Of a stretch of DNA of 64,000 nt, positions 1 through 64,000 are shown in pieces. This DNA is from Marinobacter qingdaonensis. GTDB taxonomy: Bacteria; Pseudomonadota; Gammaproteobacteria; Pseudomonadales; Oleiphilaceae. The translations under genes were made by a program, and so were the position numbers. Position 1 is the stretch's first letter, and each line of letters begins with the position of its first letter. The stretch lies in the NCBI RefSeq assembly GCF_034555935.1, contig NZ_JAYDCJ010000003.1, forward strand, positions 1,240,001 through 1,304,000. The letters are read 5' to 3'. A model generated the notes under the pieces. That model searched no databases, was not told the DNA's origin, and saw nothing but the letters and a program-made list of their open reading frames with translations.

Positions 1-356
1 GGCGGGAATTGAACCCGCGTCCGCCAGTACTCTGCCTTGAGATCTACATGTTTAGCTTCCTTCTATTGATTTAATCTCAAGCGGCCCGAAGGTCAGGGCG
101 CAAGAGACGAGCTCTTTGGATCTTAGCTAGCGGCCAGTGAGCTCTGGACGCTAGAGCAGCCTGTTAGCGATGACGTCCTGAGATGTTGCTTCTGGGATAC
201 AGGCATCCCAGTCAGGACGACTAGCAGCTTACGCTGCTAGTGCGTAGTTTTCGTCGTTTGCGACTATTTAAACGCAGCTTTGGATTAACGAGATTGGCTG
301 CCATCTCGACATGCACCCAAGGGTTCGCAACCGGCGTCGAAGCCATGTCGTCCCCC
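1..356 (-). ncRNA. ssrA: tmRNA, 3' end truncated by window edge
   Basis: Read on the minus strand, the RNA begins with a G-run at 356-352 followed by the conserved GGCTTCGACGCCGG segment and ends at base 1 in the T-arm GGTTCAATTCCCGCC. The last few acceptor bases and CCA lie outside the window. The internal tag frame, the paired T-arm and a length near 360 nt all match the one-piece gammaproteobacterial tmRNA. It rescues stalled ribosomes together with SmpB, whose gene is at 1995-2474 on the same strand. Confidence 0.97.
229..261 (-). other. tmRNA proteolysis-tag reading frame (ANDENYALAA)
   Basis: The resume codon GCA is at 261-259. Eleven codons read A-N-D-E-N-Y-A-L-A-A-stop, identical to the Escherichia coli tag. 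The LAA end is the known ClpXP/ClpAP degron, so rescue and tag-directed proteolysis should work canonically here. Confidence 0.97.
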
Positions 357-365
357 TATGCCTCA

Positions 366-395
366 AGTATATGTGTCCGGTTTGGCGGACTTCAA
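366..395 (-). promoter_or_regulatory. sigma-70 promoter of ssrA
   Basis: On the minus strand TTGAAG (395-390) and TATACT (371-366) are separated by 18 nt, and the tmRNA 5' end follows about 10 nt after the -10 box. The spacer holds a small GTCCG/CGGAC inverted repeat. Confidence 0.85.
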
Positions 396-411
396 GGTTT
401 GTTTTGGTCTG

Positions 412-429
412 CCGGCCGTTTACGGCCGG
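412..429 (-). terminator. GC hairpin between WS/DGAT gene and ssrA promoter
   Basis: An 8-bp stem (CCGGCCGT/ACGGCCGG) with a 2-nt loop lies just downstream of the WS/DGAT stop codon. No U-run follows in either direction, so a role in intrinsic termination is uncertain. Confidence 0.35.
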
Positions 430-447
430 GAGTTGTACCTATTTCCA

Positions 448-1866
448 TCACCCGGCCCGTCGCTCCAGGGCGCCTTGTCGGCCCGCGAGGGCGGCGTGGC
501 TCAGGGCCTGGAAGCTTTCCTGGAAGTACTCCATCACCGCGTCCGGGTCGGCGGGGATGTTCTTGTCGATGGTGATCCCGAACTGCACGGTGCCGGCGTA
601 GCTGAAGATGCTCATGCCGATGCCAATGCTGCCGCTCTGGGGTACCCAGAACATGGGTTGGGTGACCTCGGCGCCGGCCAGATACAGGGCGTGTTTCGGG
701 CCGGGTACGTTGGTTAGCACCGCCGAGGCTTTGTTGCTCAACAGATGCAGGGCCCGGCGTTCGAGCACATCCGGGCCGCGGCCGAACAGGTCGAGCAGGC
801 TGTAGGTCACCTGGGCCTGGTAGGAGCGCTTGAGCCGATTCATGTTCTCCTGCACCTGGCGGAAACACATGATTGGGTCCCGTACCTCCACCGGCAGGGC
901 CAGCAGCACCAGGCCGAACTGGTTGCCCAGGGTGTCGATCGGTTGGTTGAGCGGGCGCAGGTTGAAGGGCACGGCCACCCGCAGGCCGCATTCCGGCACC
1001 CCTTCCTGGTGCGCGGCGAAATGCCGTTGCAGGGCGCCGGTGGCGGTGCACATGAGGATGTCGTTGACGGTGCCGCCCAGGGCTCGGGCGCAGGCTTTGA
1101 CTTCATCCAGAGGCAAGGGCTCGGCCCAGGCCACTCGTTTGCGACCGCACAGAGGGCGTTTCAGGCCGGTCTCGGGTTCCACGGGGGCGAGGCCCAGTTT
1201 AAGTAGATCGAAGGCCACGCTGCCTGCGGTGGAGGCCAGTTTCAGGGGATATTCGGGTTCGTCGCGAACCGACTGGATGAATAGCCGGGTCTGGTAGTTG
1301 GCGGCCTGCACGCTGTCCACCGCCCGGTGCAGAGTGGCCTGAATCCAGGAGCGTTTGGGCGGCGTTGTTGTGACCCGCGCCGGCACCTTGGCGAGCTTGG
1401 GCTCCGGGCCCCGGTCGGTCAGGGAAAGCATTACCCGGACCAGGGAAATGCCGTCGGCAATGCAGTGGTGGATGCGCAGCAAGAGCGCGCTGCCGCCCTG
1501 GTAATTATCGATGTAGTGCAGTTGCCAGAGCGGGCGCCGGAAATCGAGGGAGCTGCTGTTGAGGTCGCTGACCAGTTTTTGTAGGGCGGCCTTGTCGGCG
1601 TCGCCGGGCAGGGCGATCTGGTGCAGGTGGTTGTCCAGATCGAACAGTGGGTCGTCCTGCCAGTAGGCGCGATCGCCCTTGTCCACCACCCGCTGGCGGA
1701 ACCGGTGAAAACGCAGGAAGCGTTCCTCCAGCGTGCGCTTGAGCCGGTTGATGGAAATGGGGCGGTCCATGGCGAGGACGCCACAGATCATCATCGGGTT
1801 TTCCGGCGTGTCCATGCGCAGCCACGCTCGGTCGACCGCGGTCATCGGGGTTCGGGTAAGAGGCAT
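448..1866 (-). CDS. Wax ester synthase/diacylglycerol acyltransferase (WS/DGAT family)
   Basis: Transfers acyl groups from acyl-CoA to long-chain alcohols or diacylglycerol, making wax esters or triacylglycerol as storage lipid. The 472-residue product has the family signature HHCIADG near residues 133-139, a PLWQ motif just before it and the GGTVNDIL motif in the second half. Length is normal for the family. The ATG at 1866 is preferred over one at 1872 because an AGGGA ribosome site is correctly spaced only for 1866. It lies between smpB and ssrA on the same strand. Alcohol versus diacylglycerol preference cannot be read from the sequence. Confidence 0.93.
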   Translation of the reverse strand: MPLTRTPMTAVDRAWLRMDTPENPMMICGVLAMDRPISINRLKRTLEERFLRFHRFRQRVVDKGDRAYWQDDPLFDLDNHLHQIALPGDADKAALQKLVSDLNSSSLDFRRPLWQLHYIDNYQGGSALLLRIHHCIADGISLVRVMLSLTDRGPEPKLAKVPARVTTTPPKRSWIQATLHRAVDSVQAANYQTRLFIQSVRDEPEYPLKLASTAGSVAFDLLKLGLAPVEPETGLKRPLCGRKRVAWAEPLPLDEVKACARALGGTVNDILMCTATGALQRHFAAHQEGVPECGLRVAVPFNLRPLNQPIDTLGNQFGLVLLALPVEVRDPIMCFRQVQENMNRLKRSYQAQVTYSLLDLFGRGPDVLERRALHLLSNKASAVLTNVPGPKHALYLAGAEVTQPMFWVPQSGSIGIGMSIFSYAGTVQFGITIDKNIPADPDAVMEYFQESFQALSHAALAGRQGALERRAG

Positions 1867-1994
1867 ATGCATTCCCTTTGCCTGCCAATGGGAACACAGG
1901 AGTATAGGCCTGATGAAAAAATGCGCAAAGAGAGTAGGTTTGCGACACAAAAATGTGCCGCAGTGAGGTCGGTGTCAGGCGGCGGGTTGAGTGG

Positions 1995-2474
1995 TTAGCC
2001 GTTGGCTTCGCGCAGAATGCGTTGCTTCTGGCGGTTCCAGTCCCGCTCTTTCTCGGTCGCCCGCTTGTCGAACTGCTTCTTGCCTTTCACCAGGGCGATC
2101 TCGCATTTGACCTTGTTCTTCTTCCAGTACAGGGCCAGGGGAATGCAGGTGTGACCGGTCTGGTTCACCTTGCCGATGATCTTGGAGATTTCCTTGGCGT
2201 GCAGCAGCAGCTTGCGGGTTCGGGTCGGGTCCGCGATGACGTGGGTCGAGGCCGTATTCAGCGGCGTGATGTGCGAGCCAAGCAGCCAGGCCTCGCCGTT
2301 TTTCAGCAGCACGTAGGCATCCACCAGCTGGGCCTTGCCGGCACGCAGGGATTTGACTTCCCAGCCCAGCAGGGCGAGGCCCGCCTCGAAGCGTTCTTCA
2401 ATGTGGTATTCGTGTTTCGCCTTCTTGTTCAGGGCGATGGTACTGCTCGGCGTTCCGGGCTTTTTCTTGCTCAT
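1995..2474 (-). CDS. smpB: SsrA-binding protein SmpB
   Basis: Small RNA-binding protein that binds the tRNA-like end of tmRNA and carries it into stalled ribosomes. The 159-residue product has the usual start (serine/lysine-rich, then [17 protein letters not shown]), the WEVKSLR and [11 protein letters not shown] segments and a basic tail rich in Lys/Arg. Length matches the family. The gene is 128 nt upstream of the WS/DGAT start in the same direction. It is divergent from the symporter gene at 2653. Confidence 0.97.
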
Positions 2475-2652
2475 GAATCAACAATCCGGGGTCGGACAAA
2501 TGAACGAATGGGTCGGCGTTCTGGCCGGCAAAACGCGCATTGTAGCCCACAGGTGCCAGACCGGTCACGAAATCACGGACTTGCAGCTGGCGGTTCGTGC
2601 GTGGATCGAACGATCGGCTACAATGTGAAGCCAGTTATCTTCAGGGACGCGA

Positions 2653-4272
2653 ATGCCTACGCCGTATCAGACACATATCGGGTCCTTCACCCGGAAATCA
2701 ACCTTCTTCTGGGCCGCGGTCGGTGCCACCGTGGGCCTCGCCAATCTATGGCAGTTCCCCTACCTGGCCAGCCTGCACGGGGGCGGCCTGTTCGTGCTGC
2801 TGTACCTGGCCAGCCTGCTGCTGGTGACCCTGCCGCTGATGGTGACCGAGGCGGTGCTTGGCCGCTATGCCCGTCATGGCCTGGTGCTGGCCATGGATGG
2901 TTTCATCCGCAGTGCCAAGGTGTCCCGGTGGTGGATGGCCGCGGGCCGGTTGGGCATTCTGGCCGCCTTCCTGGTGTTGTCGTTCACCGCGGTTTTCGGC
3001 TCGATCGCCCTGGCCTATGTGTTCTACGGCGCCATGGGGCTGTTTTCGAACGCCGACCAGGCCGGCGCCACCGCGATTCTCTCGGGCCTGGTGTCCGACC
3101 CCAACGAGTACCGGGTGTTCATGGGCTGGCATGCGGCGTTTCTGGTGCTGGTGGTCTGGGTCTCGGTGCAGGGCGTGGTCAAGGGGCTGGAGCGCACGCT
3201 GCGGGTGGTGGTGCCCGGAACCCTGCTGTTGATGCTCGGGTTGTTCGCACTCGCCGCCTGGCACGGCTGGGTCGATGGTGCCGTCGGCCAGCTGCTGGAA
3301 CTGCACCCGGACCGAGTCTCTCTCGCCAGTGTCAAAGCGGCGCTGTTCCACGCCTTCTTCACCCTCGGCCTGGGCATGGGCGTGTGGGCTATCTTCGGCG
3401 CCTACACAGCGCCCGAGACCCGGCTTAAGCGGTCGATCCTGGCGGTGGTGCTGATGGACACCCTGGTGGCGATCCTGGCCGGATTGATGATCTTCTCGGT
3501 GGCCGCGGACGGCGCCAGCTTCGACGGCGAGCGCGGCTTTGGCCTGTTGTTCGTGTCCCTGCCGGTGACCCTGGGGCAACTACCGGCCAATCAATTCGTG
3601 CTCGCCACCGTGTTCCTGCTGGTGGTGATGATTGTCTGGACCACGTCGCTGGCGCTGATGGAACCGGTGGTGGGCTGGTTCCGAGAATGGACCGGGGCGC
3701 CCCGGGGCTGGTCGGCGCTGATCGTCGGACTGCTGGTGTGGCTGGCGGGGCTGGCCTCGCTGCTGTCGTTCAACGTCTGGGCCAGTGACCGGTTTGCCGG
3801 GGCCACGGTGTTCCGTTGGCTGGAGCTGCTGACCGGCGGGCTGTTGATCCCGGCGGTGGCCATCCTGATCTGTGTGTTCACCGGCTGGCGTCTGACCCAC
3901 AGCCTGTCCCATCGGATCCTGGGGCGGGCGCCGGTGTTGTTTGCCGCCATCTGGTACTGGGTCATGCGGCTGGTGTTGCCGGTGGTGATCGCCTACATCG
4001 GCATCCAGTACACTGCCTTCTCGCTGACCAACCTGTGCGCGAGCGGCGGCGATGGCATCTGGTGTGGCCGGCCGGCGAGCGTGTTGTCCACTGTGGATCA
4101 GGGCACTCTGGCGCCGAAGGACGAAGCCGAGACCAAGGCCGAACAGGGTGCGCCGGCACCCCAGCCCGCGCCTAAATCCGAGGGCACGGCACCGACCCGC
4201 GATAGCCAGCCGAAGGCCGGGCCGTCCGGAAATGGCCCAAAAGAGGGCGAGATCCTTTATCATAGCGTTTGA
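2653..4272 (+). CDS. Sodium-dependent transporter, NSS (SLC6/LeuT) family
   Basis: Predicted inner-membrane Na+-coupled symporter for an amino acid or similar small molecule. The N-terminal GLANLWQFPY at residues 28-37, followed by an HGGG segment, matches the unwound first helix of LeuT-type transporters that binds Na+ and substrate. About 11-12 hydrophobic segments run to about residue 465. The last 50 or so residues are a hydrophilic Pro/Ala/Lys-rich tail, longer than in typical bacterial members. Substrate is unknown. It starts at an ATG 9 nt after AGGG and is transcribed away from smpB. Confidence 0.9.
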   Translation: MPTPYQTHIGSFTRKSTFFWAAVGATVGLANLWQFPYLASLHGGGLFVLLYLASLLLVTLPLMVTEAVLGRYARHGLVLAMDGFIRSAKVSRWWMAAGRLGILAAFLVLSFTAVFGSIALAYVFYGAMGLFSNADQAGATAILSGLVSDPNEYRVFMGWHAAFLVLVVWVSVQGVVKGLERTLRVVVPGTLLLMLGLFALAAWHGWVDGAVGQLLELHPDRVSLASVKAALFHAFFTLGLGMGVWAIFGAYTAPETRLKRSILAVVLMDTLVAILAGLMIFSVAADGASFDGERGFGLLFVSLPVTLGQLPANQFVLATVFLLVVMIVWTTSLALMEPVVGWFREWTGAPRGWSALIVGLLVWLAGLASLLSFNVWASDRFAGATVFRWLELLTGGLLIPAVAILICVFTGWRLTHSLSHRILGRAPVLFAAIWYWVMRLVLPVVIAYIGIQYTAFSLTNLCASGGDGIWCGRPASVLSTVDQGTLAPKDEAETKAEQGAPAPQPAPKSEGTAPTRDSQPKAGPSGNGPKEGEILYHSV

Positions 4273-4337
4273 GCTGGCGCGTCTGTTCCAAAGGCTCGTA
4301 TATTCAAGCAAGTTGATCAGCAGGACACCCGGTACCC

Positions 4338-4781
4338 ATGCCCCATCAGATCGATAAATCAGCCCTTGTCATGCACTCGGCGGAGCGAATGTTCCACCTG
4401 GTGAACGACGTTGCCCGCTACCCGGAGTTTTTGCCCTGGTGCGCCAACACCCGGATCCATGACCAGAACGCTGAGCAGGTCACCGCATCGATGGAGATCG
4501 CCAAGGGCGGGGTGCGCCACACCCTGACCACCCGCAACCAGTTGCAGAAGCCCGAAGCCATCGAGATGAGCCTGGTGGACGGTCCGTTCCGCAACCTGGC
4601 CGGGCGCTGGCACTTCAAGCCGCTCAGCGAGACCGCCTGCAAGGTGATCCTGACCCTGGAGTTCGAATTTTCCGGCTCCCTGTCGCGCATGGCGTTTGGT
4701 TCGGTGTTCAGTCAGGCCGCCACCACCATGGTCGACGCCTTTTGCAAGCGGGCCGACGAACTCTACGCGGGAGGTCAGTGA
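4338..4781 (+). CDS. ratA: RatA / Coq10-like START-domain protein
   Basis: A 147-residue polyketide-cyclase/START fold protein with the conserved RYPEFLPWC segment near residue 30 and the C-terminal AFGSVF...FCKRADELY region. The E. coli homologue was described as a ribosome association toxin, and related proteins (Coq10) bind ubiquinone, so the cellular role is debated. It overlaps rnfH by one base (TGATG), implying translational coupling, and sits in the conserved smpB-ratA-rnfH neighbourhood. Confidence 0.92.
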   Translation: MPHQIDKSALVMHSAERMFHLVNDVARYPEFLPWCANTRIHDQNAEQVTASMEIAKGGVRHTLTTRNQLQKPEAIEMSLVDGPFRNLAGRWHFKPLSETACKVILTLEFEFSGSLSRMAFGSVFSQAATTMVDAFCKRADELYAGGQ

Positions 4782-5062
4782 TGCCGGTGGTGGAAGTGGC
4801 TTACGCGCGCCCGGACAAGCAGGAAATCGTGCCGGTGACCGTACCGGAGGGCACGACGGCGCTGGAGGCGGTAAAACTCTCGGGGATTGTCGCCCTCTTT
4901 CCGGAGGTGGATCCGGAAAGCATCGACATGGGCATATTTGGCAAGGTGATCAAGGACCCCGCCGCCCACCAGCTTCGGGAGGGGGATCGGGTGGAGCTCT
5001 ATCGTCCGCTCAAGATCGATCCCAAGCAGGCCCGACTGAACCGGGCCAAGAAGAAAGGCTGA
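4781..5062 (+). CDS. rnfH: RnfH family ubiquitin-like protein
   Basis: A 93-residue beta-grasp protein of the RnfH family, usually found next to ratA and once proposed as an antitoxin partner; biochemical function is not settled. Signature parts are VEVAYARPDKQEI at the start, GIFGKV in the middle and DRVELYRPLKIDPK before a basic tail. The start at 4781 overlaps the ratA stop codon and follows GGAGG. A longer in-frame ATG at 4742 lies inside ratA and is unlikely. Confidence 0.93.
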   Translation: MPVVEVAYARPDKQEIVPVTVPEGTTALEAVKLSGIVALFPEVDPESIDMGIFGKVIKDPAAHQLREGDRVELYRPLKIDPKQARLNRAKKKG

Positions 5063-5071
5063 GCAGCCGGC

Positions 5072-5398
5072 TCAGTAGGCGGGGGTCTCTTTCAGCAGCT
5101 GGGCTTCGTAGTGGGAGAACTGGTCGTCGTTGTAATAGACGATGATGCGCTGCTCCTCGATGTCCCCGCCGCTGCGCTGGAAGGTGTAGATGTAGTACTC
5201 CCGGGACGCGTCCACGGGATTCAGCATCAGCGGTGTTCCCATCAGCGCGTGCACCTGGCTTCGGGGCATGCCCGCGGTCAGCGCTGTAAGCTCCTCATCA
5301 GTGACGATGTTGCCCTGTTGCACGTTGATCTTGTACACCCCAGGGAAGACACAACCGGTCATGATGAGAGTGAGAATGAGAGCTGTGAGCTTTTGCAT
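5072..5398 (-). CDS. bamE: Outer membrane assembly lipoprotein BamE (SmpA/OmlA)
   Basis: Small lipoprotein subunit of the beta-barrel assembly machinery on the periplasmic face of the outer membrane. The signal peptide ends in the lipobox MTGC with Cys16. The mature part carries the family motifs VYKINVQQGN and the conserved MGTP turn before the strand containing YYIYTF. At 108 residues it is slightly shorter than E. coli BamE. It converges on rnfH with 9 nt between stop codons and is divergent from fur, an arrangement conserved in pseudomonads. Confidence 0.96.
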   Translation of the reverse strand: MQKLTALILTLIMTGCVFPGVYKINVQQGNIVTDEELTALTAGMPRSQVHALMGTPLMLNPVDASREYYIYTFQRSGGDIEEQRIIVYYNDDQFSHYEAQLLKETPAY

Positions 5399-5518
5399 CG
5401 CCGGGGGAAATCCTCTATCTTGAAATCGCCTGCTGAGGCAGGTGCGGCACGGGTTAACCGTCTAAGGCGGCTTCATCATACCGGAAGCCGTGAAGCACAC
5501 CAAAGAGTGAATAGTAAC

Positions 5519-5929
5519 ATGTCATCTGAAAACGCCGAATTGCGAAAAGTCGGTCTGAAAGTCACTCTGCCGAGAGTGAAAATCTTCAACATTCTGGAGA
5601 ACTCTGAAGAGCACCACCTGAGTGCCGAAGACGTTTACAAGAAACTGTTGGAGCAGGGGGATGACGTGGGGCTGGCAACCGTGTATCGGGTGCTGACCCA
5701 GTTCGAAGCGGCAGGCCTGGTGTTACGCCACAACTTCGAAGGTGGTCATGCGGTGTTCGAGATGGCCGGAGACGACCATCACGACCATATGGTCTGCACC
5801 CAGACCGGTGAGGTTATTGAGTTCGTTGACGAAGTCATCGAGGAACGTCAGCAGAAGATCGCCAGGGAACGTGGTTACGAGATCGTCGACCACAGCCTGA
5901 TCCTCTACGTGAAACCCATCAAGTCCTAA
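5519..5929 (+). CDS. fur: Ferric uptake regulator Fur
   Basis: Fe2+-responsive dimeric repressor of iron uptake genes. The 136-residue product has a winged helix with LATVYRVLTQFEAAGLV and the metal-binding HHDHMVC segment. Only one Cys is present there: the second Cys of the E. coli structural zinc motif is replaced, as in Pseudomonas Fur. The ATG at 5519 starts at the usual MSSENAELRKVGLK N-terminus; the upstream in-frame extension overlaps antisense bamE. It is divergent from bamE and converges on recN. Confidence 0.97.
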   Translation: MSSENAELRKVGLKVTLPRVKIFNILENSEEHHLSAEDVYKKLLEQGDDVGLATVYRVLTQFEAAGLVLRHNFEGGHAVFEMAGDDHHDHMVCTQTGEVIEFVDEVIEERQQKIARERGYEIVDHSLILYVKPIKS

Positions 5930-5933
5930 AAAG

Positions 5934-5962
5934 AAAAAAGGGGCGGGTGATTAACCCGCCCC
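5934..5962 (-). terminator. Intrinsic terminator of recN
   Basis: A 9-bp stem (GGGGCGGGT/ACCCGCCCC) with loop GATTA. On the minus strand it is followed by CTTTTTTCTTTTT, so it terminates recN; it also lies directly after the fur stop codon. Confidence 0.9.
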
Positions 5963-6004
5963 AACAGCTCTCAGGATCGAGAGGGGTAGTGGTTCGTCGC
6001 CAGA

Positions 6005-7684
6005 TCAGTGATGGGTCGCCTGCCCCTTGGAAAACATCTCCCGGGCATGGGCAATCGTGTGCTCGGTCATGTCCACGCCGCCCAACATTCTTGCCACTTC
6101 ACTGATTCTGCCGTTGTCGTCCAGGGTCTCGATTTTCGAGAAGGTGGCGTCCCTTTCGGTAAATTTGCTCACAAACAGATGCTGATGGCACTGCGCGGCC
6201 ACCTGCGGCAGGTGCGTGACGCACAGCACCTGGCCATTGCTGCCCAGGGTGCGCAGCAGGCGTCCGACCACCTCGGCGGTGCCGCCGCCAATGCCCACAT
6301 CCACTTCGTCGAACACCAGGGTCGGGGTGGTTGAGGTCTGGGCCACCACCACCTGAATCGCCAGGCTGATCCGCGACAGTTCGCCGCCGGAGGCCACCTT
6401 GGCCAGTGGTCGGGCCGGCTGGCCCGGGTTGGCGCTGACCAGAAATTCTATGTCCTGCTGGCCGTGCGGGGCCGGCTCGTCGTTGGCGTTGCGGCTGAGC
6501 CGGGTAACGAACTGCACCGTCGGCATGCTCAGCTGCGCCAGTTCCTCGGCCACGCGCTGATCCAGGTCCACCGCCGCCTGCTCGCGGGCTTCGGTCAACT
6601 GCCCGGCCAGTGCGTCAAAGGCCGCACGCTGCTCCTGCAGTTCCACTTCCAGTTGCTCCAGGCTGCCGGCGCCGCCGTTCAGTTCCGCCAGTTCCGCGCT
6701 CAGGTTCTGGTGCAGTTCCGGCAATTCCTCCGGGGTAATCCGGTGCTTGCGGGCCATCTGGTAAATGCTGCTCAGGCGCTCCTCCACCTCGGCCAGGCGG
6801 GCCGGATCGGCCTCGTAGTCCTCCACGAACCGGCGCAGGTTGTCACCGGCTTCGCCGATCTGGATCTGGGCCTCGTTCAGCATCTGGATGGTGTCGGCCA
6901 GGGCGGGCACCTCAACCGGCAGCTGCTCCAGTTGTTGCAGCGCCTGGCGCACCAGGTCCGCGGCGCTGGTCTCGTCCTCGGTGCACAGCAGGGCTGCCTG
7001 GTGGCTGCTGTGCAGCACCGCGTCGGCCTGGCTCAATTGTGCCTGTTCCTGTTCCAACTGGTCCTGCTCGCCATCGTCCAGAGCCAGGCGGTCCAGCTCC
7101 TCCACCTGGTAGCGCAGCAGCTGCAGCTTGGCCTCAGTTTCGTCGGCGTTCTGCTGGCGCTCGGTCAGCCGCTGGCGGGTCTGGTTCCAGACCTTGAACG
7201 CGGCATGGGTGTCGGCCGCCAGGGCTTCTACCCCGGCGAATTCGTCCAACAGCTTACGGTGGGTGTCCTTGCGCAGCAGGGACTGGTGCTGGTGCTGGCT
7301 GTGGATGTCCATCAGCAGGCCGCCCAGATCCTTCAGGTGAGCCAGCGGGCAGGGCTGGCCATTGATGTAGGCGCGGGAGCGGCCGTCCTTGCTGATGACC
7401 CGGCGCAGGATGCAGTCGCTGTCGTCGTCCAGCTCGTGCTGCTCCAGCCACGCCACGGCTTCCGGGATCTTGGCAACGTCAAAGGTGGCGGTGATGTCGG
7501 CGCGCTTGGCGCCGTGACGCACGGCACCCGCGTCCGCCCGGCCGCCCATGGCCAGTCCGAGCGCGTCCAGGACAATGGACTTGCCGGCGCCGGTTTCCCC
7601 GGTCAGTGCCGTCATGCCCGTGTTGAACTGCAGTTCCACCCGTTCGGCGATGGCGTAATTGGAAACCGTAAGCTGAGTAAGCAT
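6005..7684 (-). CDS. recN: DNA repair protein RecN
   Basis: SMC-like ATPase acting in recombinational repair of double-strand breaks. The 559-residue product has Walker A GETGAGKS at 29-36, long central coiled coils, and a C-terminal signature/Walker B region (ASGGELSRISLAIQ and FDEVDVGIGG). The ATG at 7684 is preceded by GGAGGT at 7-nt spacing and gives the normal N-terminus; the longer frame to 7882 would run through the promoter. Two LexA-type boxes overlap the promoter, so SOS control is expected, as in E. coli. Confidence 0.97.
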   Translation of the reverse strand: MLTQLTVSNYAIAERVELQFNTGMTALTGETGAGKSIVLDALGLAMGGRADAGAVRHGAKRADITATFDVAKIPEAVAWLEQHELDDDSDCILRRVISKDGRSRAYINGQPCPLAHLKDLGGLLMDIHSQHQHQSLLRKDTHRKLLDEFAGVEALAADTHAAFKVWNQTRQRLTERQQNADETEAKLQLLRYQVEELDRLALDDGEQDQLEQEQAQLSQADAVLHSSHQAALLCTEDETSAADLVRQALQQLEQLPVEVPALADTIQMLNEAQIQIGEAGDNLRRFVEDYEADPARLAEVEERLSSIYQMARKHRITPEELPELHQNLSAELAELNGGAGSLEQLEVELQEQRAAFDALAGQLTEAREQAAVDLDQRVAEELAQLSMPTVQFVTRLSRNANDEPAPHGQQDIEFLVSANPGQPARPLAKVASGGELSRISLAIQVVVAQTSTTPTLVFDEVDVGIGGGTAEVVGRLLRTLGSNGQVLCVTHLPQVAAQCHQHLFVSKFTERDATFSKIETLDDNGRISEVARMLGGVDMTEHTIAHAREMFSKGQATHH

Positions 7685-7750
7685 GCAGATAACCTCCGCG
7701 TCCTTCGAATTGCTGCGCTGAACAACCCGCTGTGTAAGCTGGGCGAAATA

Positions 7751-7766
7751 CTGTTTGGTTATACAG
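7751..7766 (-). promoter_or_regulatory. LexA (SOS) box 1 of recN
   Basis: CTG-N10-CAG (minus strand CTGTATAACCAAACAG), close to the E. coli consensus, with flanking A and T extending the symmetry. It lies downstream of the recN -10 box. Confidence 0.88.
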
Positions 7767-7769
7767 TGA

Positions 7770-7785
7770 CTGTGAATATATGCAG
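7770..7785 (-). promoter_or_regulatory. LexA (SOS) box 2 of recN
   Basis: A second CTG-N10-CAG (minus strand CTGCATATATTCACAG), 3 nt from box 1. It fully covers the -10 hexamer, so LexA binding would block RNA polymerase. Confidence 0.83.
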
Positions 7786-7803
7786 GGTTTTTTCGGTTTG
7801 CAA
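7775..7803 (-). promoter_or_regulatory. sigma-70 promoter of recN
   Basis: Minus-strand TTGCAA (7803-7798), 17-nt spacer, TATATT (7780-7775). The -10 box lies inside LexA box 2. The ribosome site and start codon are about 90 nt downstream. Confidence 0.8.
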
Positions 7804-7844
7804 ATCGGCGGGTCGGGAATTTTTCCGGGAAACCGTGCGGGGTG

Positions 7845-7872
7845 GTTGAAACCTGAACACGGGGCCCCATAT
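7845..7872 (+). promoter_or_regulatory. sigma-32 heat-shock promoter of grpE-dnaK-dnaJ
   Basis: GTTGAAA at 7845-7851 and CCCCATAT at 7865-7872 are separated by 13 nt. This fits the sigma-32 consensus (CTTGAAA, CCCCATnT) at all but one position. It precedes grpE by about 96 nt and is divergent from recN. Confidence 0.9.
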
Positions 7873-7968
7873 CCGTCCCCAACTAGAAATTTCCGGCTCG
7901 CGTCGGTCGGAAGCCATGTTGAATCGGCCGTCTGGTTGTCGGCCGCCGGATAGCTAGCAGGAGAACTC

Positions 7969-8571
7969 ATGAGCACTGACGAGAACCGCACCGAACAGGT
8001 AGAAGACGAGCTGAACGAAGCAACCGAAGCCGCGGCCGAAGAGGTCCAGGCCGAGGCGGAAGCGGCCGAGGGTGGCGAGTCTGAAGTGGACGCGCTGAAC
8101 GCGAAGGTCCAGGAGGCTCAGGACCAGATGCTGCGGCTGCAGGCGGAAATGCAGAACGTCCGTCGCCGGTCCGAGATTGATGTCGAGAAGGCTCACAAGT
8201 TTGCGCTGGAAAAGTTCGTGAAGGAGCTGCTGCCGGTCGCTGACAGCCTGGAGAAGGCGGTGGAGAGCACCGAGGGCAGTGATGACGCCGGTGAACTGGT
8301 GGCCTCCATCCGTGAAGGCGTCGAGATGACCCTGAACCTGTTTATGAGCAGTCTGGGCAAGTTCAATGTCGAGCAGGTGAACCCGGTGGGCGAGCCGTTT
8401 GACCCCCAGCAGCACGAAGCCATGTCCATGGTGCCGGCGCCGGATGCCGAGCCCAACAGCGTGGTCGCGGTGGTGCAGAAAGGGTATCTGCTCAATGGCC
8501 GTGTGGTCCGTCCGGCCATGGTCGTGGTCGCCAAGGCCGAAGACGCACCAAAAATTGATGAGCAGGCTTGA
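7969..8571 (+). CDS. grpE: Nucleotide exchange factor GrpE
   Basis: Co-chaperone that releases ADP from DnaK. The 200-residue protein has a long acidic Glu/Ala-rich N-terminal region (about 1-50), a coiled-coil stalk with NVRRRSEIDVEKA, and the C-terminal beta domain ending GRVVRPAMVVVAK. The ATG follows AGCAGGAGAAC. The sigma-32 promoter about 100 nt upstream explains heat induction. dnaK follows after 89 nt. Confidence 0.97.
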   Translation: MSTDENRTEQVEDELNEATEAAAEEVQAEAEAAEGGESEVDALNAKVQEAQDQMLRLQAEMQNVRRRSEIDVEKAHKFALEKFVKELLPVADSLEKAVESTEGSDDAGELVASIREGVEMTLNLFMSSLGKFNVEQVNPVGEPFDPQQHEAMSMVPAPDAEPNSVVAVVQKGYLLNGRVVRPAMVVVAKAEDAPKIDEQA

Positions 8572-8660
8572 AAAGGCGATTAACGCGCCAATATAGCCTG
8601 TAAATGGTCAGAGCCGGGGCGATTCCCCGGGAAAGTATTCAGAAGCATTGGAGTGACTCA

Positions 8661-10586
<1,926 letters not shown>

Positions 10587-10608
10587 ATCTGACGTACATC
10601 AGGCAGTT

Positions 10609-10638
10609 GGAAAACGCGGGGAACTCCCCGCGTTTTCC
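10609..10638 (+). terminator. Perfect 13-bp hairpin between dnaK and dnaJ
   Basis: Arms GGAAAACGCGGGG and CCCCGCGTTTTCC with loop AACT. The T's lie inside the stem and no U-run follows, so it may act as a partial terminator or mRNA stabiliser that lowers dnaJ expression relative to dnaK. Confidence 0.7.
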
Positions 10639-10663
10639 GCGTTTAAAAACAGGGTTTTGAAGC

Positions 10664-12614
<1,951 letters not shown>

Positions 12615-12635
12615 GCCGGTGGGCGTGATTTTGAA

Positions 12636-12664
12636 TGGACAGAAAGCCGCATATTTTTTACACT
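12636..12664 (+). promoter_or_regulatory. Candidate sigma-70 promoter of carAB
   Basis: TGGACA (12636-12641), 17-nt spacer, TACACT (12659-12664). Transcription would start near 12671, leaving a leader of about 170 nt before the carA TTG start. An A/T-rich run precedes the -10 box. Confidence 0.6.
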
Positions 12665-12702
12665 AGGGCGGTTTAACTGCACCAAGCGTAGCTTTTAAAA
12701 AC

Positions 12703-12730
12703 GCCCGTGAAACCTAAAGCGTTTACGGGC
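12703..12730 (+). promoter_or_regulatory. carA leader hairpin 1
   Basis: GCCCGT/ACGGGC stem continued by AAAC/GTTT after one bulged G, loop CTAAAGC. It immediately precedes the terminator-like hairpin at 12734-12772, the layout expected of an attenuator or a tandem terminator. Confidence 0.55.
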
Positions 12731-12733
12731 AAC

Positions 12734-12772
12734 AAAAAGCGGGACGGAGTTTTGACTCCCTCTCGCTTTTTT
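12734..12772 (+). terminator. Terminator-like hairpin in the dapB-carA gap
   Basis: AAAAAGCGGGACGGAG pairs with CTCCCTCTCGCTTTTTT through an 11-position stem with one C/C mismatch and one G-U pair, loop TTTTGA. The U-run is strong. It is either the dapB terminator or a carA attenuator, since it lies downstream of the candidate carA promoter. Confidence 0.8.
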
Positions 12773-12841
12773 GCGACCTGAATTTGCGCTTGCGTTCCTG
12801 TTCGTGACGAACCGATACGCCACTCGATGAGGATACAAGCC

Positions 12842-13972
12842 TTGAGCACACCTGCAATCCTTGCACTCGCAGACGGAAGCCTGTTCTACGGCACTGCCAT
12901 TGGCGCTGACGGAGAAACCAGCGGCGAAGTGGTGTTCAACACCGCCATGACCGGCTACCAGGAAATCCTGACTGATCCGTCCTATTCCCGCCAGATCGTG
13001 ACCCTGACCTATCCGCACATCGGCAACACCGGTGTGAACGAGGAAGATGTCGAGTCCGACCGCGTCCAGGCCGCCGGCCTGATCATTCGCGACCTGCCGC
13101 TGACCACCAGCAACTGGCGCAGCAAGGGCTCGCTGGACGACTACCTGCGCAGCAACAACATTGTCGGCATCGCCGACATCGATACCCGCCGCCTGACCCG
13201 CATCCTGCGTGACAAGGGGTCCCAGAACGGGGCCATCGTCGCCGGTGCCGAGGCGACGGCCGAGCGTGCGCTGGAGCTGGCCAAGGCCTTCCCGGGCCTG
13301 AAAGGCATGGATCTGGCCAAGGAAGTGACCTCCGAGAAGGTCTGGAACTGGACCCAGAGCGAGTGGACCCTGGACGCGGGTTACGGCGAGCGCGGTGATG
13401 CCCGGTTCAAAGTGGTCGCTTACGATTACGGCGTGAAGTTCAACATCCTGCGCATGCTCGCCGCCCGCGGCTGCGACATCACCGTGGTACCGGCCCAGAC
13501 CCCGGCCTCTGAGGTGCTGGCGATGAATCCGGACGGGGTGTTCCTGTCCAACGGTCCGGGCGACCCCGAGCCCTGTGACTACGCCATCAAGGCGATCCAA
13601 GAAGTGTTGGAGACCGAGATTCCGGTATTTGGTATTTGCCTGGGCCACCAGTTGCTGGCCCTGGCCAGCGGCGCCAAGTCCATGAAAATGGGCCACGGCC
13701 ATCACGGTGCCAACCACCCGGTGCAGAACCTGGCCGACGGTACGGTGATGATCACCAGCCAGAACCACGGCTTTGCCGTGGACGAGAGTTCGCTGCCCGA
13801 GACCCTGAAAGCGACTCACAAATCCCTGTTCGATGGCACCTTGCAGGGGATTCGTCGCACCGACAAGCCGGCGTTCAGTTTCCAGGGCCACCCGGAAGCC
13901 AGTCCCGGCCCCCACGACGTGGCGCCGCTGTTCGACGAGTTCATCCGGCTGATGGAAGCCCGGTCTGCCTGA
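12842..13972 (+). CDS. carA: Carbamoyl-phosphate synthase small (glutaminase) subunit
   Basis: Hydrolyses glutamine and passes ammonia to CarB for carbamoyl phosphate used in arginine and pyrimidine synthesis. The 376-residue product has a CarA-specific N-terminal domain and a class I glutaminase domain with GICLGHQ (nucleophile Cys266) and the C-terminal GHPEASPGP His/Glu pair. The start is TTG at 12842: GAGGA lies 8 nt upstream and the protein then begins [13 protein letters not shown]; the in-frame ATG at 12827 overlaps the ribosome site. carB follows after 90 nt containing a 7-bp hairpin at 13983-14000. Confidence 0.97.
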
Positions 13973-14062
13973 GGGCAGAGCCTCCGGGCCAGCGCCCGGA
14001 ACCGACACGCGCCGCGTTTTGCGCTGCAAGAATTTCATAGTTGCTGACAGGTTTTACAAGAC

Positions 14063-17281
<3,219 letters not shown>

Positions 17282-17285
17282 GACT

Positions 17286-17765
17286 ATGTCTGACAGAGTA
17301 CCAATGACCAAGGCGGGCGAAACCCGCCTCCGCGAGGAACTTCAGAAGCTGAAAACTGAAGATCGCCCGCGGGTGATTGCCGCCATCGCCGACGCCCGCG
17401 AGCACGGCGATCTGAAAGAAAACGCGGAATACCACGCGGCCCGGGAGCAGCAGAGCTTCGTCGAAGGCCGGATCCAGGAAATCGAAGGCAAGCTGGCCTC
17501 GGCCCAGGTCATCGATGTGACCACCATGGAGAACACCGGCAAGGTGATCTTCGGCACCACGGTGCACCTGCTGAACATGGATAGCGACGAGCAGGTCCGC
17601 TACCAGATCGTGGGTGAGGATGAGGCCGACATCAAGGCCGGCAAGATCTCCATCTCCTCGCCCATTGCCCGCGCGCTCGTGGGCAAGAACGAAGGCGACG
17701 TGGTAGCCATCCGCGTGCCCTCGGGCACCGTGGAATACGAAATCGAAGAGGTGGAGTACGTCTAA
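17286..17765 (+). CDS. greA: Transcription elongation factor GreA
   Basis: Binds the RNA polymerase secondary channel and promotes cleavage of backtracked transcripts. The 159-residue protein has an N-terminal coiled coil whose tip carries the acidic [15 protein letters not shown] segment, then a C-terminal FKBP-like domain with [14 protein letters not shown]. The start 4 nt after carB matches the Pseudomonas order. A bidirectional terminator follows. Confidence 0.98.
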
Positions 17766-17782
17766 GCGACGGGACTGCACAA

Positions 17783-17821
17783 AAAAAAGCCGGCTCGGGT
17801 GCTGCCCCAGCCGGCTTTTTT
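17783..17821 (+). terminator. Bidirectional intrinsic terminator, greA / yhbY
   Basis: AGCCGGCT stem extended by GGG/CCC, flanked by A-run and T-run on either side. It serves both greA (plus) and the convergent yhbY (minus). Confidence 0.93.
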
Positions 17822-17842
17822 GTGTCCGTCAGTCTGATGCGA

Positions 17843-18154
17843 TCAGTTCTTGAAGCGCAGCAGGTTGGACAGCTTGGGGTTGGGCTTCTTGGCGCGCCGA
17901 AGAATCACCGCGATCTTGCCAATCGACTGCACCAGTTCGGCGCCCGCCACCTTGCACAGCTCCTGCATTGCTTCCTGGCGCGCTTCACGGTCAGGATTGG
18001 CGACTTTGATCTTGATCAGCTCGTGGTCGTTCAGGGCCCGCTCCAGTTCCTCCTGGAGTCCTTCGGACAGGCCCTTGTCGCCAACGATGATCACCGGCTT
18101 CAGATTGTGGGCAATAGCCCGGTATTCCCGGCGCTGTTCCGGAGAAAGGCTCAT
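17843..18154 (-). CDS. yhbY: RNA-binding protein YhbY (CRM domain)
   Basis: A 103-residue single CRM-domain protein associated with pre-50S ribosomal particles in E. coli. Seen features are the conserved VIIVGDKGLSEGL loop (GxxG type), the ELIKIKVA strand and VQSIGKIAVILRR near the end. It is convergent with greA and divergent from ftsH, the normal orientation. The usual divergent partner rlmE is not present between it and ftsH. Confidence 0.95.
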   Translation of the reverse strand: MSLSPEQRREYRAIAHNLKPVIIVGDKGLSEGLQEELERALNDHELIKIKVANPDREARQEAMQELCKVAGAELVQSIGKIAVILRRAKKPNPKLSNLLRFKN

Positions 18155-18528
18155 GATGTGATCTCTTTATGAATGCGATTAACAAAAGGTCAGCGTTTTG
18201 GCGCCGACAAACTCGTAGACTAGCCAGTGTATCAGATCGCCGGTCCTGAAAAATGGCCGTTAACACTTATCCTGGGCGCGCTCCGGGCGTTGCGGATGGC
18301 GGTCGCGGCGGCCGATTGGTCGCCGGGGCGTTGTAATTTCAGATTTCGCGCCCAATATCAGGGTATGACCGCGCTTATTGGCATTGGCCGGCGCGGACAC
18401 GGGCGCTCTAGCACCGCCCGCCTGTGGCCGATACGGATGGGCCGTTTCTGGTGGACCGGCGTACAATTGGTGTAAGGTGTCAGGAAAGGGCTCCGGAAGG
18501 CGGCCCTTCAATTCACAGGTGACGATCC
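18155..18528. other. yhbY-ftsH intergenic region (374 nt), no gene seen
   Basis: No coding frame with family character is visible. It must hold the divergent yhbY and ftsH promoters; the only strong candidate is the sigma-32-like element at 18331-18358. rlmE (ftsJ), found here in E. coli and Pseudomonas, is missing and I see no remnant. Confidence 0.75.
18331..18358 (+). promoter_or_regulatory. Candidate sigma-32 promoter of ftsH
   Basis: TTGTAA at 18331-18336, 14 nt, then CCCAATAT at 18351-18358. It differs from the heat-shock consensus (CTTGAAA, CCCCATAT) at one position in each core. ftsH is a known sigma-32 regulon member in E. coli. Confidence 0.6.
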
Positions 18529-20472
18529 TTGAACGATATGGCAAAAAATCTGGTTCTCTGGCTAATCATAGCCGCAGTGCTGCTGATGGTGTTTCAGAAT
18601 TTCTCTCCCACACCCGGCGGCCAACAAGTCAATTATTCCCAGTTTGTTGAAATGGTCCAGCAGGGCCAGGTCAGCAGGGTGACCATCGATGGTCTGGAAA
18701 TTCAGGGTACCCGCGGTGACGGCTCCCAATTCCAGACGATCCGTCCCCAGGTGTCCGACAACAAGCTGATGGACGATCTGCTCGCCAACCAGGTCGAGGT
18801 GATCGGTAAGGAGCCTGAGCGCCAGAGCCTGTGGACGCAGTTGCTGGTCGCGGCCTTCCCGATCCTGATCATCATCGCGTTGTTCGTGTTCTTCATGCGC
18901 CAGATGCAAGGTGGCGGGGGCGGTAAAGGCCCGATGTCGTTCGGCAAGAGCAAGGCGCGGCTGATGAGCGAAGACCAGATCAAGACCACTTTCGCCGACG
19001 TCGCCGGTGTCGACGAGGCCAAGGAAGACGTCAAGGAACTGGTGGATTTCCTGCGGGATCCGAGCAAGTTCCAGCGTCTGGGTGGCAGCATCCCCAAGGG
19101 CGTGCTGATGGTGGGGCAGCCGGGTACCGGTAAGACCCTGCTGGCCAAGGCGATTGCCGGCGAGGCCAAGGTGCCGTTCTTCTCCATCTCCGGCTCCGAC
19201 TTCGTGGAAATGTTCGTGGGTGTGGGTGCCTCCCGGGTACGCGACATGTTCGAGCAGGCCAAGAAGCAAAGCCCGTGCATCATCTTCATCGACGAAATCG
19301 ATGCGGTCGGTCGCCATCGTGGCGCCGGCATGGGTGGTGGCCACGATGAGCGCGAGCAGACCCTGAACCAGCTGCTGGTTGAGATGGACGGTTTCGAAGG
19401 CAACGAAGGCGTGATCGTGATCGCCGCCACCAACCGTCCGGACGTGCTCGACCCGGCGCTGCTGCGCCCGGGCCGTTTCGACCGTCAGGTCGTGGTGGGC
19501 CTGCCCGACATCATCGGTCGCGAGCAGATCCTGAAAGTGCACATGAAGAAGGTGCCGCTGGCGGACGGCGTTGAGCCGGCCCTCATTGCCCGCGGTACCC
19601 CCGGCTTTTCCGGTGCCGATCTGGCCAACCTGGTGAACGAGGCGGCGCTGTTCGCAGCCCGTCGGAACCAGCGCCTGGTATCCATGGAGGAGTTTGAACT
19701 CGCCAAGGACAAGATCATGATGGGCGCCGAGCGCAAGTCCATGGTCATGAGCGAGAAGGAAAAGCGCAACACGGCTTACCACGAGTCCGGTCACGCCATC
19801 GTCGGCCGGCTCATGCCGGAGCATGACCCGGTGTACAAGGTCAGTATCATCCCGCGCGGCCGCGCCCTGGGTGTGACCATGTTCCTGCCGGAAGAGGACA
19901 AGTACAGCCACAGCAAGCGCTATCTGATCAGCTCCATTTGCAGCCTGTTCGGTGGCCGGATTGCGGAAGAGCTGACTCTCGGCTTCGATGGTGTTACCAC
20001 CGGTGCCTCCAACGACATCGAGCGCGCCACCAGCCTGGCCCGCAACATGGTGACCCGTTGGGGTCTGTCCGAGAAGCTGGGACCGCTGCAGTACGACACC
20101 GACAGCGAAGAGCCCTTCCTGGGCCGGTCCGCCGGTCAGTCGCAGACCGTGTACTCGCCGGAAACCGCCCAGCGCATCGACGAGGAAGTGCGGAACATCA
20201 TCGATGAGTGCTACGAAAAAGCGCGCCAGCTGCTGATCGACAACCGCGACAAGCTCGACCTCATGGCCGATGCCCTGATGAAGTACGAAACCATCGACCG
20301 CTTCCAGATCGACGACATCATGGAAGGTCGGGTGCCGCGTCCGCCCAAGGGCTGGGGTGACAATGGTCCGACCGGTGGGGCTACCGCCGGGGATTCGGAG
20401 CAGGTCGCCGGTGCCAAGGACGCCAGCGACGATCGTCAGCCTGGCATTGGGCGTCCGGCCGGCGAGCACTGA
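18529..20472 (+). CDS. ftsH: ATP-dependent zinc metalloprotease FtsH
   Basis: Inner-membrane AAA+ protease that degrades membrane proteins and short-lived regulators. The 647-residue product has two membrane segments (about 5-22 and 104-122) around a periplasmic domain, Walker A GQPGTGKT, and the zinc motif HESGH. The C-terminal tail after about residue 610 is Gly/Ala-rich. TTG at 18529 is chosen as start since AGGTGA lies 6 nt upstream; the ATG at 18538 (MAKNLV) is 15 nt from that site. It heads a run to folP and glmM, with a terminator in between. Confidence 0.97.
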
Positions 20473-20503
20473 CTCGCCCGCAAGACCCCTAGCTGAAAAA
20501 ATG

Positions 20504-20535
20504 CGCCGTCCGGATTCCGGGCGGCGTTTGTTTTT
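20504..20535 (+). terminator. Intrinsic terminator after ftsH
   Basis: Ten-bp stem CGCCGTCCGG/CCGGGCGGCG (one G-U) with a 3-nt loop, followed by TTTGTTTTT. It ends 24 nt before folP, so folP may be partly uncoupled from ftsH. Confidence 0.85.
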
Positions 20536-20558
20536 GTCACTCCGAAACAGGATGGGTT

Positions 20559-21389
20559 ATGGAACTGAATTTTGCCGGGCGGGCGCTCGATATGTCCCGC
20601 TGCCACGTCATGGGCGTGCTGAACGTCACGCCCGACTCCTTTTCCGATGGTGGCCAGTTCAACAGCCCGGCGGCAGCGATGGCCCGGGCCCGGCAGATGG
20701 TGGCGGACGGCGCCGCGTTTATCGATGTGGGGGGCGAATCCACTCGCCCGGGTGCGTCGCCGGTGTCGGTCCAGGAAGAGATGGACCGGGTATGTCCGGT
20801 GGTCGAGGCCATCGCCAAGGAGCTGGACGTGGTGGTGTCGGTGGACACCAGTGCGCCGGAGGTCATGGCCGAAACCGCGCGCCTGGGCGCGGGGCTGATC
20901 AACGACGTACGTGCCCTGCAGCGTGACGGTGCCCCCGAGGCCGCCGCCAAGGCCGGCATTCCAGCCTGCATCATGCACATTCAGGGCGAGCCGGATACCA
21001 TGCAGGACCGGCCGCACTACCGGAATGTCCGGCGGGACGTCAGTTCGTTCCTGACCGAGCGTATGCGGATCGCGGAGCAGGCCGGGATGCGCCCGGAGAA
21101 CATCATCCTCGATCCCGGGTTTGGTTTTGGTAAAACCCTGGAGCACAACCTGCAGTTGCTGGCGTGCCTGGAGCAATTGCACGTGCTGGGCCACCCGCTG
21201 CTGGTGGGGATGTCGCGCAAGTCCATGCTGGGCGCGATCACCGGCCGGGAAGTCACAGAACGGTTGCCCGCGAGTCTCGCCGCCGCGACAATAGCGGCCA
21301 TGAAAGGCGTCAGCATCGTTCGGGTGCATGACGTTCGGGAAACTGTGGACGCCGTCAAGGTAGTGACGGCCATGAAGGAGGCACGCTGA
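20559..21389 (+). CDS. folP: Dihydropteroate synthase
   Basis: Condenses p-aminobenzoate with dihydropterin pyrophosphate in folate synthesis; the target of sulfonamides. The 276-residue TIM-barrel protein has [14 protein letters not shown] near residue 20, the GGESTRPG loop, and the [15 protein letters not shown] segment with phosphate-binding residues later. It overlaps glmM by one base (TGATG), so the two are translationally coupled. Confidence 0.97.
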
Positions 21390-22732
21390 TGTCCGACAGA
21401 AAGTATTTTGGCACCGATGGCATCCGGGGGCGGGTTGGCGAAACGCCGATTACCCCGGAGTTCATGTTGCGCCTGGGTTGGGCGGCCGGACAGGCGTTCA
21501 AGCGTGACGGTCAGCGCAACAGCGTGCTGATCGGCAAGGACACCCGCCTGTCCGGGTACATGTTCGAATCTGCCCTGGAGGCGGGGCTGTCCGCCGCCGG
21601 TGTCGACGTCAAACTGCTCGGGCCCATGCCGACCCCGGCCATTGCCTATCTGACCCGCACCTTCCGTGCCTCGGCCGGTATTGTCATCAGTGCCTCTCAC
21701 AATCCACACCATGACAATGGCATCAAGTTCTTCTCGGCGTCCGGTACCAAGCTGGACGACGCCCTGGAGACCGAGATCGAACGCTGGCTCGATCAGCCCC
21801 TGGAAGTGTGCGCCTCGGCCGACCTGGGCAAGGCGTCGCGGGTCGATGACGCGCCGGGTCGCTACGTCGAGTTCTGCAAGAGCACCGTACCCAACGAGTT
21901 CACTCTGGAAGGCAAGAAGATCGTGCTCGATTGCGCCCACGGCGCGACCTACCACGTCGCCCCGAAAGTCTTCCGGGAGCTGGGTGCCAAGGTGTCCGTG
22001 ATTGGGGGCGAGCCGGATGGTCTGAACATCAACCTCAATGTGGGTTCCACCGAGTTGGGCGCGCTCAAGCGCGCCGTGGTCGAGCAGGGCGCCGATCTTG
22101 GCATTGCCTTCGACGGCGACGGCGACCGGGTGATGATGGTGGACCGGGACGGCAGCGAGGTCGATGGCGACGAACTGCTGTTCGTGATTGCCTCCCAGCG
22201 TTTTGCCGAGGGCCGGCTCAAGGGCGGCGTGGTCGGCACGCTGATGACCAACCTGGGCGTCGAGCTGGCCCTGCGGGAGCAGGGCATCGAATTCGAGCGC
22301 GCCAAGGTGGGTGACCGCTACGTGATGGAGCGGCTGCTGGCGAACAACTGGGTGCTGGGCGGCGAAGGGTCCGGCCACATGGTGATTCGGGATTGCACCA
22401 GCACCGGTGACGGCATCGTCTCCGCCCTGCAGGTATTGCTGGCAATCAGCAAGTCGGGCAAGACCCTGGCGGATCTGCGTCGGGGCATGACCAAATTGCC
22501 GCAGACCATGGTCAACGTCCGGGTGGCGGAGCGGTTCGATCCGCTCGGCCGGAACGACATTGTTGCCGCGGTCCAGCGCGCCGAGGCCGAATTGGGTGAT
22601 GGCGGTCGTGTGCTGTTGCGGGCGTCGGGCACCGAGCCGCTGATTCGGGTCATGACCGAAGGTCAGGACGCTGAGGTGATTGCCCGTATCGCCAACGAGC
22701 TCGCCGTGGTGGTCGAGCAGTCCGCGCCTTAG
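21389..22732 (+). CDS. glmM: Phosphoglucosamine mutase
   Basis: Converts glucosamine-6-phosphate to glucosamine-1-phosphate for UDP-GlcNAc, hence peptidoglycan and LPS. The 447-residue product has the active-site phosphoserine loop [11 protein letters not shown] (Ser103), the metal loop DGDGDR and the sugar loop GEGSGHM. Length is normal. A separate promoter for tpiA follows its stop codon. Confidence 0.98.
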
Positions 22733-22750
22733 TGGCGAAAATTCAGGCGG

Positions 22751-22779
22751 TTGTCTGCCGGGAGGGAGTGCTGTATAGT
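22751..22779 (+). promoter_or_regulatory. sigma-70 promoter of tpiA-secG
   Basis: TTGTCT (22751-22756), 17-nt spacer, TATAGT (22774-22779). A GGGAGGG/CCCTCCC inverted repeat straddles the -10 box. tpiA starts 29 nt downstream. Confidence 0.7.
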
Positions 22780-22807
22780 TCGCCCTCCCTCACGTTTGGG
22801 AAGAGTT

Positions 22808-23572
22808 ATGCGCCGTAAGATCGTAGCCGGAAACTGGAAAATGAACGGGTCGAAAGACCTGGCCAAAGAGCTTGTCGGCTGTGTTCGGTCTGAGGCCGAA
22901 GCGCTTGATAATGGTGTGGAGGTTGTTATTATCCCTCCCGCGATTTATGTCGGTGATGTCGTTGAACAGGCTGGCGGTAAGCTGGCGGTTGGCGTGCAAA
23001 ACGTGGGGCAGTGGTCCTCTGGGGCCTACACCGGGGAAGTGTCCGCGGACATGGCCAAGGATCAGGGTTGCGAGTACGCCCTGGTCGGGCACTCGGAACG
23101 GCGTCAGCTGTTCGGCGAAAGCGACGAGCTGGTGGCTGCCAAGGTGGAGCGATTGCTCGCCTCTGGTCTGACCGCGATCGTCTGCGTCGGCGAGACCCTG
23201 GATGAGCGTGAGGCTGGCCGGGCCGAAGCGGTCGTAGCGTCGCAGGTGAAAGCCGCGCTGACCAAGGTGGCGGCCGAGCAGTGGGGCCAAGTGGTCATTG
23301 CCTATGAGCCTGTCTGGGCCATCGGTACTGGCAAGACCGCGACCGCGGAAGACGCCCAGGCCATGCACGCTGCGATTCGGGTCACGTTGGCCGAAGCTGG
23401 AGCGCCCGCCGAGAGCATTTCCCTGCTTTACGGCGGCAGTGTAAAAGCGGATAATGCAGCCGCTTTGTTCGCCGAGCCGGATATTGACGGCGGTTTGATC
23501 GGCGGAGCATCGTTGAAGTCAGAAGATTTTGTAAGTATTTGCCGAGCCATGCCGGCAGGTGCTGAAAGTTAA
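22808..23572 (+). CDS. tpiA: Triosephosphate isomerase
   Basis: Interconverts dihydroxyacetone phosphate and glyceraldehyde-3-phosphate. The 254-residue barrel starts MRRKIVAGNWKMNGS (catalytic Lys), has VGHSERR with the catalytic His, AYEPVWAIGTG with the catalytic Glu, and LLYGGSVK phosphate loop. The ATG at 22808 matches the family N-terminus; the frame upstream to 22751 covers the promoter. Confidence 0.98.
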   Translation: MRRKIVAGNWKMNGSKDLAKELVGCVRSEAEALDNGVEVVIIPPAIYVGDVVEQAGGKLAVGVQNVGQWSSGAYTGEVSADMAKDQGCEYALVGHSERRQLFGESDELVAAKVERLLASGLTAIVCVGETLDEREAGRAEAVVASQVKAALTKVAAEQWGQVVIAYEPVWAIGTGKTATAEDAQAMHAAIRVTLAEAGAPAESISLLYGGSVKADNAAALFAEPDIDGGLIGGASLKSEDFVSICRAMPAGAES

Positions 23573-23590
23573 AGGTTCGCGAGAGTCGTT

Positions 23591-23971
23591 ATGGATTGGA
23601 TGGAAACACTGGTAGTCGTTGTGCACGTGGTGATTGCCGTGGCACTGGTGGGTCTCGTGCTGATCCAGCAGGGTAAGGGTGCCGATGCAGGCGCCGCCTT
23701 CGGTGGTGGTGCCTCCCAGACGGTATTTGGTAGCCAGGGTAGCGGCAGCTTCCTGACCCGGATCACGACCATCCTGGCGATCGTGTTTTTTGTGACGAGT
23801 TTTTCGCTGGCGGTCTTCGCCAAGCAGCGCGCCGAAGTGGCGGGTGAAGCAGGTATTCCTATGGTCGAGGAATCCCGGCATTCAGCGCCCATGGAATCGG
23901 CTGGCGAAGCCGAGGCCGAGCAGGCCGGCGAAACCGAGAGCGGGGAGTCTGATCTTCCCGAGCTCGAGTAA
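23591..23971 (+). CDS. secG: Preprotein translocase subunit SecG
   Basis: Small inner-membrane subunit of SecYEG. The 126-residue product has two membrane helices (about 5-22 and 53-75) around the conserved cytoplasmic QQGKGADAGAAFGGGASQTVFG loop region. An acidic Glu/Ala-rich C-terminal tail follows, longer than in E. coli SecG. It follows tpiA by 18 nt and precedes tRNA-Leu, the conserved gammaproteobacterial order. Confidence 0.97.
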   Translation: MDWMETLVVVVHVVIAVALVGLVLIQQGKGADAGAAFGGGASQTVFGSQGSGSFLTRITTILAIVFFVTSFSLAVFAKQRAEVAGEAGIPMVEESRHSAPMESAGEAEAEQAGETESGESDLPELE

Positions 23972-23978
23972 GAGTGTT

Positions 23979-24063
23979 GCCCGGGTGGTGGAACTGGTAG
24001 ACACGCTATCTTGAGGGGGTAGTGGCGAAAGCCGTGCCGGTTCGAGTCCGGCCCCGGGCACCA
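23979..24063 (+). tRNA. tRNA-Leu (anticodon GAG)
   Basis: Acceptor GCCCGGG pairs with CCCGGGC (24053-24059), discriminator A and encoded CCA at 24061-24063. The anticodon loop CTTGAGG gives GAG, reading CUC/CUU. A long variable arm and GGTTCGAGTCC T-arm confirm a class II leucine tRNA. It starts 7 nt after secG, so the tRNA is probably processed from the secG transcript. Confidence 0.97.
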
Positions 24064-24071
24064 TATTAGAA

Positions 24072-24108
24072 GAAAAAAACGGCTTGGCTAACCCAGGCCG
24101 TTTTTTTT
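24072..24108 (+). terminator. Intrinsic terminator after tRNA-Leu
   Basis: AAAAACGGCTTGG pairs with CCAGGCCGTTTTT (one G-U), short loop, followed by an eight-T run. Confidence 0.92.
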
Positions 24109-24117
24109 GGTCAGTCC

Positions 24118-24146
24118 TTGACCAGTCCGTTTGGCGTCTCTATACT
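24118..24146 (+). promoter_or_regulatory. Strong sigma-70 promoter in the tRNA-Leu / rimP gap
   Basis: TTGACC (24118-24123), 17-nt spacer, TATACT (24141-24146): five of six matches in each box. It lies directly after the tRNA terminator and points towards rimP. Confidence 0.8.
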
Positions 24147-24152
24147 CCGGCG

Positions 24153-24277
24153 GATATTGAGACCAGCGCCCTGGGCGCAGGTTTCTGGCAGGCCAGGTGT
24201 CTGTCAGCAGGAAGCGGTTCATCGGTGTGCTTCCTGTGAGTTCTTGCAACAAAAGGCCCCAACATTCGGGGCTTTTT
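24153..24277 (+). ncRNA. Candidate small RNA or rimP-operon leader
   Basis: A transcript from the promoter at 24118-24146 would end at the terminator at 24250-24277, about 125 nt. It would fold a GCGCC/GGCGC hairpin (24166-24178), a CTGG/CCAG hairpin (24185-24196), an 8-bp CAGGAAGC/GCTTCCTG stem (24208-24236) and the terminator. No plausible coding frame is seen. It could instead be the attenuated leader of the rimP-nusA-infB operon. I do not recognise a named RNA family. Confidence 0.5.
24250..24277 (+). terminator. Intrinsic terminator of the candidate small RNA
   Basis: AAAAGGCCCC / GGGGCTTTTT stem with loop AACATTC, ending in T's. Confidence 0.85.
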
Positions 24278-24284
24278 GATTAAG

Positions 24285-24304
24285 GGGCCTGGCGCATCAG
24301 GCCC
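24285..24304 (+). repeat. GGGCCT/AGGCCC hairpin upstream of rimP
   Basis: A 6-bp GC stem with an 8-nt loop and no T-run. It lies between two terminators, so the gap of 319 nt between tRNA-Leu and rimP holds four strong hairpins in tandem. Confidence 0.6.
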
Positions 24305-24312
24305 TGGTGCAT

Positions 24313-24341
24313 AAAAAGGGCTGATCAACAGCCCTTTTTTT
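24313..24341 (+). terminator. Second intrinsic terminator before rimP
   Basis: Perfect stem AAAAAGGGCTG / CAGCCCTTTTT with loop ATCAA, followed by further T's. It ends about 40 nt before the rimP start, so rimP transcription must either read through it or begin inside that short gap. Confidence 0.92.
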
Positions 24342-24382
24342 GTTTTTGGGCCCGGTAAATTTACGAACGGAGATGGCAAAAC

Positions 24383-24844
24383 TTGTCAGCCAAGCTTAAG
24401 CAACTGGAAGACATTCTTCGCCCGGTGGTGGAAGGCCTCGGTTACGAATTCTGGGGCATCGAGTACCGCTCGCAGGGCCATTACTCCAAGCTTCGGGTGT
24501 TCATCGACAACCCGGAACAGGGGGTGTCGGTCGACGATTGTGAGAAAGTCAGTCGTCAGATCAGTGGTGTGATGGATGTGGAAGACCCCATCCAGACCGA
24601 ATATACCCTGGAAGTGTCATCGCCCGGAATGGATCGCCCGCTGTTCCGCCTGGAGCAGTATGAGGCGTTCGCGGGGCATCGGGTCCAGATCCGATTGCGC
24701 ATGGCCTACGAGGGGCGGCGCAAGTTCGAGGGCCTGCTGAAAGGCATTGAAGGTGACGATGTGGTTGTGGTGGTCGACGACCACGAGTATCTGCTGCCGT
24801 TCGAGAGCATTGAGCGGGCACACATCGTCCCGGTTTTTGAGTGA
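24383..24844 (+). CDS. rimP: Ribosome maturation factor RimP
   Basis: Assists assembly of the 30S subunit. The 153-residue protein has an N-terminal alpha/beta domain ([20 protein letters not shown]...LRVFID), the conserved [14 protein letters not shown] segment, and a C-terminal SH3-like domain. It starts at TTG 24383, with GGAG 10 nt upstream; no in-frame ATG is available nearby. It opens the rimP-nusA-infB-rbfA-truB-rpsO-pnp run. Confidence 0.96.
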
Positions 24845-24901
24845 ACACATCTGAATAACAGTCATTGGACGCACAGTCTATTTTGAGGGCAGGGCAATCG
24901 A

Positions 24902-26395
24902 ATGAGTAAAGAGATCTTGCTGGTGGTTGAGTCCGTCTCGAACGAGAAAGGAGTCGAGAAGGATGTGATTTTCGAGGCGATCGAACTCGCTCTCGCCACC
25001 GCGGCCAAAAAGCGGTACGAGGACGAAGAAGCCGACATTCGAGTGTCTATCGACCGTCGCACCGGCGAATACGAAACCTTCCGTCGCTGGCTGGTGGTCG
25101 ACAACGACGCCGTGCCAGCGCTGGGAACCGAGCTGACTCTGCAGGAAGCGGGTGACATCGACGAAGAGCTCAAACCGGGCGACATCCACGAAGAGAAGAT
25201 CGAGTCGGTGGCCTTCGGTCGGATTGGCGCCCAGGCGGCCAAGCAGATCATCTTCCAGAAAGTGCGTGAAGCCGAGCGCACCAAGATTGTCGACAGCTAC
25301 CGTGACCGGGTCAGTGAGCTGGTGTCCGGTACCGTCAAGAAGGTAACCCGCGACAACGTCATCGTTGACCTCGGCGCCAACGCCGAGGCCCTGCTGCCCC
25401 GGGAAAACCTGATTCCCCGGGAGACTTTCCGCATGGGCGACCGGGTTCGCTCCCTGCTGCTGGAGATCCGCACCGACCATCGCGGCCCGCAACTGATCCT
25501 CAGCCGTACCGCGCCGCAGATGCTGATCGAACTGTTCCGCATTGAAGTGCCTGAGATCGCCGAGGAGCTGATCGAGATCCGTGGTGCCGCCCGCGATCCG
25601 GGCTCCCGCGCCAAGATTGCCGTCAAGACCAACGACCGCCGGATCGATCCGGTCGGCGCCTGCGTCGGTATGCGTGGTTCGCGGGTTCAGGCCGTGTCCA
25701 ACGAACTCGGTGGTGAGCGCGTCGATATCGTGCTGTGGGACGACAACCCGGCCCAGCTGGTGATCAACGCCATGGCACCGGCCGAAGTCGCGTCCATCGT
25801 CATGGACGAGGACCGCCACACCATGGACGTCGCGGTTGCCGAAGACAACCTGGCCCAGGCCATTGGTCGTAACGGCCAGAACGTACGCCTGGCCACCGAC
25901 CTGACCGGCTGGACCCTGAACGTGATGACCGAGGAAGAAGCCGGCGAGCGTCAGGAACAGGAGTACAATCGTCTGGTTGAGCACTTCACCAGCAACCTGG
26001 ACGTCGACGACGAGTTTGCCGGCTTCCTGATTGAGGAAGGCTTCACTTCCATTGAAGAAGTGGCCTATGTCCCCATGGAAGAGATGCTGGCGATCGACGG
26101 CCTGGACGAAGAAACCGTCACCGAGCTGCGTCGCCGCGCCAAGGATGTCCTGTTGAACCAGGCCCTGGCCAGCGAGGAGGCGCTTGAGGGTGCCGAGCCG
26201 GCAGAAGACCTGCTGGGTATGGACGGCATGGACCGCGGACTGGCGTTCAAACTGGCCGGCATGGGCGTACGCACCATGGAAGATCTGGCCGAGCAGTCCG
26301 TAGGTGATTTGCTTGAGATTGAAGGTATGGATGAAGAGCGTGCCGGTCAGCTCATCATGACCGCACGTGCCCCCTGGTTCGAAGACCAGGCTTAA
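24902..26395 (+). CDS. nusA: Transcription termination/antitermination protein NusA
   Basis: RNA polymerase-bound factor in pausing, termination and antitermination. The 497-residue product starts [17 protein letters not shown], then S1 domain (about 135-200), KH1 and KH2 (with [21 protein letters not shown] and [11 protein letters not shown]), and two C-terminal helix-hairpin-helix acidic repeats (about 365-415 and 440-490). All domains of the E. coli protein are present. It precedes infB by 18 nt. Confidence 0.98.
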
Positions 26396-26413
26396 TTCGG
26401 GAGGAGGACCAGT

Positions 26414-28960
26414 ATGGCTGAAGTAACGGTAAAACAACTGGCCGATGACGTAGGCGCTCCCGTGGATCGTTTGCTGAAGCAGATCGTCGAGGCAGGCCTG
26501 AAGGCCCGCTCCGAAAACGACGCTGTCTCCAGCGATGAGAAGCAGCAGTTGCTGGCCTATTTGAGAAAGACACACGGTGAAGCGGATTCCGAGCCCCGCA
26601 AAATCACCCTGAAGCGTAAGACCACCACCACGCTGAAGGCGGGCAAGGCCAAGACCGTGAACGTGGAGGTGCGCAAGCGTCGGACCTACATCAAGCGCGC
26701 CGAGCTGCAGCCGGAGGCGGAAGCCCCGCAACCGGAAGCAGCCCAGGAAGAGCGCAAGCCGGAAGCGGCGCCGGTGGAAGAGGCGCCGAAGGTTGCCGCC
26801 GAGCAGGCGTCGACGCCTGAGGCGGAAGCTCCGGCCACCGAAGCCGCGGCCGAGGCGAAAGCCGATCCTGCGGCGGAAGAAGCACCGGCCAAAGCGGCCG
26901 AGCCGGAGCCGACTCCGGCCCCGGAAGACATGCCGATGCCGCCGCCTGAGGGTGATGGCAAGGATCGCAAGCCGAAGAAAAAGAAAGAAAAAGTTCGCGA
27001 GCGCGGCGATGAGATTGAGGAAGGCAAGCCGAAGAAGAAATCGGCGGGCCATCGTGGTCCACGCAGCCGGCCGGTGGAAGAGCCGATCGTCATTTCCGAC
27101 GATGAGGAAGAGACCACGCTGCGTAAACCGCTGCGTGCGAAAAAGAAACCCAAAGAGAAGCGTCACGGCTTCGAGAGGCCGACCAAACCAATGGTCAGAG
27201 AAGTAGAGATTCCGGAAACGATTACCGTCGGTGACCTTGCCCAACGCATGGCGGTCAAGGCGGCGGACGTGATCAAGACCCTGATGGGCATGGGCGTCAT
27301 GGCCACCATCAACCAGGCGCTGGACCAGGAAACCGCGGTGCTGGTCACCGAGGAACTTGGGCACAAGGTCAAGACTGTCAGCGAAGACGCGTTCGAGGAA
27401 GAGGTCCTGAGCGAGATCGCCTTCGAGGGCGGGGAAAAGACCAAGCGTGCACCGGTGGTGAGCGTTATGGGTCACGTTGACCACGGCAAAACGTCACTGC
27501 TGGACTACATTCGCCGCACCAAGGTGGCGTCTGGCGAGTCCGGCGGCATCACCCAGCACATCGGCGCCTACCACGTTGAGACCGATCAGGGCATGGTGTC
27601 CTTCCTGGATACCCCGGGCCACGCGGCCTTTACCGCGATGCGTGCCCGTGGTGCCCAGTGCACCGACATCGTGGTTCTGGTGGTGGCGGCCGATGACGGC
27701 GTCATGCCCCAGACCAAGGAAGCCGTCGATCACGCCCGCTCCGCCGGCGTCCCCATCGTGGTTGCTATCAACAAGATGGATAAGGAAGAGGCCGATCCGG
27801 ACCGGATCAAGACCGAACTGGCCGGGATGGAAGTGATTCCCGAGGACTGGGGCGGCGACGTGCAGTTCGTGCCGGTTTCTGCCCACACCGGGCAGGGCAT
27901 CGAGGAGCTGCTGGAAGCCCTGGTGTTGCAGGCCGAGATCCTCGAGCTGGAGGCCTCCGCCGACGCACCCGCCAAGGGTGTTGTGGTCGAGTCCAGCTTG
28001 GAGCGCGGTCGCGGTTCCGTGGCCACGGTTCTGGTACAGAACGGTACTCTGCGTCAGGGCGACATGGTTGTGGCCGGTTCCTACTTCGGTAAGGTCCGGG
28101 CCATGACCGACGAAGCCGGCAAGCAGACCAAAGAAGCCGGTCCGTCCATTCCGGTCGAGATCCTGGGCCTGAACGGCACGCCGGATGCCGGCGACGAGTT
28201 CTTTGCCGTTGCCGACGAAAAGAAAGCGAAAGAGCTGGCCGAGTTCCGTCAGACCCGCGAGCGTGAGCAGCGTTTGCAGCGTCAGCAGGCGGCCAAGCTC
28301 GAGAACCTGTTCGAGAACATGGGCAAGGACGAGGTCAAGACCCTCAACGTGGTGCTCAAGACCGACGTCCGCGGCTCCCTGGAGGCCATCTCCAAGGCCC
28401 TGCAGGATCTGGGCAACGACGAGGTTCAGGTCAAGATGGTGTCTTCCGGTGTTGGCGGTATCGCCGAGACCGACGTCAGCCTGGCCATGGCGACCAACGC
28501 GGTCATCTTCGGCTTCAACGTACGGGCCGATGCCGCCGCCAAGCGCCTGGTGGAGCAGGAAGGTCTGGACCTGCGCTACTACAGCATCATCTACAACCTG
28601 ATCGACGACGTGAAAGCGGCCCTGACCGGCATGCTGGCGCCGGAATTCCGCGAGGACATCGTGGGTATCGCCGATGTTCGCGACGTATTCCGGTCGCCGA
28701 AGTTTGGCCAGGTGGCTGGCTGCATGGTCACCGAGGGTGTGGTCTACCGGAACAAGCCGATCCGGGTGCTGCGCGATAACGTGGTGATCTTCGAGGGCGA
28801 GCTGGAATCCCTGCGCCGCTACAAGGACGACGTGCCGGAAGTTCGTAACGGCATGGAGTGCGGTATCGGCGTTAAGGGCTACGACGTCAAGGTCGGCGAC
28901 CAGATCGAGGTCTTTGACCGCGTTCGCGTCGAGCGTCAGCTCGAGTCCACGGGGGCCTGA
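26414..28960 (+). CDS. infB: Translation initiation factor IF-2
   Basis: GTPase that places initiator tRNA on the ribosome. The 848-residue product has an N-terminal IF2 subdomain ([18 protein letters not shown]), a low-complexity Ala/Glu/Pro- and then Lys-rich stretch at about 95-225, a second IF2_N region, the G domain with GHVDHGKT near residue 353, DTPGH and NKMD, and domains II-IV. The ATG follows GGGAGGAGG. The stop overlaps the rbfA start (TGATG). Confidence 0.98.
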
Positions 28961-29385
28961 TGCCGAGAGAGTTCAGTCGTATTGATCGCATCGGCGATCA
29001 GATGCAGCGGGAACTGGCCCAGCTGATCCAGCGGGAGGTCAAGGACCCGCGGGTCGGGCTGGTCACGGTCAATGCCGTCAAGGTCAGCCGGGACCTGGGC
29101 TATGCCGATGTCTACGTGTCGCTGCTGTCCACCGAGGAGCTGGGTGAGGAATCGCCCCAGGTGCAGGACTCCCTGAAGGTGCTGAGCAAGGCCTCGGGAT
29201 TCCTGCGCGGCCAGGTCGGACGGGCCATGAAGCTGCGGGTAGTGCCCCAGCTTCGGTTCCATTTCGACACGCTCCAGGGCTACAGCCGCAAGATGGACAG
29301 CCTCATTCGCGAGGCCGTGGGCGACAAGCCCGCGGTGGAGCAGGATGGGGACGACACTCAGGACGATCCGGAGCAGAAGGCTTGA
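28960..29385 (+). CDS. rbfA: Ribosome-binding factor A
   Basis: KH-fold protein needed for 16S rRNA 5'-end maturation. The 141-residue protein has [22 protein letters not shown] at the start and the [13 protein letters not shown] segment later, followed by an acidic tail. The ATG overlaps the infB stop, and the stop overlaps the truB TTG start. Confidence 0.97.
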
Positions 29386-30317
29386 GTCGCCGACGCAAAG
29401 GTCGTGACGTAAACGGCATCCTGGTCATCGACAAGCCTCAGGGTGTGACCTCCAATGGCATCCTGCAACAGGTCAAGCGCCTGTACGGTGCGGCCAAAGC
29501 CGGCCACACCGGGGCGCTGGATCCCCTGGCGACCGGGGTGCTGCCGCTGTGTTTTGGTGAGGCCACCAAGTTCTCACAGATGATGCTGGACAGCGACAAG
29601 GCCTACATCGCCACCGCCCGCCTGGGCGTTCGCACCGAAACCGGTGACAGCGAGGGTGCCGTGGTCGAGGAGAAGCCGGTACCGGCGGAGCTCTCGGCCG
29701 AGGTCCTGGAGCCGCTGCTTGACCGATTCCGCGGCGACATCCAGCAAATTCCTTCCATGTATTCGGCCCTCAAGCACAAGGGTCGTCCCCTGTACGAGTA
29801 TGCCCGCGAAGGCATCGAGGTGGAGCGGCCGGCTCGACCGGTGACCATCTACCAGCTCGATTTGCTGGCCGTGCGCGCCAATGAGATCGATCTGGCAGTC
29901 AGCTGCACCAAGGGTACGTACATTCGCTCACTGGTTGAGGATATCGGCGAAGCCCTTGGCTGTGGCGCTCATGTGACCGCCCTGCGCCGCACCATGGCCT
30001 CGGGGTTCACTCTGGACCACGTGCATAAGGTCCCGGATCTGGAGGCAAAACGGGAGCTGGGCGAAAGCCTGGATGGCCTGTTGGTGGCACCAGATGCGGC
30101 CTTGTCGATGTTTCCGGAGGTGCAGCTGGCGGGCCCGTCGCTGGTGTCGATATTGAATGGACAACCGGTTAGAATAACCGGTCAATCGCTTGAAGGCTTT
30201 GTGCGTGTATACGGCAGCAAGGGCTTCGTGGGGTTGGCGGAAGCAATCACGGACGGCGAGGCGGTTCAGCTTGTGCCCCGTCGTCTGGTGAAGAACAGCG
30301 ATCAACGCAAGGCGTGA
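29382..30317 (+). CDS. truB: tRNA pseudouridine(55) synthase TruB
   Basis: Forms pseudouridine 55 in the T-loop of tRNAs. The 311-residue product has [15 protein letters not shown] with the catalytic Asp near residue 48, the [18 protein letters not shown] motif and the C-terminal PUA-like domain. The start is TTG 29382, overlapping the rbfA stop, and gives [19 protein letters not shown], the normal N-terminus. rpsO follows after 72 nt. Confidence 0.97.
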
Positions 30318-30389
30318 CGCTGGTTAGCCGGGCTGTAGAGATGCGCGGTTCGGCCGTATTCGAGAGCATCGCAAACAATGAGGTGAAAT

Positions 30390-30659
30390 ATGGCACTGTC
30401 TGCCAGTGAGAAATCACAGATCGTTAAGGATTTTCAGCAAGGTGAAGGCGATACCGGTTCCCCTGAAGTTCAGGTGGCACTGCTGAGCGCCAACATCAAC
30501 AAGCTGCAGGATCACTTCAAGACCAACAAGCAGGATCATCATTCCCGCCGTGGTCTGATCCGGATGGTAAACCAGCGTCGTAAGCTGCTGGACTACCTCA
30601 AGCGCAAGAACGCCGATCGTTACCTGGAGCTCATCCAGCGTCTGGGTCTGCGTCGCTAA
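30390..30659 (+). CDS. rpsO: 30S ribosomal protein S15
   Basis: Binds 16S rRNA early in 30S assembly. The 89-residue product matches S15 end to end ([47 protein letters not shown]). It precedes pnp, as in most proteobacteria, with a 350-nt gap containing a terminator and a long hairpin. Confidence 0.99.
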
Positions 30660-30710
30660 TCCGGTCTTATCGACCTGAAGGCTGCCAGGGCCTGCGCCCC
30701 GGCACGCCGG

Positions 30711-30750
30711 CAACCGGTAGATCCGTTTCGGGTCTGCCGGTTGTGCTTTT
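30711..30750 (+). terminator. Intrinsic terminator after rpsO
   Basis: A 14-bp stem (CAACCGGTAGATCC with GGGTCTGCCGGTTG, two G-U pairs), loop GTTTC, followed by TGCTTTTC. It partly separates rpsO and pnp transcripts. Confidence 0.82.
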
Positions 30751-30827
30751 CTCATCAGCAATTCTGTAGCCACTGTGTAGCTGAGACCGGGAGATTCCCT
30801 GTCGTCATGGAAAGCCGAAATTGATAG

Positions 30828-30899
30828 CAGGTTGTTGAAAAGCCCGGGTGGGTCATTGAGTGAATGCCCATGCCACTGCCGGGGTTTTGCAACAGCCTG
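30828..30899 (+). promoter_or_regulatory. Long imperfect hairpin in the pnp leader
   Basis: CAGGTTGTTG (30828-30837) pairs with CAACAGCCTG (30890-30899); AAAA/TTTT and CCCGG/CCGGG continue the stem with single bulges, and an inner CATT/AATG-GGG/CCC hairpin tops it. Such a stem upstream of pnp is the RNase III target used for autoregulation in E. coli. The terminal sequence also resembles inverted repeats of some insertion sequences, so a MITE origin is possible. The rest of the 350-nt gap shows no gene. Confidence 0.6.
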
Positions 30900-31009
30900 T
30901 TAGCTTTCAGACGGGTTACCTTTCGGATCACACAGTCACCTGCAGACCACAACCGGGCGCATGGGCGCGCGGTTGCATCAATCAGGCACTGAGTTATCAG
31001 GAGTTTTTT

Positions 31010-33130
31010 GTGGATCTGAAACCTGTAAAGAAAACCTTTGAGCTGGGCGGCAAGACCGTCACTCTGGAAACCGGTCGCATTGCCCGTCAGGCCACCGGCG
31101 CCGTTCTGGTCACCATCGACGACGTATCCGTGCTGGGTACCGTGGTGGGTGCCAAGGAGCCGAAGCCGGGTCAGGGCTTTTTCCCGCTGACCGTAAACTA
31201 CACCGAGAAGACCTACGCCGTGGGCAAGATCCCGGGTGGCTTCTTCAAGCGTGAAGGTCGTCCGTCCGAGAAGGAAACCCTGACTTCCCGCCTGATCGAC
31301 CGTCCGATTCGTCCGCTGTTCCCGAACGGTTACATGAACGAAGTCCAGGTCGTGCTGACTGTCATGTCCGCCAACAAGACCCAGGATCCGGACATCGCCG
31401 CGATGCTGGCGGCTTCTGCGGCTCTGTCGATTTCCGGTATTCCGTTCGACGGCCCCATCGGTGCATCCCGCGTGGCCTTCACCAACGAGCGCGGTTACTT
31501 CCTGAACCCGACCTTCGAAGAGCTGGAAACCTCGCTGCTGGACATGGTGGTCGCTGGCACCGAAGACGCGGTGCTGATGGTAGAGTCCGAGGCCAAGGGC
31601 CTGACCGAAGACCAGATGCTGGGTGGTGTGCTGTTCGCGCACCAGGAAATGCAGGTTGCGGTTAACGCCATCAAGGAATTCGCTGCTGAGATTGGCAAGC
31701 CGCGCTGGGACTGGACCCCGGAAGCCGAGAACACCGAGCTGCTGAACGCCATCAAGGCCGAGTTCGCCGGTGCCATCGAAGAAGCCTACAGCATCCGTGA
31801 CAAGATGGACCGCTACGCGCGTCTGGGTGAGATCAAGACCGCCGCGGTTGAGAAGTTTGCGGGCGAAGAGGAAGGCCAGCCTTCCGGTGACGAGGTCAAG
31901 AAGTACTTCGGCAAGATCGAGAAGTCGGTTGTTCGTCAGCAGGTTATCGACGGCAAGCCGCGTATTGATGGCCGTGACAACAAGACCGTGCGTCCGATCG
32001 AAATCGAAGTGGGCGTTTTGCCGAGCACTCACGGTTCCGCTCTGTTCACCCGTGGTGAAACTCAGGCCATCGTAACGACCACCCTGGGTACTGCTCGTGA
32101 TATGCAGATCATCGACGCCCTGGAAGGCGAGCGTAAGGACCCGTTCCTGTTCCACTACAACTTCCCTCCCTACTCCGTGGGCGAAGCGGGCCGTATGGGC
32201 AGCCCCGGTCGTCGTGAGATCGGTCACGGTCGTCTGGCCAAGCGCGGTATCGCCGCGGTTATGCCGACCATCGACGAGTTCCCGTACACCATCCGTGCGG
32301 TGTCCGAGATCACCGAATCCAACGGTTCCAGCTCCATGGCCTCAGTCTGTGGTTCGAGCCTGGCCCTGATGGACGCGGGTGTGCCGCTGAAGGCGCCGGT
32401 TGCCGGTATCGCCATGGGTCTGGTCAAGGAAGGCGACAAGTTTGCCGTTCTGACCGACATCCTGGGTGACGAGGACCACCTGGGCGACATGGACTTCAAG
32501 GTTGCCGGTACCAAAGACGGTGTGACTGCTCTGCAGATGGACATCAAGATCAACGGTATCACCGACGAGATCATGGAGCTGGCTCTGGAGCAGGCTCAGG
32601 AAGCACGTCTGCATATCCTGGGCGAGATGAACAAAGTGATTGCCGAGTCCCGTTCGGAGCTGTCCGCGCGTGCACCGAGCATCACCACCATCAAGATCAA
32701 CCCGGACAAGATCCGTGACGTGATTGGTAAGGGTGGCGCCACCATCCGTTCCATCTGCGACGAGACCGGTGCCTCCATCGATCTGGACGACGACGGCAAC
32801 GTGAAGATCTACGCCGACAACCAGGAAGCCGCCCAGGCGGCGGTTAACCGGGTGAAGGAAATCACCGCGGAAATCGAAGTGGGCGCGATCTACAAGGGCC
32901 GCGTTGAGCGCATCGTGGACTTTGGTGCTTTCGTTAACATCCTGCCGGGCAAGGATGGTCTGGTGCACATCTCCCAGATCTCCGAGCGTCGCATCGAGAA
33001 CGTGACTGACGAGCTGAGCGAAGGTCAGGAAGTTCTGGTCAAGGTGCTGGATGTGGACAACCGTGGTCGCGTTAAGCTGTCCATGAAGGAAGTTCAGGAA
33101 GGCGAGCAGCCGACTGACTTTTCTGCCTGA
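31010..33130 (+). CDS. pnp: Polyribonucleotide nucleotidyltransferase (PNPase)
   Basis: Phosphorolytic 3'-5' exoribonuclease and part of the RNA degradosome. The 706-residue product has two RNase PH domains separated by a helical domain, the [12 protein letters not shown] and [14 protein letters not shown] substrate loops, a KH domain ([15 protein letters not shown]) and an S1 domain ([21 protein letters not shown]). The start is GTG 31010 with AGGAG 6 nt upstream; the frame extending to 30860 runs through the leader hairpin. The C-terminal extension past S1 is short. Confidence 0.98.
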
Positions 33131-33155
33131 TAGCTGACCGCTAGTCGGTTCTGAG

Positions 33156-33188
33156 AAACCCGCCTTTCCGTTGGATTGGCGGGTTTTT
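33156..33188 (+). terminator. Intrinsic terminator after pnp
   Basis: AAACCCGCC / GGCGGGTTT stem, 13-nt loop, followed by TTCTTTTTC. Confidence 0.9.
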
Positions 33189-33221
33189 CTTTTTCTGTCT
33201 CTCTGGTTTCGGTGGAGGCGA

Positions 33222-33323
33222 CTGTTGAGGGCTAGTTTTCAAAACACGCTACGAGCACATCCATGTGCGCTTGTTTCGGGCCGTCCTTGGCCCTCAACAG
33301 TTTTGAAAACTAGCCCTCAACAG
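33222..33323. repeat. 102-nt element with perfect 24-bp terminal inverted repeats
   Basis: Arms 33222-33245 and 33300-33323 are exact reverse complements (starting CTGTTGAGGGCTAG). The core carries a GCACAT/ATGTGC hairpin, a GGCC/GGCC pair around a TCCTT-type loop, and a second copy of GCCCTCAACAG at 33290-33300. It fills the gap between convergent pnp and the hydrolase gene. It looks like a MITE or palindromic intergenic repeat; no coding frame is present. Confidence 0.85.
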
Positions 33324-33327
33324 CCGC

Positions 33328-34221
33328 TCACAGCTGTTCAGTGGCGTCAAAGAGGAAATCCAGAAATTTCTGTTTGTAGGCAGGAATCACGAATGTTGAG
33401 GCGTGCGGTGTATCGGTCTGGAGGAATCGCTTAGGCTCCTCAGCGGCCTTATACAGCTTTTTCCCATGGTGAAAGGGGATGATTCCGTCCCGAACACTGT
33501 GAATCACCATGACCGGCACCGGGCTGATGGTGTCGATGCGGTCGATGGCTTCGTACTCGTCGGTGATGGTCCAGCTCAGTGGTGCCTGCAATAGCCAGGT
33601 CAGCCATACACTGCCGAGTTTTTCGCGGGCAATTCCCCGGAAACCGGTGAAGGTGCCATCGACAACGACCCCCGCTAATGGCGGTTCCTCGCTGCGTTTT
33701 ACCCATTCGCTGGCCAGGGGAATGCCCAGGGCCCCACCCAGGCTTTGCCCCAGGATGAACACTCGGTCGTCTCTCACCTGAGGGTGTTCCGAGAGCCAGC
33801 GCAGTCCGATCTCGGCGTCGTGCAGGGCGCCTTCGATGTCCGGGGCGCCGGTGGATTTGCCGTAGCCGCGGTAATCGAGGGTGAACACGTTGTAGCCCTC
33901 CGCCGGCAGCCAGGCCACGTTCAGGATGTGGCTGCTGATGTTCTGGGCGTTGCCGTGCAGGAAATACACGGTGCCGCGGGCCTTGCCGTCGGGATGTTGG
34001 GCGGGCAGCCACCAGCCGTGCAGGGTCTCGCCGTCGGCGGTGTCCAGGTAGACGTCTTCGTAGTCGAGGTTCAGTCGGTCCGGGGTGATGTAGGTCACCT
34101 TGTCCGGAAAGAAGAACACGGACGAGCAGCCGCTCAGCATGGTGGTGGCCAGCAGGGCCAGTAACCCGGTGGCGCGATTGCCGAGGGTGGTCAGAAGTAG
34201 GCGTGGATTCCGGCTTGCCAT
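33328..34221 (-). CDS. Lipoprotein alpha/beta hydrolase
   Basis: A 297-residue serine hydrolase of the BEM46/ABHD13-like group, predicted to be anchored in the envelope: the signal peptide ends with lipobox LSGC (Cys32). The fold is supported by FLHGNAQN (oxyanion region), DYRGYGKS, the nucleophile elbow GQSLGG, and the late Asp/His region (HSVRDGIIP and DTPHAST). Substrate unknown. Its start overlaps the end of the DUF4105 gene by 31 nt, so the two are probably translated together. Confidence 0.87.
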   Translation of the reverse strand: MASRNPRLLLTTLGNRATGLLALLATTMLSGCSSVFFFPDKVTYITPDRLNLDYEDVYLDTADGETLHGWWLPAQHPDGKARGTVYFLHGNAQNISSHILNVAWLPAEGYNVFTLDYRGYGKSTGAPDIEGALHDAEIGLRWLSEHPQVRDDRVFILGQSLGGALGIPLASEWVKRSEEPPLAGVVVDGTFTGFRGIAREKLGSVWLTWLLQAPLSWTITDEYEAIDRIDTISPVPVMVIHSVRDGIIPFHHGKKLYKAAEEPKRFLQTDTPHASTFVIPAYKQKFLDFLFDATEQL

Positions 34222-36056
34222 GTGCTTTGGTACCTGTCGTAGTGGTCTTCCCGGGTGAATTCGGCGAACAGGCTGAAGTCCCGGCCGAGGTGCCAGTTGC
34301 CTTTAATATAGACCTGGTCCTGGCGGTGTTGGTTGCTGACAATCCAGGCCTTGGTCTTGGCGCCCGCAAGCAGACTGAACCGAGTGCCCTGGTGCAACAG
34401 ACCCAGGTCGGCGCCCGGGGCGGCGTCGTAGCCGCGATGCAGGTCGTCGTCGATTTCCAGGTCGGCGGTGGCGATGGCGAAGGCCTGCAGTTGCTGGCCC
34501 AGCAGCCAGCTGCCGCCGGCACCACCTTCCAGGTAGGGCGTCAGCACCCGTCGGTCGCCGGTGTCGGTCCGGCGTCCACCAAATCCCACCTGCCACGACA
34601 ACGGCGAGAAGAATTGGTCACGGGGGCTCAGGGAGCGTATTTCCACGCCGATCAGTTGTTCGAGTTGCAGTTCGTCGTTGTCGGTGTAGTAGCGGGCGTC
34701 TAGGCGCAGGAACTGCAATTGGGCGCCGGGTCGGTAGCCGGCCGGCGGGTCCAGCACGTCGTGGTACGCCGGGCGCAGGGTCAGTTGGGTGAATTCCCGG
34801 TGCGCCAGCTGGCCGGCGCTGACGCTGGCGCGAAAGGTGTCGTGGCCCTGATCGTCGCGGATCGCCGGTTGCGGCGGTGTTTCCGGAGCGGGCGCCGCTT
34901 CAATGCCGCTGCGGGCGACCAGCAGGTCGTGGGACAAGGGTGCGGCCAGCTCTCGAGGCCAGCCATCGGCTTCGCTCTGGTAACGGACATAGTCGTAGGT
35001 GGCGTCCAGTACACTGGCCCGCTGCCGGGCGGACAGTTGTTGCAGTTCGGGGTCGCTGGGGGCGACGTAGCCGTTGGCCATGGCCGCGGCCAGGGTCTGC
35101 TGCTCTTCGGTCAGGGAGTCGAGGCTGTAGGCCACCGAGGTGGCCGCGGACGGGCGGTAATACACCTCGCTGACCAGATTCTTGTCGACCACCCAGCGCA
35201 CGGTGTCGGAGGGGATGGCGTGAGTGCTCACTTCCGCCAGCAGGTCGGTGCCCGGACGGGCGACGTCGATCAGGGCCAGCAGCCGGTAGGCGCAGTTCTC
35301 GTCGAAGAAGTAGTAATCAAAGTTGTGGTCGCGGATTTCCCAGGCGTGAGCCAGGAGCAGGTCCACTTCCGGTTGGCTCAGATTGAGTCGGTACTCCCAC
35401 AGGTCCCGGTGCTCAATGTCCGAGTACAGCCGGATTTTCTCGTAATAGGGCTGCACGGTGGTGATGCCCGGGTACCCCCCGAAGATGCCCTTGTAGGCAA
35501 ACAGGATTTCGCTGTCGTGGGCGGCGGCATCGGCGGCGTAGGAAATGGTGTTGGCCAGCAGCAGGTTGGTCTCCTCATCCTCCTGGGGCGGATCCAGGCG
35601 CAGGAAGGTGTGGCCAAACATCGACGACGGGCTGTTGAGGTAAGACGCGGCGAACACCAGGGTCACGGTTTCGGTGTTCAGGGTCTCGGTCCAGTCCCGG
35701 TAGGCGGGGCAGGGGACCGTCGGGAGGTCGAGATCCAGTTGCTGGTCGAGCCAGGTGGTTCGCGCCGGGAACCGGCACTGGGCGTGGTGGTCGCCGCTGC
35801 CGGGGCGCTGGATAGCGGCCAGGGTGGCGTCCAGCTCGGCCTTGGGGGAATGCTTGCCCTGGTCGCTCAGGAAAAAGTCGGGGTCATCGGCCTGGCTGGT
35901 GTGGCCGTCGCCAAAGGTGTCCGGCTGATAGTGGCCGAGGGTCAGCCAGGCTGGCTCCAGATGCAGTGAATCGGTGGTGTGGGCGTCGGCGGCATAAACA
36001 GGCAGTGACAGGGCCAGCCAGAACACGGCCGGCCCAGGGAAAAACGAAGGGCCCAT
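34191..36056 (-). CDS. DUF4105 (Lnb N-terminal periplasmic domain) protein with predicted C-terminal beta-barrel
   Basis: A 621-residue exported protein. A signal peptide (about 1-22) is followed by the DUF4105 domain with SMFGHTFLRLD and the YYFFDENCAYRLL Cys segment, which resemble NlpC/P60-type catalytic motifs. The last 200 residues alternate polar and hydrophobic strands and end in aromatic Phe (HAYF), as outer-membrane barrels do. No function is established for this pairing. It overlaps the hydrolase gene and follows the DUF3015 gene by 88 nt, suggesting an envelope operon. Confidence 0.83.
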   Translation of the reverse strand: MGPSFFPGPAVFWLALSLPVYAADAHTTDSLHLEPAWLTLGHYQPDTFGDGHTSQADDPDFFLSDQGKHSPKAELDATLAAIQRPGSGDHHAQCRFPARTTWLDQQLDLDLPTVPCPAYRDWTETLNTETVTLVFAASYLNSPSSMFGHTFLRLDPPQEDEETNLLLANTISYAADAAAHDSEILFAYKGIFGGYPGITTVQPYYEKIRLYSDIEHRDLWEYRLNLSQPEVDLLLAHAWEIRDHNFDYYFFDENCAYRLLALIDVARPGTDLLAEVSTHAIPSDTVRWVVDKNLVSEVYYRPSAATSVAYSLDSLTEEQQTLAAAMANGYVAPSDPELQQLSARQRASVLDATYDYVRYQSEADGWPRELAAPLSHDLLVARSGIEAAPAPETPPQPAIRDDQGHDTFRASVSAGQLAHREFTQLTLRPAYHDVLDPPAGYRPGAQLQFLRLDARYYTDNDELQLEQLIGVEIRSLSPRDQFFSPLSWQVGFGGRRTDTGDRRVLTPYLEGGAGGSWLLGQQLQAFAIATADLEIDDDLHRGYDAAPGADLGLLHQGTRFSLLAGAKTKAWIVSNQHRQDQVYIKGNWHLGRDFSLFAEFTREDHYDRYQSTWQAGIHAYF

Positions 36057-36144
36057 GGGTCGTTGCTACATCCGGGGTTGCGGGTGAATCGGCGAGGATG
36101 GTGCGCCGTCCCTGGCGCGTGAGCCTCCCTGTACGTTGCGGCCG

Positions 36145-36609
36145 TTACGCGGCGACGTACTTGCTCAGGGATTCGTTCTTCTCGAGCACCGCGACGATGG
36201 CGTCTACGGCCTCACCGGAGGTGGTGTCGGAGCTCGGGAAAATGCTGGCGAAGTTGTCCTGCAGAACCTGGCGGAAGGTGTCGCGGTCGGCTGCGTCTAC
36301 ACCCAGCAGAACGGCCAGGGTGTCCAGGTTCTCGCCAGTGCCGCGGGACATGTCACGGGCAACCTTGTCGATGTTGCTGTCCATGTACAGGGCCATGGAT
36401 TGAACGGCTTCGTTGGTCTGGCAGCCCAGGGTACCGGTGGTCATGCCGAAGGTCTGGTTACCGAAGGTACCGTTGGTGGTGGCGGCCAGGACGTGAGGCG
36501 CAATGCCGGATTGTCCTTTCCAGATCATGGCGCCAACGCCACAGCCGGGCTGGGCAAACGCCATGGAAGATGCGCCGAGAAGCATTACACCTGCGATCAG
36601 TTTTTTCAT
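36145..36609 (-). CDS. DUF3015 family exported protein
   Basis: A 154-residue protein with a clean signal peptide (MKKLIAGVMLLGASSMAFA) and the DUF3015 core: PGCGVGAMIWKGQSG near the mature N-terminus, then TLGCQTN, and an ESLSKYVAA tail. Two Cys in the mature part could pair in the periplasm. Function unknown. It is the first gene of the putative DUF3015-DUF4105-hydrolase group, with ribosome site AGGAGTGG. Confidence 0.85.
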   Translation of the reverse strand: MKKLIAGVMLLGASSMAFAQPGCGVGAMIWKGQSGIAPHVLAATTNGTFGNQTFGMTTGTLGCQTNEAVQSMALYMDSNIDKVARDMSRGTGENLDTLAVLLGVDAADRDTFRQVLQDNFASIFPSSDTTSGEAVDAIVAVLEKNESLSKYVAA

Positions 36610-36828
36610 TGTCCACTCCTTTGTATGGTTTAGCTGTCGTCGCGTAACGCGGTACCGACCCGGATGGGCTGGCCGCTTAGCGGGAACGGCCCTGACTGAT
36701 TCGTGTGGAGACAGGATGACCGTTCCAGTGAGTATAGTGCAAATCCGTGAATCGCAAGCGAAAAGTTGGCCGGCGGAGGGAATGGGCGGAAAACTAATCG
36801 GCCATCTTGTGGACCTGGCCCCAAAAGC

Positions 36829-36861
36829 AAAAAAAAGCCGGCACCCGAGTGGGGTGCCGGC
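36829..36861 (-). terminator. Intrinsic terminator of the liv operon
   Basis: On the minus strand GCCGGCACCC / GGGTGCCGGC is followed by TTTTTTTTGC. It ends livF transcription; the remaining bases up to 36609 must hold the DUF3015 promoter. Confidence 0.92.
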
Positions 36862-36885
36862 GGTGTGGTTGCCAAAACCGTGGCA

Positions 36886-37587
36886 TCAGCCGCCCAGGTA
36901 GGCGTTCTGCACGTCCGGGTTGGCCAGCAGGTTCTTGCCGGTGTCCTGGAGCCGGATCTTGCCGGTTTCCAGCACATAGCCGCGGTCGGCCAGGTTCAGC
37001 GCCTGGTGGGCATTCTGCTCCACCAGGAACACGGTAATGCCCTCGTCCCGCAGCTGACCGATGATCTCGAAGATCTGTTTGATCACCAGGGGCGCCAGGC
37101 CCAGGGAAGGCTCGTCCAGGATGATCATGTTCGGTCGGCTCATCAGCGCCCGGCCGATCGCCAGCATCTGCTGCTCGCCGCCGGACATGGTGCCGGCGCG
37201 CTGGTGCTCGCGCTCTTTCAGTCGCGGAAAGAGTTCGTACACATGGTCCTGGCTCTTGCGGATCTCGGTCTTGGTGTTGAAGAACCCACCCATGTGCAGG
37301 TTCTCCTCCACGGTCAGGCCGGAAAAGATCCGGCGACCTTCGGGCACGATGGCAATGCCCGAGCGCATGATCTGCGCGGTGGGCTCCCGGGTGATGTCCC
37401 GGCCTTCCAGGATGACCCGGCCGGAGCTGGCCTGGGGATTGCCGCAGACGGTCATCAGCAGGGTGGTTTTGCCGGCGCCGTTGGCGCCGATCAACGACAC
37501 GATCTCGCCCTTTTTGACCTCAACCGAGACCCCGTGCAGGGCCTCGATCTTGCCGTAGTGGGTGTGGACATTGTCTAGTACAAGCAT
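36886..37587 (-). CDS. livF: Branched-chain amino acid ABC transporter ATPase LivF
   Basis: One of two ATPases energising uptake of leucine/isoleucine/valine. The 233-residue product has Walker A GANGAGKTTLL near residue 37, signature MSGGEQQMLAIGRAL, Walker B MIILDEPSLGLAP and the switch His. It is the last gene of livK-H-M-G-F, 9 nt after livG. Confidence 0.96.
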   Translation of the reverse strand: MLVLDNVHTHYGKIEALHGVSVEVKKGEIVSLIGANGAGKTTLLMTVCGNPQASSGRVILEGRDITREPTAQIMRSGIAIVPEGRRIFSGLTVEENLHMGGFFNTKTEIRKSQDHVYELFPRLKEREHQRAGTMSGGEQQMLAIGRALMSRPNMIILDEPSLGLAPLVIKQIFEIIGQLRDEGITVFLVEQNAHQALNLADRGYVLETGKIRLQDTGKNLLANPDVQNAYLGG

Positions 37588-37596
37588 GGTTCTTCC

Positions 37597-38352
37597 TCAG
37601 GCCTCGCCCAGGTAGGCTTTGATCACGTCGTCGTTCTGGCGGATTTCCTCCGGCGTGCCACTGGCCAGGGGGCGACCCTGGTTGATGACGTTGATGCGGT
37701 CGGAAATGTCCATCACCAGGCTCATGTCGTGCTCAATCAGCACCACGGAAACGCAGTAGTCCTCTTTCAGGCTGACAATCAGCTGGTTGAGGTTCTTGGT
37801 TTCCGCCGGGTTCAGGCCGGCTGCCGGCTCGTCCAGCATCAGCAGCTTGGGCTCGGTCACCATGCACCGGGCAATCTCCAGGCGGCGCTGCTGGCCGTAG
37901 GCCAGGTTACCCGCTTCCCGGTTGGCCAGGTCCATCAGGCCAACCCGTTCCAGCCAGTAGGCCGCGCGATCCAGGGATTTCTGCTCCCGCTCCCGGTAGT
38001 TGGGGGTCTTCAGCAGACCCGCCACCAGGTTGGTGTTCAGATGCCGGTGCTGGGCAACCAGCAGGTTTTCCACCACGGTCATCTGGTTGAACAGACGCAC
38101 GTGCTGGAAGGTGCGCACCATGCCCAGGCGCGAGATCTTGTAGTCCGGCTTACCCTGGACCTCCTGTCCTTCGAACAGGATCTTGCCACCGGTGGGCTTG
38201 TAGAAGCCGCTCATGCAGTTGAATACGGTGGTCTTGCCGGCCCCGTTGGGGCCGATGATGGAGACGATTTCCCGCTCCTTTACGTCCAGAGACACCTGGT
38301 CTACCGCCAGCAGGCCGCCAAAGCGCATGGACAGATTCTGTACGTCAAGCAT
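37597..38352 (-). CDS. livG: Branched-chain amino acid ABC transporter ATPase LivG
   Basis: Second ATPase of the LIV system. The 251-residue product has Walker A GPNGAGKTTVFN, signature LAYGQQRRLEIARC, Walker B LLMLDEPAAGLNP and the ACT-like C-terminal segment ending VIKAYLGEA, typical of LivG. It lies between livM (6 nt upstream) and livF. Confidence 0.96.
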   Translation of the reverse strand: MLDVQNLSMRFGGLLAVDQVSLDVKEREIVSIIGPNGAGKTTVFNCMSGFYKPTGGKILFEGQEVQGKPDYKISRLGMVRTFQHVRLFNQMTVVENLLVAQHRHLNTNLVAGLLKTPNYREREQKSLDRAAYWLERVGLMDLANREAGNLAYGQQRRLEIARCMVTEPKLLMLDEPAAGLNPAETKNLNQLIVSLKEDYCVSVVLIEHDMSLVMDISDRINVINQGRPLASGTPEEIRQNDDVIKAYLGEA

Positions 38353-38358
38353 CGTCCG

Positions 38359-39630
38359 TCACTCCTGCTTTTTCAGTTCGATGTGAATACGGCGCATGGG
38401 CATCAGGCCCTGCGGACGCCAGACCATCATCAGCACCATGGCGGCGCCGAAGATCAGCATGCGGTATTCGGAGAATTCCCGGGCCAGCTCCGGCAGGATG
38501 GTCACGGCAATCGCCGCCAGCACCACGCCAATCTGCGAGCCCATGCCGCCGAGCACCACGATGGCCAGGATGATGGCCGATTCCAGGAACACGAAGGATT
38601 CCGGACTGATGAAGCCCTGCTTGGAGGCAAACACGGTACCGGCGAAACCGGCGAAGAAGGCACCGATGGTGAACGCCGAAAGCTTGACCGCGGTACGGCT
38701 CAGCCCCAGGGAGCGGGCGGCAATCTCGTCTTCCCGCAGGGCTTCCCAGGCCCGGCCCACCGGCATGCGCATGAAGCGGCGGATGACCAGGGCGGTGAAC
38801 ACCGCCAGCACCAGGGCAATCAGGTACAGGAAGATGACCTTGTGCTCGCCGCTGTAAGCGATGCCGAAGGTCTCGTGGAACGAGGTGTTGCCTTCCTCCT
38901 TGACCCGGCGACCAAACTCCATGCCGAACAGGGTCGGGTCGGGGATGCCGCCGATGCCGTTCGGGCCCCCGGTCAGGGTGGTCCAGTTGTTCAGCAGGAT
39001 GCGGATGATCTCACCAAAACCCAGGGTCACGATGGCCAGGTAGTCGCCCCGGAGCCGGAGTACCGGAAAGCCGAGCACCAGGCCGAACAGGGCCGCCAGC
39101 AGGGCGCCGATCGGCAGCGCGAGCCAGAAGGATACGCCCAGGTACTGGGACAGCAGGGCGAAGGTGTAGGCACCTACGGCATAGAAGGCCACGTAGCCCA
39201 GGTCGAGCAGACCGGCCAGGCCGACCACCACGTTCAGGCCCAGGGCCAGCATGATGTAGATCAGCACCAGGGTGGCCAGGTCGACTGCGCCCCGGGATAC
39301 GAAGAAGGGCCAGAACAGCGCCAGTACCACGATGCCGGTCAGCACCCAGGACTCAATCTTGGCGCGCTTGTTCTCGGCCAGGGGTTCCTTGTGCTTGCCG
39401 GCGGTCAGGCTGGTGAGGTCGCCCACCTTGCCCATGATGCTGTCCCGGAACAGCTGGAACAGGAACACCACCACCGCCGCCACGGCCACGCTCAGCAGCG
39501 TGAAGGTGTCGGCACCGGTGATGGTGACGTTGATGCCCTGGGCCTCCAGGTTGAAGCCCAGGATGGGGTACGCGATAACGAGCGTAATGACGGCACAGAA
39601 GAGTGCGTGTTTCAGGTTGTGAGCAGCCAT
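38359..39630 (-). CDS. livM: Branched-chain amino acid ABC permease LivM
   Basis: Membrane subunit of the LIV importer. The 423-residue protein has an N-terminal extension with extra membrane segments before the core LivM domain, which begins near residue 125 ([25 protein letters not shown]). The cytoplasmic EAA-like loop [15 protein letters not shown] contacts the ATPases. It overlaps livH by one base. Confidence 0.96.
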
Positions 39631-40553
39631 CAGATCTTCTCAACCTCCGGTTTGCCGAGCAGGCCGGTGGGTTTGAACAGCAGAATGAGGATCAGCAGGC
39701 CAAAGGAAACCACGTCCTTGTATTCACCGCTGAGGTAGCCGGAGGTCATGCTCTCCGAAACCCCCAGGATCAGCCCGCCCAGCATGGCGCCCGGAATACT
39801 GCCGATGCCACCCAGAACCGCTGCGGTAAAGGCCTTGAGGCCGGCAATGAAACCGAACAGCGGATCCACCGAGCCGTAGTACATGCCCAGCAACAGGCCG
39901 GCGACCGCCGCCAGTGCGGCGCCGATGACGAAGGTGGCGGAAATGATCCGGTTGGTGTCGATGCCCAGCAGGTTGGCCATTCCCAGGTCCTGTGACACCG
40001 CGCGGCAGGCGCGTCCGGTGCGGGAGCGGGAGATGAACAGCGACAGGACGGTCATGCAGATCAGGGTGGTGATGAAGATGGTGATCTGCATGTAGGACAG
40101 GGACATCTGGAAGGCACCGTCGGAACCGAAGGTGAAGCCGCCTTCGATCAGGGCCGGGAAACCGATGTTGCGGGAACCCTGGGCCAGGTGCACGTAGTTC
40201 TGCAGGAAGATCGACATGCCGATGGCAGAGATCAGCGGGATCAGGCGGTGCCGGCCCCGCACCGGTCGGTAGGCGACCCGTTCCACGGCCCAGCCCATGG
40301 AGCTGGACACGATCATGGCGCACACCAGGGCGACAATCAGGATCAGTGGCAGCCAGGCGATGCCCAGGGTCGCGAGACCGGTAATGGCAATCAGCGCCGT
40401 GTAGGCACCGATCATGTAGATTTCACCATGGGCAAAGTTGATCATGCCGATGATGCCGTAAACCATCGTGTAGCCGATGGCGATCAGGGCGTAGGTGCTC
40501 CCGATCGTCAGCCCGTTGATGAGCTGCTGAAAGAAATACAGGAGGTCTTGCAT
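39630..40553 (-). CDS. livH: Branched-chain amino acid ABC permease LivH
   Basis: Second membrane subunit. The 307-residue protein has about eight membrane helices, the N-terminal [34 protein letters not shown] signature region, and the cytoplasmic [18 protein letters not shown] loop facing the ATPases. It is separated from livK by 163 nt containing a terminator-like hairpin, so livK can be made in excess. Confidence 0.96.
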
Positions 40554-40646
40554 TGTTGGAAAACTCCGAAAGCCCGCTCCCTTCGCTTCCGCACGCGCGC
40601 CACGGGATTATCCGGAGCAGGGGAGCGGGAGGATCAACAGGAGCCT

Positions 40647-40685
40647 AGAAAAACACCTTCTCCCGGATCGCGGTGAGAAGGTGCT
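40647..40685 (-). terminator. Intercistronic terminator between livK and livH
   Basis: On the minus strand CACCTTCTC / GAGAAGGTG with an 12-nt loop is followed by TTTTTC. Partial termination here would give more binding protein than permease. Confidence 0.85.
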
Positions 40686-40716
40686 CTCAAAATTACCGTT
40701 TGTTAACGATGGCGGC

Positions 40717-41829
40717 TTAGTTTACCGGAGTTTTACTGCCATCTGAATGCCACTCGTAGACCACGAACTCGAAGGACTTCATGTCGCCGGCCTTGTCGTA
40801 TTCAACGGTACCGATCGGCGTCTCGTAGGCGCCACTGCGCAGGGCCGCGGCCACGTCGAACGGGTCGGTGGACTCGGCCTTCTCGATACCGTCGGCGATC
40901 AGCTGGACCGCCGCGTAGGAGGTCAGCACGAACGGACCGGACGGATCCTCGCCCTTGCCTTCGAACGCCTTCACCAGCGCCTGGTTTTCGGCTTTCTGGT
41001 CGAAGCTCGGCGGCAGGGTCACCAGCAGGCCTTCGGCGGCTTCGCCGGCGATGGTGTTGATGTCCTTGTTGCCCACGCCTTCCGGACCCATGAAGGTGGC
41101 GTCCAGATCAGCCTGGCGCGCCTGACGCAGGATCAGACCCAGCTCCGGGTGGTAGCCGCCGTAATACACGTAGTCGACGTTGGCCTGCTTGAGCTTGGTG
41201 ACCAGGGACGAGAAGTCCTTGTCGCCGGCGGTGATGCCCTCGAACATGGCGATTTCCACGCCCTGGTTCTTCAGGGTGTCACGCACGGCGGTGGCGATGC
41301 CTTCACCGTACTGCTGCTTGTCGTGCACGATGGCCACACGCTGTGGGTTCAGGCTGGCGATGTAGTTAGCGGCAACCGGCCCCTGCATGCTGTCCAGGCC
41401 GATGGTGCGGAACACCAGTTCATAGCCACGCTCGGTGATTTCCGGGCTGGTGGAGGCTGGGGTCACCATCAGGATGCCTTCGTCCTCGTAAATGTCGGAC
41501 GCCGGCTGGGAGGAGCTCGAGCACAGGTGGCCGACCACGAAACGCACGCCGTCGTTCACCAGGTTGTTGGCAACGGTGACGGCCTGCTTGGGGTCACAGA
41601 CGTCGTCGTACTCGACGCCGACCAGTTGTTCACCCATGACACCGCCATTGGCGTTGATCTGCTCGATGGCCATGCGGGCACCGGAGAACTGCATGTCACC
41701 GTACTGGGCGACAGGGCCAGTCATCGGGCCGGCGATACCAATCTGGATTTCGGCGGCGGCGTGGCCGGCGCCCATCAGGGCGATGGAGGTGCTGACAGCG
41801 GTTGCTAGTTTTTTCACGGAGGTTCTCAT
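40717..41829 (-). CDS. livK: Branched-chain amino acid-binding periplasmic protein (LivK/BraC)
   Basis: Periplasmic receptor of the LIV system. The 370-residue product has a signal peptide ending around AGHAAAE and a type I periplasmic-binding fold with IGIAGPMTGPVAQYG at the start and GHLCSSSSQPASDIYEDEG in the ligand cleft, close to LivJ/LivK/BraC. It heads the operon. Upstream is a perfect TTGACA -35 with a weak -10, suggesting activator control. Confidence 0.96.
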   Translation of the reverse strand: MRTSVKKLATAVSTSIALMGAGHAAAEIQIGIAGPMTGPVAQYGDMQFSGARMAIEQINANGGVMGEQLVGVEYDDVCDPKQAVTVANNLVNDGVRFVVGHLCSSSSQPASDIYEDEGILMVTPASTSPEITERGYELVFRTIGLDSMQGPVAANYIASLNPQRVAIVHDKQQYGEGIATAVRDTLKNQGVEIAMFEGITAGDKDFSSLVTKLKQANVDYVYYGGYHPELGLILRQARQADLDATFMGPEGVGNKDINTIAGEAAEGLLVTLPPSFDQKAENQALVKAFEGKGEDPSGPFVLTSYAAVQLIADGIEKAESTDPFDVAAALRSGAYETPIGTVEYDKAGDMKSFEFVVYEWHSDGSKTPVN

Positions 41830-41879
41830 TGGTTCTGTCCTGTTTGGTTCAGGGTTATTCTTGTGTTCTCAGAGAGTTA

Positions 41880-41908
41880 AACAAACACCACACCATGCTG
41901 CTTGTCAA
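41880..41908 (-). promoter_or_regulatory. Candidate livK promoter
   Basis: Minus-strand TTGACA (41908-41903), 17-nt spacer, TTTGTT (41885-41880). The -35 is perfect and the -10 weak. livK starts about 50 nt downstream. Confidence 0.5.
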
Positions 41909-42041
41909 GCGAGCCAGGGTGGCGTTTGGGCTCGAACACAGTTCTGCGGAAATGCCCCGTTGGGCCAGCCTGGCGCTGGCCGCCTCCGGGGTCCCGGTCA
42001 TCAGAAGCTGTGAAGCAAACCCTGTGCCGCTCTGAGGGGTG

Positions 42042-43028
42042 TCACGCGTCCGTGCTGTCGTTCTGGTCGGTGAAAACCAGCGCGCGAAAGCTTTCATGCT
42101 CGCGCAGGTGTTCGAAACTGACGTCTACCGAGGCATCGTCTCTGTATGCCTCTGAAATGTCTATCGCTTTTTGCAATGTGGCGACCGCATCCTCCCAGCG
42201 CCCGATCTCCGCGTAGGCGCAGGCCAGCTGGTAGTGGGCGTGACCGTTGTCCGGGGCCAGTTTGAGGGCGCGCTGACACAGGCTGATGGCCCAGAGCGGC
42301 TCCTGCATTTCCAGGACCGCATCGGCCTTGTAGCTGAGTGCCTCGACATCGTCCGGGCGCAGGTCGAGAATCTGATCGTAGGCCGCGATCTTGTTCTGCT
42401 GGGAGGTTTCCTGGCTGGCCTTCAGCCACAGGGAATGCACTTCGTTGGTGCGCTCAATCTCCGCCTGGTTCTGGTGGATGATGTCGGATTTCTGCTTTAG
42501 CTGGTCTTCGATGGCTTCCAGGCGTTTCTCGTATTCCACCACCAGCTCGTTGACCCGTTTCTCGGCCAGGCTGGTGAGCTGGTTACGCATGTCGCGAATG
42601 GAGTTCCAGCCGATTACGACCAGGATCGAGGTGGCGCCAGCAATCAAGTAGAAGAAGTAGGTGACGGTGTCGGTGGCGTAGGACATGGTCTTGTCGGCAA
42701 CCGACAGCTCCTTGTCCACCACCTTCTCGATCAGCTCGGCCCGGGTGTTCTGCATCTCCTTGCGCAGCGCCTTGCTCTCCTCCAGCAGGTACAGCTCGAT
42801 AAAGGGCGTGTACATGGGTTCTTCGAGATCCGCCAGCGCCGCCGCCACGTCGTCGGCGGTGACGTCCGGCTTGCCGGCGGGGCTCTGCTCCGTGCCCTGG
42901 GCAGTCGCCTGGCCGGTGAACGTCAGTGCCACCAGGGCGAAGGCGGCCAGGGACGAGGTCAGGGCGCGGGCAGGGTGGCGGCGAGGTGACCGGGCGGTCA
43001 GGAACCGGGACAGGTATCGGCTGAGCAT
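42042..43028 (-). CDS. TPR-repeat membrane protein with coiled coil
   Basis: A 328-residue protein not recognised beyond its domains. An N-terminal secretion signal (about 24-45, ending ATAQ), then a membrane helix (about 127-146, FFYLIAGATSILVVIGW), a coiled coil rich in Glu/Lys/Gln (about 150-200), and two or three tetratricopeptide repeats (about 210-300, including PDNGHAHYQLACAYAEIGRWEDA). Probably a scaffold in the inner membrane. It is divergent from the MarR gene, and the two could share regulation. Confidence 0.72.
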   Translation of the reverse strand: MLSRYLSRFLTARSPRRHPARALTSSLAAFALVALTFTGQATAQGTEQSPAGKPDVTADDVAAALADLEEPMYTPFIELYLLEESKALRKEMQNTRAELIEKVVDKELSVADKTMSYATDTVTYFFYLIAGATSILVVIGWNSIRDMRNQLTSLAEKRVNELVVEYEKRLEAIEDQLKQKSDIIHQNQAEIERTNEVHSLWLKASQETSQQNKIAAYDQILDLRPDDVEALSYKADAVLEMQEPLWAISLCQRALKLAPDNGHAHYQLACAYAEIGRWEDAVATLQKAIDISEAYRDDASVDVSFEHLREHESFRALVFTDQNDSTDA

Positions 43029-43222
43029 TGAACGGCTTCCGTTTTTCGGGGTGTCGGAAAGTTGCAGACCTTAGCATAGTGGTCGCTGGAAAAAATGCCC
43101 GCAGCGGCAAAATCACTCCATGGAGTGAGGGTTATCGGGCGTGGGGTGCAGGCACTAGGTAAAAGTGGCCACTTGCAATTTGATTTGCAGCGAACTCTAA
43201 TTATTAGTGGTATAAATAAATT

Positions 43223-43241
43223 GTGGGTGGTCACCACCCAC
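43223..43241 (+). promoter_or_regulatory. Palindromic candidate operator upstream of marR
   Basis: GTGGGTGGTCACCACCCAC: 9-bp arms around a single C, placed after a TATAAA box at 43211-43216 and 16 nt before the first possible ATG. Size and position suit MarR dimer binding and autorepression. Confidence 0.6.
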
Positions 43242-43280
43242 GAGTGTCAGAAAAAGATGAAAAGGAGTGGGCTGAAGCCG

Positions 43281-43871
43281 ATGGCAGGTAGCAAGCGCGA
43301 GGGTCGAAAATCACCCAACGCCTCCGAGCCGGAGACCCAAAGTGGGCAGGGTGCGAACCGGAGCAGTGCTGTGAACAATTACGAGCAGGTTTTGGTGGCC
43401 TTGCGGCGGGTCATCCGCGCCACGGACCTCCATTCCAAGCGGTTGAGCAAGCACGCCGGCCTGACCGGGCCGCAGCTGCTGATCATGCGCACCATCCGCG
43501 ATCTGGGTGAGGTCACCATCGGTACCATCGCCGACAAGGTCAGCCTGAGTCAGGCCACGGTCACCACCATCCTGGACCGTCTGGAACATCGGAGCCTGGT
43601 GTACCGGGTGCGCAGCACCCAGGACAAGCGCAAGGTGCACGCGCACCTGACCGAGCAAGGCGCCGAGATCCTGGCCCGGGCACCGAACCCCCTGCAGGAG
43701 GATTTCATCAAGAAATTCCAGAGCCTGGATGAGTGGGAGCAGACCATGATCCTGGCGTCCCTGCAGCGGGTCGCGAACATGATGGACGCCGACGACATCG
43801 ACGCCTCGCCGGTGCTCCATGTCGGACCGGTACTGCGCGAGGACGGCTGGAAGTCCGACCCCAAAGGCTGA
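43281..43871 (+). CDS. MarR family transcriptional regulator
   Basis: Winged-helix DNA-binding repressor or activator of unknown ligand. The 196-residue product has a basic Ser/Lys-rich N-terminal extension of about 35 residues, dimer helix NNYEQVLVALRRVI, the recognition helix SLSQATVTTILDRLE near residue 90 and the wing YRVRSTQDKRKVHAHLT. The start is uncertain: ATG 43281 follows GGAG at long spacing, ATG 43257 has no clear ribosome site. It is convergent with lon and divergent from the TPR gene. Confidence 0.88.
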   Translation: MAGSKREGRKSPNASEPETQSGQGANRSSAVNNYEQVLVALRRVIRATDLHSKRLSKHAGLTGPQLLIMRTIRDLGEVTIGTIADKVSLSQATVTTILDRLEHRSLVYRVRSTQDKRKVHAHLTEQGAEILARAPNPLQEDFIKKFQSLDEWEQTMILASLQRVANMMDADDIDASPVLHVGPVLREDGWKSDPKG

Positions 43872-43886
43872 TCCCAGCCGGCTTAC

Positions 43887-43914
43887 CAACAGCCCCTCCT
43901 CGGAGGGGCTGTTG
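43887..43914. terminator. Bidirectional hairpin between marR and lon
   Basis: CAACAGCCCCTC / GAGGGGCTGTTG, 12-bp perfect stem with loop CTCG between two convergent stop codons. The following T's are sparse, so termination strength is uncertain. Confidence 0.72.
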
Positions 43915-43922
43915 CGTTTCGC

Positions 43923-46373
43923 TCAGTGGACGCTGGAGCCCTTGCGGGGTTTCTGGCCGAAGCAGACCTGAAAAACGTCGTTGTAGTGCTTGGCGAAATT
44001 CACCGTCAGCCCGTCCTTCAGGTAGGCCGGCAGCTCCTCGTAATCGCCACGATTGGCCTCGGGCAGGATCAGGTTGGCGATCTTCTGCCGGCGCGCGGCG
44101 ATCACCTTCTCGCGAATGCCGCCCACCGGCAGCACCTGTCCGGTCAGTGTGAGCTCGCCGGTCATGGCGATGTTCGGCTGCGGTGCCTCCTTGCGGGCGA
44201 TGGACAGCAGCGCGGTGGCCATGGTGACACCGGCACTCGGGCCATCCTTGGGGGTGGCGCCTTCGGGCACGTGCAGGTGCACGAACGACTTGTCGAAGAA
44301 GGTCGGGTCGCCCTTGAACCGTTTCAGGTTGGAGGACACGTAGCTGTAGGCGATTTCCGCCGATTCCTTCATCACCTCGCCCAGTTGCCCGGTCAGCCGG
44401 AAGCCGCGCTGGCTTGAGTGGATGCGCGAGGCTTCGATGCTGAGCGTGGCGCCACCCATGGCGGTCCAGGCCAGCCCGGTGACGACGCCAATGCCCTTCA
44501 GGGACTTCTCCTTGCGAAACGCCGGCTGCCCCAGGTACTCGGCGAGATCGGAGACACCGACTTTGACCGCGCTGTCGGGCTTTTCCAGCAGCTTCACAAT
44601 GCCCTTGCGGATGATCTTGTGCAGCAGCTTTTCCAGGCCGCGGACGCCGGCTTCCCGGGCGTAGCCCTCGATCACCTGCTTGATGGCGGCATCGCTGATG
44701 TTGAGTTGCTTTTTCAGCAGGCCGGCCCGTTTCAGCAGGCGCGGCAGCAGATAGTGTTTGGCAATGGCCAGCTTTTCCTCGGCGATGTAACCGGACAGCC
44801 GGATCACATCCATGCGGTCCAGCAGCGGCCGGGGAATGGTGTCCAGCTGGTTGGCGGTGCAGATGAACAGGACCTTGGACAGGTCCATGCGCACGTCCAG
44901 GTAGTGGTCCAAGAATTCCCGGTTCTGTTCCGGGTCCAGGGTTTCGAGCAGGGCCGAGGCCGGATCGCCCTGGAACGAGGCACCAATCTTGTCGATTTCG
45001 TCGAGCATGATCACCGGGTTGGCGACCTTGGAGTCCTTCAACGCCTGCACGAACTTGCCCGGCATGGCCCCGATGTAGGTGCGCCGGTGGCCCTTGATCT
45101 CGGCCTCGTCGCGCATGCCGCCGACGCTGAACCGGTAGAACTTGCGGCCCAGGGCATCGGCCACCGAGTGGCCGATGGAGGTCTTGCCGACCCCGGGTGG
45201 GCCTACCAGCAGCAGGATGGAGCCGCTGACTTCGCCCTTGAAAGTGCCTTCCGCCAGGAACTCGACGATGCGGTCCTTGACGTCGTCCAGGCCGTCGTGA
45301 TCCCGGTCCAGGATGCGACGGGCTTCGGCCAGGTCAAAATGATCCTCGGAGTGGATGCCCCAGGGCACTTGGGTCAGCCAGTCCAGATAGTTGCGGGTGA
45401 CGCCATACTCCGGCGAGCCCTGTTCCAGCACCTGCAGCTTCTGGACCTCGTCCCAGAACCGTTCCTGCACCGCCTCGGGCGGCTCCAGTTTGGCCATGCG
45501 CTCCTCGAAACGCTCGACATCCGCGGTCTTGTCGTCCTTGGCCATGCCCAGTTCGCGCTGGATAACCTTGAGCTGTTCCTTCAGGAAAAACTCCCGCTGG
45601 TGCTTCTGGACCTTGGCGTTGACCTCTTCGCTGATTTCCGATTGCAGGCGCGCGACTTCCTGCTCCTTGCGCATCAGCAGCAGCACTTTTTCCATGCGTC
45701 GGAGCAGGGGCACGGTGTTCAGTACGTCCTGCAGCTCCGCACCGGGAGCGCTGGTCATGGACGCGCCGAAGTCGGCCAGGGGCGAACTGTCGTCCGGCCC
45801 AAAGCGCGACAGGTACTGCTTGACCTCCTCGCCGTAGAGCGGGTTGGTGCGCAGCAGTTCCTTGATGGCGCTGATGATGGCCAGGGTGTAGGCCTTGAGT
45901 TCGTCGGCGTCTTCCTCCGGTTCCCGCGGGTACTCCACTTCCACCAGGTACGGTGGCTTGCGCCGCAGCCACTGCACAATCCGGAACCGCTGCAGGCCCT
46001 GGGCGATGAACTGGACCTTGCCGCCTTCCTGCTGGGCCTGATGCACCCGCACCGCGCAGCCGGTAATTTCCAGCTGGTCGCTGGCGGGGATGCCCTGTTC
46101 GGCCTCGTGTTCCTCGACGAAACAGATGCCCAGCACCCGGTGGTCGGTCTCGCCCACCCGTTTCAGGGTCTCCTGCCAGGGATCCTGGTTGACCATGACT
46201 GGCTGGACCTGGGCGGGAAAGAACGGCCGGTTCGACACCGGCAGCACGTACATGCGGGTTGGCATCATCTGCTGGGGCAGGGCCAGGCTCTTGCTGTGCT
46301 CGTCCTTACCGATGTATTCGGTCAGGTCTTCCTCGAATTCCTCAAGCGACTCGGTGCGGTTTTCGTCATTCAT
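43923..46373 (-). CDS. lon: Lon-type ATP-dependent protease (second-type, AsrA-like)
   Basis: Soluble AAA+ serine protease. The 816-residue product has an N-terminal substrate domain, coiled coil, Walker [10 protein letters not shown] near residue 389, and the catalytic dyad Ser713 (KDGPSAG) and Lys756 ([11 protein letters not shown]), spaced exactly as in E. coli Lon. The divergent N-terminus (acidic leader before [13 protein letters not shown]) and neighbours are unlike the clpX-lon locus, so this is probably the extra Lon, like P. aeruginosa AsrA. A CTTGAAA motif (46479-46485, minus strand) upstream may be part of a heat-shock promoter. Confidence 0.93.
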
Positions 46374-46579
46374 GCGGTCAATTATCCTTGGGAACGATGG
46401 TCGGGGCGCCCGGCGGGTGTCGGTGCGTCCGGGACCGTGGCGACGTCTATCTAGCCTATGTAACGGCAGTTACGGTGATTTCAAGGAATTGGTCTTATCG
46501 TCGCAGCTGCTTGATTTTTGGGCATCCGGCCCCATGAATGATGGCAGTTCCCGTTTCATTCGAATTTCAGGTGTCACCC

Positions 46580-47443
46580 ATGAGCGATTCCCCCTACATT
46601 TTTGAAGCCACCATGGAAAACTTCCAGCAGGATGTGATGGAAGCCTCGGCCACCACACCGATCCTGGTGGATGTCTGGGCCGACTGGTGTGCCCCCTGCA
46701 AGCAGCTGATGCCCGTGCTGGAAAAGCTCGCCAACGAGTACCAGGGCGGCTTTCGCCTGGCCAAGGTCAACGCCGACCAGCAGCAGGAGCTGACTTCCAG
46801 TCTGGGCGTGCGCAGCCTGCCCACCATCATCCTGGTCAAGAACGGCCAGGCCGTGGACGGTTTCAATGGGGCCCTGCCTGAAGGCGAGATTCGCAAGGTG
46901 CTGGACAAGCACGTGGAGGCGCCGCAGGAAGACCCCTACGACAAGGCCCACCGGCTCTGGGAAGCCGGGGACGTGGAGGGCGCCACGGCGATCCTGACTG
47001 AGCTGAACCAGAAGGACCCGGAAAACCTGAAGGTGCTGATCGACCTGGCCCAGCTGAAAGCCGAGTCGGGTGATCTGGAAACCGCGGAGCAGGTGCTGGC
47101 CAGCCTGCCACCGGAGGAGAAAATGCAGCACCAGGCCAAGCAACTGGCGGCCCGGGTGAAGTTTCTCAAGCAGTCTGCGGAACTGCCGCCGATCAAGGAC
47201 CTGGAGATGGCGCTGGAGCAGGATCCGAAAGACCCCAATGCCCTGCATCAGCTAGCCCTGCATCACGTGCTGCGTGAAAACAACGCCGCGGCCATGGATC
47301 TGTTGATCCGGTTGATGCAGGTGGACAGCAAGTACAAGGACGAGGCCGCCAAGACCACGCTGATCGAGCTGTTCGACAAACTGGGTAACAACAACCCGGA
47401 CGTACGTACCTACCGGCGCAAGCTGTATACCCTGATGCATTAA
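46580..47443 (+). CDS. Thioredoxin-TPR protein, CnoX (YbbN)-like
   Basis: Predicted chaperone/redoxin that protects unfolded proteins. The 287-residue protein has an N-terminal thioredoxin domain with WCAPC (Cys37, Cys40), followed by TPR-like repeats and the family C-terminal domain with RTYRRKLYTLM. The CxxC is complete, unlike E. coli CnoX where it is degenerate, so a redox role is possible. ATG 46580 follows AGGTG; the upstream in-frame ATG at 46538 adds residues outside the domain. It is divergent from the Lon gene, both in protein quality control. Confidence 0.9.
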   Translation: MSDSPYIFEATMENFQQDVMEASATTPILVDVWADWCAPCKQLMPVLEKLANEYQGGFRLAKVNADQQQELTSSLGVRSLPTIILVKNGQAVDGFNGALPEGEIRKVLDKHVEAPQEDPYDKAHRLWEAGDVEGATAILTELNQKDPENLKVLIDLAQLKAESGDLETAEQVLASLPPEEKMQHQAKQLAARVKFLKQSAELPPIKDLEMALEQDPKDPNALHQLALHHVLRENNAAAMDLLIRLMQVDSKYKDEAAKTTLIELFDKLGNNNPDVRTYRRKLYTLMH

Positions 47444-47501
47444 CGCTCAGCCAGCGGACGCTCAGGCTGGCAGGTAGCTTGCGTCGATGGTCTGATTCGC
47501 T

Positions 47502-47530
47502 GCAGGCAGGCAGGCAGGCAGGCAGGCAGG
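47502..47530. repeat. Tetranucleotide microsatellite (GCAG)7
   Basis: Seven perfect tandem GCAG units plus one G. It lies between the stop codons of two convergent genes, downstream of cnoX and of the lipoprotein gene. Arrays of this kind change length by slipped-strand mispairing. Confidence 0.95.
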
Positions 47531-47552
47531 TGGGGCGGGCGGTTCAGAGAAG

Positions 47553-47575
47553 GGCGCGGGGATGATCCCCGCGCC
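47553..47575. terminator. Perfect 11-bp hairpin downstream of the lipoprotein gene
   Basis: GGCGCGGGGAT / ATCCCCGCGCC around a single G, between the lipoprotein stop codon and the GCAG array. Only CTTCTCT follows on the minus strand, so it is a weak or Rho-assisted terminator. Confidence 0.65.
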
Positions 47576-47584
47576 GGATTGCAT

Positions 47585-49585
47585 TTAACCGCCGGTTTGC
47601 ACCAGGATGGCCAGGCCCAGTTCATTCGGGTTGCCTGGCCCAGTCGGCTGCCAGCGTACGTTGAAGATGCCCAGGCTCGCGTCTTCGTTGAAGAAGCCCT
47701 CCAGGGTCGTGGTTCCCTCTTCATCACTGACCACCAGGTCGGTCGGCTCGGACCCACCCAGGCTGACGGCTACCTCAATATCGGCCACCTCTTCGGTGCT
47801 GACCTCGATGTCGCCGCCCAACCCGGCCTTGATGACCTCAAAGAAGGTGCCATCAATGGAGCCGGTGGTATTCGACGCCATGGTCAGCAAGGTATTGAAC
47901 TTGCTCGAGTTCATGATCATCTCCTCACCGTTGCCCAGGGTCAGGGAGTTGAACAGCAGACGGTAGGTTTTGCCGGCCACCGTGGGTGTCTGAGCCGGCA
48001 GCTTCACCGCCAGGGTCTTGTTCATCTGGGCGTTCTGCCCACTCGTTCCCTCAGACTCGGCGAAAACCAGGAAATTGGCGTCGTCGTTGACGAAGCCGTC
48101 CGTAGTCGTGGGCTCTTGCGCGCCAGCAGGGCTAACCGAGGTAATGTCGCCATCGGCGGTGATGACGATCGTGAGATCGTTTTCGGCGGGGCTGGTGGTG
48201 GCGGTGTAGGTTGGCTCAGTGGAGCCGGCTACCAGGCCGATCCGGTGACCTGTGGCGGCGCCGGAGTCAACGGTGCCATCGCCGGGGAAGGTCAGGGTGT
48301 TGATCTCGGTTTCCACCTCCAGCACACCGCTTTCAATCCAGGTTTCGATAAACACCCGGCCAAAGGTGCCGGTCAGGTCCGAATCGGTAAACGCGGTCGG
48401 CGTCCGGCTGAACACCTCGAGTGAGCGGAAGACTTCATCGCCCTGCTTGGCCTGTGGGTCGACCGCGTCCTTTTCACCGTCGCCATTGGTGTCCACCGTG
48501 CTATAGCGCACGGCCGCCTCGTTGGCGAGCAGGAAGAACAGGCCGGTGTCCGGGACCTGCTGCAGGTTGTAGGTGAAGGCCGGGAAGCGCCAGCCATAGT
48601 CGCCATCAATCTCCTCTTCAAACTCTCCGGTAATCGACAGGATGCCATTCCCGGTGTAGGTGGCCGCGAAGCTTTCGTCGAAGCTATCCTCGCCCACCTC
48701 GTAGTACACGCCGCTCTGGTTCAGGGCGGTGCCGTTCAGGCTGCCATAGGCATAGTCTTCCTCGGTGTGGTTGACCGTCACCGCGCCGTCGCTGCCAGCG
48801 GCGAAGGAGAATTGGGCCATCCAGAGATCGGTGGCGTAGGTGCCATTGCTGCCGTCATCGTTGTCGTGCAGGCCAAACTCGAAAGCGGCACTGCGATAAT
48901 TGCCGGCGATGCCGGTGCTGTCGCCTTCGCCCCCGGCCACGACAGCGACCTGATTCTCGACGAAATCGCCGACCTGCTGGTCCAGGGCGGCGAACGCCTG
49001 CTCCAGGTTGTTGGCGTCGGACAGGGTGATGTCGAACGCTTCCACCCGGCCCTCCAGTTTGACCACGTCAGTCACTACCAGTTGATCCAGCTTGGCGCCC
49101 TGGGAGATGAATTTCCTGAGCACGAATTCGGAGACCGGTGAAATGTCCACGTCCTGTTCCACCACCTGCGCTCGCAGCGTGGTGCTGTTCTGGCCGGTGA
49201 TGCGGACCACCAGGTTGCCCGCCAGGTTGACGCCTTCGGGCAGGGTCAACCGATAGTCCCCGGTGATGGAGGTGCTGGTGCGTGCGAGCACCTCGCCGAT
49301 CTGATTGCCGTCGTCATCGACCCGAATGAGCTCTACATCGGCGCCTTCGATAGGGTCCAACCCGGTGATCGCAGCGGCGACCGACGGGACGAGGAAGTTC
49401 AGGGCTACCTCGAACGGGGTTCGGGGTTCGTAAAAGGCGACGGTGCCGGCCGGGGCCGTGGCCGTACCCGAGACTTGGGTGCCTTCAGTTGAGCCAGAGC
49501 CGCTGCTGCTGGATGAGCCGCACCCCGCCAGCAGAACAGAGGTTGATAAAGCGCCCGCCAGGACCAGGTAGTGGTTCCTTTTCAC
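47585..49585 (-). CDS. Unrecognised large lipoprotein
   Basis: A 666-residue protein whose function I do not recognise. The signal peptide ends with lipobox LLAGC (Cys22), followed by a Ser/Gly tether. Residues about 35-130 look like a carboxypeptidase-regulatory-like beta-sandwich (VELIRVDDDGNQIGEV...ITGDYRLTLPEG). A calcium-loop-like DTNGDGEKDAVDP occurs in the middle, and the rest is acidic and beta-rich. The start is GTG 49585 with AAGGAG 7 nt upstream; the long frame to 50020 overlaps the next gene. Composition suits a surface or periplasmic protein of a halophilic bacterium. Confidence 0.8.
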   Translation of the reverse strand: MKRNHYLVLAGALSTSVLLAGCGSSSSSGSGSTEGTQVSGTATAPAGTVAFYEPRTPFEVALNFLVPSVAAAITGLDPIEGADVELIRVDDDGNQIGEVLARTSTSITGDYRLTLPEGVNLAGNLVVRITGQNSTTLRAQVVEQDVDISPVSEFVLRKFISQGAKLDQLVVTDVVKLEGRVEAFDITLSDANNLEQAFAALDQQVGDFVENQVAVVAGGEGDSTGIAGNYRSAAFEFGLHDNDDGSNGTYATDLWMAQFSFAAGSDGAVTVNHTEEDYAYGSLNGTALNQSGVYYEVGEDSFDESFAATYTGNGILSITGEFEEEIDGDYGWRFPAFTYNLQQVPDTGLFFLLANEAAVRYSTVDTNGDGEKDAVDPQAKQGDEVFRSLEVFSRTPTAFTDSDLTGTFGRVFIETWIESGVLEVETEINTLTFPGDGTVDSGAATGHRIGLVAGSTEPTYTATTSPAENDLTIVITADGDITSVSPAGAQEPTTTDGFVNDDANFLVFAESEGTSGQNAQMNKTLAVKLPAQTPTVAGKTYRLLFNSLTLGNGEEMIMNSSKFNTLLTMASNTTGSIDGTFFEVIKAGLGGDIEVSTEEVADIEVAVSLGGSEPTDLVVSDEEGTTTLEGFFNEDASLGIFNVRWQPTGPGNPNELGLAILVQTGG

Positions 49586-49767
49586 ATCAATACTCCTTTT
49601 CGAAAAGATAGGTGTTACGCGGTCTGACGCTAGCATGAACGATTTGTAATCTGCTCCCCCCATATGGGGGGTAATGGGGATCGTGGCCCTGGCAACCGGA
49701 GCGGCCGGGAACCTATGGCTTGCCGCGGGCTCCCATTGAGAAGGCTGGATGGTTAAGGGGAGAGCGG

Positions 49768-51192
49768 GTGACGCGGCTGATTGGATGGTGGCTTTGGGGC
49801 TTGCTGTCGCTGACGGCAGTGGTTGGCTGCGCGTCGCGTCCGGCGCCGCTCGCACCCGCCCTGGTGAGCGACGCCTGCGAGCAGCAATTCGAGCGCTGGC
49901 ACCTGCAGGTCGCAAGCCAGGGCCGCAAGGATGCCCAGGCCTGGTCGCCGCCCGGTTTTCCCTACCTGCGGGTGGATCGCTTGTTGGCCAGTTTCGAGCT
50001 GGCGGATCTGTCTCTGGCACAGCGTCGGGACTGGCTGAGTCGGGCCCATGGCAAAGCCCGGCAAGCCTGGTGGTTTGAGCGCGAGGGCGGCCCGGCCAAT
50101 GCCTCCGGGTGGCTGGCGGGGCTGCACGCCTGTTCGGCCCAGGCCATCGCGGAACTGCCCGAAGACGAGGCGAGCTGGCGGCGGCTGGCAGCGACGGTCC
50201 GGGTGCCGGATGACTACCGCTCCGGTGCCCAGATTGCCGGTCTCTACCCTCTGGTGCGGCCGATCGTCCATTGGCGTGCCACCGTTACCATGCAGGGGCT
50301 CGCCGATCAGTTCGGTCACTACCGGGCGCTGGGTCGATGGCGGTCCTATGGGCCGCCCGAAACTGAGCGGCAAGCGCCGACCGCCTGGCAGCGGGACCGC
50401 CTCGGTATTCCAGTGTTTGAGCCAGCGGCCCTGGAGCGGTTGTTTCACGGGCACGCGCCGGTATGGCGGATCGATACCCGCGATCGCCATGACCAGCCGG
50501 GGACGCCGGGGCGGGGGCTGGACGGGCGTCTGCGATTTGGGCTTGAGCCGGTGGTCTACAAGCACCTGGGGTTCGCCTACGTCGGTGGGGTGATCCAGCC
50601 CCAGTTGGTGTATCAGATCTGGTTTGCCGCCCGGCCGGCGCAGTCCTGGCCAGACATCTATGCCGGCGCCCTGGATGGGGTGGTGTGGCGGGTTACCCTG
50701 GACGATCGTGGCCGGGCGCTGGTGTACGACAGCATCCATCCCTGTGGCTGCTACCACCAGTGGGTATTGGTGGCCGGCGGCTTGCGCCCGGCGGCGGGAC
50801 TGAATCGGGTGGTGGAACAGGTCTGGGTATTGGGTGAGGTGTCGGCGGATGGGGACGGGCCGCTCGAGCTGTCGCTGTCGGCGGGTGATCACCATCTGGT
50901 CGAGGTGCAGGCTGGGGCGATGGGCGCCGGTATTTCCGGCCTGGGGAAGCCGCGGACCTACCGCCTGGAGCCGCTTGACCGGCTGCGCGGGCGGTCTGCG
51001 GCCGGCCGCCGGTTGTATCGATCCGATGGGCTGATTGCCGGTACCGAGCGACTGGAGCGGTTCCTGCTCTGGCCCACGGGAGTGGACTCTCCGGGCGCAA
51101 TGCGCCAATGGGGCCGGCACGCCGTATCCTTTACCGGTCGGCGGCACTTTGACGACCCCCACCTGCTGGACCGGTACTTTGTGCTGCCCTGA
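49768..51192 (+). CDS. Unrecognised lipoprotein
   Basis: A 474-residue hypothetical protein. GTG 49768 is the likely start (GGGGAG 5 nt upstream) and gives a signal peptide with lipobox VVGC (Cys21); the frame is open from an ATG at 49720. The mature part is rich in Trp, Arg and Gly, with conserved-looking blocks such as HPCGCYHQW (about 328-336), a possible metal or catalytic site, and ADGDGPLELSLSAGDHH. No family is recognised. It is followed 41 nt later by the HNH gene. Confidence 0.75.
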   Translation: MTRLIGWWLWGLLSLTAVVGCASRPAPLAPALVSDACEQQFERWHLQVASQGRKDAQAWSPPGFPYLRVDRLLASFELADLSLAQRRDWLSRAHGKARQAWWFEREGGPANASGWLAGLHACSAQAIAELPEDEASWRRLAATVRVPDDYRSGAQIAGLYPLVRPIVHWRATVTMQGLADQFGHYRALGRWRSYGPPETERQAPTAWQRDRLGIPVFEPAALERLFHGHAPVWRIDTRDRHDQPGTPGRGLDGRLRFGLEPVVYKHLGFAYVGGVIQPQLVYQIWFAARPAQSWPDIYAGALDGVVWRVTLDDRGRALVYDSIHPCGCYHQWVLVAGGLRPAAGLNRVVEQVWVLGEVSADGDGPLELSLSAGDHHLVEVQAGAMGAGISGLGKPRTYRLEPLDRLRGRSAAGRRLYRSDGLIAGTERLERFLLWPTGVDSPGAMRQWGRHAVSFTGRRHFDDPHLLDRYFVLP

Positions 51193-51232
51193 TGATTACC
51201 ACCGAGGATACGGAACCACGAGTTATCTGGTC

Positions 51233-51553
51233 ATGCTGCATTTGCCTCCGCAACCGGAACGCTGCGAACTCTGCCTGCGCGGGGTCGCCAAGCTGACCCG
51301 CCACCACCTGATTCCCAAGCGCCTGCACCGCAAGAAGCGGTTCCAGAAGCTGTTCGAGCGGGACGACATGATCACCCGAACGCTCTGGGTGTGTCGGCCC
51401 TGCCACAACGCCATCCACCAGGCCAGGTCCGAGTTGGAGCTGGGGCTGCACTTCAATACCCGGGACAAACTGCTGGAGCTGGAGGAGTTGAGAACCTTCG
51501 TGGAGTGGCTCAAGGATAAGCCGGACGGGTTGGTGCCCAAGTCGAGTCGTTAG
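51233..51553 (+). CDS. HNH endonuclease-like protein
   Basis: A 106-residue protein with a zinc-bound HNH fold: CELC at 11-14, RHHLIPKR near residue 25, and CRPCHNAIH near residue 55. These supply two CxxC zinc pairs and the catalytic His/Asn/His. Small orphan HNH proteins of this kind occur in many proteobacteria with no known substrate. No phage genes, methyltransferase or toxin/antitoxin partner are next to it. ATG 51233 has no strong ribosome site, so expression may depend on the upstream gene. Confidence 0.8.
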   Translation: MLHLPPQPERCELCLRGVAKLTRHHLIPKRLHRKKRFQKLFERDDMITRTLWVCRPCHNAIHQARSELELGLHFNTRDKLLELEELRTFVEWLKDKPDGLVPKSSR

Positions 51554-51622
51554 CGCGGATTGGTCTGATCCAATCGGTGGCGGTCGCAGTATCTCTGCAG
51601 GAATTCTTTGCGGAGGTGTTTT

Positions 51623-51862
51623 ATGGCCAATGTGAAAGAAGACCGTCGGAGGATCCAGCGTTTCATGGGCTGGAGTGCCCTCGTGCTGTTTACGCCCTGG
51701 CTGCTGATCGCCGGTCTCAAGGCGGTGCAGACGTACCAGGCGGGTCTGTTGGACAACGCCGATCTGCGTGTCGTTCTGATTGGTGTCCTTGGGGTCGCGT
51801 TTGGCGCGTTGATGGTCTGGGTGATTCCGTCCTGGAAAGCCCGCCGTTCAAGTCGTCAGTGA
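51623..51862 (+). CDS. Small two-helix membrane protein, unknown
   Basis: A 79-residue protein with a basic N-terminus and two hydrophobic helices (about 17-34 and 49-70) and a basic C-terminus (KARRSSRQ), predicting both ends in the cytoplasm. ATG 51623 follows GGAGGTG at good spacing. No family recognised. It is convergent with the desaturase gene, with about 100 nt between. Confidence 0.7.
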   Translation: MANVKEDRRRIQRFMGWSALVLFTPWLLIAGLKAVQTYQAGLLDNADLRVVLIGVLGVAFGALMVWVIPSWKARRSSRQ

Positions 51863-51965
51863 CGCAGCGCGCAAGCTGGGCCGCTTCGACGGCCCCCGAA
51901 TTCAATGGCTACTTTCGCATCGTGCCTTCATGCACTCGCTCAATCCTAGGTCGAATCTAAAGGTA

Positions 51966-53060
51966 TCAAACGGCTTGGTGACGTTCCGCGGGCGTGTTCC
52001 GATGAAACCTGTTTCCCCGTAGAAAAGATCCGTAATCGTTGAACCGGACTCCCATCTCTTTCATCACCCTGTGGGCAGTCGGCGCGGTCCACTGCCGGAT
52101 GTAAAAGGGTTCCCGCACAGCGAAATGATGGATGGCGTGTGTGCTGCCAAAGTTGAAACAGAACAGCTGCATCGGCAGTAGCCACCAGGGATTGAGAACT
52201 TGGCATTGCTGCATGATGTTCCTCGGCTCGACATCACCGTAGTAGTGCATGTTGGAGCTGATGAAGTGCAGGCAGAAAGTGCGCAGGAAAGACGGCAGCA
52301 TGTATACCACGGCAAAGGTATCGAGCGCCGCCAGTGCTGTTGCCAGTTCTCCCGACAGGTAAATCGGGACACCGGCGAGCTGGGCCGTGAACAGCACCAG
52401 ATGCGTCAGTACCCAGCAGTGGAACAGAAGGTAGTAGAGGTTGCCAAGCGGTGCATAGGCGAGCAGTTGTTGCCATCTCATCTTCCTCACATCGCCCTTC
52501 GAAGCCGGCTTCTGGCTGCGGATGTACTCGCGCACTGCATGCTGCATAGTGAAGGGTCGCAGCAGCACGGCCAACATGTTGTCTCCGGTCATCAGCAGAC
52601 GACGAAGGCCCCATCGCTCACCGTTGGTGATGCCGCGTTCCTCGAGATCACTCTCGGTGCCGCTGAACTTGTGATGGTGCAGGTGCAGCTTGCGTCGTAC
52701 GAACGGGCTGATGGTACTGGCCCGGGCCAACCACCCCAGCGCCAGCATCAGATCGTTGGCCCAGGGCCGGTTTTTGAAGTACATCAGGTGGATCAGATCG
52801 TGCTCCAGCTCGTGGATCAGCGATGCGAAGAACGCGGTCACCGGAACACAGACCCACCAGGGAATGACCTCCATGACGTAGAGTGTGCCGCTGGCAATCA
52901 TCCCAAGCAGCGAGATGGCCATGATGGTGGCGCCAATCAGATTTTGGTGCTTTTCCAGCCAGGGATGCCGGCGGCGAAGGGTCCGCCCCTCCTCCAGAAT
53001 GGTCTTGCGGATATGCTCGGTTTTCTCCGCGTCGCTCAAGTTGTTCGGATCAACAGACAT
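51966..53060 (-). CDS. Fatty acid desaturase, membrane di-iron type
   Basis: Predicted inner-membrane desaturase or hydroxylase acting on acyl chains. The 364-residue protein has three His boxes: HELEH (83-87), HLHHH (126-130) and HAIHH near the C-terminus, and four or more membrane helices (about 40-80 and 190-260). Start at ATG 53060 has AAGGTC upstream; an in-frame ATG at 53093 is also possible. It is divergent from an AraC regulator with a palindrome between. Desaturation position and substrate cannot be told from sequence. Confidence 0.88.
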   Translation of the reverse strand: MSVDPNNLSDAEKTEHIRKTILEEGRTLRRRHPWLEKHQNLIGATIMAISLLGMIASGTLYVMEVIPWWVCVPVTAFFASLIHELEHDLIHLMYFKNRPWANDLMLALGWLARASTISPFVRRKLHLHHHKFSGTESDLEERGITNGERWGLRRLLMTGDNMLAVLLRPFTMQHAVREYIRSQKPASKGDVRKMRWQQLLAYAPLGNLYYLLFHCWVLTHLVLFTAQLAGVPIYLSGELATALAALDTFAVVYMLPSFLRTFCLHFISSNMHYYGDVEPRNIMQQCQVLNPWWLLPMQLFCFNFGSTHAIHHFAVREPFYIRQWTAPTAHRVMKEMGVRFNDYGSFLRGNRFHRNTPAERHQAV

Positions 53061-53077
53061 GGTTTTGACCTTTTTAA

Positions 53078-53096
53078 CGGTTGGACATGTCAACCG
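53078..53096. promoter_or_regulatory. Inverted repeat in the desaturase/araC intergenic region
   Basis: CGGTT and AACCG flank GGACATGTC, itself built around the perfect palindrome GACATGTC. It is placed about 20 nt upstream of the desaturase start and about 68 nt upstream of the AraC gene: a candidate operator for that regulator. Confidence 0.5.
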
Positions 53097-53163
53097 GGCG
53101 CATACACCCGGTTGTATCAGCTGCTAGTGTGATTCTCTCCAGGTCAGTACCGGCTATGAATCG

Positions 53164-54219
53164 ATGACAAAGAACGATCATTTGACGACAACCAACCAGG
53201 TGGCCGTTTCTATTGTTTCGAGCCAACCCACGGTTCCCGGCACCTATGTCCTGCTACTGCTCGATGTGACAGAGCGGTGGAACGTTCCGATGGCCGAGCT
53301 GTTGGGGCACGAAGGGCTGGTTCTCGAGGATCTCCTGCGCAGCGGGTTCCGCCTGCCGAGAGACTGCTTTGCCCGGTTGATTGAGCAAGCCATCTCTCTG
53401 ACCGGCGAGCCGGGCATTGGCTTTCTGATGGGGCTGCAGATGAAGGTATCCTGTCACGGTGTTATCGGTCAGGCAGCGATGGTGGCAAGGACCCTGGGCG
53501 AGGCGCTGGATATCGCCATTGCCTATTTCAAGATGCCCTCCTCAGACCTGGAGCTGTGCCTGGATTCTCAGGGCGATGAGGTGCGCCTGGCCCTTGTCGA
53601 ACGTGATGGGCGGTACCAGTTGGGGGAAGTGGGCGCCATGTTCTTGCTCACCGGCTTCGCCGCAATGGCTGAGGCACTTACCGGCTCCAAGCTCCGCGGC
53701 AGGGGGGTTGTCCGCTTTGCCAAGCCCTCATACATGAGCCGCTTTGATCACCTGATGGCCGGCCCGCTGACTTTTAATGGCGGCTTCAACGGCTTCATCT
53801 TTGACCGATCGATTCTGGACTCCCGGCTGGTTATGTCTGATCCGGTGGCTGCGCGGGTGGCCCGAGAGCAGTGCAAGGAGGAATTAGGGCGTCTTGGTGG
53901 TGGGCGCTCGCTGGCACAGCAGGTGCGGGATCTAGTGTTCGACGAAGAGATGGGGTTTGCTTCAATCGAGGAAGTGGCTGCAAAGCTGCATGTCACACCC
54001 CGTACCCTGCAACGTCGATTGCGCGCCGAAGGCGCAGTGTTCCGCGAACTCGTGGAGTCCATACGTCAGCAGCATGCCCGGCGGCTGCTTGCATTGGGGC
54101 AGAAGAGTATTGGCCAGGTGTCGGACCTGCTGGGATATTCCGATGTCACCAATTTCAGTCGGGCGTTCCGGCGCTGGACCGGGCGGTCGCCCCGGGAATA
54201 TGCCCGGGCGCCGGGTTAG
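53164..54219 (+). CDS. AraC family transcriptional regulator
   Basis: A 351-residue regulator with an N-terminal Arabinose_bd-type (PF12625-like) ligand domain (about 25-215) and a C-terminal double helix-turn-helix (about 255-350) with SIEEVAAKLHVTPRTLQRRLRAEGAVFRELVE and SDLLGYSDVTNFSRAFRRWTGRSPREYA. It is divergent from the desaturase gene, which is probably its target; similar regulators next to desaturases occur in pseudomonads and Marinobacter. Its stop is 23 nt from the convergent KamA-like gene. Confidence 0.92.
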   Translation: MTKNDHLTTTNQVAVSIVSSQPTVPGTYVLLLLDVTERWNVPMAELLGHEGLVLEDLLRSGFRLPRDCFARLIEQAISLTGEPGIGFLMGLQMKVSCHGVIGQAAMVARTLGEALDIAIAYFKMPSSDLELCLDSQGDEVRLALVERDGRYQLGEVGAMFLLTGFAAMAEALTGSKLRGRGVVRFAKPSYMSRFDHLMAGPLTFNGGFNGFIFDRSILDSRLVMSDPVAARVAREQCKEELGRLGGGRSLAQQVRDLVFDEEMGFASIEEVAAKLHVTPRTLQRRLRAEGAVFRELVESIRQQHARRLLALGQKSIGQVSDLLGYSDVTNFSRAFRRWTGRSPREYARAPG

Positions 54220-54242
54220 CAGCGCCCGGAACAGGAGCAGAT

Positions 54243-55607
54243 TCAGCCGTTGCCCTTCTTCATCTGCTCATACTCGTCTTCGAAGAAGAATTTGTCCTCT
54301 CCCAGTGCCGGTTCCAGCTCGTGCAGCCAGGTGGCCGTGTCGCTGTACTTGGCAAAGAACGGACGCTGAACCCAGTCCGGGTTGCGGCCCTGCAGGAAGC
54401 GCAGGACGAACACTTTCTCACCGTTGATCTCGGTGATGCCCTGGATTTCCACCTTACCCGGGCCGGCGCTCATGGAGGGGCCGCGCGCGGTGCGGGCCAG
54501 GCCGCTGACCTTCTTGATGGCTTCGCGGTAGATCTCGTAGGCCTCGGCCAGCGGGATCTCGAAGTAGTTCTTGGCACCGGTGTCCCGCTCCACAAACATG
54601 TAGTAGGGGATGATGCCCAGCTGTACTTCCTTCTTCCACAGCTTGGCCCAGGCTTCGGCGTCGTCGTTGACGTGCTTGATCAGCGGGCCCTGGGCACGGA
54701 TTTCGGCACCGGTTGCGCGGATGCGACGAATGGCTTCCTCGGCAATCTCGGTGGTGATCTCCTGCCAGTGGTTATAGTGCGCCATGATGGCCACGTGTTT
54801 GCCGGCGTCGACCAGGCGCGCGAACAGATCGATCAGCTCGTCCGCATCCTTGTCGGTCACGAACCGGTACGGCCAGAAGGTCAGGGCCTTGGTGCCGATC
54901 CGGATGGTCTGGATGTGGTCAAACTCCGGCTCAAGCAGCGGTTCCAGGTACTGCACCAGGTTCTTGGTCTTCATCACCATGGGATCGCCGCCGGTGACCA
55001 GCAGGTCCGTTACCTCGGTGTGCTCTTGCAGGTAGCCGTGCAGCTTTTCCGCTTCGGTGCTGGCCATCTTCAGGTCTTTGTCGCCCACGAACTGCGCCCA
55101 GCGGAAGCAGAAGGTGCAGTAAGAGTGGCAGGTCTGGCCCTGGGCCGGGAAGAACAGCACGGTTTCGCGGTACTTGTGCTGGACACCGTCGAGCACCTCG
55201 CCGTCCAGTTCGGGCATGTTCATTTCCATCTGCCCGGCCGGGTGCGGGTTCAGTTCGTCCCGGATCTCCTTGGCGACCGCCTGAATCTCTTTCTTGTCGG
55301 CGCCATCGCGGTGCAGCTGTGCCATGCGCTCGTAATGCTCGTCCTTCAGCATGCCCTTCTGGGGAAAGACTAGCTGGTAGATCGGGTCGTTGGGCACCTT
55401 GTCCCAGTTGATCAATTCGTTGATCACGTACTCGTTGACCCGGAATGGCAGCACGCTGGCCACCACTTTCATTTCAAACAGGGTTTCTTCCGGAAGGTTC
55501 TGGATGACCTCGATCTTGTCGAGCTGGCGGTCTGTGTAGACCTTGAAGCGCCGTTCCTCGAATTCCGTGGTGGGAATCCGGTTAGGAAAGGTGACGATGG
55601 AGTTCAT
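54243..55607 (-). CDS. KamA-like radical SAM protein (lysine 2,3-aminomutase family)
   Basis: A 454-residue radical SAM, PLP-type aminomutase homologue. The 4Fe-4S motif CxxxCxxC is at Cys160, Cys164, Cys167, followed by TGGDPMVM for SAM binding. The overall order matches lysine 2,3-aminomutase, but the PLP-lysine segment reads SMSAGPGKVEI instead of the usual PGGGGK, and the Asp residues that hold the lysine side chain in KamA are not evident nearby. Substrate may differ from lysine. No ablB acetyltransferase is adjacent. It has its own promoter with TATACT at 55692-55697 (minus strand). Confidence 0.8.
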   Translation of the reverse strand: MNSIVTFPNRIPTTEFEERRFKVYTDRQLDKIEVIQNLPEETLFEMKVVASVLPFRVNEYVINELINWDKVPNDPIYQLVFPQKGMLKDEHYERMAQLHRDGADKKEIQAVAKEIRDELNPHPAGQMEMNMPELDGEVLDGVQHKYRETVLFFPAQGQTCHSYCTFCFRWAQFVGDKDLKMASTEAEKLHGYLQEHTEVTDLLVTGGDPMVMKTKNLVQYLEPLLEPEFDHIQTIRIGTKALTFWPYRFVTDKDADELIDLFARLVDAGKHVAIMAHYNHWQEITTEIAEEAIRRIRATGAEIRAQGPLIKHVNDDAEAWAKLWKKEVQLGIIPYYMFVERDTGAKNYFEIPLAEAYEIYREAIKKVSGLARTARGPSMSAGPGKVEIQGITEINGEKVFVLRFLQGRNPDWVQRPFFAKYSDTATWLHELEPALGEDKFFFEDEYEQMKKGNG

Positions 55608-56274
55608 AGATCGCCCTCTGTGTTGGGTGCCAAAAGCGAAAACGGGAGCGTGGGATCACCGCCGCTCCGTTGGTTAAAAAACGGGCAGGCGAGTATACAT
55701 AAGTTCGAAGTTATTTTCAGGTCTAATGAAAAATTCGAAGGATACGAGAGGCTTAGCCGGCAGCTTGTCGGATAAATGCGGCTAAATTCGACCAAATGCC
55801 GATAAAAGACGTAAAAGTCTTAGTTCATAAATTTTTAGCGTATGAACTAATTTTCAAACGGTAAGAATACTACGACCTTGGTCTGAGGAAGGTTGTCTGT
55901 TGGTCCAAAAACGGTCATTCTTCCGTAATTAATCGCAGGTAATTCTGTTAAACGGGATTATTACTGGGCTTTTGATTGAGCTTGCGAACGATATTGTAGT
56001 AAAAGAACTACATTTTTCGCGCGGCGGCAACGCCAATTCGGTAAAATCGATGGTTCAGGGCCAAAAGCCGCTATCTAACAGGGTGATCAGGCAGGAAAAG
56101 TGGCGAAGCTGTTCTATGCTTGAGTGAGGTTCTGGGCGCTGTCCAGCAGCGCCACTGGCACACTGATACACCCATAACAATATCTGCAATCCATCGCAGC
56201 ACACCGACACTGCATTTGTCAGGCCGCTGATCGTGGCCGACACCGCATTTTTTTGATGCCTAGGGGAGGGTTTG
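55608..56274. other. AT-rich intergenic region (667 nt) before aceE
   Basis: No coding frame or RNA gene is recognised. It is clearly more AT-rich than its surroundings. It contains the minus-strand KamA promoter, two TTCGAA palindromes near 55703 and 55735, TTAGCCG/CGGCTAA at 55753-55785, the inverted repeat at 55820-55850, a TGTAGT/ACTACA repeat at 55995-56012, and a GGCGCTG/CAGCGCC hairpin at about 56139-56157. The aceE promoter must lie here, but I cannot choose one. Confidence 0.6.
55820..55850. repeat. Inverted repeat TTAGTTCATA / TATGAACTAA
   Basis: Perfect 10-bp arms separated by 11 nt of AT-rich sequence. Likely a regulator-binding site or hairpin in the aceE upstream region. Confidence 0.6.
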
Positions 56275-58944
56275 ATGTACCAGGACGATGATCCCATTGA
56301 AACCAGTGAATGGCTGGACGCGCTCGAATCTCTGATCGAGCAGGAGGGCGTTGACCGAGCCAAGTATATTCTGGAGCGGCTGTCCGAGCGGGCTAGCCGG
56401 GAAGGCACCGAGCTGCCTTACTCCATTACCACGCCGTTCCGTAACACCATTCCGGCCACGCAAGAAGCACGCATGCCGGGTGACCTGTTCATGGAGCGTC
56501 GCATTCGCTCACTGATTCGCTGGAACGCCATGGCGATGGTGCTTCGGGCGAATCAGCGTCCTGGCGATTTGGGCGGTCACGTTTCCTCCTTCTCTTCGGC
56601 GGCCACGCTGTACGACGTGGGCTTCAACTACTTCTTCCACGGTGGCGACGAGAAGCGCGAATCCGACCTGGTGTACTTCCAGGGTCACTCCTCGCCGGGC
56701 ATCTACGCCCGTTCCTACCTGGAAGGCCGATTCGACGAATCGCACCTGGACAAGTACCGGGAAGAAGTCGACGGCAATGGCCTGTCGTCCTACCCGCACC
56801 CCTGGCTGATGCCGGATTACTGGCAGTTCCCGACCGTATCCATGGGTTTGGGGCCGATTCAGGCCATCTACCAGGCCCACGTCATGAAGTACCTGCACAG
56901 CCGTGAGCTGATCGACATGGGCGACCGCAAGGTCTGGTGCTTCGTCGGTGACGGTGAGTGTGACGAGCCGGAAACCCTGGGCTCCATCTCTATGGCCGGC
57001 CGTGAGAACCTGAGCAACCTGATCTTCGTGGTGAACTGTAACCTGCAGCGCCTGGACGGGCCGGTGCGGGGCAACGGCAAGATCATCCAGGAACTGGAAG
57101 GTATCTTCCGTGGCGCTGGCTGGAACGTGCTCAAAGTGGTTTGGGGTCGTATGTGGGATCCGCTGTTCGAAAAGGACAAGGACGGCCTGATGCAGCGCGT
57201 CATGGACGAGGCTGTAGATGGCGATCTGCAGAACTTCAAGAGCAACGGTCCGGCCTACACCCGCAAGAACTTCTTCGGCAAGTATCCGGAGCTGTCCAAG
57301 CTGGTGGAGAACCTGTCCGACGAAGACATCGGCAAGCTCAACCGCGGTGGCCACGACCCGTACAAGATCTACGCGGCCTACCACAAGGCGGTGCACGACC
57401 ACGGCAACCGTCCGACCGTGATCCTGGCCCACACCATCAAGGGCTATGGTTTCGGCACCGCGGGCGAAGCCCAGAACACGGCCCACTCCCTGAAGAAGCT
57501 GGACCTGGAGCAGCTAAAGGCGTTCCGGGACCGGTTCGGTGTGCCGCTGAAGGACGACGAGCTGAAAGAGGTTCCCTATTACCGTCCGGCGCCAGACAGC
57601 CCGGAGATGGTGTACATGAAGAAGCGTCGCCAGGAACTGGGCGGCTTCTATCCGAAGCGTCGGAAAGACTGCCAGCGGCTGGAAACGCCGCCGCTGGATA
57701 CCTTCAAGGCACTGCTGGAAGGCTCCAATGGTCGCGAGATTTCCACCACCATGGCGTTCGTGCGCCTGCTGACCGCGCTGACCAAGGACAAGCGCATTGG
57801 CAAACGGGTGGTACCGATTGTGCCGGACGAAGCCCGGACCTTCGGCATGGAAGGCATGTTCCGCCAGTTGGGCATCTACACGTCCGAAGGCCAGAAGTAC
57901 GTGCCGGAAGACCGTGAACAGATCATGTACTACAAGGAAGACAAGAAAGGTCAGATCCTTGAGGAAGGCATCAACGAAGATGGCTCCATGGCGGCCTGGA
58001 TCGCGGCGGCAACCTCGTACAGCACCAACAACTTCCCGCTGGTGCCCTTCTACATCTTCTACTCCATGTTTGGCTTCCAACGCGTGGGCGATCTGGCCTG
58101 GGCCGCTGGTGACATCCAGGCACGGGGCTTCCTGGTCGGTGGTACCGCCGGTCGCACTACCCTGAACGGTGAGGGTCTGCAGCACCAGGACGGTCACAGC
58201 CACTTGCTGGCACAGACCATCCCGAGCTGTAAGTCCTACGACCCGGCCTACGGTTACGAAATGGCGGTGATCGTTCAGCACGGTATCAAGGAGATGTTCG
58301 AGGACAACCAGAACGTCTACTACTACCTGACCATCGAGAACGAAAACTACGAGCAGCCGGCCATGCCGAAAGGCAAGAAGGTCGAAGACGGCATCATCAA
58401 GGGCATGTACCTGCTGGATTCCGTCGAGACCAAGGGCCGCAAGAAGACGCCTCGGGTCCAGCTGATGGGCGCTGGCGCCATCCTGAACGAGGTCCGTGCC
58501 GCCGCCGAAATGCTGAAGGAAGACTTCGAGGTGGCCAGTGACGTCTGGAGTGTGACCAGCTTCAACGAGCTGGCCCGTGACGGCCTGCACGTCGAGCGCT
58601 GGAACCGCCTGCACCCGGATGACTCGCCCAAGAAGGCCTACATCACCGAGTGCCTGGAGAAGCAGCAGGGGCCGGTGGTGTCGTCCACCGACTACATGAA
58701 GCTGTTCTCCGAGCAGGTGCGCGCCTTCATCCCGAAGACCTTCGTGACCCTGGGTACCGACGGTTACGGTCGCAGCGACACCCGTGAGAAGCTGCGCAGT
58801 CACTTCGAGGTGGATCGTTATCACGTGGCCGTGGCGGCGCTGGCAGCGCTGGCCCAGGACGGTGAAGTGAAGAAGGATGTGGTTCTCGAAGCCATGCGGA
58901 AGTACGGAATCGATCGCAACAAAACGAACCCGGTGCTGGCCTAA
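56275..58944 (+). CDS. aceE: Pyruvate dehydrogenase E1 component, homodimeric
   Basis: Thiamine diphosphate-dependent decarboxylase of the pyruvate dehydrogenase complex. The 889-residue product matches E. coli-type AceE, with thiamine-binding motif GDGECDEPE (GDG...N type) followed by NCNLQRLDGPVRGN, and conserved HSLKKLD and DEARTFGMEGMFRQLG regions. ATG 56275 follows GGGGAGGG by 4 nt; a TTG one codon upstream is unlikely. aceF follows after 10 nt; lpd is not in the window. Confidence 0.98.
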   Translation: MYQDDDPIETSEWLDALESLIEQEGVDRAKYILERLSERASREGTELPYSITTPFRNTIPATQEARMPGDLFMERRIRSLIRWNAMAMVLRANQRPGDLGGHVSSFSSAATLYDVGFNYFFHGGDEKRESDLVYFQGHSSPGIYARSYLEGRFDESHLDKYREEVDGNGLSSYPHPWLMPDYWQFPTVSMGLGPIQAIYQAHVMKYLHSRELIDMGDRKVWCFVGDGECDEPETLGSISMAGRENLSNLIFVVNCNLQRLDGPVRGNGKIIQELEGIFRGAGWNVLKVVWGRMWDPLFEKDKDGLMQRVMDEAVDGDLQNFKSNGPAYTRKNFFGKYPELSKLVENLSDEDIGKLNRGGHDPYKIYAAYHKAVHDHGNRPTVILAHTIKGYGFGTAGEAQNTAHSLKKLDLEQLKAFRDRFGVPLKDDELKEVPYYRPAPDSPEMVYMKKRRQELGGFYPKRRKDCQRLETPPLDTFKALLEGSNGREISTTMAFVRLLTALTKDKRIGKRVVPIVPDEARTFGMEGMFRQLGIYTSEGQKYVPEDREQIMYYKEDKKGQILEEGINEDGSMAAWIAAATSYSTNNFPLVPFYIFYSMFGFQRVGDLAWAAGDIQARGFLVGGTAGRTTLNGEGLQHQDGHSHLLAQTIPSCKSYDPAYGYEMAVIVQHGIKEMFEDNQNVYYYLTIENENYEQPAMPKGKKVEDGIIKGMYLLDSVETKGRKKTPRVQLMGAGAILNEVRAAAEMLKEDFEVASDVWSVTSFNELARDGLHVERWNRLHPDDSPKKAYITECLEKQQGPVVSSTDYMKLFSEQVRAFIPKTFVTLGTDGYGRSDTREKLRSHFEVDRYHVAVAALAALAQDGEVKKDVVLEAMRKYGIDRNKTNPVLA

Positions 58945-58954
58945 GGAGATCGAC

Positions 58955-60601
58955 ATGAGTGAACAGGAAATCAAGGTTCCCGATCTCGGCGGTGCGGATG
59001 AGGTCGAGGTTATCGAAATCATCGTCAGCAAGGGGGATTCGGTCGAAGAAGAGGATCCGATCCTGACGGTGGAGTCCGACAAGGCGTCGGTCGAGCTGCC
59101 GGCCCCGGCGGCCGGCAAGATCACCAACATCACCGTCAAGGTGGGTGACAAGGTCAAGGAAGGCGACGTTGTCGGCACCATGGACACCGACGGTGCCGGT
59201 GGTGGCGATGCGGACGAGCCGGCTGAGGACAAGTCTGAGGCGGAGCCGGAAGCCAAGACCGAGGAAAAGGCCGAAGAGAGCAAGCCGGTGCCGAAGAAAT
59301 CCGGCGGTGCCCGCAAGGAAACCGTCAAGGTCCCGGCCCTGGATGGCTTTGATAACGTGCCGGTGATCGAGATCAACGTCGCCGAGGGCGACAGCATCGA
59401 GGCCGACGACGCCCTGGTCACGGTGGAATCCGACAAGGCCACCATGGAAATCCCGGCTCCGTACGCGGGCAAGGTGGGCAAGATTCTGGTCTCCGAGGGC
59501 GACAAGCTGTCCGAGGGGGATGACCTGCTCGAGATGACCGTCGAGGGCGACGGCGGTGAGGCCGACGATGGCGCTGCCGAGGCCGAACCGGAGAAGGCTG
59601 ACAGCAAGCCGGAGCCGAAGCAGGACAAGCCCAAGCAGAAGGAGTCCGCTCCTGAGCCTCAGGGTGCCACCTACGAGCCGCCCGCGCCGGGCACCAAGGT
59701 GCATGCGGGTCCCGCAGTGCGGAAGCTGGCCCGGGAGCTGGGTGCGGATCTGACCCGCATCAAGGGCTCCGGTCCCAAGAACCGGATCGTCAAAGACGAC
59801 GTCCAGGCGTACGTGAAGAGCCAGCTGCAGCAGGCACAGCAGGGTGGCTCCGTGGGTACCGGTTCCGGTATTCCGGGCGTCAAACTGCCGGACTTCAGCC
59901 AGTTTGGTGACATCGAGCGTGAATCCATGTCCCGCATGATGGCGGCCACCGCTACCAACATGCAGCGCAGCTGGCTGAACGTGCCTCACGTCACCCAGTT
60001 CGAAGATGCGGACATTACCGACATGGAAGACTTCCGCAAGGCCCAGAAGGCGGCCGGCGAGAAGAAGGGCGTGAAGATGACGCCGCTGCCGTTCCTGTTG
60101 AAAGCCTGTGCCACGGCGCTGGCGGAGCTGCCCCAGTTCAACGTGTCCCTGGACATGGAGAAGAAAGAGGTCGTCCGCAAGAAGTACATCCACATCGGAA
60201 TCGCGGTGGATACCCCGCACGGTCTGATGGTGCCGGTGATCCGCAACGTCGACCAGAAGGGCTTGTGGGAGCTCGCGGCCGAGAGCGCCGAACTGGCCCA
60301 GAAGGCGCGGGACAAGCAGCTCAAGCCGGCGGAAATGCAGGGTGCCTGCTTTACCATCACCAGCCTGGGTGGCATCGGTGGTACCGCGTTCACGCCGATC
60401 GTGAACACCCCTGAGGTGGCGATCCTGGGTGTGTCCAAGGCGGCCATGAAGCCGGTCTGGGATGGCAAGGCCTTCCAGCCGCGGCTGATGCTGCCGCTGT
60501 CACTGTCCTATGACCACCGGGCTGTGAACGGTGCCGACGCAGCGAGGTTCACCACCATGCTGAGCCAGCTGCTGGGGGACATTCGGTCGCTGCTGCTGTA
60601 A
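58955..60601 (+). CDS. aceF: Dihydrolipoyllysine acetyltransferase (pyruvate dehydrogenase E2)
   Basis: Core subunit of pyruvate dehydrogenase. The 548-residue product has two lipoyl domains with VESDKA lysines near residues 44 and 160, joined by Glu/Ala/Pro/Lys-rich linkers, a peripheral-subunit-binding domain (about 248-285, AVRKLARELGADLTRIKGSG) and the catalytic domain. The active-site motif reads HRAVNG, with Asn in place of the usual Asp, as in Azotobacter vinelandii E2p. ATG 58955 follows AAGGAG. Confidence 0.97.
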   Translation: MSEQEIKVPDLGGADEVEVIEIIVSKGDSVEEEDPILTVESDKASVELPAPAAGKITNITVKVGDKVKEGDVVGTMDTDGAGGGDADEPAEDKSEAEPEAKTEEKAEESKPVPKKSGGARKETVKVPALDGFDNVPVIEINVAEGDSIEADDALVTVESDKATMEIPAPYAGKVGKILVSEGDKLSEGDDLLEMTVEGDGGEADDGAAEAEPEKADSKPEPKQDKPKQKESAPEPQGATYEPPAPGTKVHAGPAVRKLARELGADLTRIKGSGPKNRIVKDDVQAYVKSQLQQAQQGGSVGTGSGIPGVKLPDFSQFGDIERESMSRMMAATATNMQRSWLNVPHVTQFEDADITDMEDFRKAQKAAGEKKGVKMTPLPFLLKACATALAELPQFNVSLDMEKKEVVRKKYIHIGIAVDTPHGLMVPVIRNVDQKGLWELAAESAELAQKARDKQLKPAEMQGACFTITSLGGIGGTAFTPIVNTPEVAILGVSKAAMKPVWDGKAFQPRLMLPLSLSYDHRAVNGADAARFTTMLSQLLGDIRSLLL

Positions 60602-60625
60602 TTCGGCGCAGCGCTCGATACCCGT

Positions 60626-60664
60626 AAAAAAGCCGGGAGGGCTCTCACCCTCCCGGCTTTTTTT
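60626..60664. terminator. Bidirectional terminator between aceF and small ORF
   Basis: AAAAAAGCCGGGAGGG / CCCTCCCGGCTTTTTT with loop CTCTCA. T-runs are available on both strands, so it can end aceF (plus) and the 36-residue ORF (minus). Confidence 0.94.
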
Positions 60665-60678
60665 GTGCCTGGCGATTG

Positions 60679-60789
60679 TCAGTTGGCGAAAAACATCCAA
60701 TCGAAGTAGTCGTGCAGATCCTGCATGGTGGCGGCTTCGTAGGGGTGGGTCAGTTCGAACAGCAGGTTCTGGTCCTTGGCTTTTCTCAT
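60679..60789 (-). CDS. Candidate small protein, 36 residues
   Basis: ATG 60789 to TGA 60679, preceded by AGAGGTG at good spacing and ending 15 nt before a bidirectional terminator. The peptide starts MRKAKDQNLLFELTH and ends DWMFFAN: mixed charged N-terminal half, aromatic and acidic C-terminal half, no clear membrane segment. No family recognised. The complete gene signals (ribosome site, terminator) on this strand support it as real despite its size. Confidence 0.6.
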   Translation of the reverse strand: MRKAKDQNLLFELTHPYEAATMQDLHDYFDWMFFAN

Positions 60790-61023
60790 GGTGTCACCTC
60801 TTTTTCTGGTTTACATGCTTCCTGATTTACATGGCGGAGCAGGGCGAAGAGCCTCCGTCGGTCGTGTGCAATAGAGGCTCTGCATCAGCTGTGCCAACAA
60901 GTCTGGTGCTGCTAAGGGGTTGAATTGATTGGAGGGGTTGGGTAAGGCTGGCGTTGTCCTGGAGGGAGTGTGCGACAAACCGGTGCCGGGTGCACCGATT
61001 TGGAAAGTGGTGGTCCGGAATAG
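60790..61023. other. Intergenic stretch, nothing recognised
   Basis: No further gene, RNA or repeat seen. A possible minus-strand promoter for the small ORF (TTGGCA, about 18 nt, TATTGC) lies around 60865-60895, but support is weak. Confidence 0.4.
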
Positions 61024-61051
61024 AAAAAGCCCCGGCCAGTGCCGGGGCTTT
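61024..61051 (-). terminator. Intrinsic terminator of the porin gene
   Basis: AAAGCCCCGGC / GCCGGGGCTTT, loop of 4 nt, with further T's on the minus strand. Confidence 0.92.
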
Positions 61052-61060
61052 CCCTGAGTT

Positions 61061-61092
61061 AACTTCTAAACCTCTAAAGGTTCTTAGAAGTT
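61061..61092 (-). repeat. Hairpin spanning the porin stop codon
   Basis: AACTTCTAA / TTAGAAGTT, 9-bp arms, with ACC/GGT inside. One arm covers the last porin codons and the TAA stop at 61086-61084. It may protect the mRNA 3' end. Confidence 0.6.
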
Positions 61093-62223
61093 GTACTGCG
61101 CCGCGAACAGGATGCGGTTGGCATCGCCGTCGGTGCCGTCAACGTTTTCACGGCTCAGGCGCGCGTATTCAACACCCATCATGACGTTCTTAACCGGTGT
61201 CCACTGGTAGTTGGCCATGATTGCGGAGTTGGTTTCGCTCTCGTCGGCAACCGCTACGCCGTCAGCTTCAGCGTCGTCCCAGTCAACTTCGACCATGCCG
61301 TAGCCGATGTTGACGCTGCGACCGCCGCCCAGGCTGATGCCGGTACCGATGGTGCCGCCGTAGCCGGAGATGGTTTCAACATCGCCGGCGCCGTCAACGT
61401 AGGCGCTGGCCGCACCGAAGTTGTCACCGGAGCGATACAGGTAGCTGTTAGCGCCGTCGGTGTACGACAGACTACCTTGCACGGTGATCATGTCGGACAG
61501 TGCCAGTTTACCGGCCACGAAGGTGGCGAAGCCGAAGGAGGTCTCGTCCGCGGTGCCAGTGTCGTAGCCCACCTGGTGAGCCAGGACCGCTGCGGAGTAA
61601 GAAACGCCGCCGGCAGAATCCTCAAGGCGAGCGGTGAGCGCTGGCATGCCCTGCTTCTGAGCTGCATTCGCCGCGTCGGTTACAAAGCTGGAGCGCGGAT
61701 CTTCCAGAGACAGGGACAGGGGACCAGTGGTGTAACGAACCTGTGGGGTACGTGACTGGAAGCCTGCAACGCCTGGCAGGGAGTCGAAATCCAGAGTTGA
61801 GGTGTTGCCGACGAAGCTGGTGAAGTTGGACCAGGTCTGACCGGCCAGGACGCCCATGTAGGAACCGTAGGCGTGACGCAGACGGAGGCTGCCGCCACCG
61901 CCGCCGCGGAAGTCGCCTTCCACGTTAACCATTACGCCTTCAGGGCTGGTGGCTTTTACGCCGATACGGCTCTGGAAGGCATCTGCGCCGAAGTGACCTT
62001 CAGCGGCGTCGTCGTTACCGGCGAGGCCGGCGTAGGAACCCGAACGCGTGCTGAGCGCCTGGTTGCTGTCGATGTCGTAGCTAGCGTTGAAACGCGCGTA
62101 GCCGTAAACAGCCATATCGTAATCGCCAGCGGTGAAGCTGACGGCACCGGCCTGGCCCGCGACACCAAGGACTGCCGCTGCTGCCGTTGCACGAATAGCT
62201 GTTCTCAATTTGTTGCTTTGCAT
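61084..62223 (-). CDS. Outer-membrane porin, DcaP-like
   Basis: A 379-residue predicted trimeric porin. Signal peptide (about 1-27, ending AGA) from ATG 62223, which has GGAG 9 nt upstream. The mature part has many short amphipathic strands, starts YGYARFNASYD and ends in QYNF with terminal Phe, the signal for barrel assembly. Loops are Asp/Glu-rich. Similar proteins in Marinobacter and Acinetobacter (DcaP group) pass dicarboxylates or peptides; the solute here is not known. An inverted repeat lies upstream at 62313-62326. Confidence 0.83.
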   Translation of the reverse strand: MQSNKLRTAIRATAAAAVLGVAGQAGAVSFTAGDYDMAVYGYARFNASYDIDSNQALSTRSGSYAGLAGNDDAAEGHFGADAFQSRIGVKATSPEGVMVNVEGDFRGGGGGSLRLRHAYGSYMGVLAGQTWSNFTSFVGNTSTLDFDSLPGVAGFQSRTPQVRYTTGPLSLSLEDPRSSFVTDAANAAQKQGMPALTARLEDSAGGVSYSAAVLAHQVGYDTGTADETSFGFATFVAGKLALSDMITVQGSLSYTDGANSYLYRSGDNFGAASAYVDGAGDVETISGYGGTIGTGISLGGGRSVNIGYGMVEVDWDDAEADGVAVADESETNSAIMANYQWTPVKNVMMGVEYARLSRENVDGTDGDANRILFAAQYNF

Positions 62224-62312
62224 CGTTGTTGTCTCCACACGTTTATTGTTGTTGGACCCACATCCAAGGTAGTTACCAATTTGTGACAATTCAAATAAAA
62301 ACGGCGATTATT

Positions 62313-62326
62313 TAGACGAATGTCTA
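62313..62326. promoter_or_regulatory. Palindrome TAGAC-GAAT-GTCTA between porin and nuclease genes
   Basis: 5-bp arms around 4 nt, within an AT-rich stretch about 90 nt upstream of the porin start and about 60 nt from the divergent nuclease gene. A possible operator. Confidence 0.4.
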
Positions 62327-62386
62327 GGGCGGTATTTCGTTGCTATACAGACATCTGCGGTTGCACAAAAGGCGTACAATCGTCCT

Positions 62387-63838
62387 ATGACCTCCGAAAG
62401 TACACATCTGCAAACGACGACGTTTGCCTTCCTTGATATCGAGACCACCGGCGGAAATTCGGCCCGGGATCGAATCACCGAAATCGGCATCCGGTTCTGG
62501 CGGGCCGGGCGGGTGGTGGATGAGTGGCAGACCCTGCTCAATCCGGAAGCCCGGATTTCCCAGTTTATTGAACAGTTTACCGGCATCACCAATGGCATGG
62601 TCGCGGACGCTCCGTTGTTTGCCGAGGTGGCCGATGAGCTGGCGTCGAAGCTTCAGGACACGGTGTTCGTGGCCCACAACGCCCGGTTTGACTACGGCTT
62701 CATTAAATCGGAGTTCCGCCGGCTCGGTGTCACTTTCACCGCCCGGGTGCTGTGCACGGTCAAGCTGTCGCGGCGCCTGTACCCGGAGTTTCGGCGCCAC
62801 AACATGGATGCCCTGATTCAGCGTCATGGCCTGGCCCGGGTGCAACGGCATCGGGCCATGGGCGACGTCGAGGCGATGCTGTCGTTTTTCCTGCACGCCC
62901 GTGCCGACAAGGGCGATCAGGCCCTGGAGCGGGCCATCAAGGCGCTGCTGCAACGGCCCAGCATTCCCTCGCACCTGCCGCCGGATACCCTGCAGGAGCT
63001 GCCCTCAGGTCCCGGGGTCTACCGCTTCTACGGGGAAAACGACGTGCTGCTGTACGTCGGCAAGAGCACCAACATTGCCCAGCGAGTGGCCTCGCACTTC
63101 TCCGGGGACCACGCCTCCAGCCGGGGCGTGCGCATGTCCGAGAGCCTGCGACGGGTGGAGTGGACCAACACCGCCGGCGAGCTGGGGGCGCTGCTGCTGG
63201 AGCTGAAACAGATCAAGACCCTCAAGCCGCTGTTCAATCGGCGCTCCCGGGCGGCCAAGAACCTGGTCAGCATTGAGCTCACCGAGAAAGCGGAGGGCTT
63301 TCTGCAGGCCCGGCTGGTTCGGGAAATCGAGCCGCATCGGCTGGGTGATTACTTCGGTCTGTTTCGCAGCAAGCGGGACGCCGAGCGGGCGTTGAGCGGC
63401 ATCGCGGCCAAGAATGACCTGTGCAATCGTCTGCTGGGCCTGGAACCCGATCAGGACGGCCCCTGCTTCCAGCGCACCCTGGGGCGGTGCAAAGGCGCCT
63501 GCGAGGGTGAGGAGGATGTGGTCCGCTACAACCTGCGCACCCAGATCGCCTTCCACAGCCTGCGTTTGCAGACCTGGCCCTGGAAGGGGCCGGTGGGGGT
63601 GATCGAGAGGGACCGGTTCGCTGGCCGGACCGACATCCTGGTGGTCTACAACTGGATGCACGTGGCCACGGTGCACGACGAAGACGAACTGCAGGATCTC
63701 TCCCTGCGCGGGCAGGCGGTCACCTTCGACCTGGATTCCTACAAGCTGTTGATCAAAACCCTGCTGGGCCGGGATCGCAACCACCGGGAAATCATCGAGC
63801 TGCCCGCCGTGGGCGAACCGGATGTGCTAATGCCCTGA
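62387..63838 (+). CDS. DnaQ-like exonuclease fused to a GIY-YIG nuclease domain
   Basis: A 483-residue two-nuclease protein. The N-terminal DEDDh exonuclease (about 10-175) has DIETTGG (Asp17, Glu19), HNARFDYGF and HRAMGDV (His and last Asp). A GIY-YIG domain (about 205-290) reads PGVYRFY...LLYVGKS with the Glu in LLLELKQIK, like UvrC or Cho. The rest resembles the UvrC-like Cys-containing region (CKGACEGEED). Such fusions are known, with a presumed but unproven DNA-repair role. Confidence 0.9.
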   Translation: MTSESTHLQTTTFAFLDIETTGGNSARDRITEIGIRFWRAGRVVDEWQTLLNPEARISQFIEQFTGITNGMVADAPLFAEVADELASKLQDTVFVAHNARFDYGFIKSEFRRLGVTFTARVLCTVKLSRRLYPEFRRHNMDALIQRHGLARVQRHRAMGDVEAMLSFFLHARADKGDQALERAIKALLQRPSIPSHLPPDTLQELPSGPGVYRFYGENDVLLYVGKSTNIAQRVASHFSGDHASSRGVRMSESLRRVEWTNTAGELGALLLELKQIKTLKPLFNRRSRAAKNLVSIELTEKAEGFLQARLVREIEPHRLGDYFGLFRSKRDAERALSGIAAKNDLCNRLLGLEPDQDGPCFQRTLGRCKGACEGEEDVVRYNLRTQIAFHSLRLQTWPWKGPVGVIERDRFAGRTDILVVYNWMHVATVHDEDELQDLSLRGQAVTFDLDSYKLLIKTLLGRDRNHREIIELPAVGEPDVLMP

Positions 63839-63938
63839 GTGGCGTATCATGGAAACAGAGTCCGCACACCTACTTACTTGCCCGGTCAGGCAGGTTTACT
63901 ATCGTTGTGCATCAAGCCGTGTTTCCCGAGAGAGATTT

Positions 63939-64000
63939 ATGAACAAAGAACCCGTCACTCGTGAGCTATTTGATGAAGTCATGGTCCCCAATTATGCGCC
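63939..64000 (+). CDS. Aminotransferase, acetylornithine/succinylornithine type, N-terminal fragment
   Basis: Only the first 20 codons fall in the window. The peptide MNKEPVTRELFDEVMVPNYA contains the FDEVMVPNYAP start seen in class III PLP enzymes such as AruC/AstC/ArgD. ATG 63939 is preceded by AGAGAGA. Which of arginine synthesis or the arginine succinyltransferase catabolic pathway it serves cannot be told here. Confidence 0.75.
   Translation, partial: MNKEPVTRELFDEVMVPNYA

Follow-up and report, generated by a model that had tools for sequence, protein, structure and literature searches.

What is encoded in the 319 bases that separate tRNA-Leu from rimP in Marinobacter qingdaonensis, a discrete small RNA or a leader that controls the genes downstream? 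Both readings were offered by the original prediction, made on a stretch of 64,000 nucleotides (contig NZ_JAYDCJ010000003.1), here called the window, in which all coordinates are given and all features lie on the plus strand unless otherwise stated. The upstream neighbour, tRNA-Leu(gag), was located at 23979-24063 by ARAGORN. The downstream neighbour, rimP (24383-24844, 153 aa, TTG start at 24383), is an open reading frame with a RimP_N (PF02576) match above the cut-off, and it is the first gene of rimP-nusA-infB-rbfA-truB. The second open reading frame of the operon (24902-26395, 497 aa) we take to be nusA from gene order and sequence, and from open reading frames and known gene features the genes of the region are presumably ftsH, folP, glmM, tpiA, secG, tRNA-Leu(gag), rimP, nusA, infB, rbfA and truB. 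At its beginning (1-355, minus strand), the window also carries a tmRNA gene, which its edge truncates. The gap itself holds, in order, the intrinsic terminator of tRNA-Leu (T0), a promoter, three hairpins (H1, H2 and H3), a linker, a first terminator (T1), a fourth hairpin (H4) and a second terminator (T2).

T0 (24080-24109) was found by terminator scan, folding and conservation. The near-consensus promoter that had been predicted right after it was recovered by promoter scan and conservation at 24118-24146, with the -35 TTGACC (24118-24123), a spacer of 17 nt and the -10 TATACT (24141-24146), matching the consensus at 10 of 12 positions. Sites of this type occur once in 601 bases, compared to 0.2 expected in shuffles, and the promoter spacing alone places the predicted transcription start at about 24153 (24152-24154). 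An inverted repeat, TGGTCA-GTCCT-TGACCA (24108-24124), overlaps the -35; it may not be an operator, since its left arm is broken (GAGCAG) in some relatives.

Downstream of the predicted start, the RNA folds more stably than expected, with a minimum free energy z-score of -6.2 for 24152-24345 and of -4.4 for 24152-24282, and none of 200 shuffles was equally stable in either case. More specifically, two of the stems proposed originally were found again, GCGCC/GGCGC as the core of H1 (24159-24185) and CAGGAAGC/GCTTCCTG in H3 (24207-24237), while the third, CTGG/CCAG, gave way in the minimum-energy fold to a GGCAGGC/GTCTGTC stem, redrawn here as H2 (24187-24205, GGCAGGCCAGGTGTCTGTC). The linker (24239-24252) has its core, TTCTTGCAACAA, at 24241-24252, and its last three bases double as the foot of the T1 stem. 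T1 (24250-24278; GCCCC..GGGGC, U5; hairpin of -17.4 kcal/mol) corresponds in the folds to the complete intrinsic terminator that was expected about 105-130 nt after the promoter. H4 (24284-24305, GGGGCCTG..CAGGCCCT), found by folds and conservation, and T2 (24313-24341; GGGCT..AGCCC, U7; -15.3 kcal/mol), found by folds, by the scan and by alignment to RF01770, agree with the second hairpin and second terminator anticipated before rimP. On the plus strand, T0 and T2 were picked up by the simple terminator scan and T1 was not, so that the T1 call relies on folding and on the alignment to Rfam; T1 was probably missed by the scan because its A-T pairs are absorbed into the stem. A similar conserved string, CAGGCC..GGTG, is present in H2 (24189-24199) and in H4 (24298-24309), and is possibly a repeated binding motif.

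The conservation of these features was evaluated in the best 80 of 115 genome stretches encoding a RimP relative, all 80 titled Marinobacter. The comparison used 80 intergenic regions, all distinct in sequence, drawn from the window and from 79 of the 80 loci retrieved; L026 was omitted as its contig begins inside the tRNA, and it was still matched by the later covariance model of the element. Two of the 79, L070 and L074, are apparently assigned by the genome collection to other genera, paired with L083 and L085. The -35 does not vary among the 80 regions, the -10 has a mean identity of 99.8%, and the promoter spacing is 17 in 79 regions and 18 in the remaining one. Mean column conservation is 0.91 for T0 (24078-24109), 0.77 for the promoter spacer, 0.875 for T1, 0.924 for H4 (24281-24312) and 0.961 for T2. 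Between promoter and T1 it alternates, with 0.594 in H1, 0.945 in H2, 0.688 in H3 and 0.948 in the linker. Indeed, H2 is exact in 57/80 regions and forms a hairpin in all of them, and the linker core is exact in 69/80 and not found in two. H2 and the linker are thus near-invariant, and H1 and H3 are hairpins of variable sequence, H3 with a conserved base.

Folded alone, H1 gave a single hairpin in 80/80 regions (70 distinct sequences) and H3 in 78/78 (62 distinct entries, including one empty entry for the two that were dropped, L070 and L074, in which the bounding linker was not found). At such short lengths a single hairpin forms easily, and the comparison with shuffles weighs more than these counts: the mean z-score was -2.65 for H1 and -3.22 for H3, with values below -2 in 71% and 91% of the regions, respectively. 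RNAalifold on 21 sequences predicted 34 pairs, 12 of them with compensatory changes. In a model-fitted alignment (85 matches, composed of 81 sources, all matched, and 4 short reverse-strand matches to T1; 81 distinct rows), 97.0% of the cells were paired, compared to 41.8-58.8% after sliding the partner by 1 to 3 columns. None of 500 shuffles attained the observed covariation score of 0.286. This alignment is biased towards the structure, whereas the individual folds are independent of it. The compensatory changes that the original prediction expected in the stems across relatives are present, as 16/34 pairs changed on both sides, including 6/6 modelled pairs of H1 and 7/10 of H3; these counts do not equal independent events because the sequences are related. 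H1 and H3 are conserved as shape, not as sequence.

How far does this 5' domain extend beyond Marinobacter? A model of it, R1, was searched in 20 of the 38 non-Marinobacter genomes of the family that have a rimP match. It scored 44.9-48.5 bits in L084, L085, L087, L088 and L090, 35 bits in L083 and 25 in L086; these seven loci belong to three close genera, and a string resembling H2 is readable in all of them. Other loci showed T1-only matches or, with the full model, scores of at most 30.5 bits (L092), and L086 is therefore supported by its H2 string and not by its score. Before T1, the linker of L084-L088 and L090 is a different conserved string, approximately CACGTAACGACTTCAG, so that not all carriers of H2 require the Marinobacter linker. 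A search across the class with R1 (274 genomes, stricter filters) gave three matches, of which the only strong one was the window itself. The two weak matches, one adjoining rimP on the opposite strand and the other with no rimP in the fetched stretch, were judged to be chance T1-like hairpins. The new part of the region is a lineage-specific three-hairpin 5' domain with near-invariant segments, and it is well supported. It is not mentioned in the available text of PMC2965389 or in that of the literature carrying the phrase "rimP leader", in a search that covered few subscription journals.

The 3' half of the region points to a known kind of element. The rimP leader heads the ranking by Naville and Gautheret 2010 of the genes for which attenuation was most frequently predicted. 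It has a terminator with a GGGc..gCCC stem and a U-stretch, located 4-130 nt ahead of the gene; several Gammaproteobacteria carry a further terminator, CCCg..cGGG, in tandem upstream of it (PMC2965389). In the window, T2 has the general motif of these leaders, 41 nt before 24383, and T1 has the upstream GCCCC..GGGGC form, its inner g being A; both lie in what would be transcribed as the 5' UTR of rimP-nusA-infB. The RF01770 match at 24220-24341 (31.6 bits, E 0.0023), the best among the matches listed, stays below the gathering cut-off of 47 bits, and at this cut-off RF01770 had no match in the window or in seven Marinobacter-titled loci. We also analyzed loci from 59 of 105 genomes from the rest of the order. 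Twenty of the 59 were scanned with RF01770: with a threshold of E up to 0.01, six gave matches of 36-44.6 bits and 14 gave none, and none of the 20 reached 47 bits. With regular expressions, T1 was found in 49 of the 59 upstream regions, T2 in 44 and both in 36, 23 loci lacking one or both, and the two patterns occurred together in none of 1180 mononucleotide shuffles. The location is a common one for an attenuator, and the leader is of the published rimP-leader kind, lying outside RF01770 at its cut-off. That cut-off may be too strict for Pseudomonadales, so that members are missed. This supports the second reading of the original prediction, an attenuated leader of the nusA operon with NusA as candidate factor, the published kind being the rimP leader (PMC2965389).

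We consider it likely that the region is a 5' leader and transcription attenuator of rimP-nusA-infB, a lineage-specific extension of the rimP leader, with NusA as the most likely readthrough factor. From the anatomy, position, conservation and covariation observed, we infer how promoter, terminators and controlling factor would work. A vegetative-type promoter would start transcription near 24153, insulated by T0 from tRNA-Leu; RNA polymerase would make H1-H2-H3 and the conserved linker, meet T1, and then H4 and T2. Most transcripts would stop at T1 (about 125 nt) or at T2 (about 190 nt), and readthrough would express rimP-nusA-infB. Readthrough would most likely be set by a protein recognising the conserved RNA, with NusA as leading candidate and a feedback in which more NusA would lead to more termination. 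Such a protein is in line with the available text of PMC2965389, whose authors reported no larger conserved element and argued for a motif-recognising protein, NusA being the best candidate. That NusA autoregulates the operon in E. coli is cited there and in PMC6511841, and E. coli transcripts rise when termination by NusA is reduced (PMC6511841).

Other ways of controlling readthrough were considered. No antiterminator of T1 was seen in the folds. In a candidate anti-T2 helix, the 5' arm of T2 (24308-24322) would pair with the linker at 24239-24248. Such a state appears along the series of minimum-energy folds of the growing transcript, and 766/800 cells are paired, against 30-59% when slid. 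Both strands of this helix are nearly invariant, and the evidence for it is weak, as several variants break pairs and 9% of shuffled linkers attain the same duplex energy. The linker was also compared with boxA. In two named Marinobacter genomes the rrn leader contains ACGCTCTTTAAAAA, and by manual count the linker agrees with the boxA core of these leaders at about 7/11 positions; the string GCTCTTTAAAA of Marinobacter rrn leaders is presumably boxA. The exact GCTCTTTAACA is absent from the assembly of the window, in which a contig end truncates the rrn leader. The likeness of the linker to ACGCTCTTTAAAAA is only loose, and close genera that keep H2 have another string in its place, so that the linker is a weak candidate for a boxA or a NusA site. 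A literature search on boxA, NusB and rrn leaders found none, and a search for Marinobacter RNA data gave none on Marinobacter by title. A leader peptide was judged unlikely, since the lengths of H1 and H3 vary freely between relatives.

The tandem terminators could merely lower the expression of the operon, with H1-H3 protecting or spacing the 5' end and no regulation involved. The stability of the T1 and T2 hairpins, with their U-tracts, and the lack of a convincing antiterminator in the folds would suit this explanation, but the conservation of H2 and of the linker exceeds what a spacer would be expected to need when compared to the promoter spacer and to H1, and we regard it as unlikely.

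The first reading of the original prediction, a discrete trans-acting small RNA of about 125 nt running from 24153 to T1, with rimP downstream by chance or secondarily coupled, appears to us equally improbable. The 12 conserved nucleotides that directly precede the terminator resemble the seed-plus-terminator layout of small RNAs that bind Hfq, and the region has its own promoter and a complete T1. The rimP leader is also listed among ProQ-associated, attenuator-derived small RNAs (PMC5391140). Against a trans-acting role, the T1 and T2 patterns are found together upstream of rimP in 36/59 order relatives, with or without a preceding tRNA-Met. In addition, no target is apparent: in a genome search for perfect pairing, an 11-nt complement to the linker turned up only on the strand opposite the linker itself, and both the 15-nt core of H2 and model R1 match the genome once, at the leader. 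With the attenuator as the preferred reading, an RNA of about 125 nt ending at T1 would be expected as a by-product of attenuation.

In most of the sampled order, the slot occupied by H1-H3, between promoter and T1, holds a tRNA-Met. ARAGORN detected a tRNA-Met upstream of rimP in 45/59 order loci, presumably of the initiator type by analogy with E. coli metY, and in none of 79 Marinobacter-titled loci or 20 family loci. In 17 of the 45, the tRNA-Met is preceded within 60 nt by a promoter of the TTGAC type, and none was found in the other 28. By eye, the interval from the called tRNA-Met to T1 in L108, L109, L133, L137, L151 and L165 holds copies that resemble tRNA-Met and are partial or degenerate; L109 has a unit of about 80 nt repeated three times in near-identical form, and each repeat ends in GCCCCCGCTACCA. 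The arms of a tRNA are shorter than the stems of H1-H3. That H1-H3 is a decayed tRNA-Met, as this distribution of tRNA-Met and its promoters might suggest, is highly improbable, because a tRNA covariance model applied to 24000-24420 at E up to 10 recovered tRNA-Leu only, with no match to H1-H3, and because H1-H3 covary as hairpins of their own, with stems longer than tRNA arms. A further proposal, which we think rather unlikely, is that in the Marinobacter lineage a new three-hairpin RNA replaced the tRNA-Met and acts as a sensor, H2 and the linker binding NusA or a ribosome-assembly protein, and that the product of about 125 nt is an abundant protein-titrating small RNA.

How does the extended leader compare with known systems? 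The E. coli metY-nusA-infB leader (P-1, P0, P2, t1, t2) shares with it promoters, two terminators before rimP and the operon order. In E. coli, promoter P2 lies at the 3' side of metY, t1 and t2 are upstream of rimP, and RNase III sites are present (PMC6511841); NusA autoregulation is reported for that leader. It differs by its tRNA-fMet gene (metY) and RNase III processing, whereas the Marinobacter loci have no tRNA-Met at this place. The small RNA asX2 (RF02236) gave a weak match, 20.1 bits against a cut-off of 70, ending in a T1-like hairpin; Shewanella RNAs have been labelled rimP and asX2, yet a table places them by trpE (PMC5471319). The closest likeness is with the rimP leader of Naville and Gautheret 2010, which has the same place upstream of rimP-nusA-infB and the same tandem terminators. 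Its controlling factor was inferred in that study. To that plan the Marinobacter leader, with an RF01770 score below the cut-off, adds H1-H2-H3, the near-invariant linker and H4. The genus, and in part some close genera, thus have a compact domain of variable stems and near-invariant segments, a defined candidate for the site of recognition if, as was proposed decades ago, NusA regulates its own operon through the leader.
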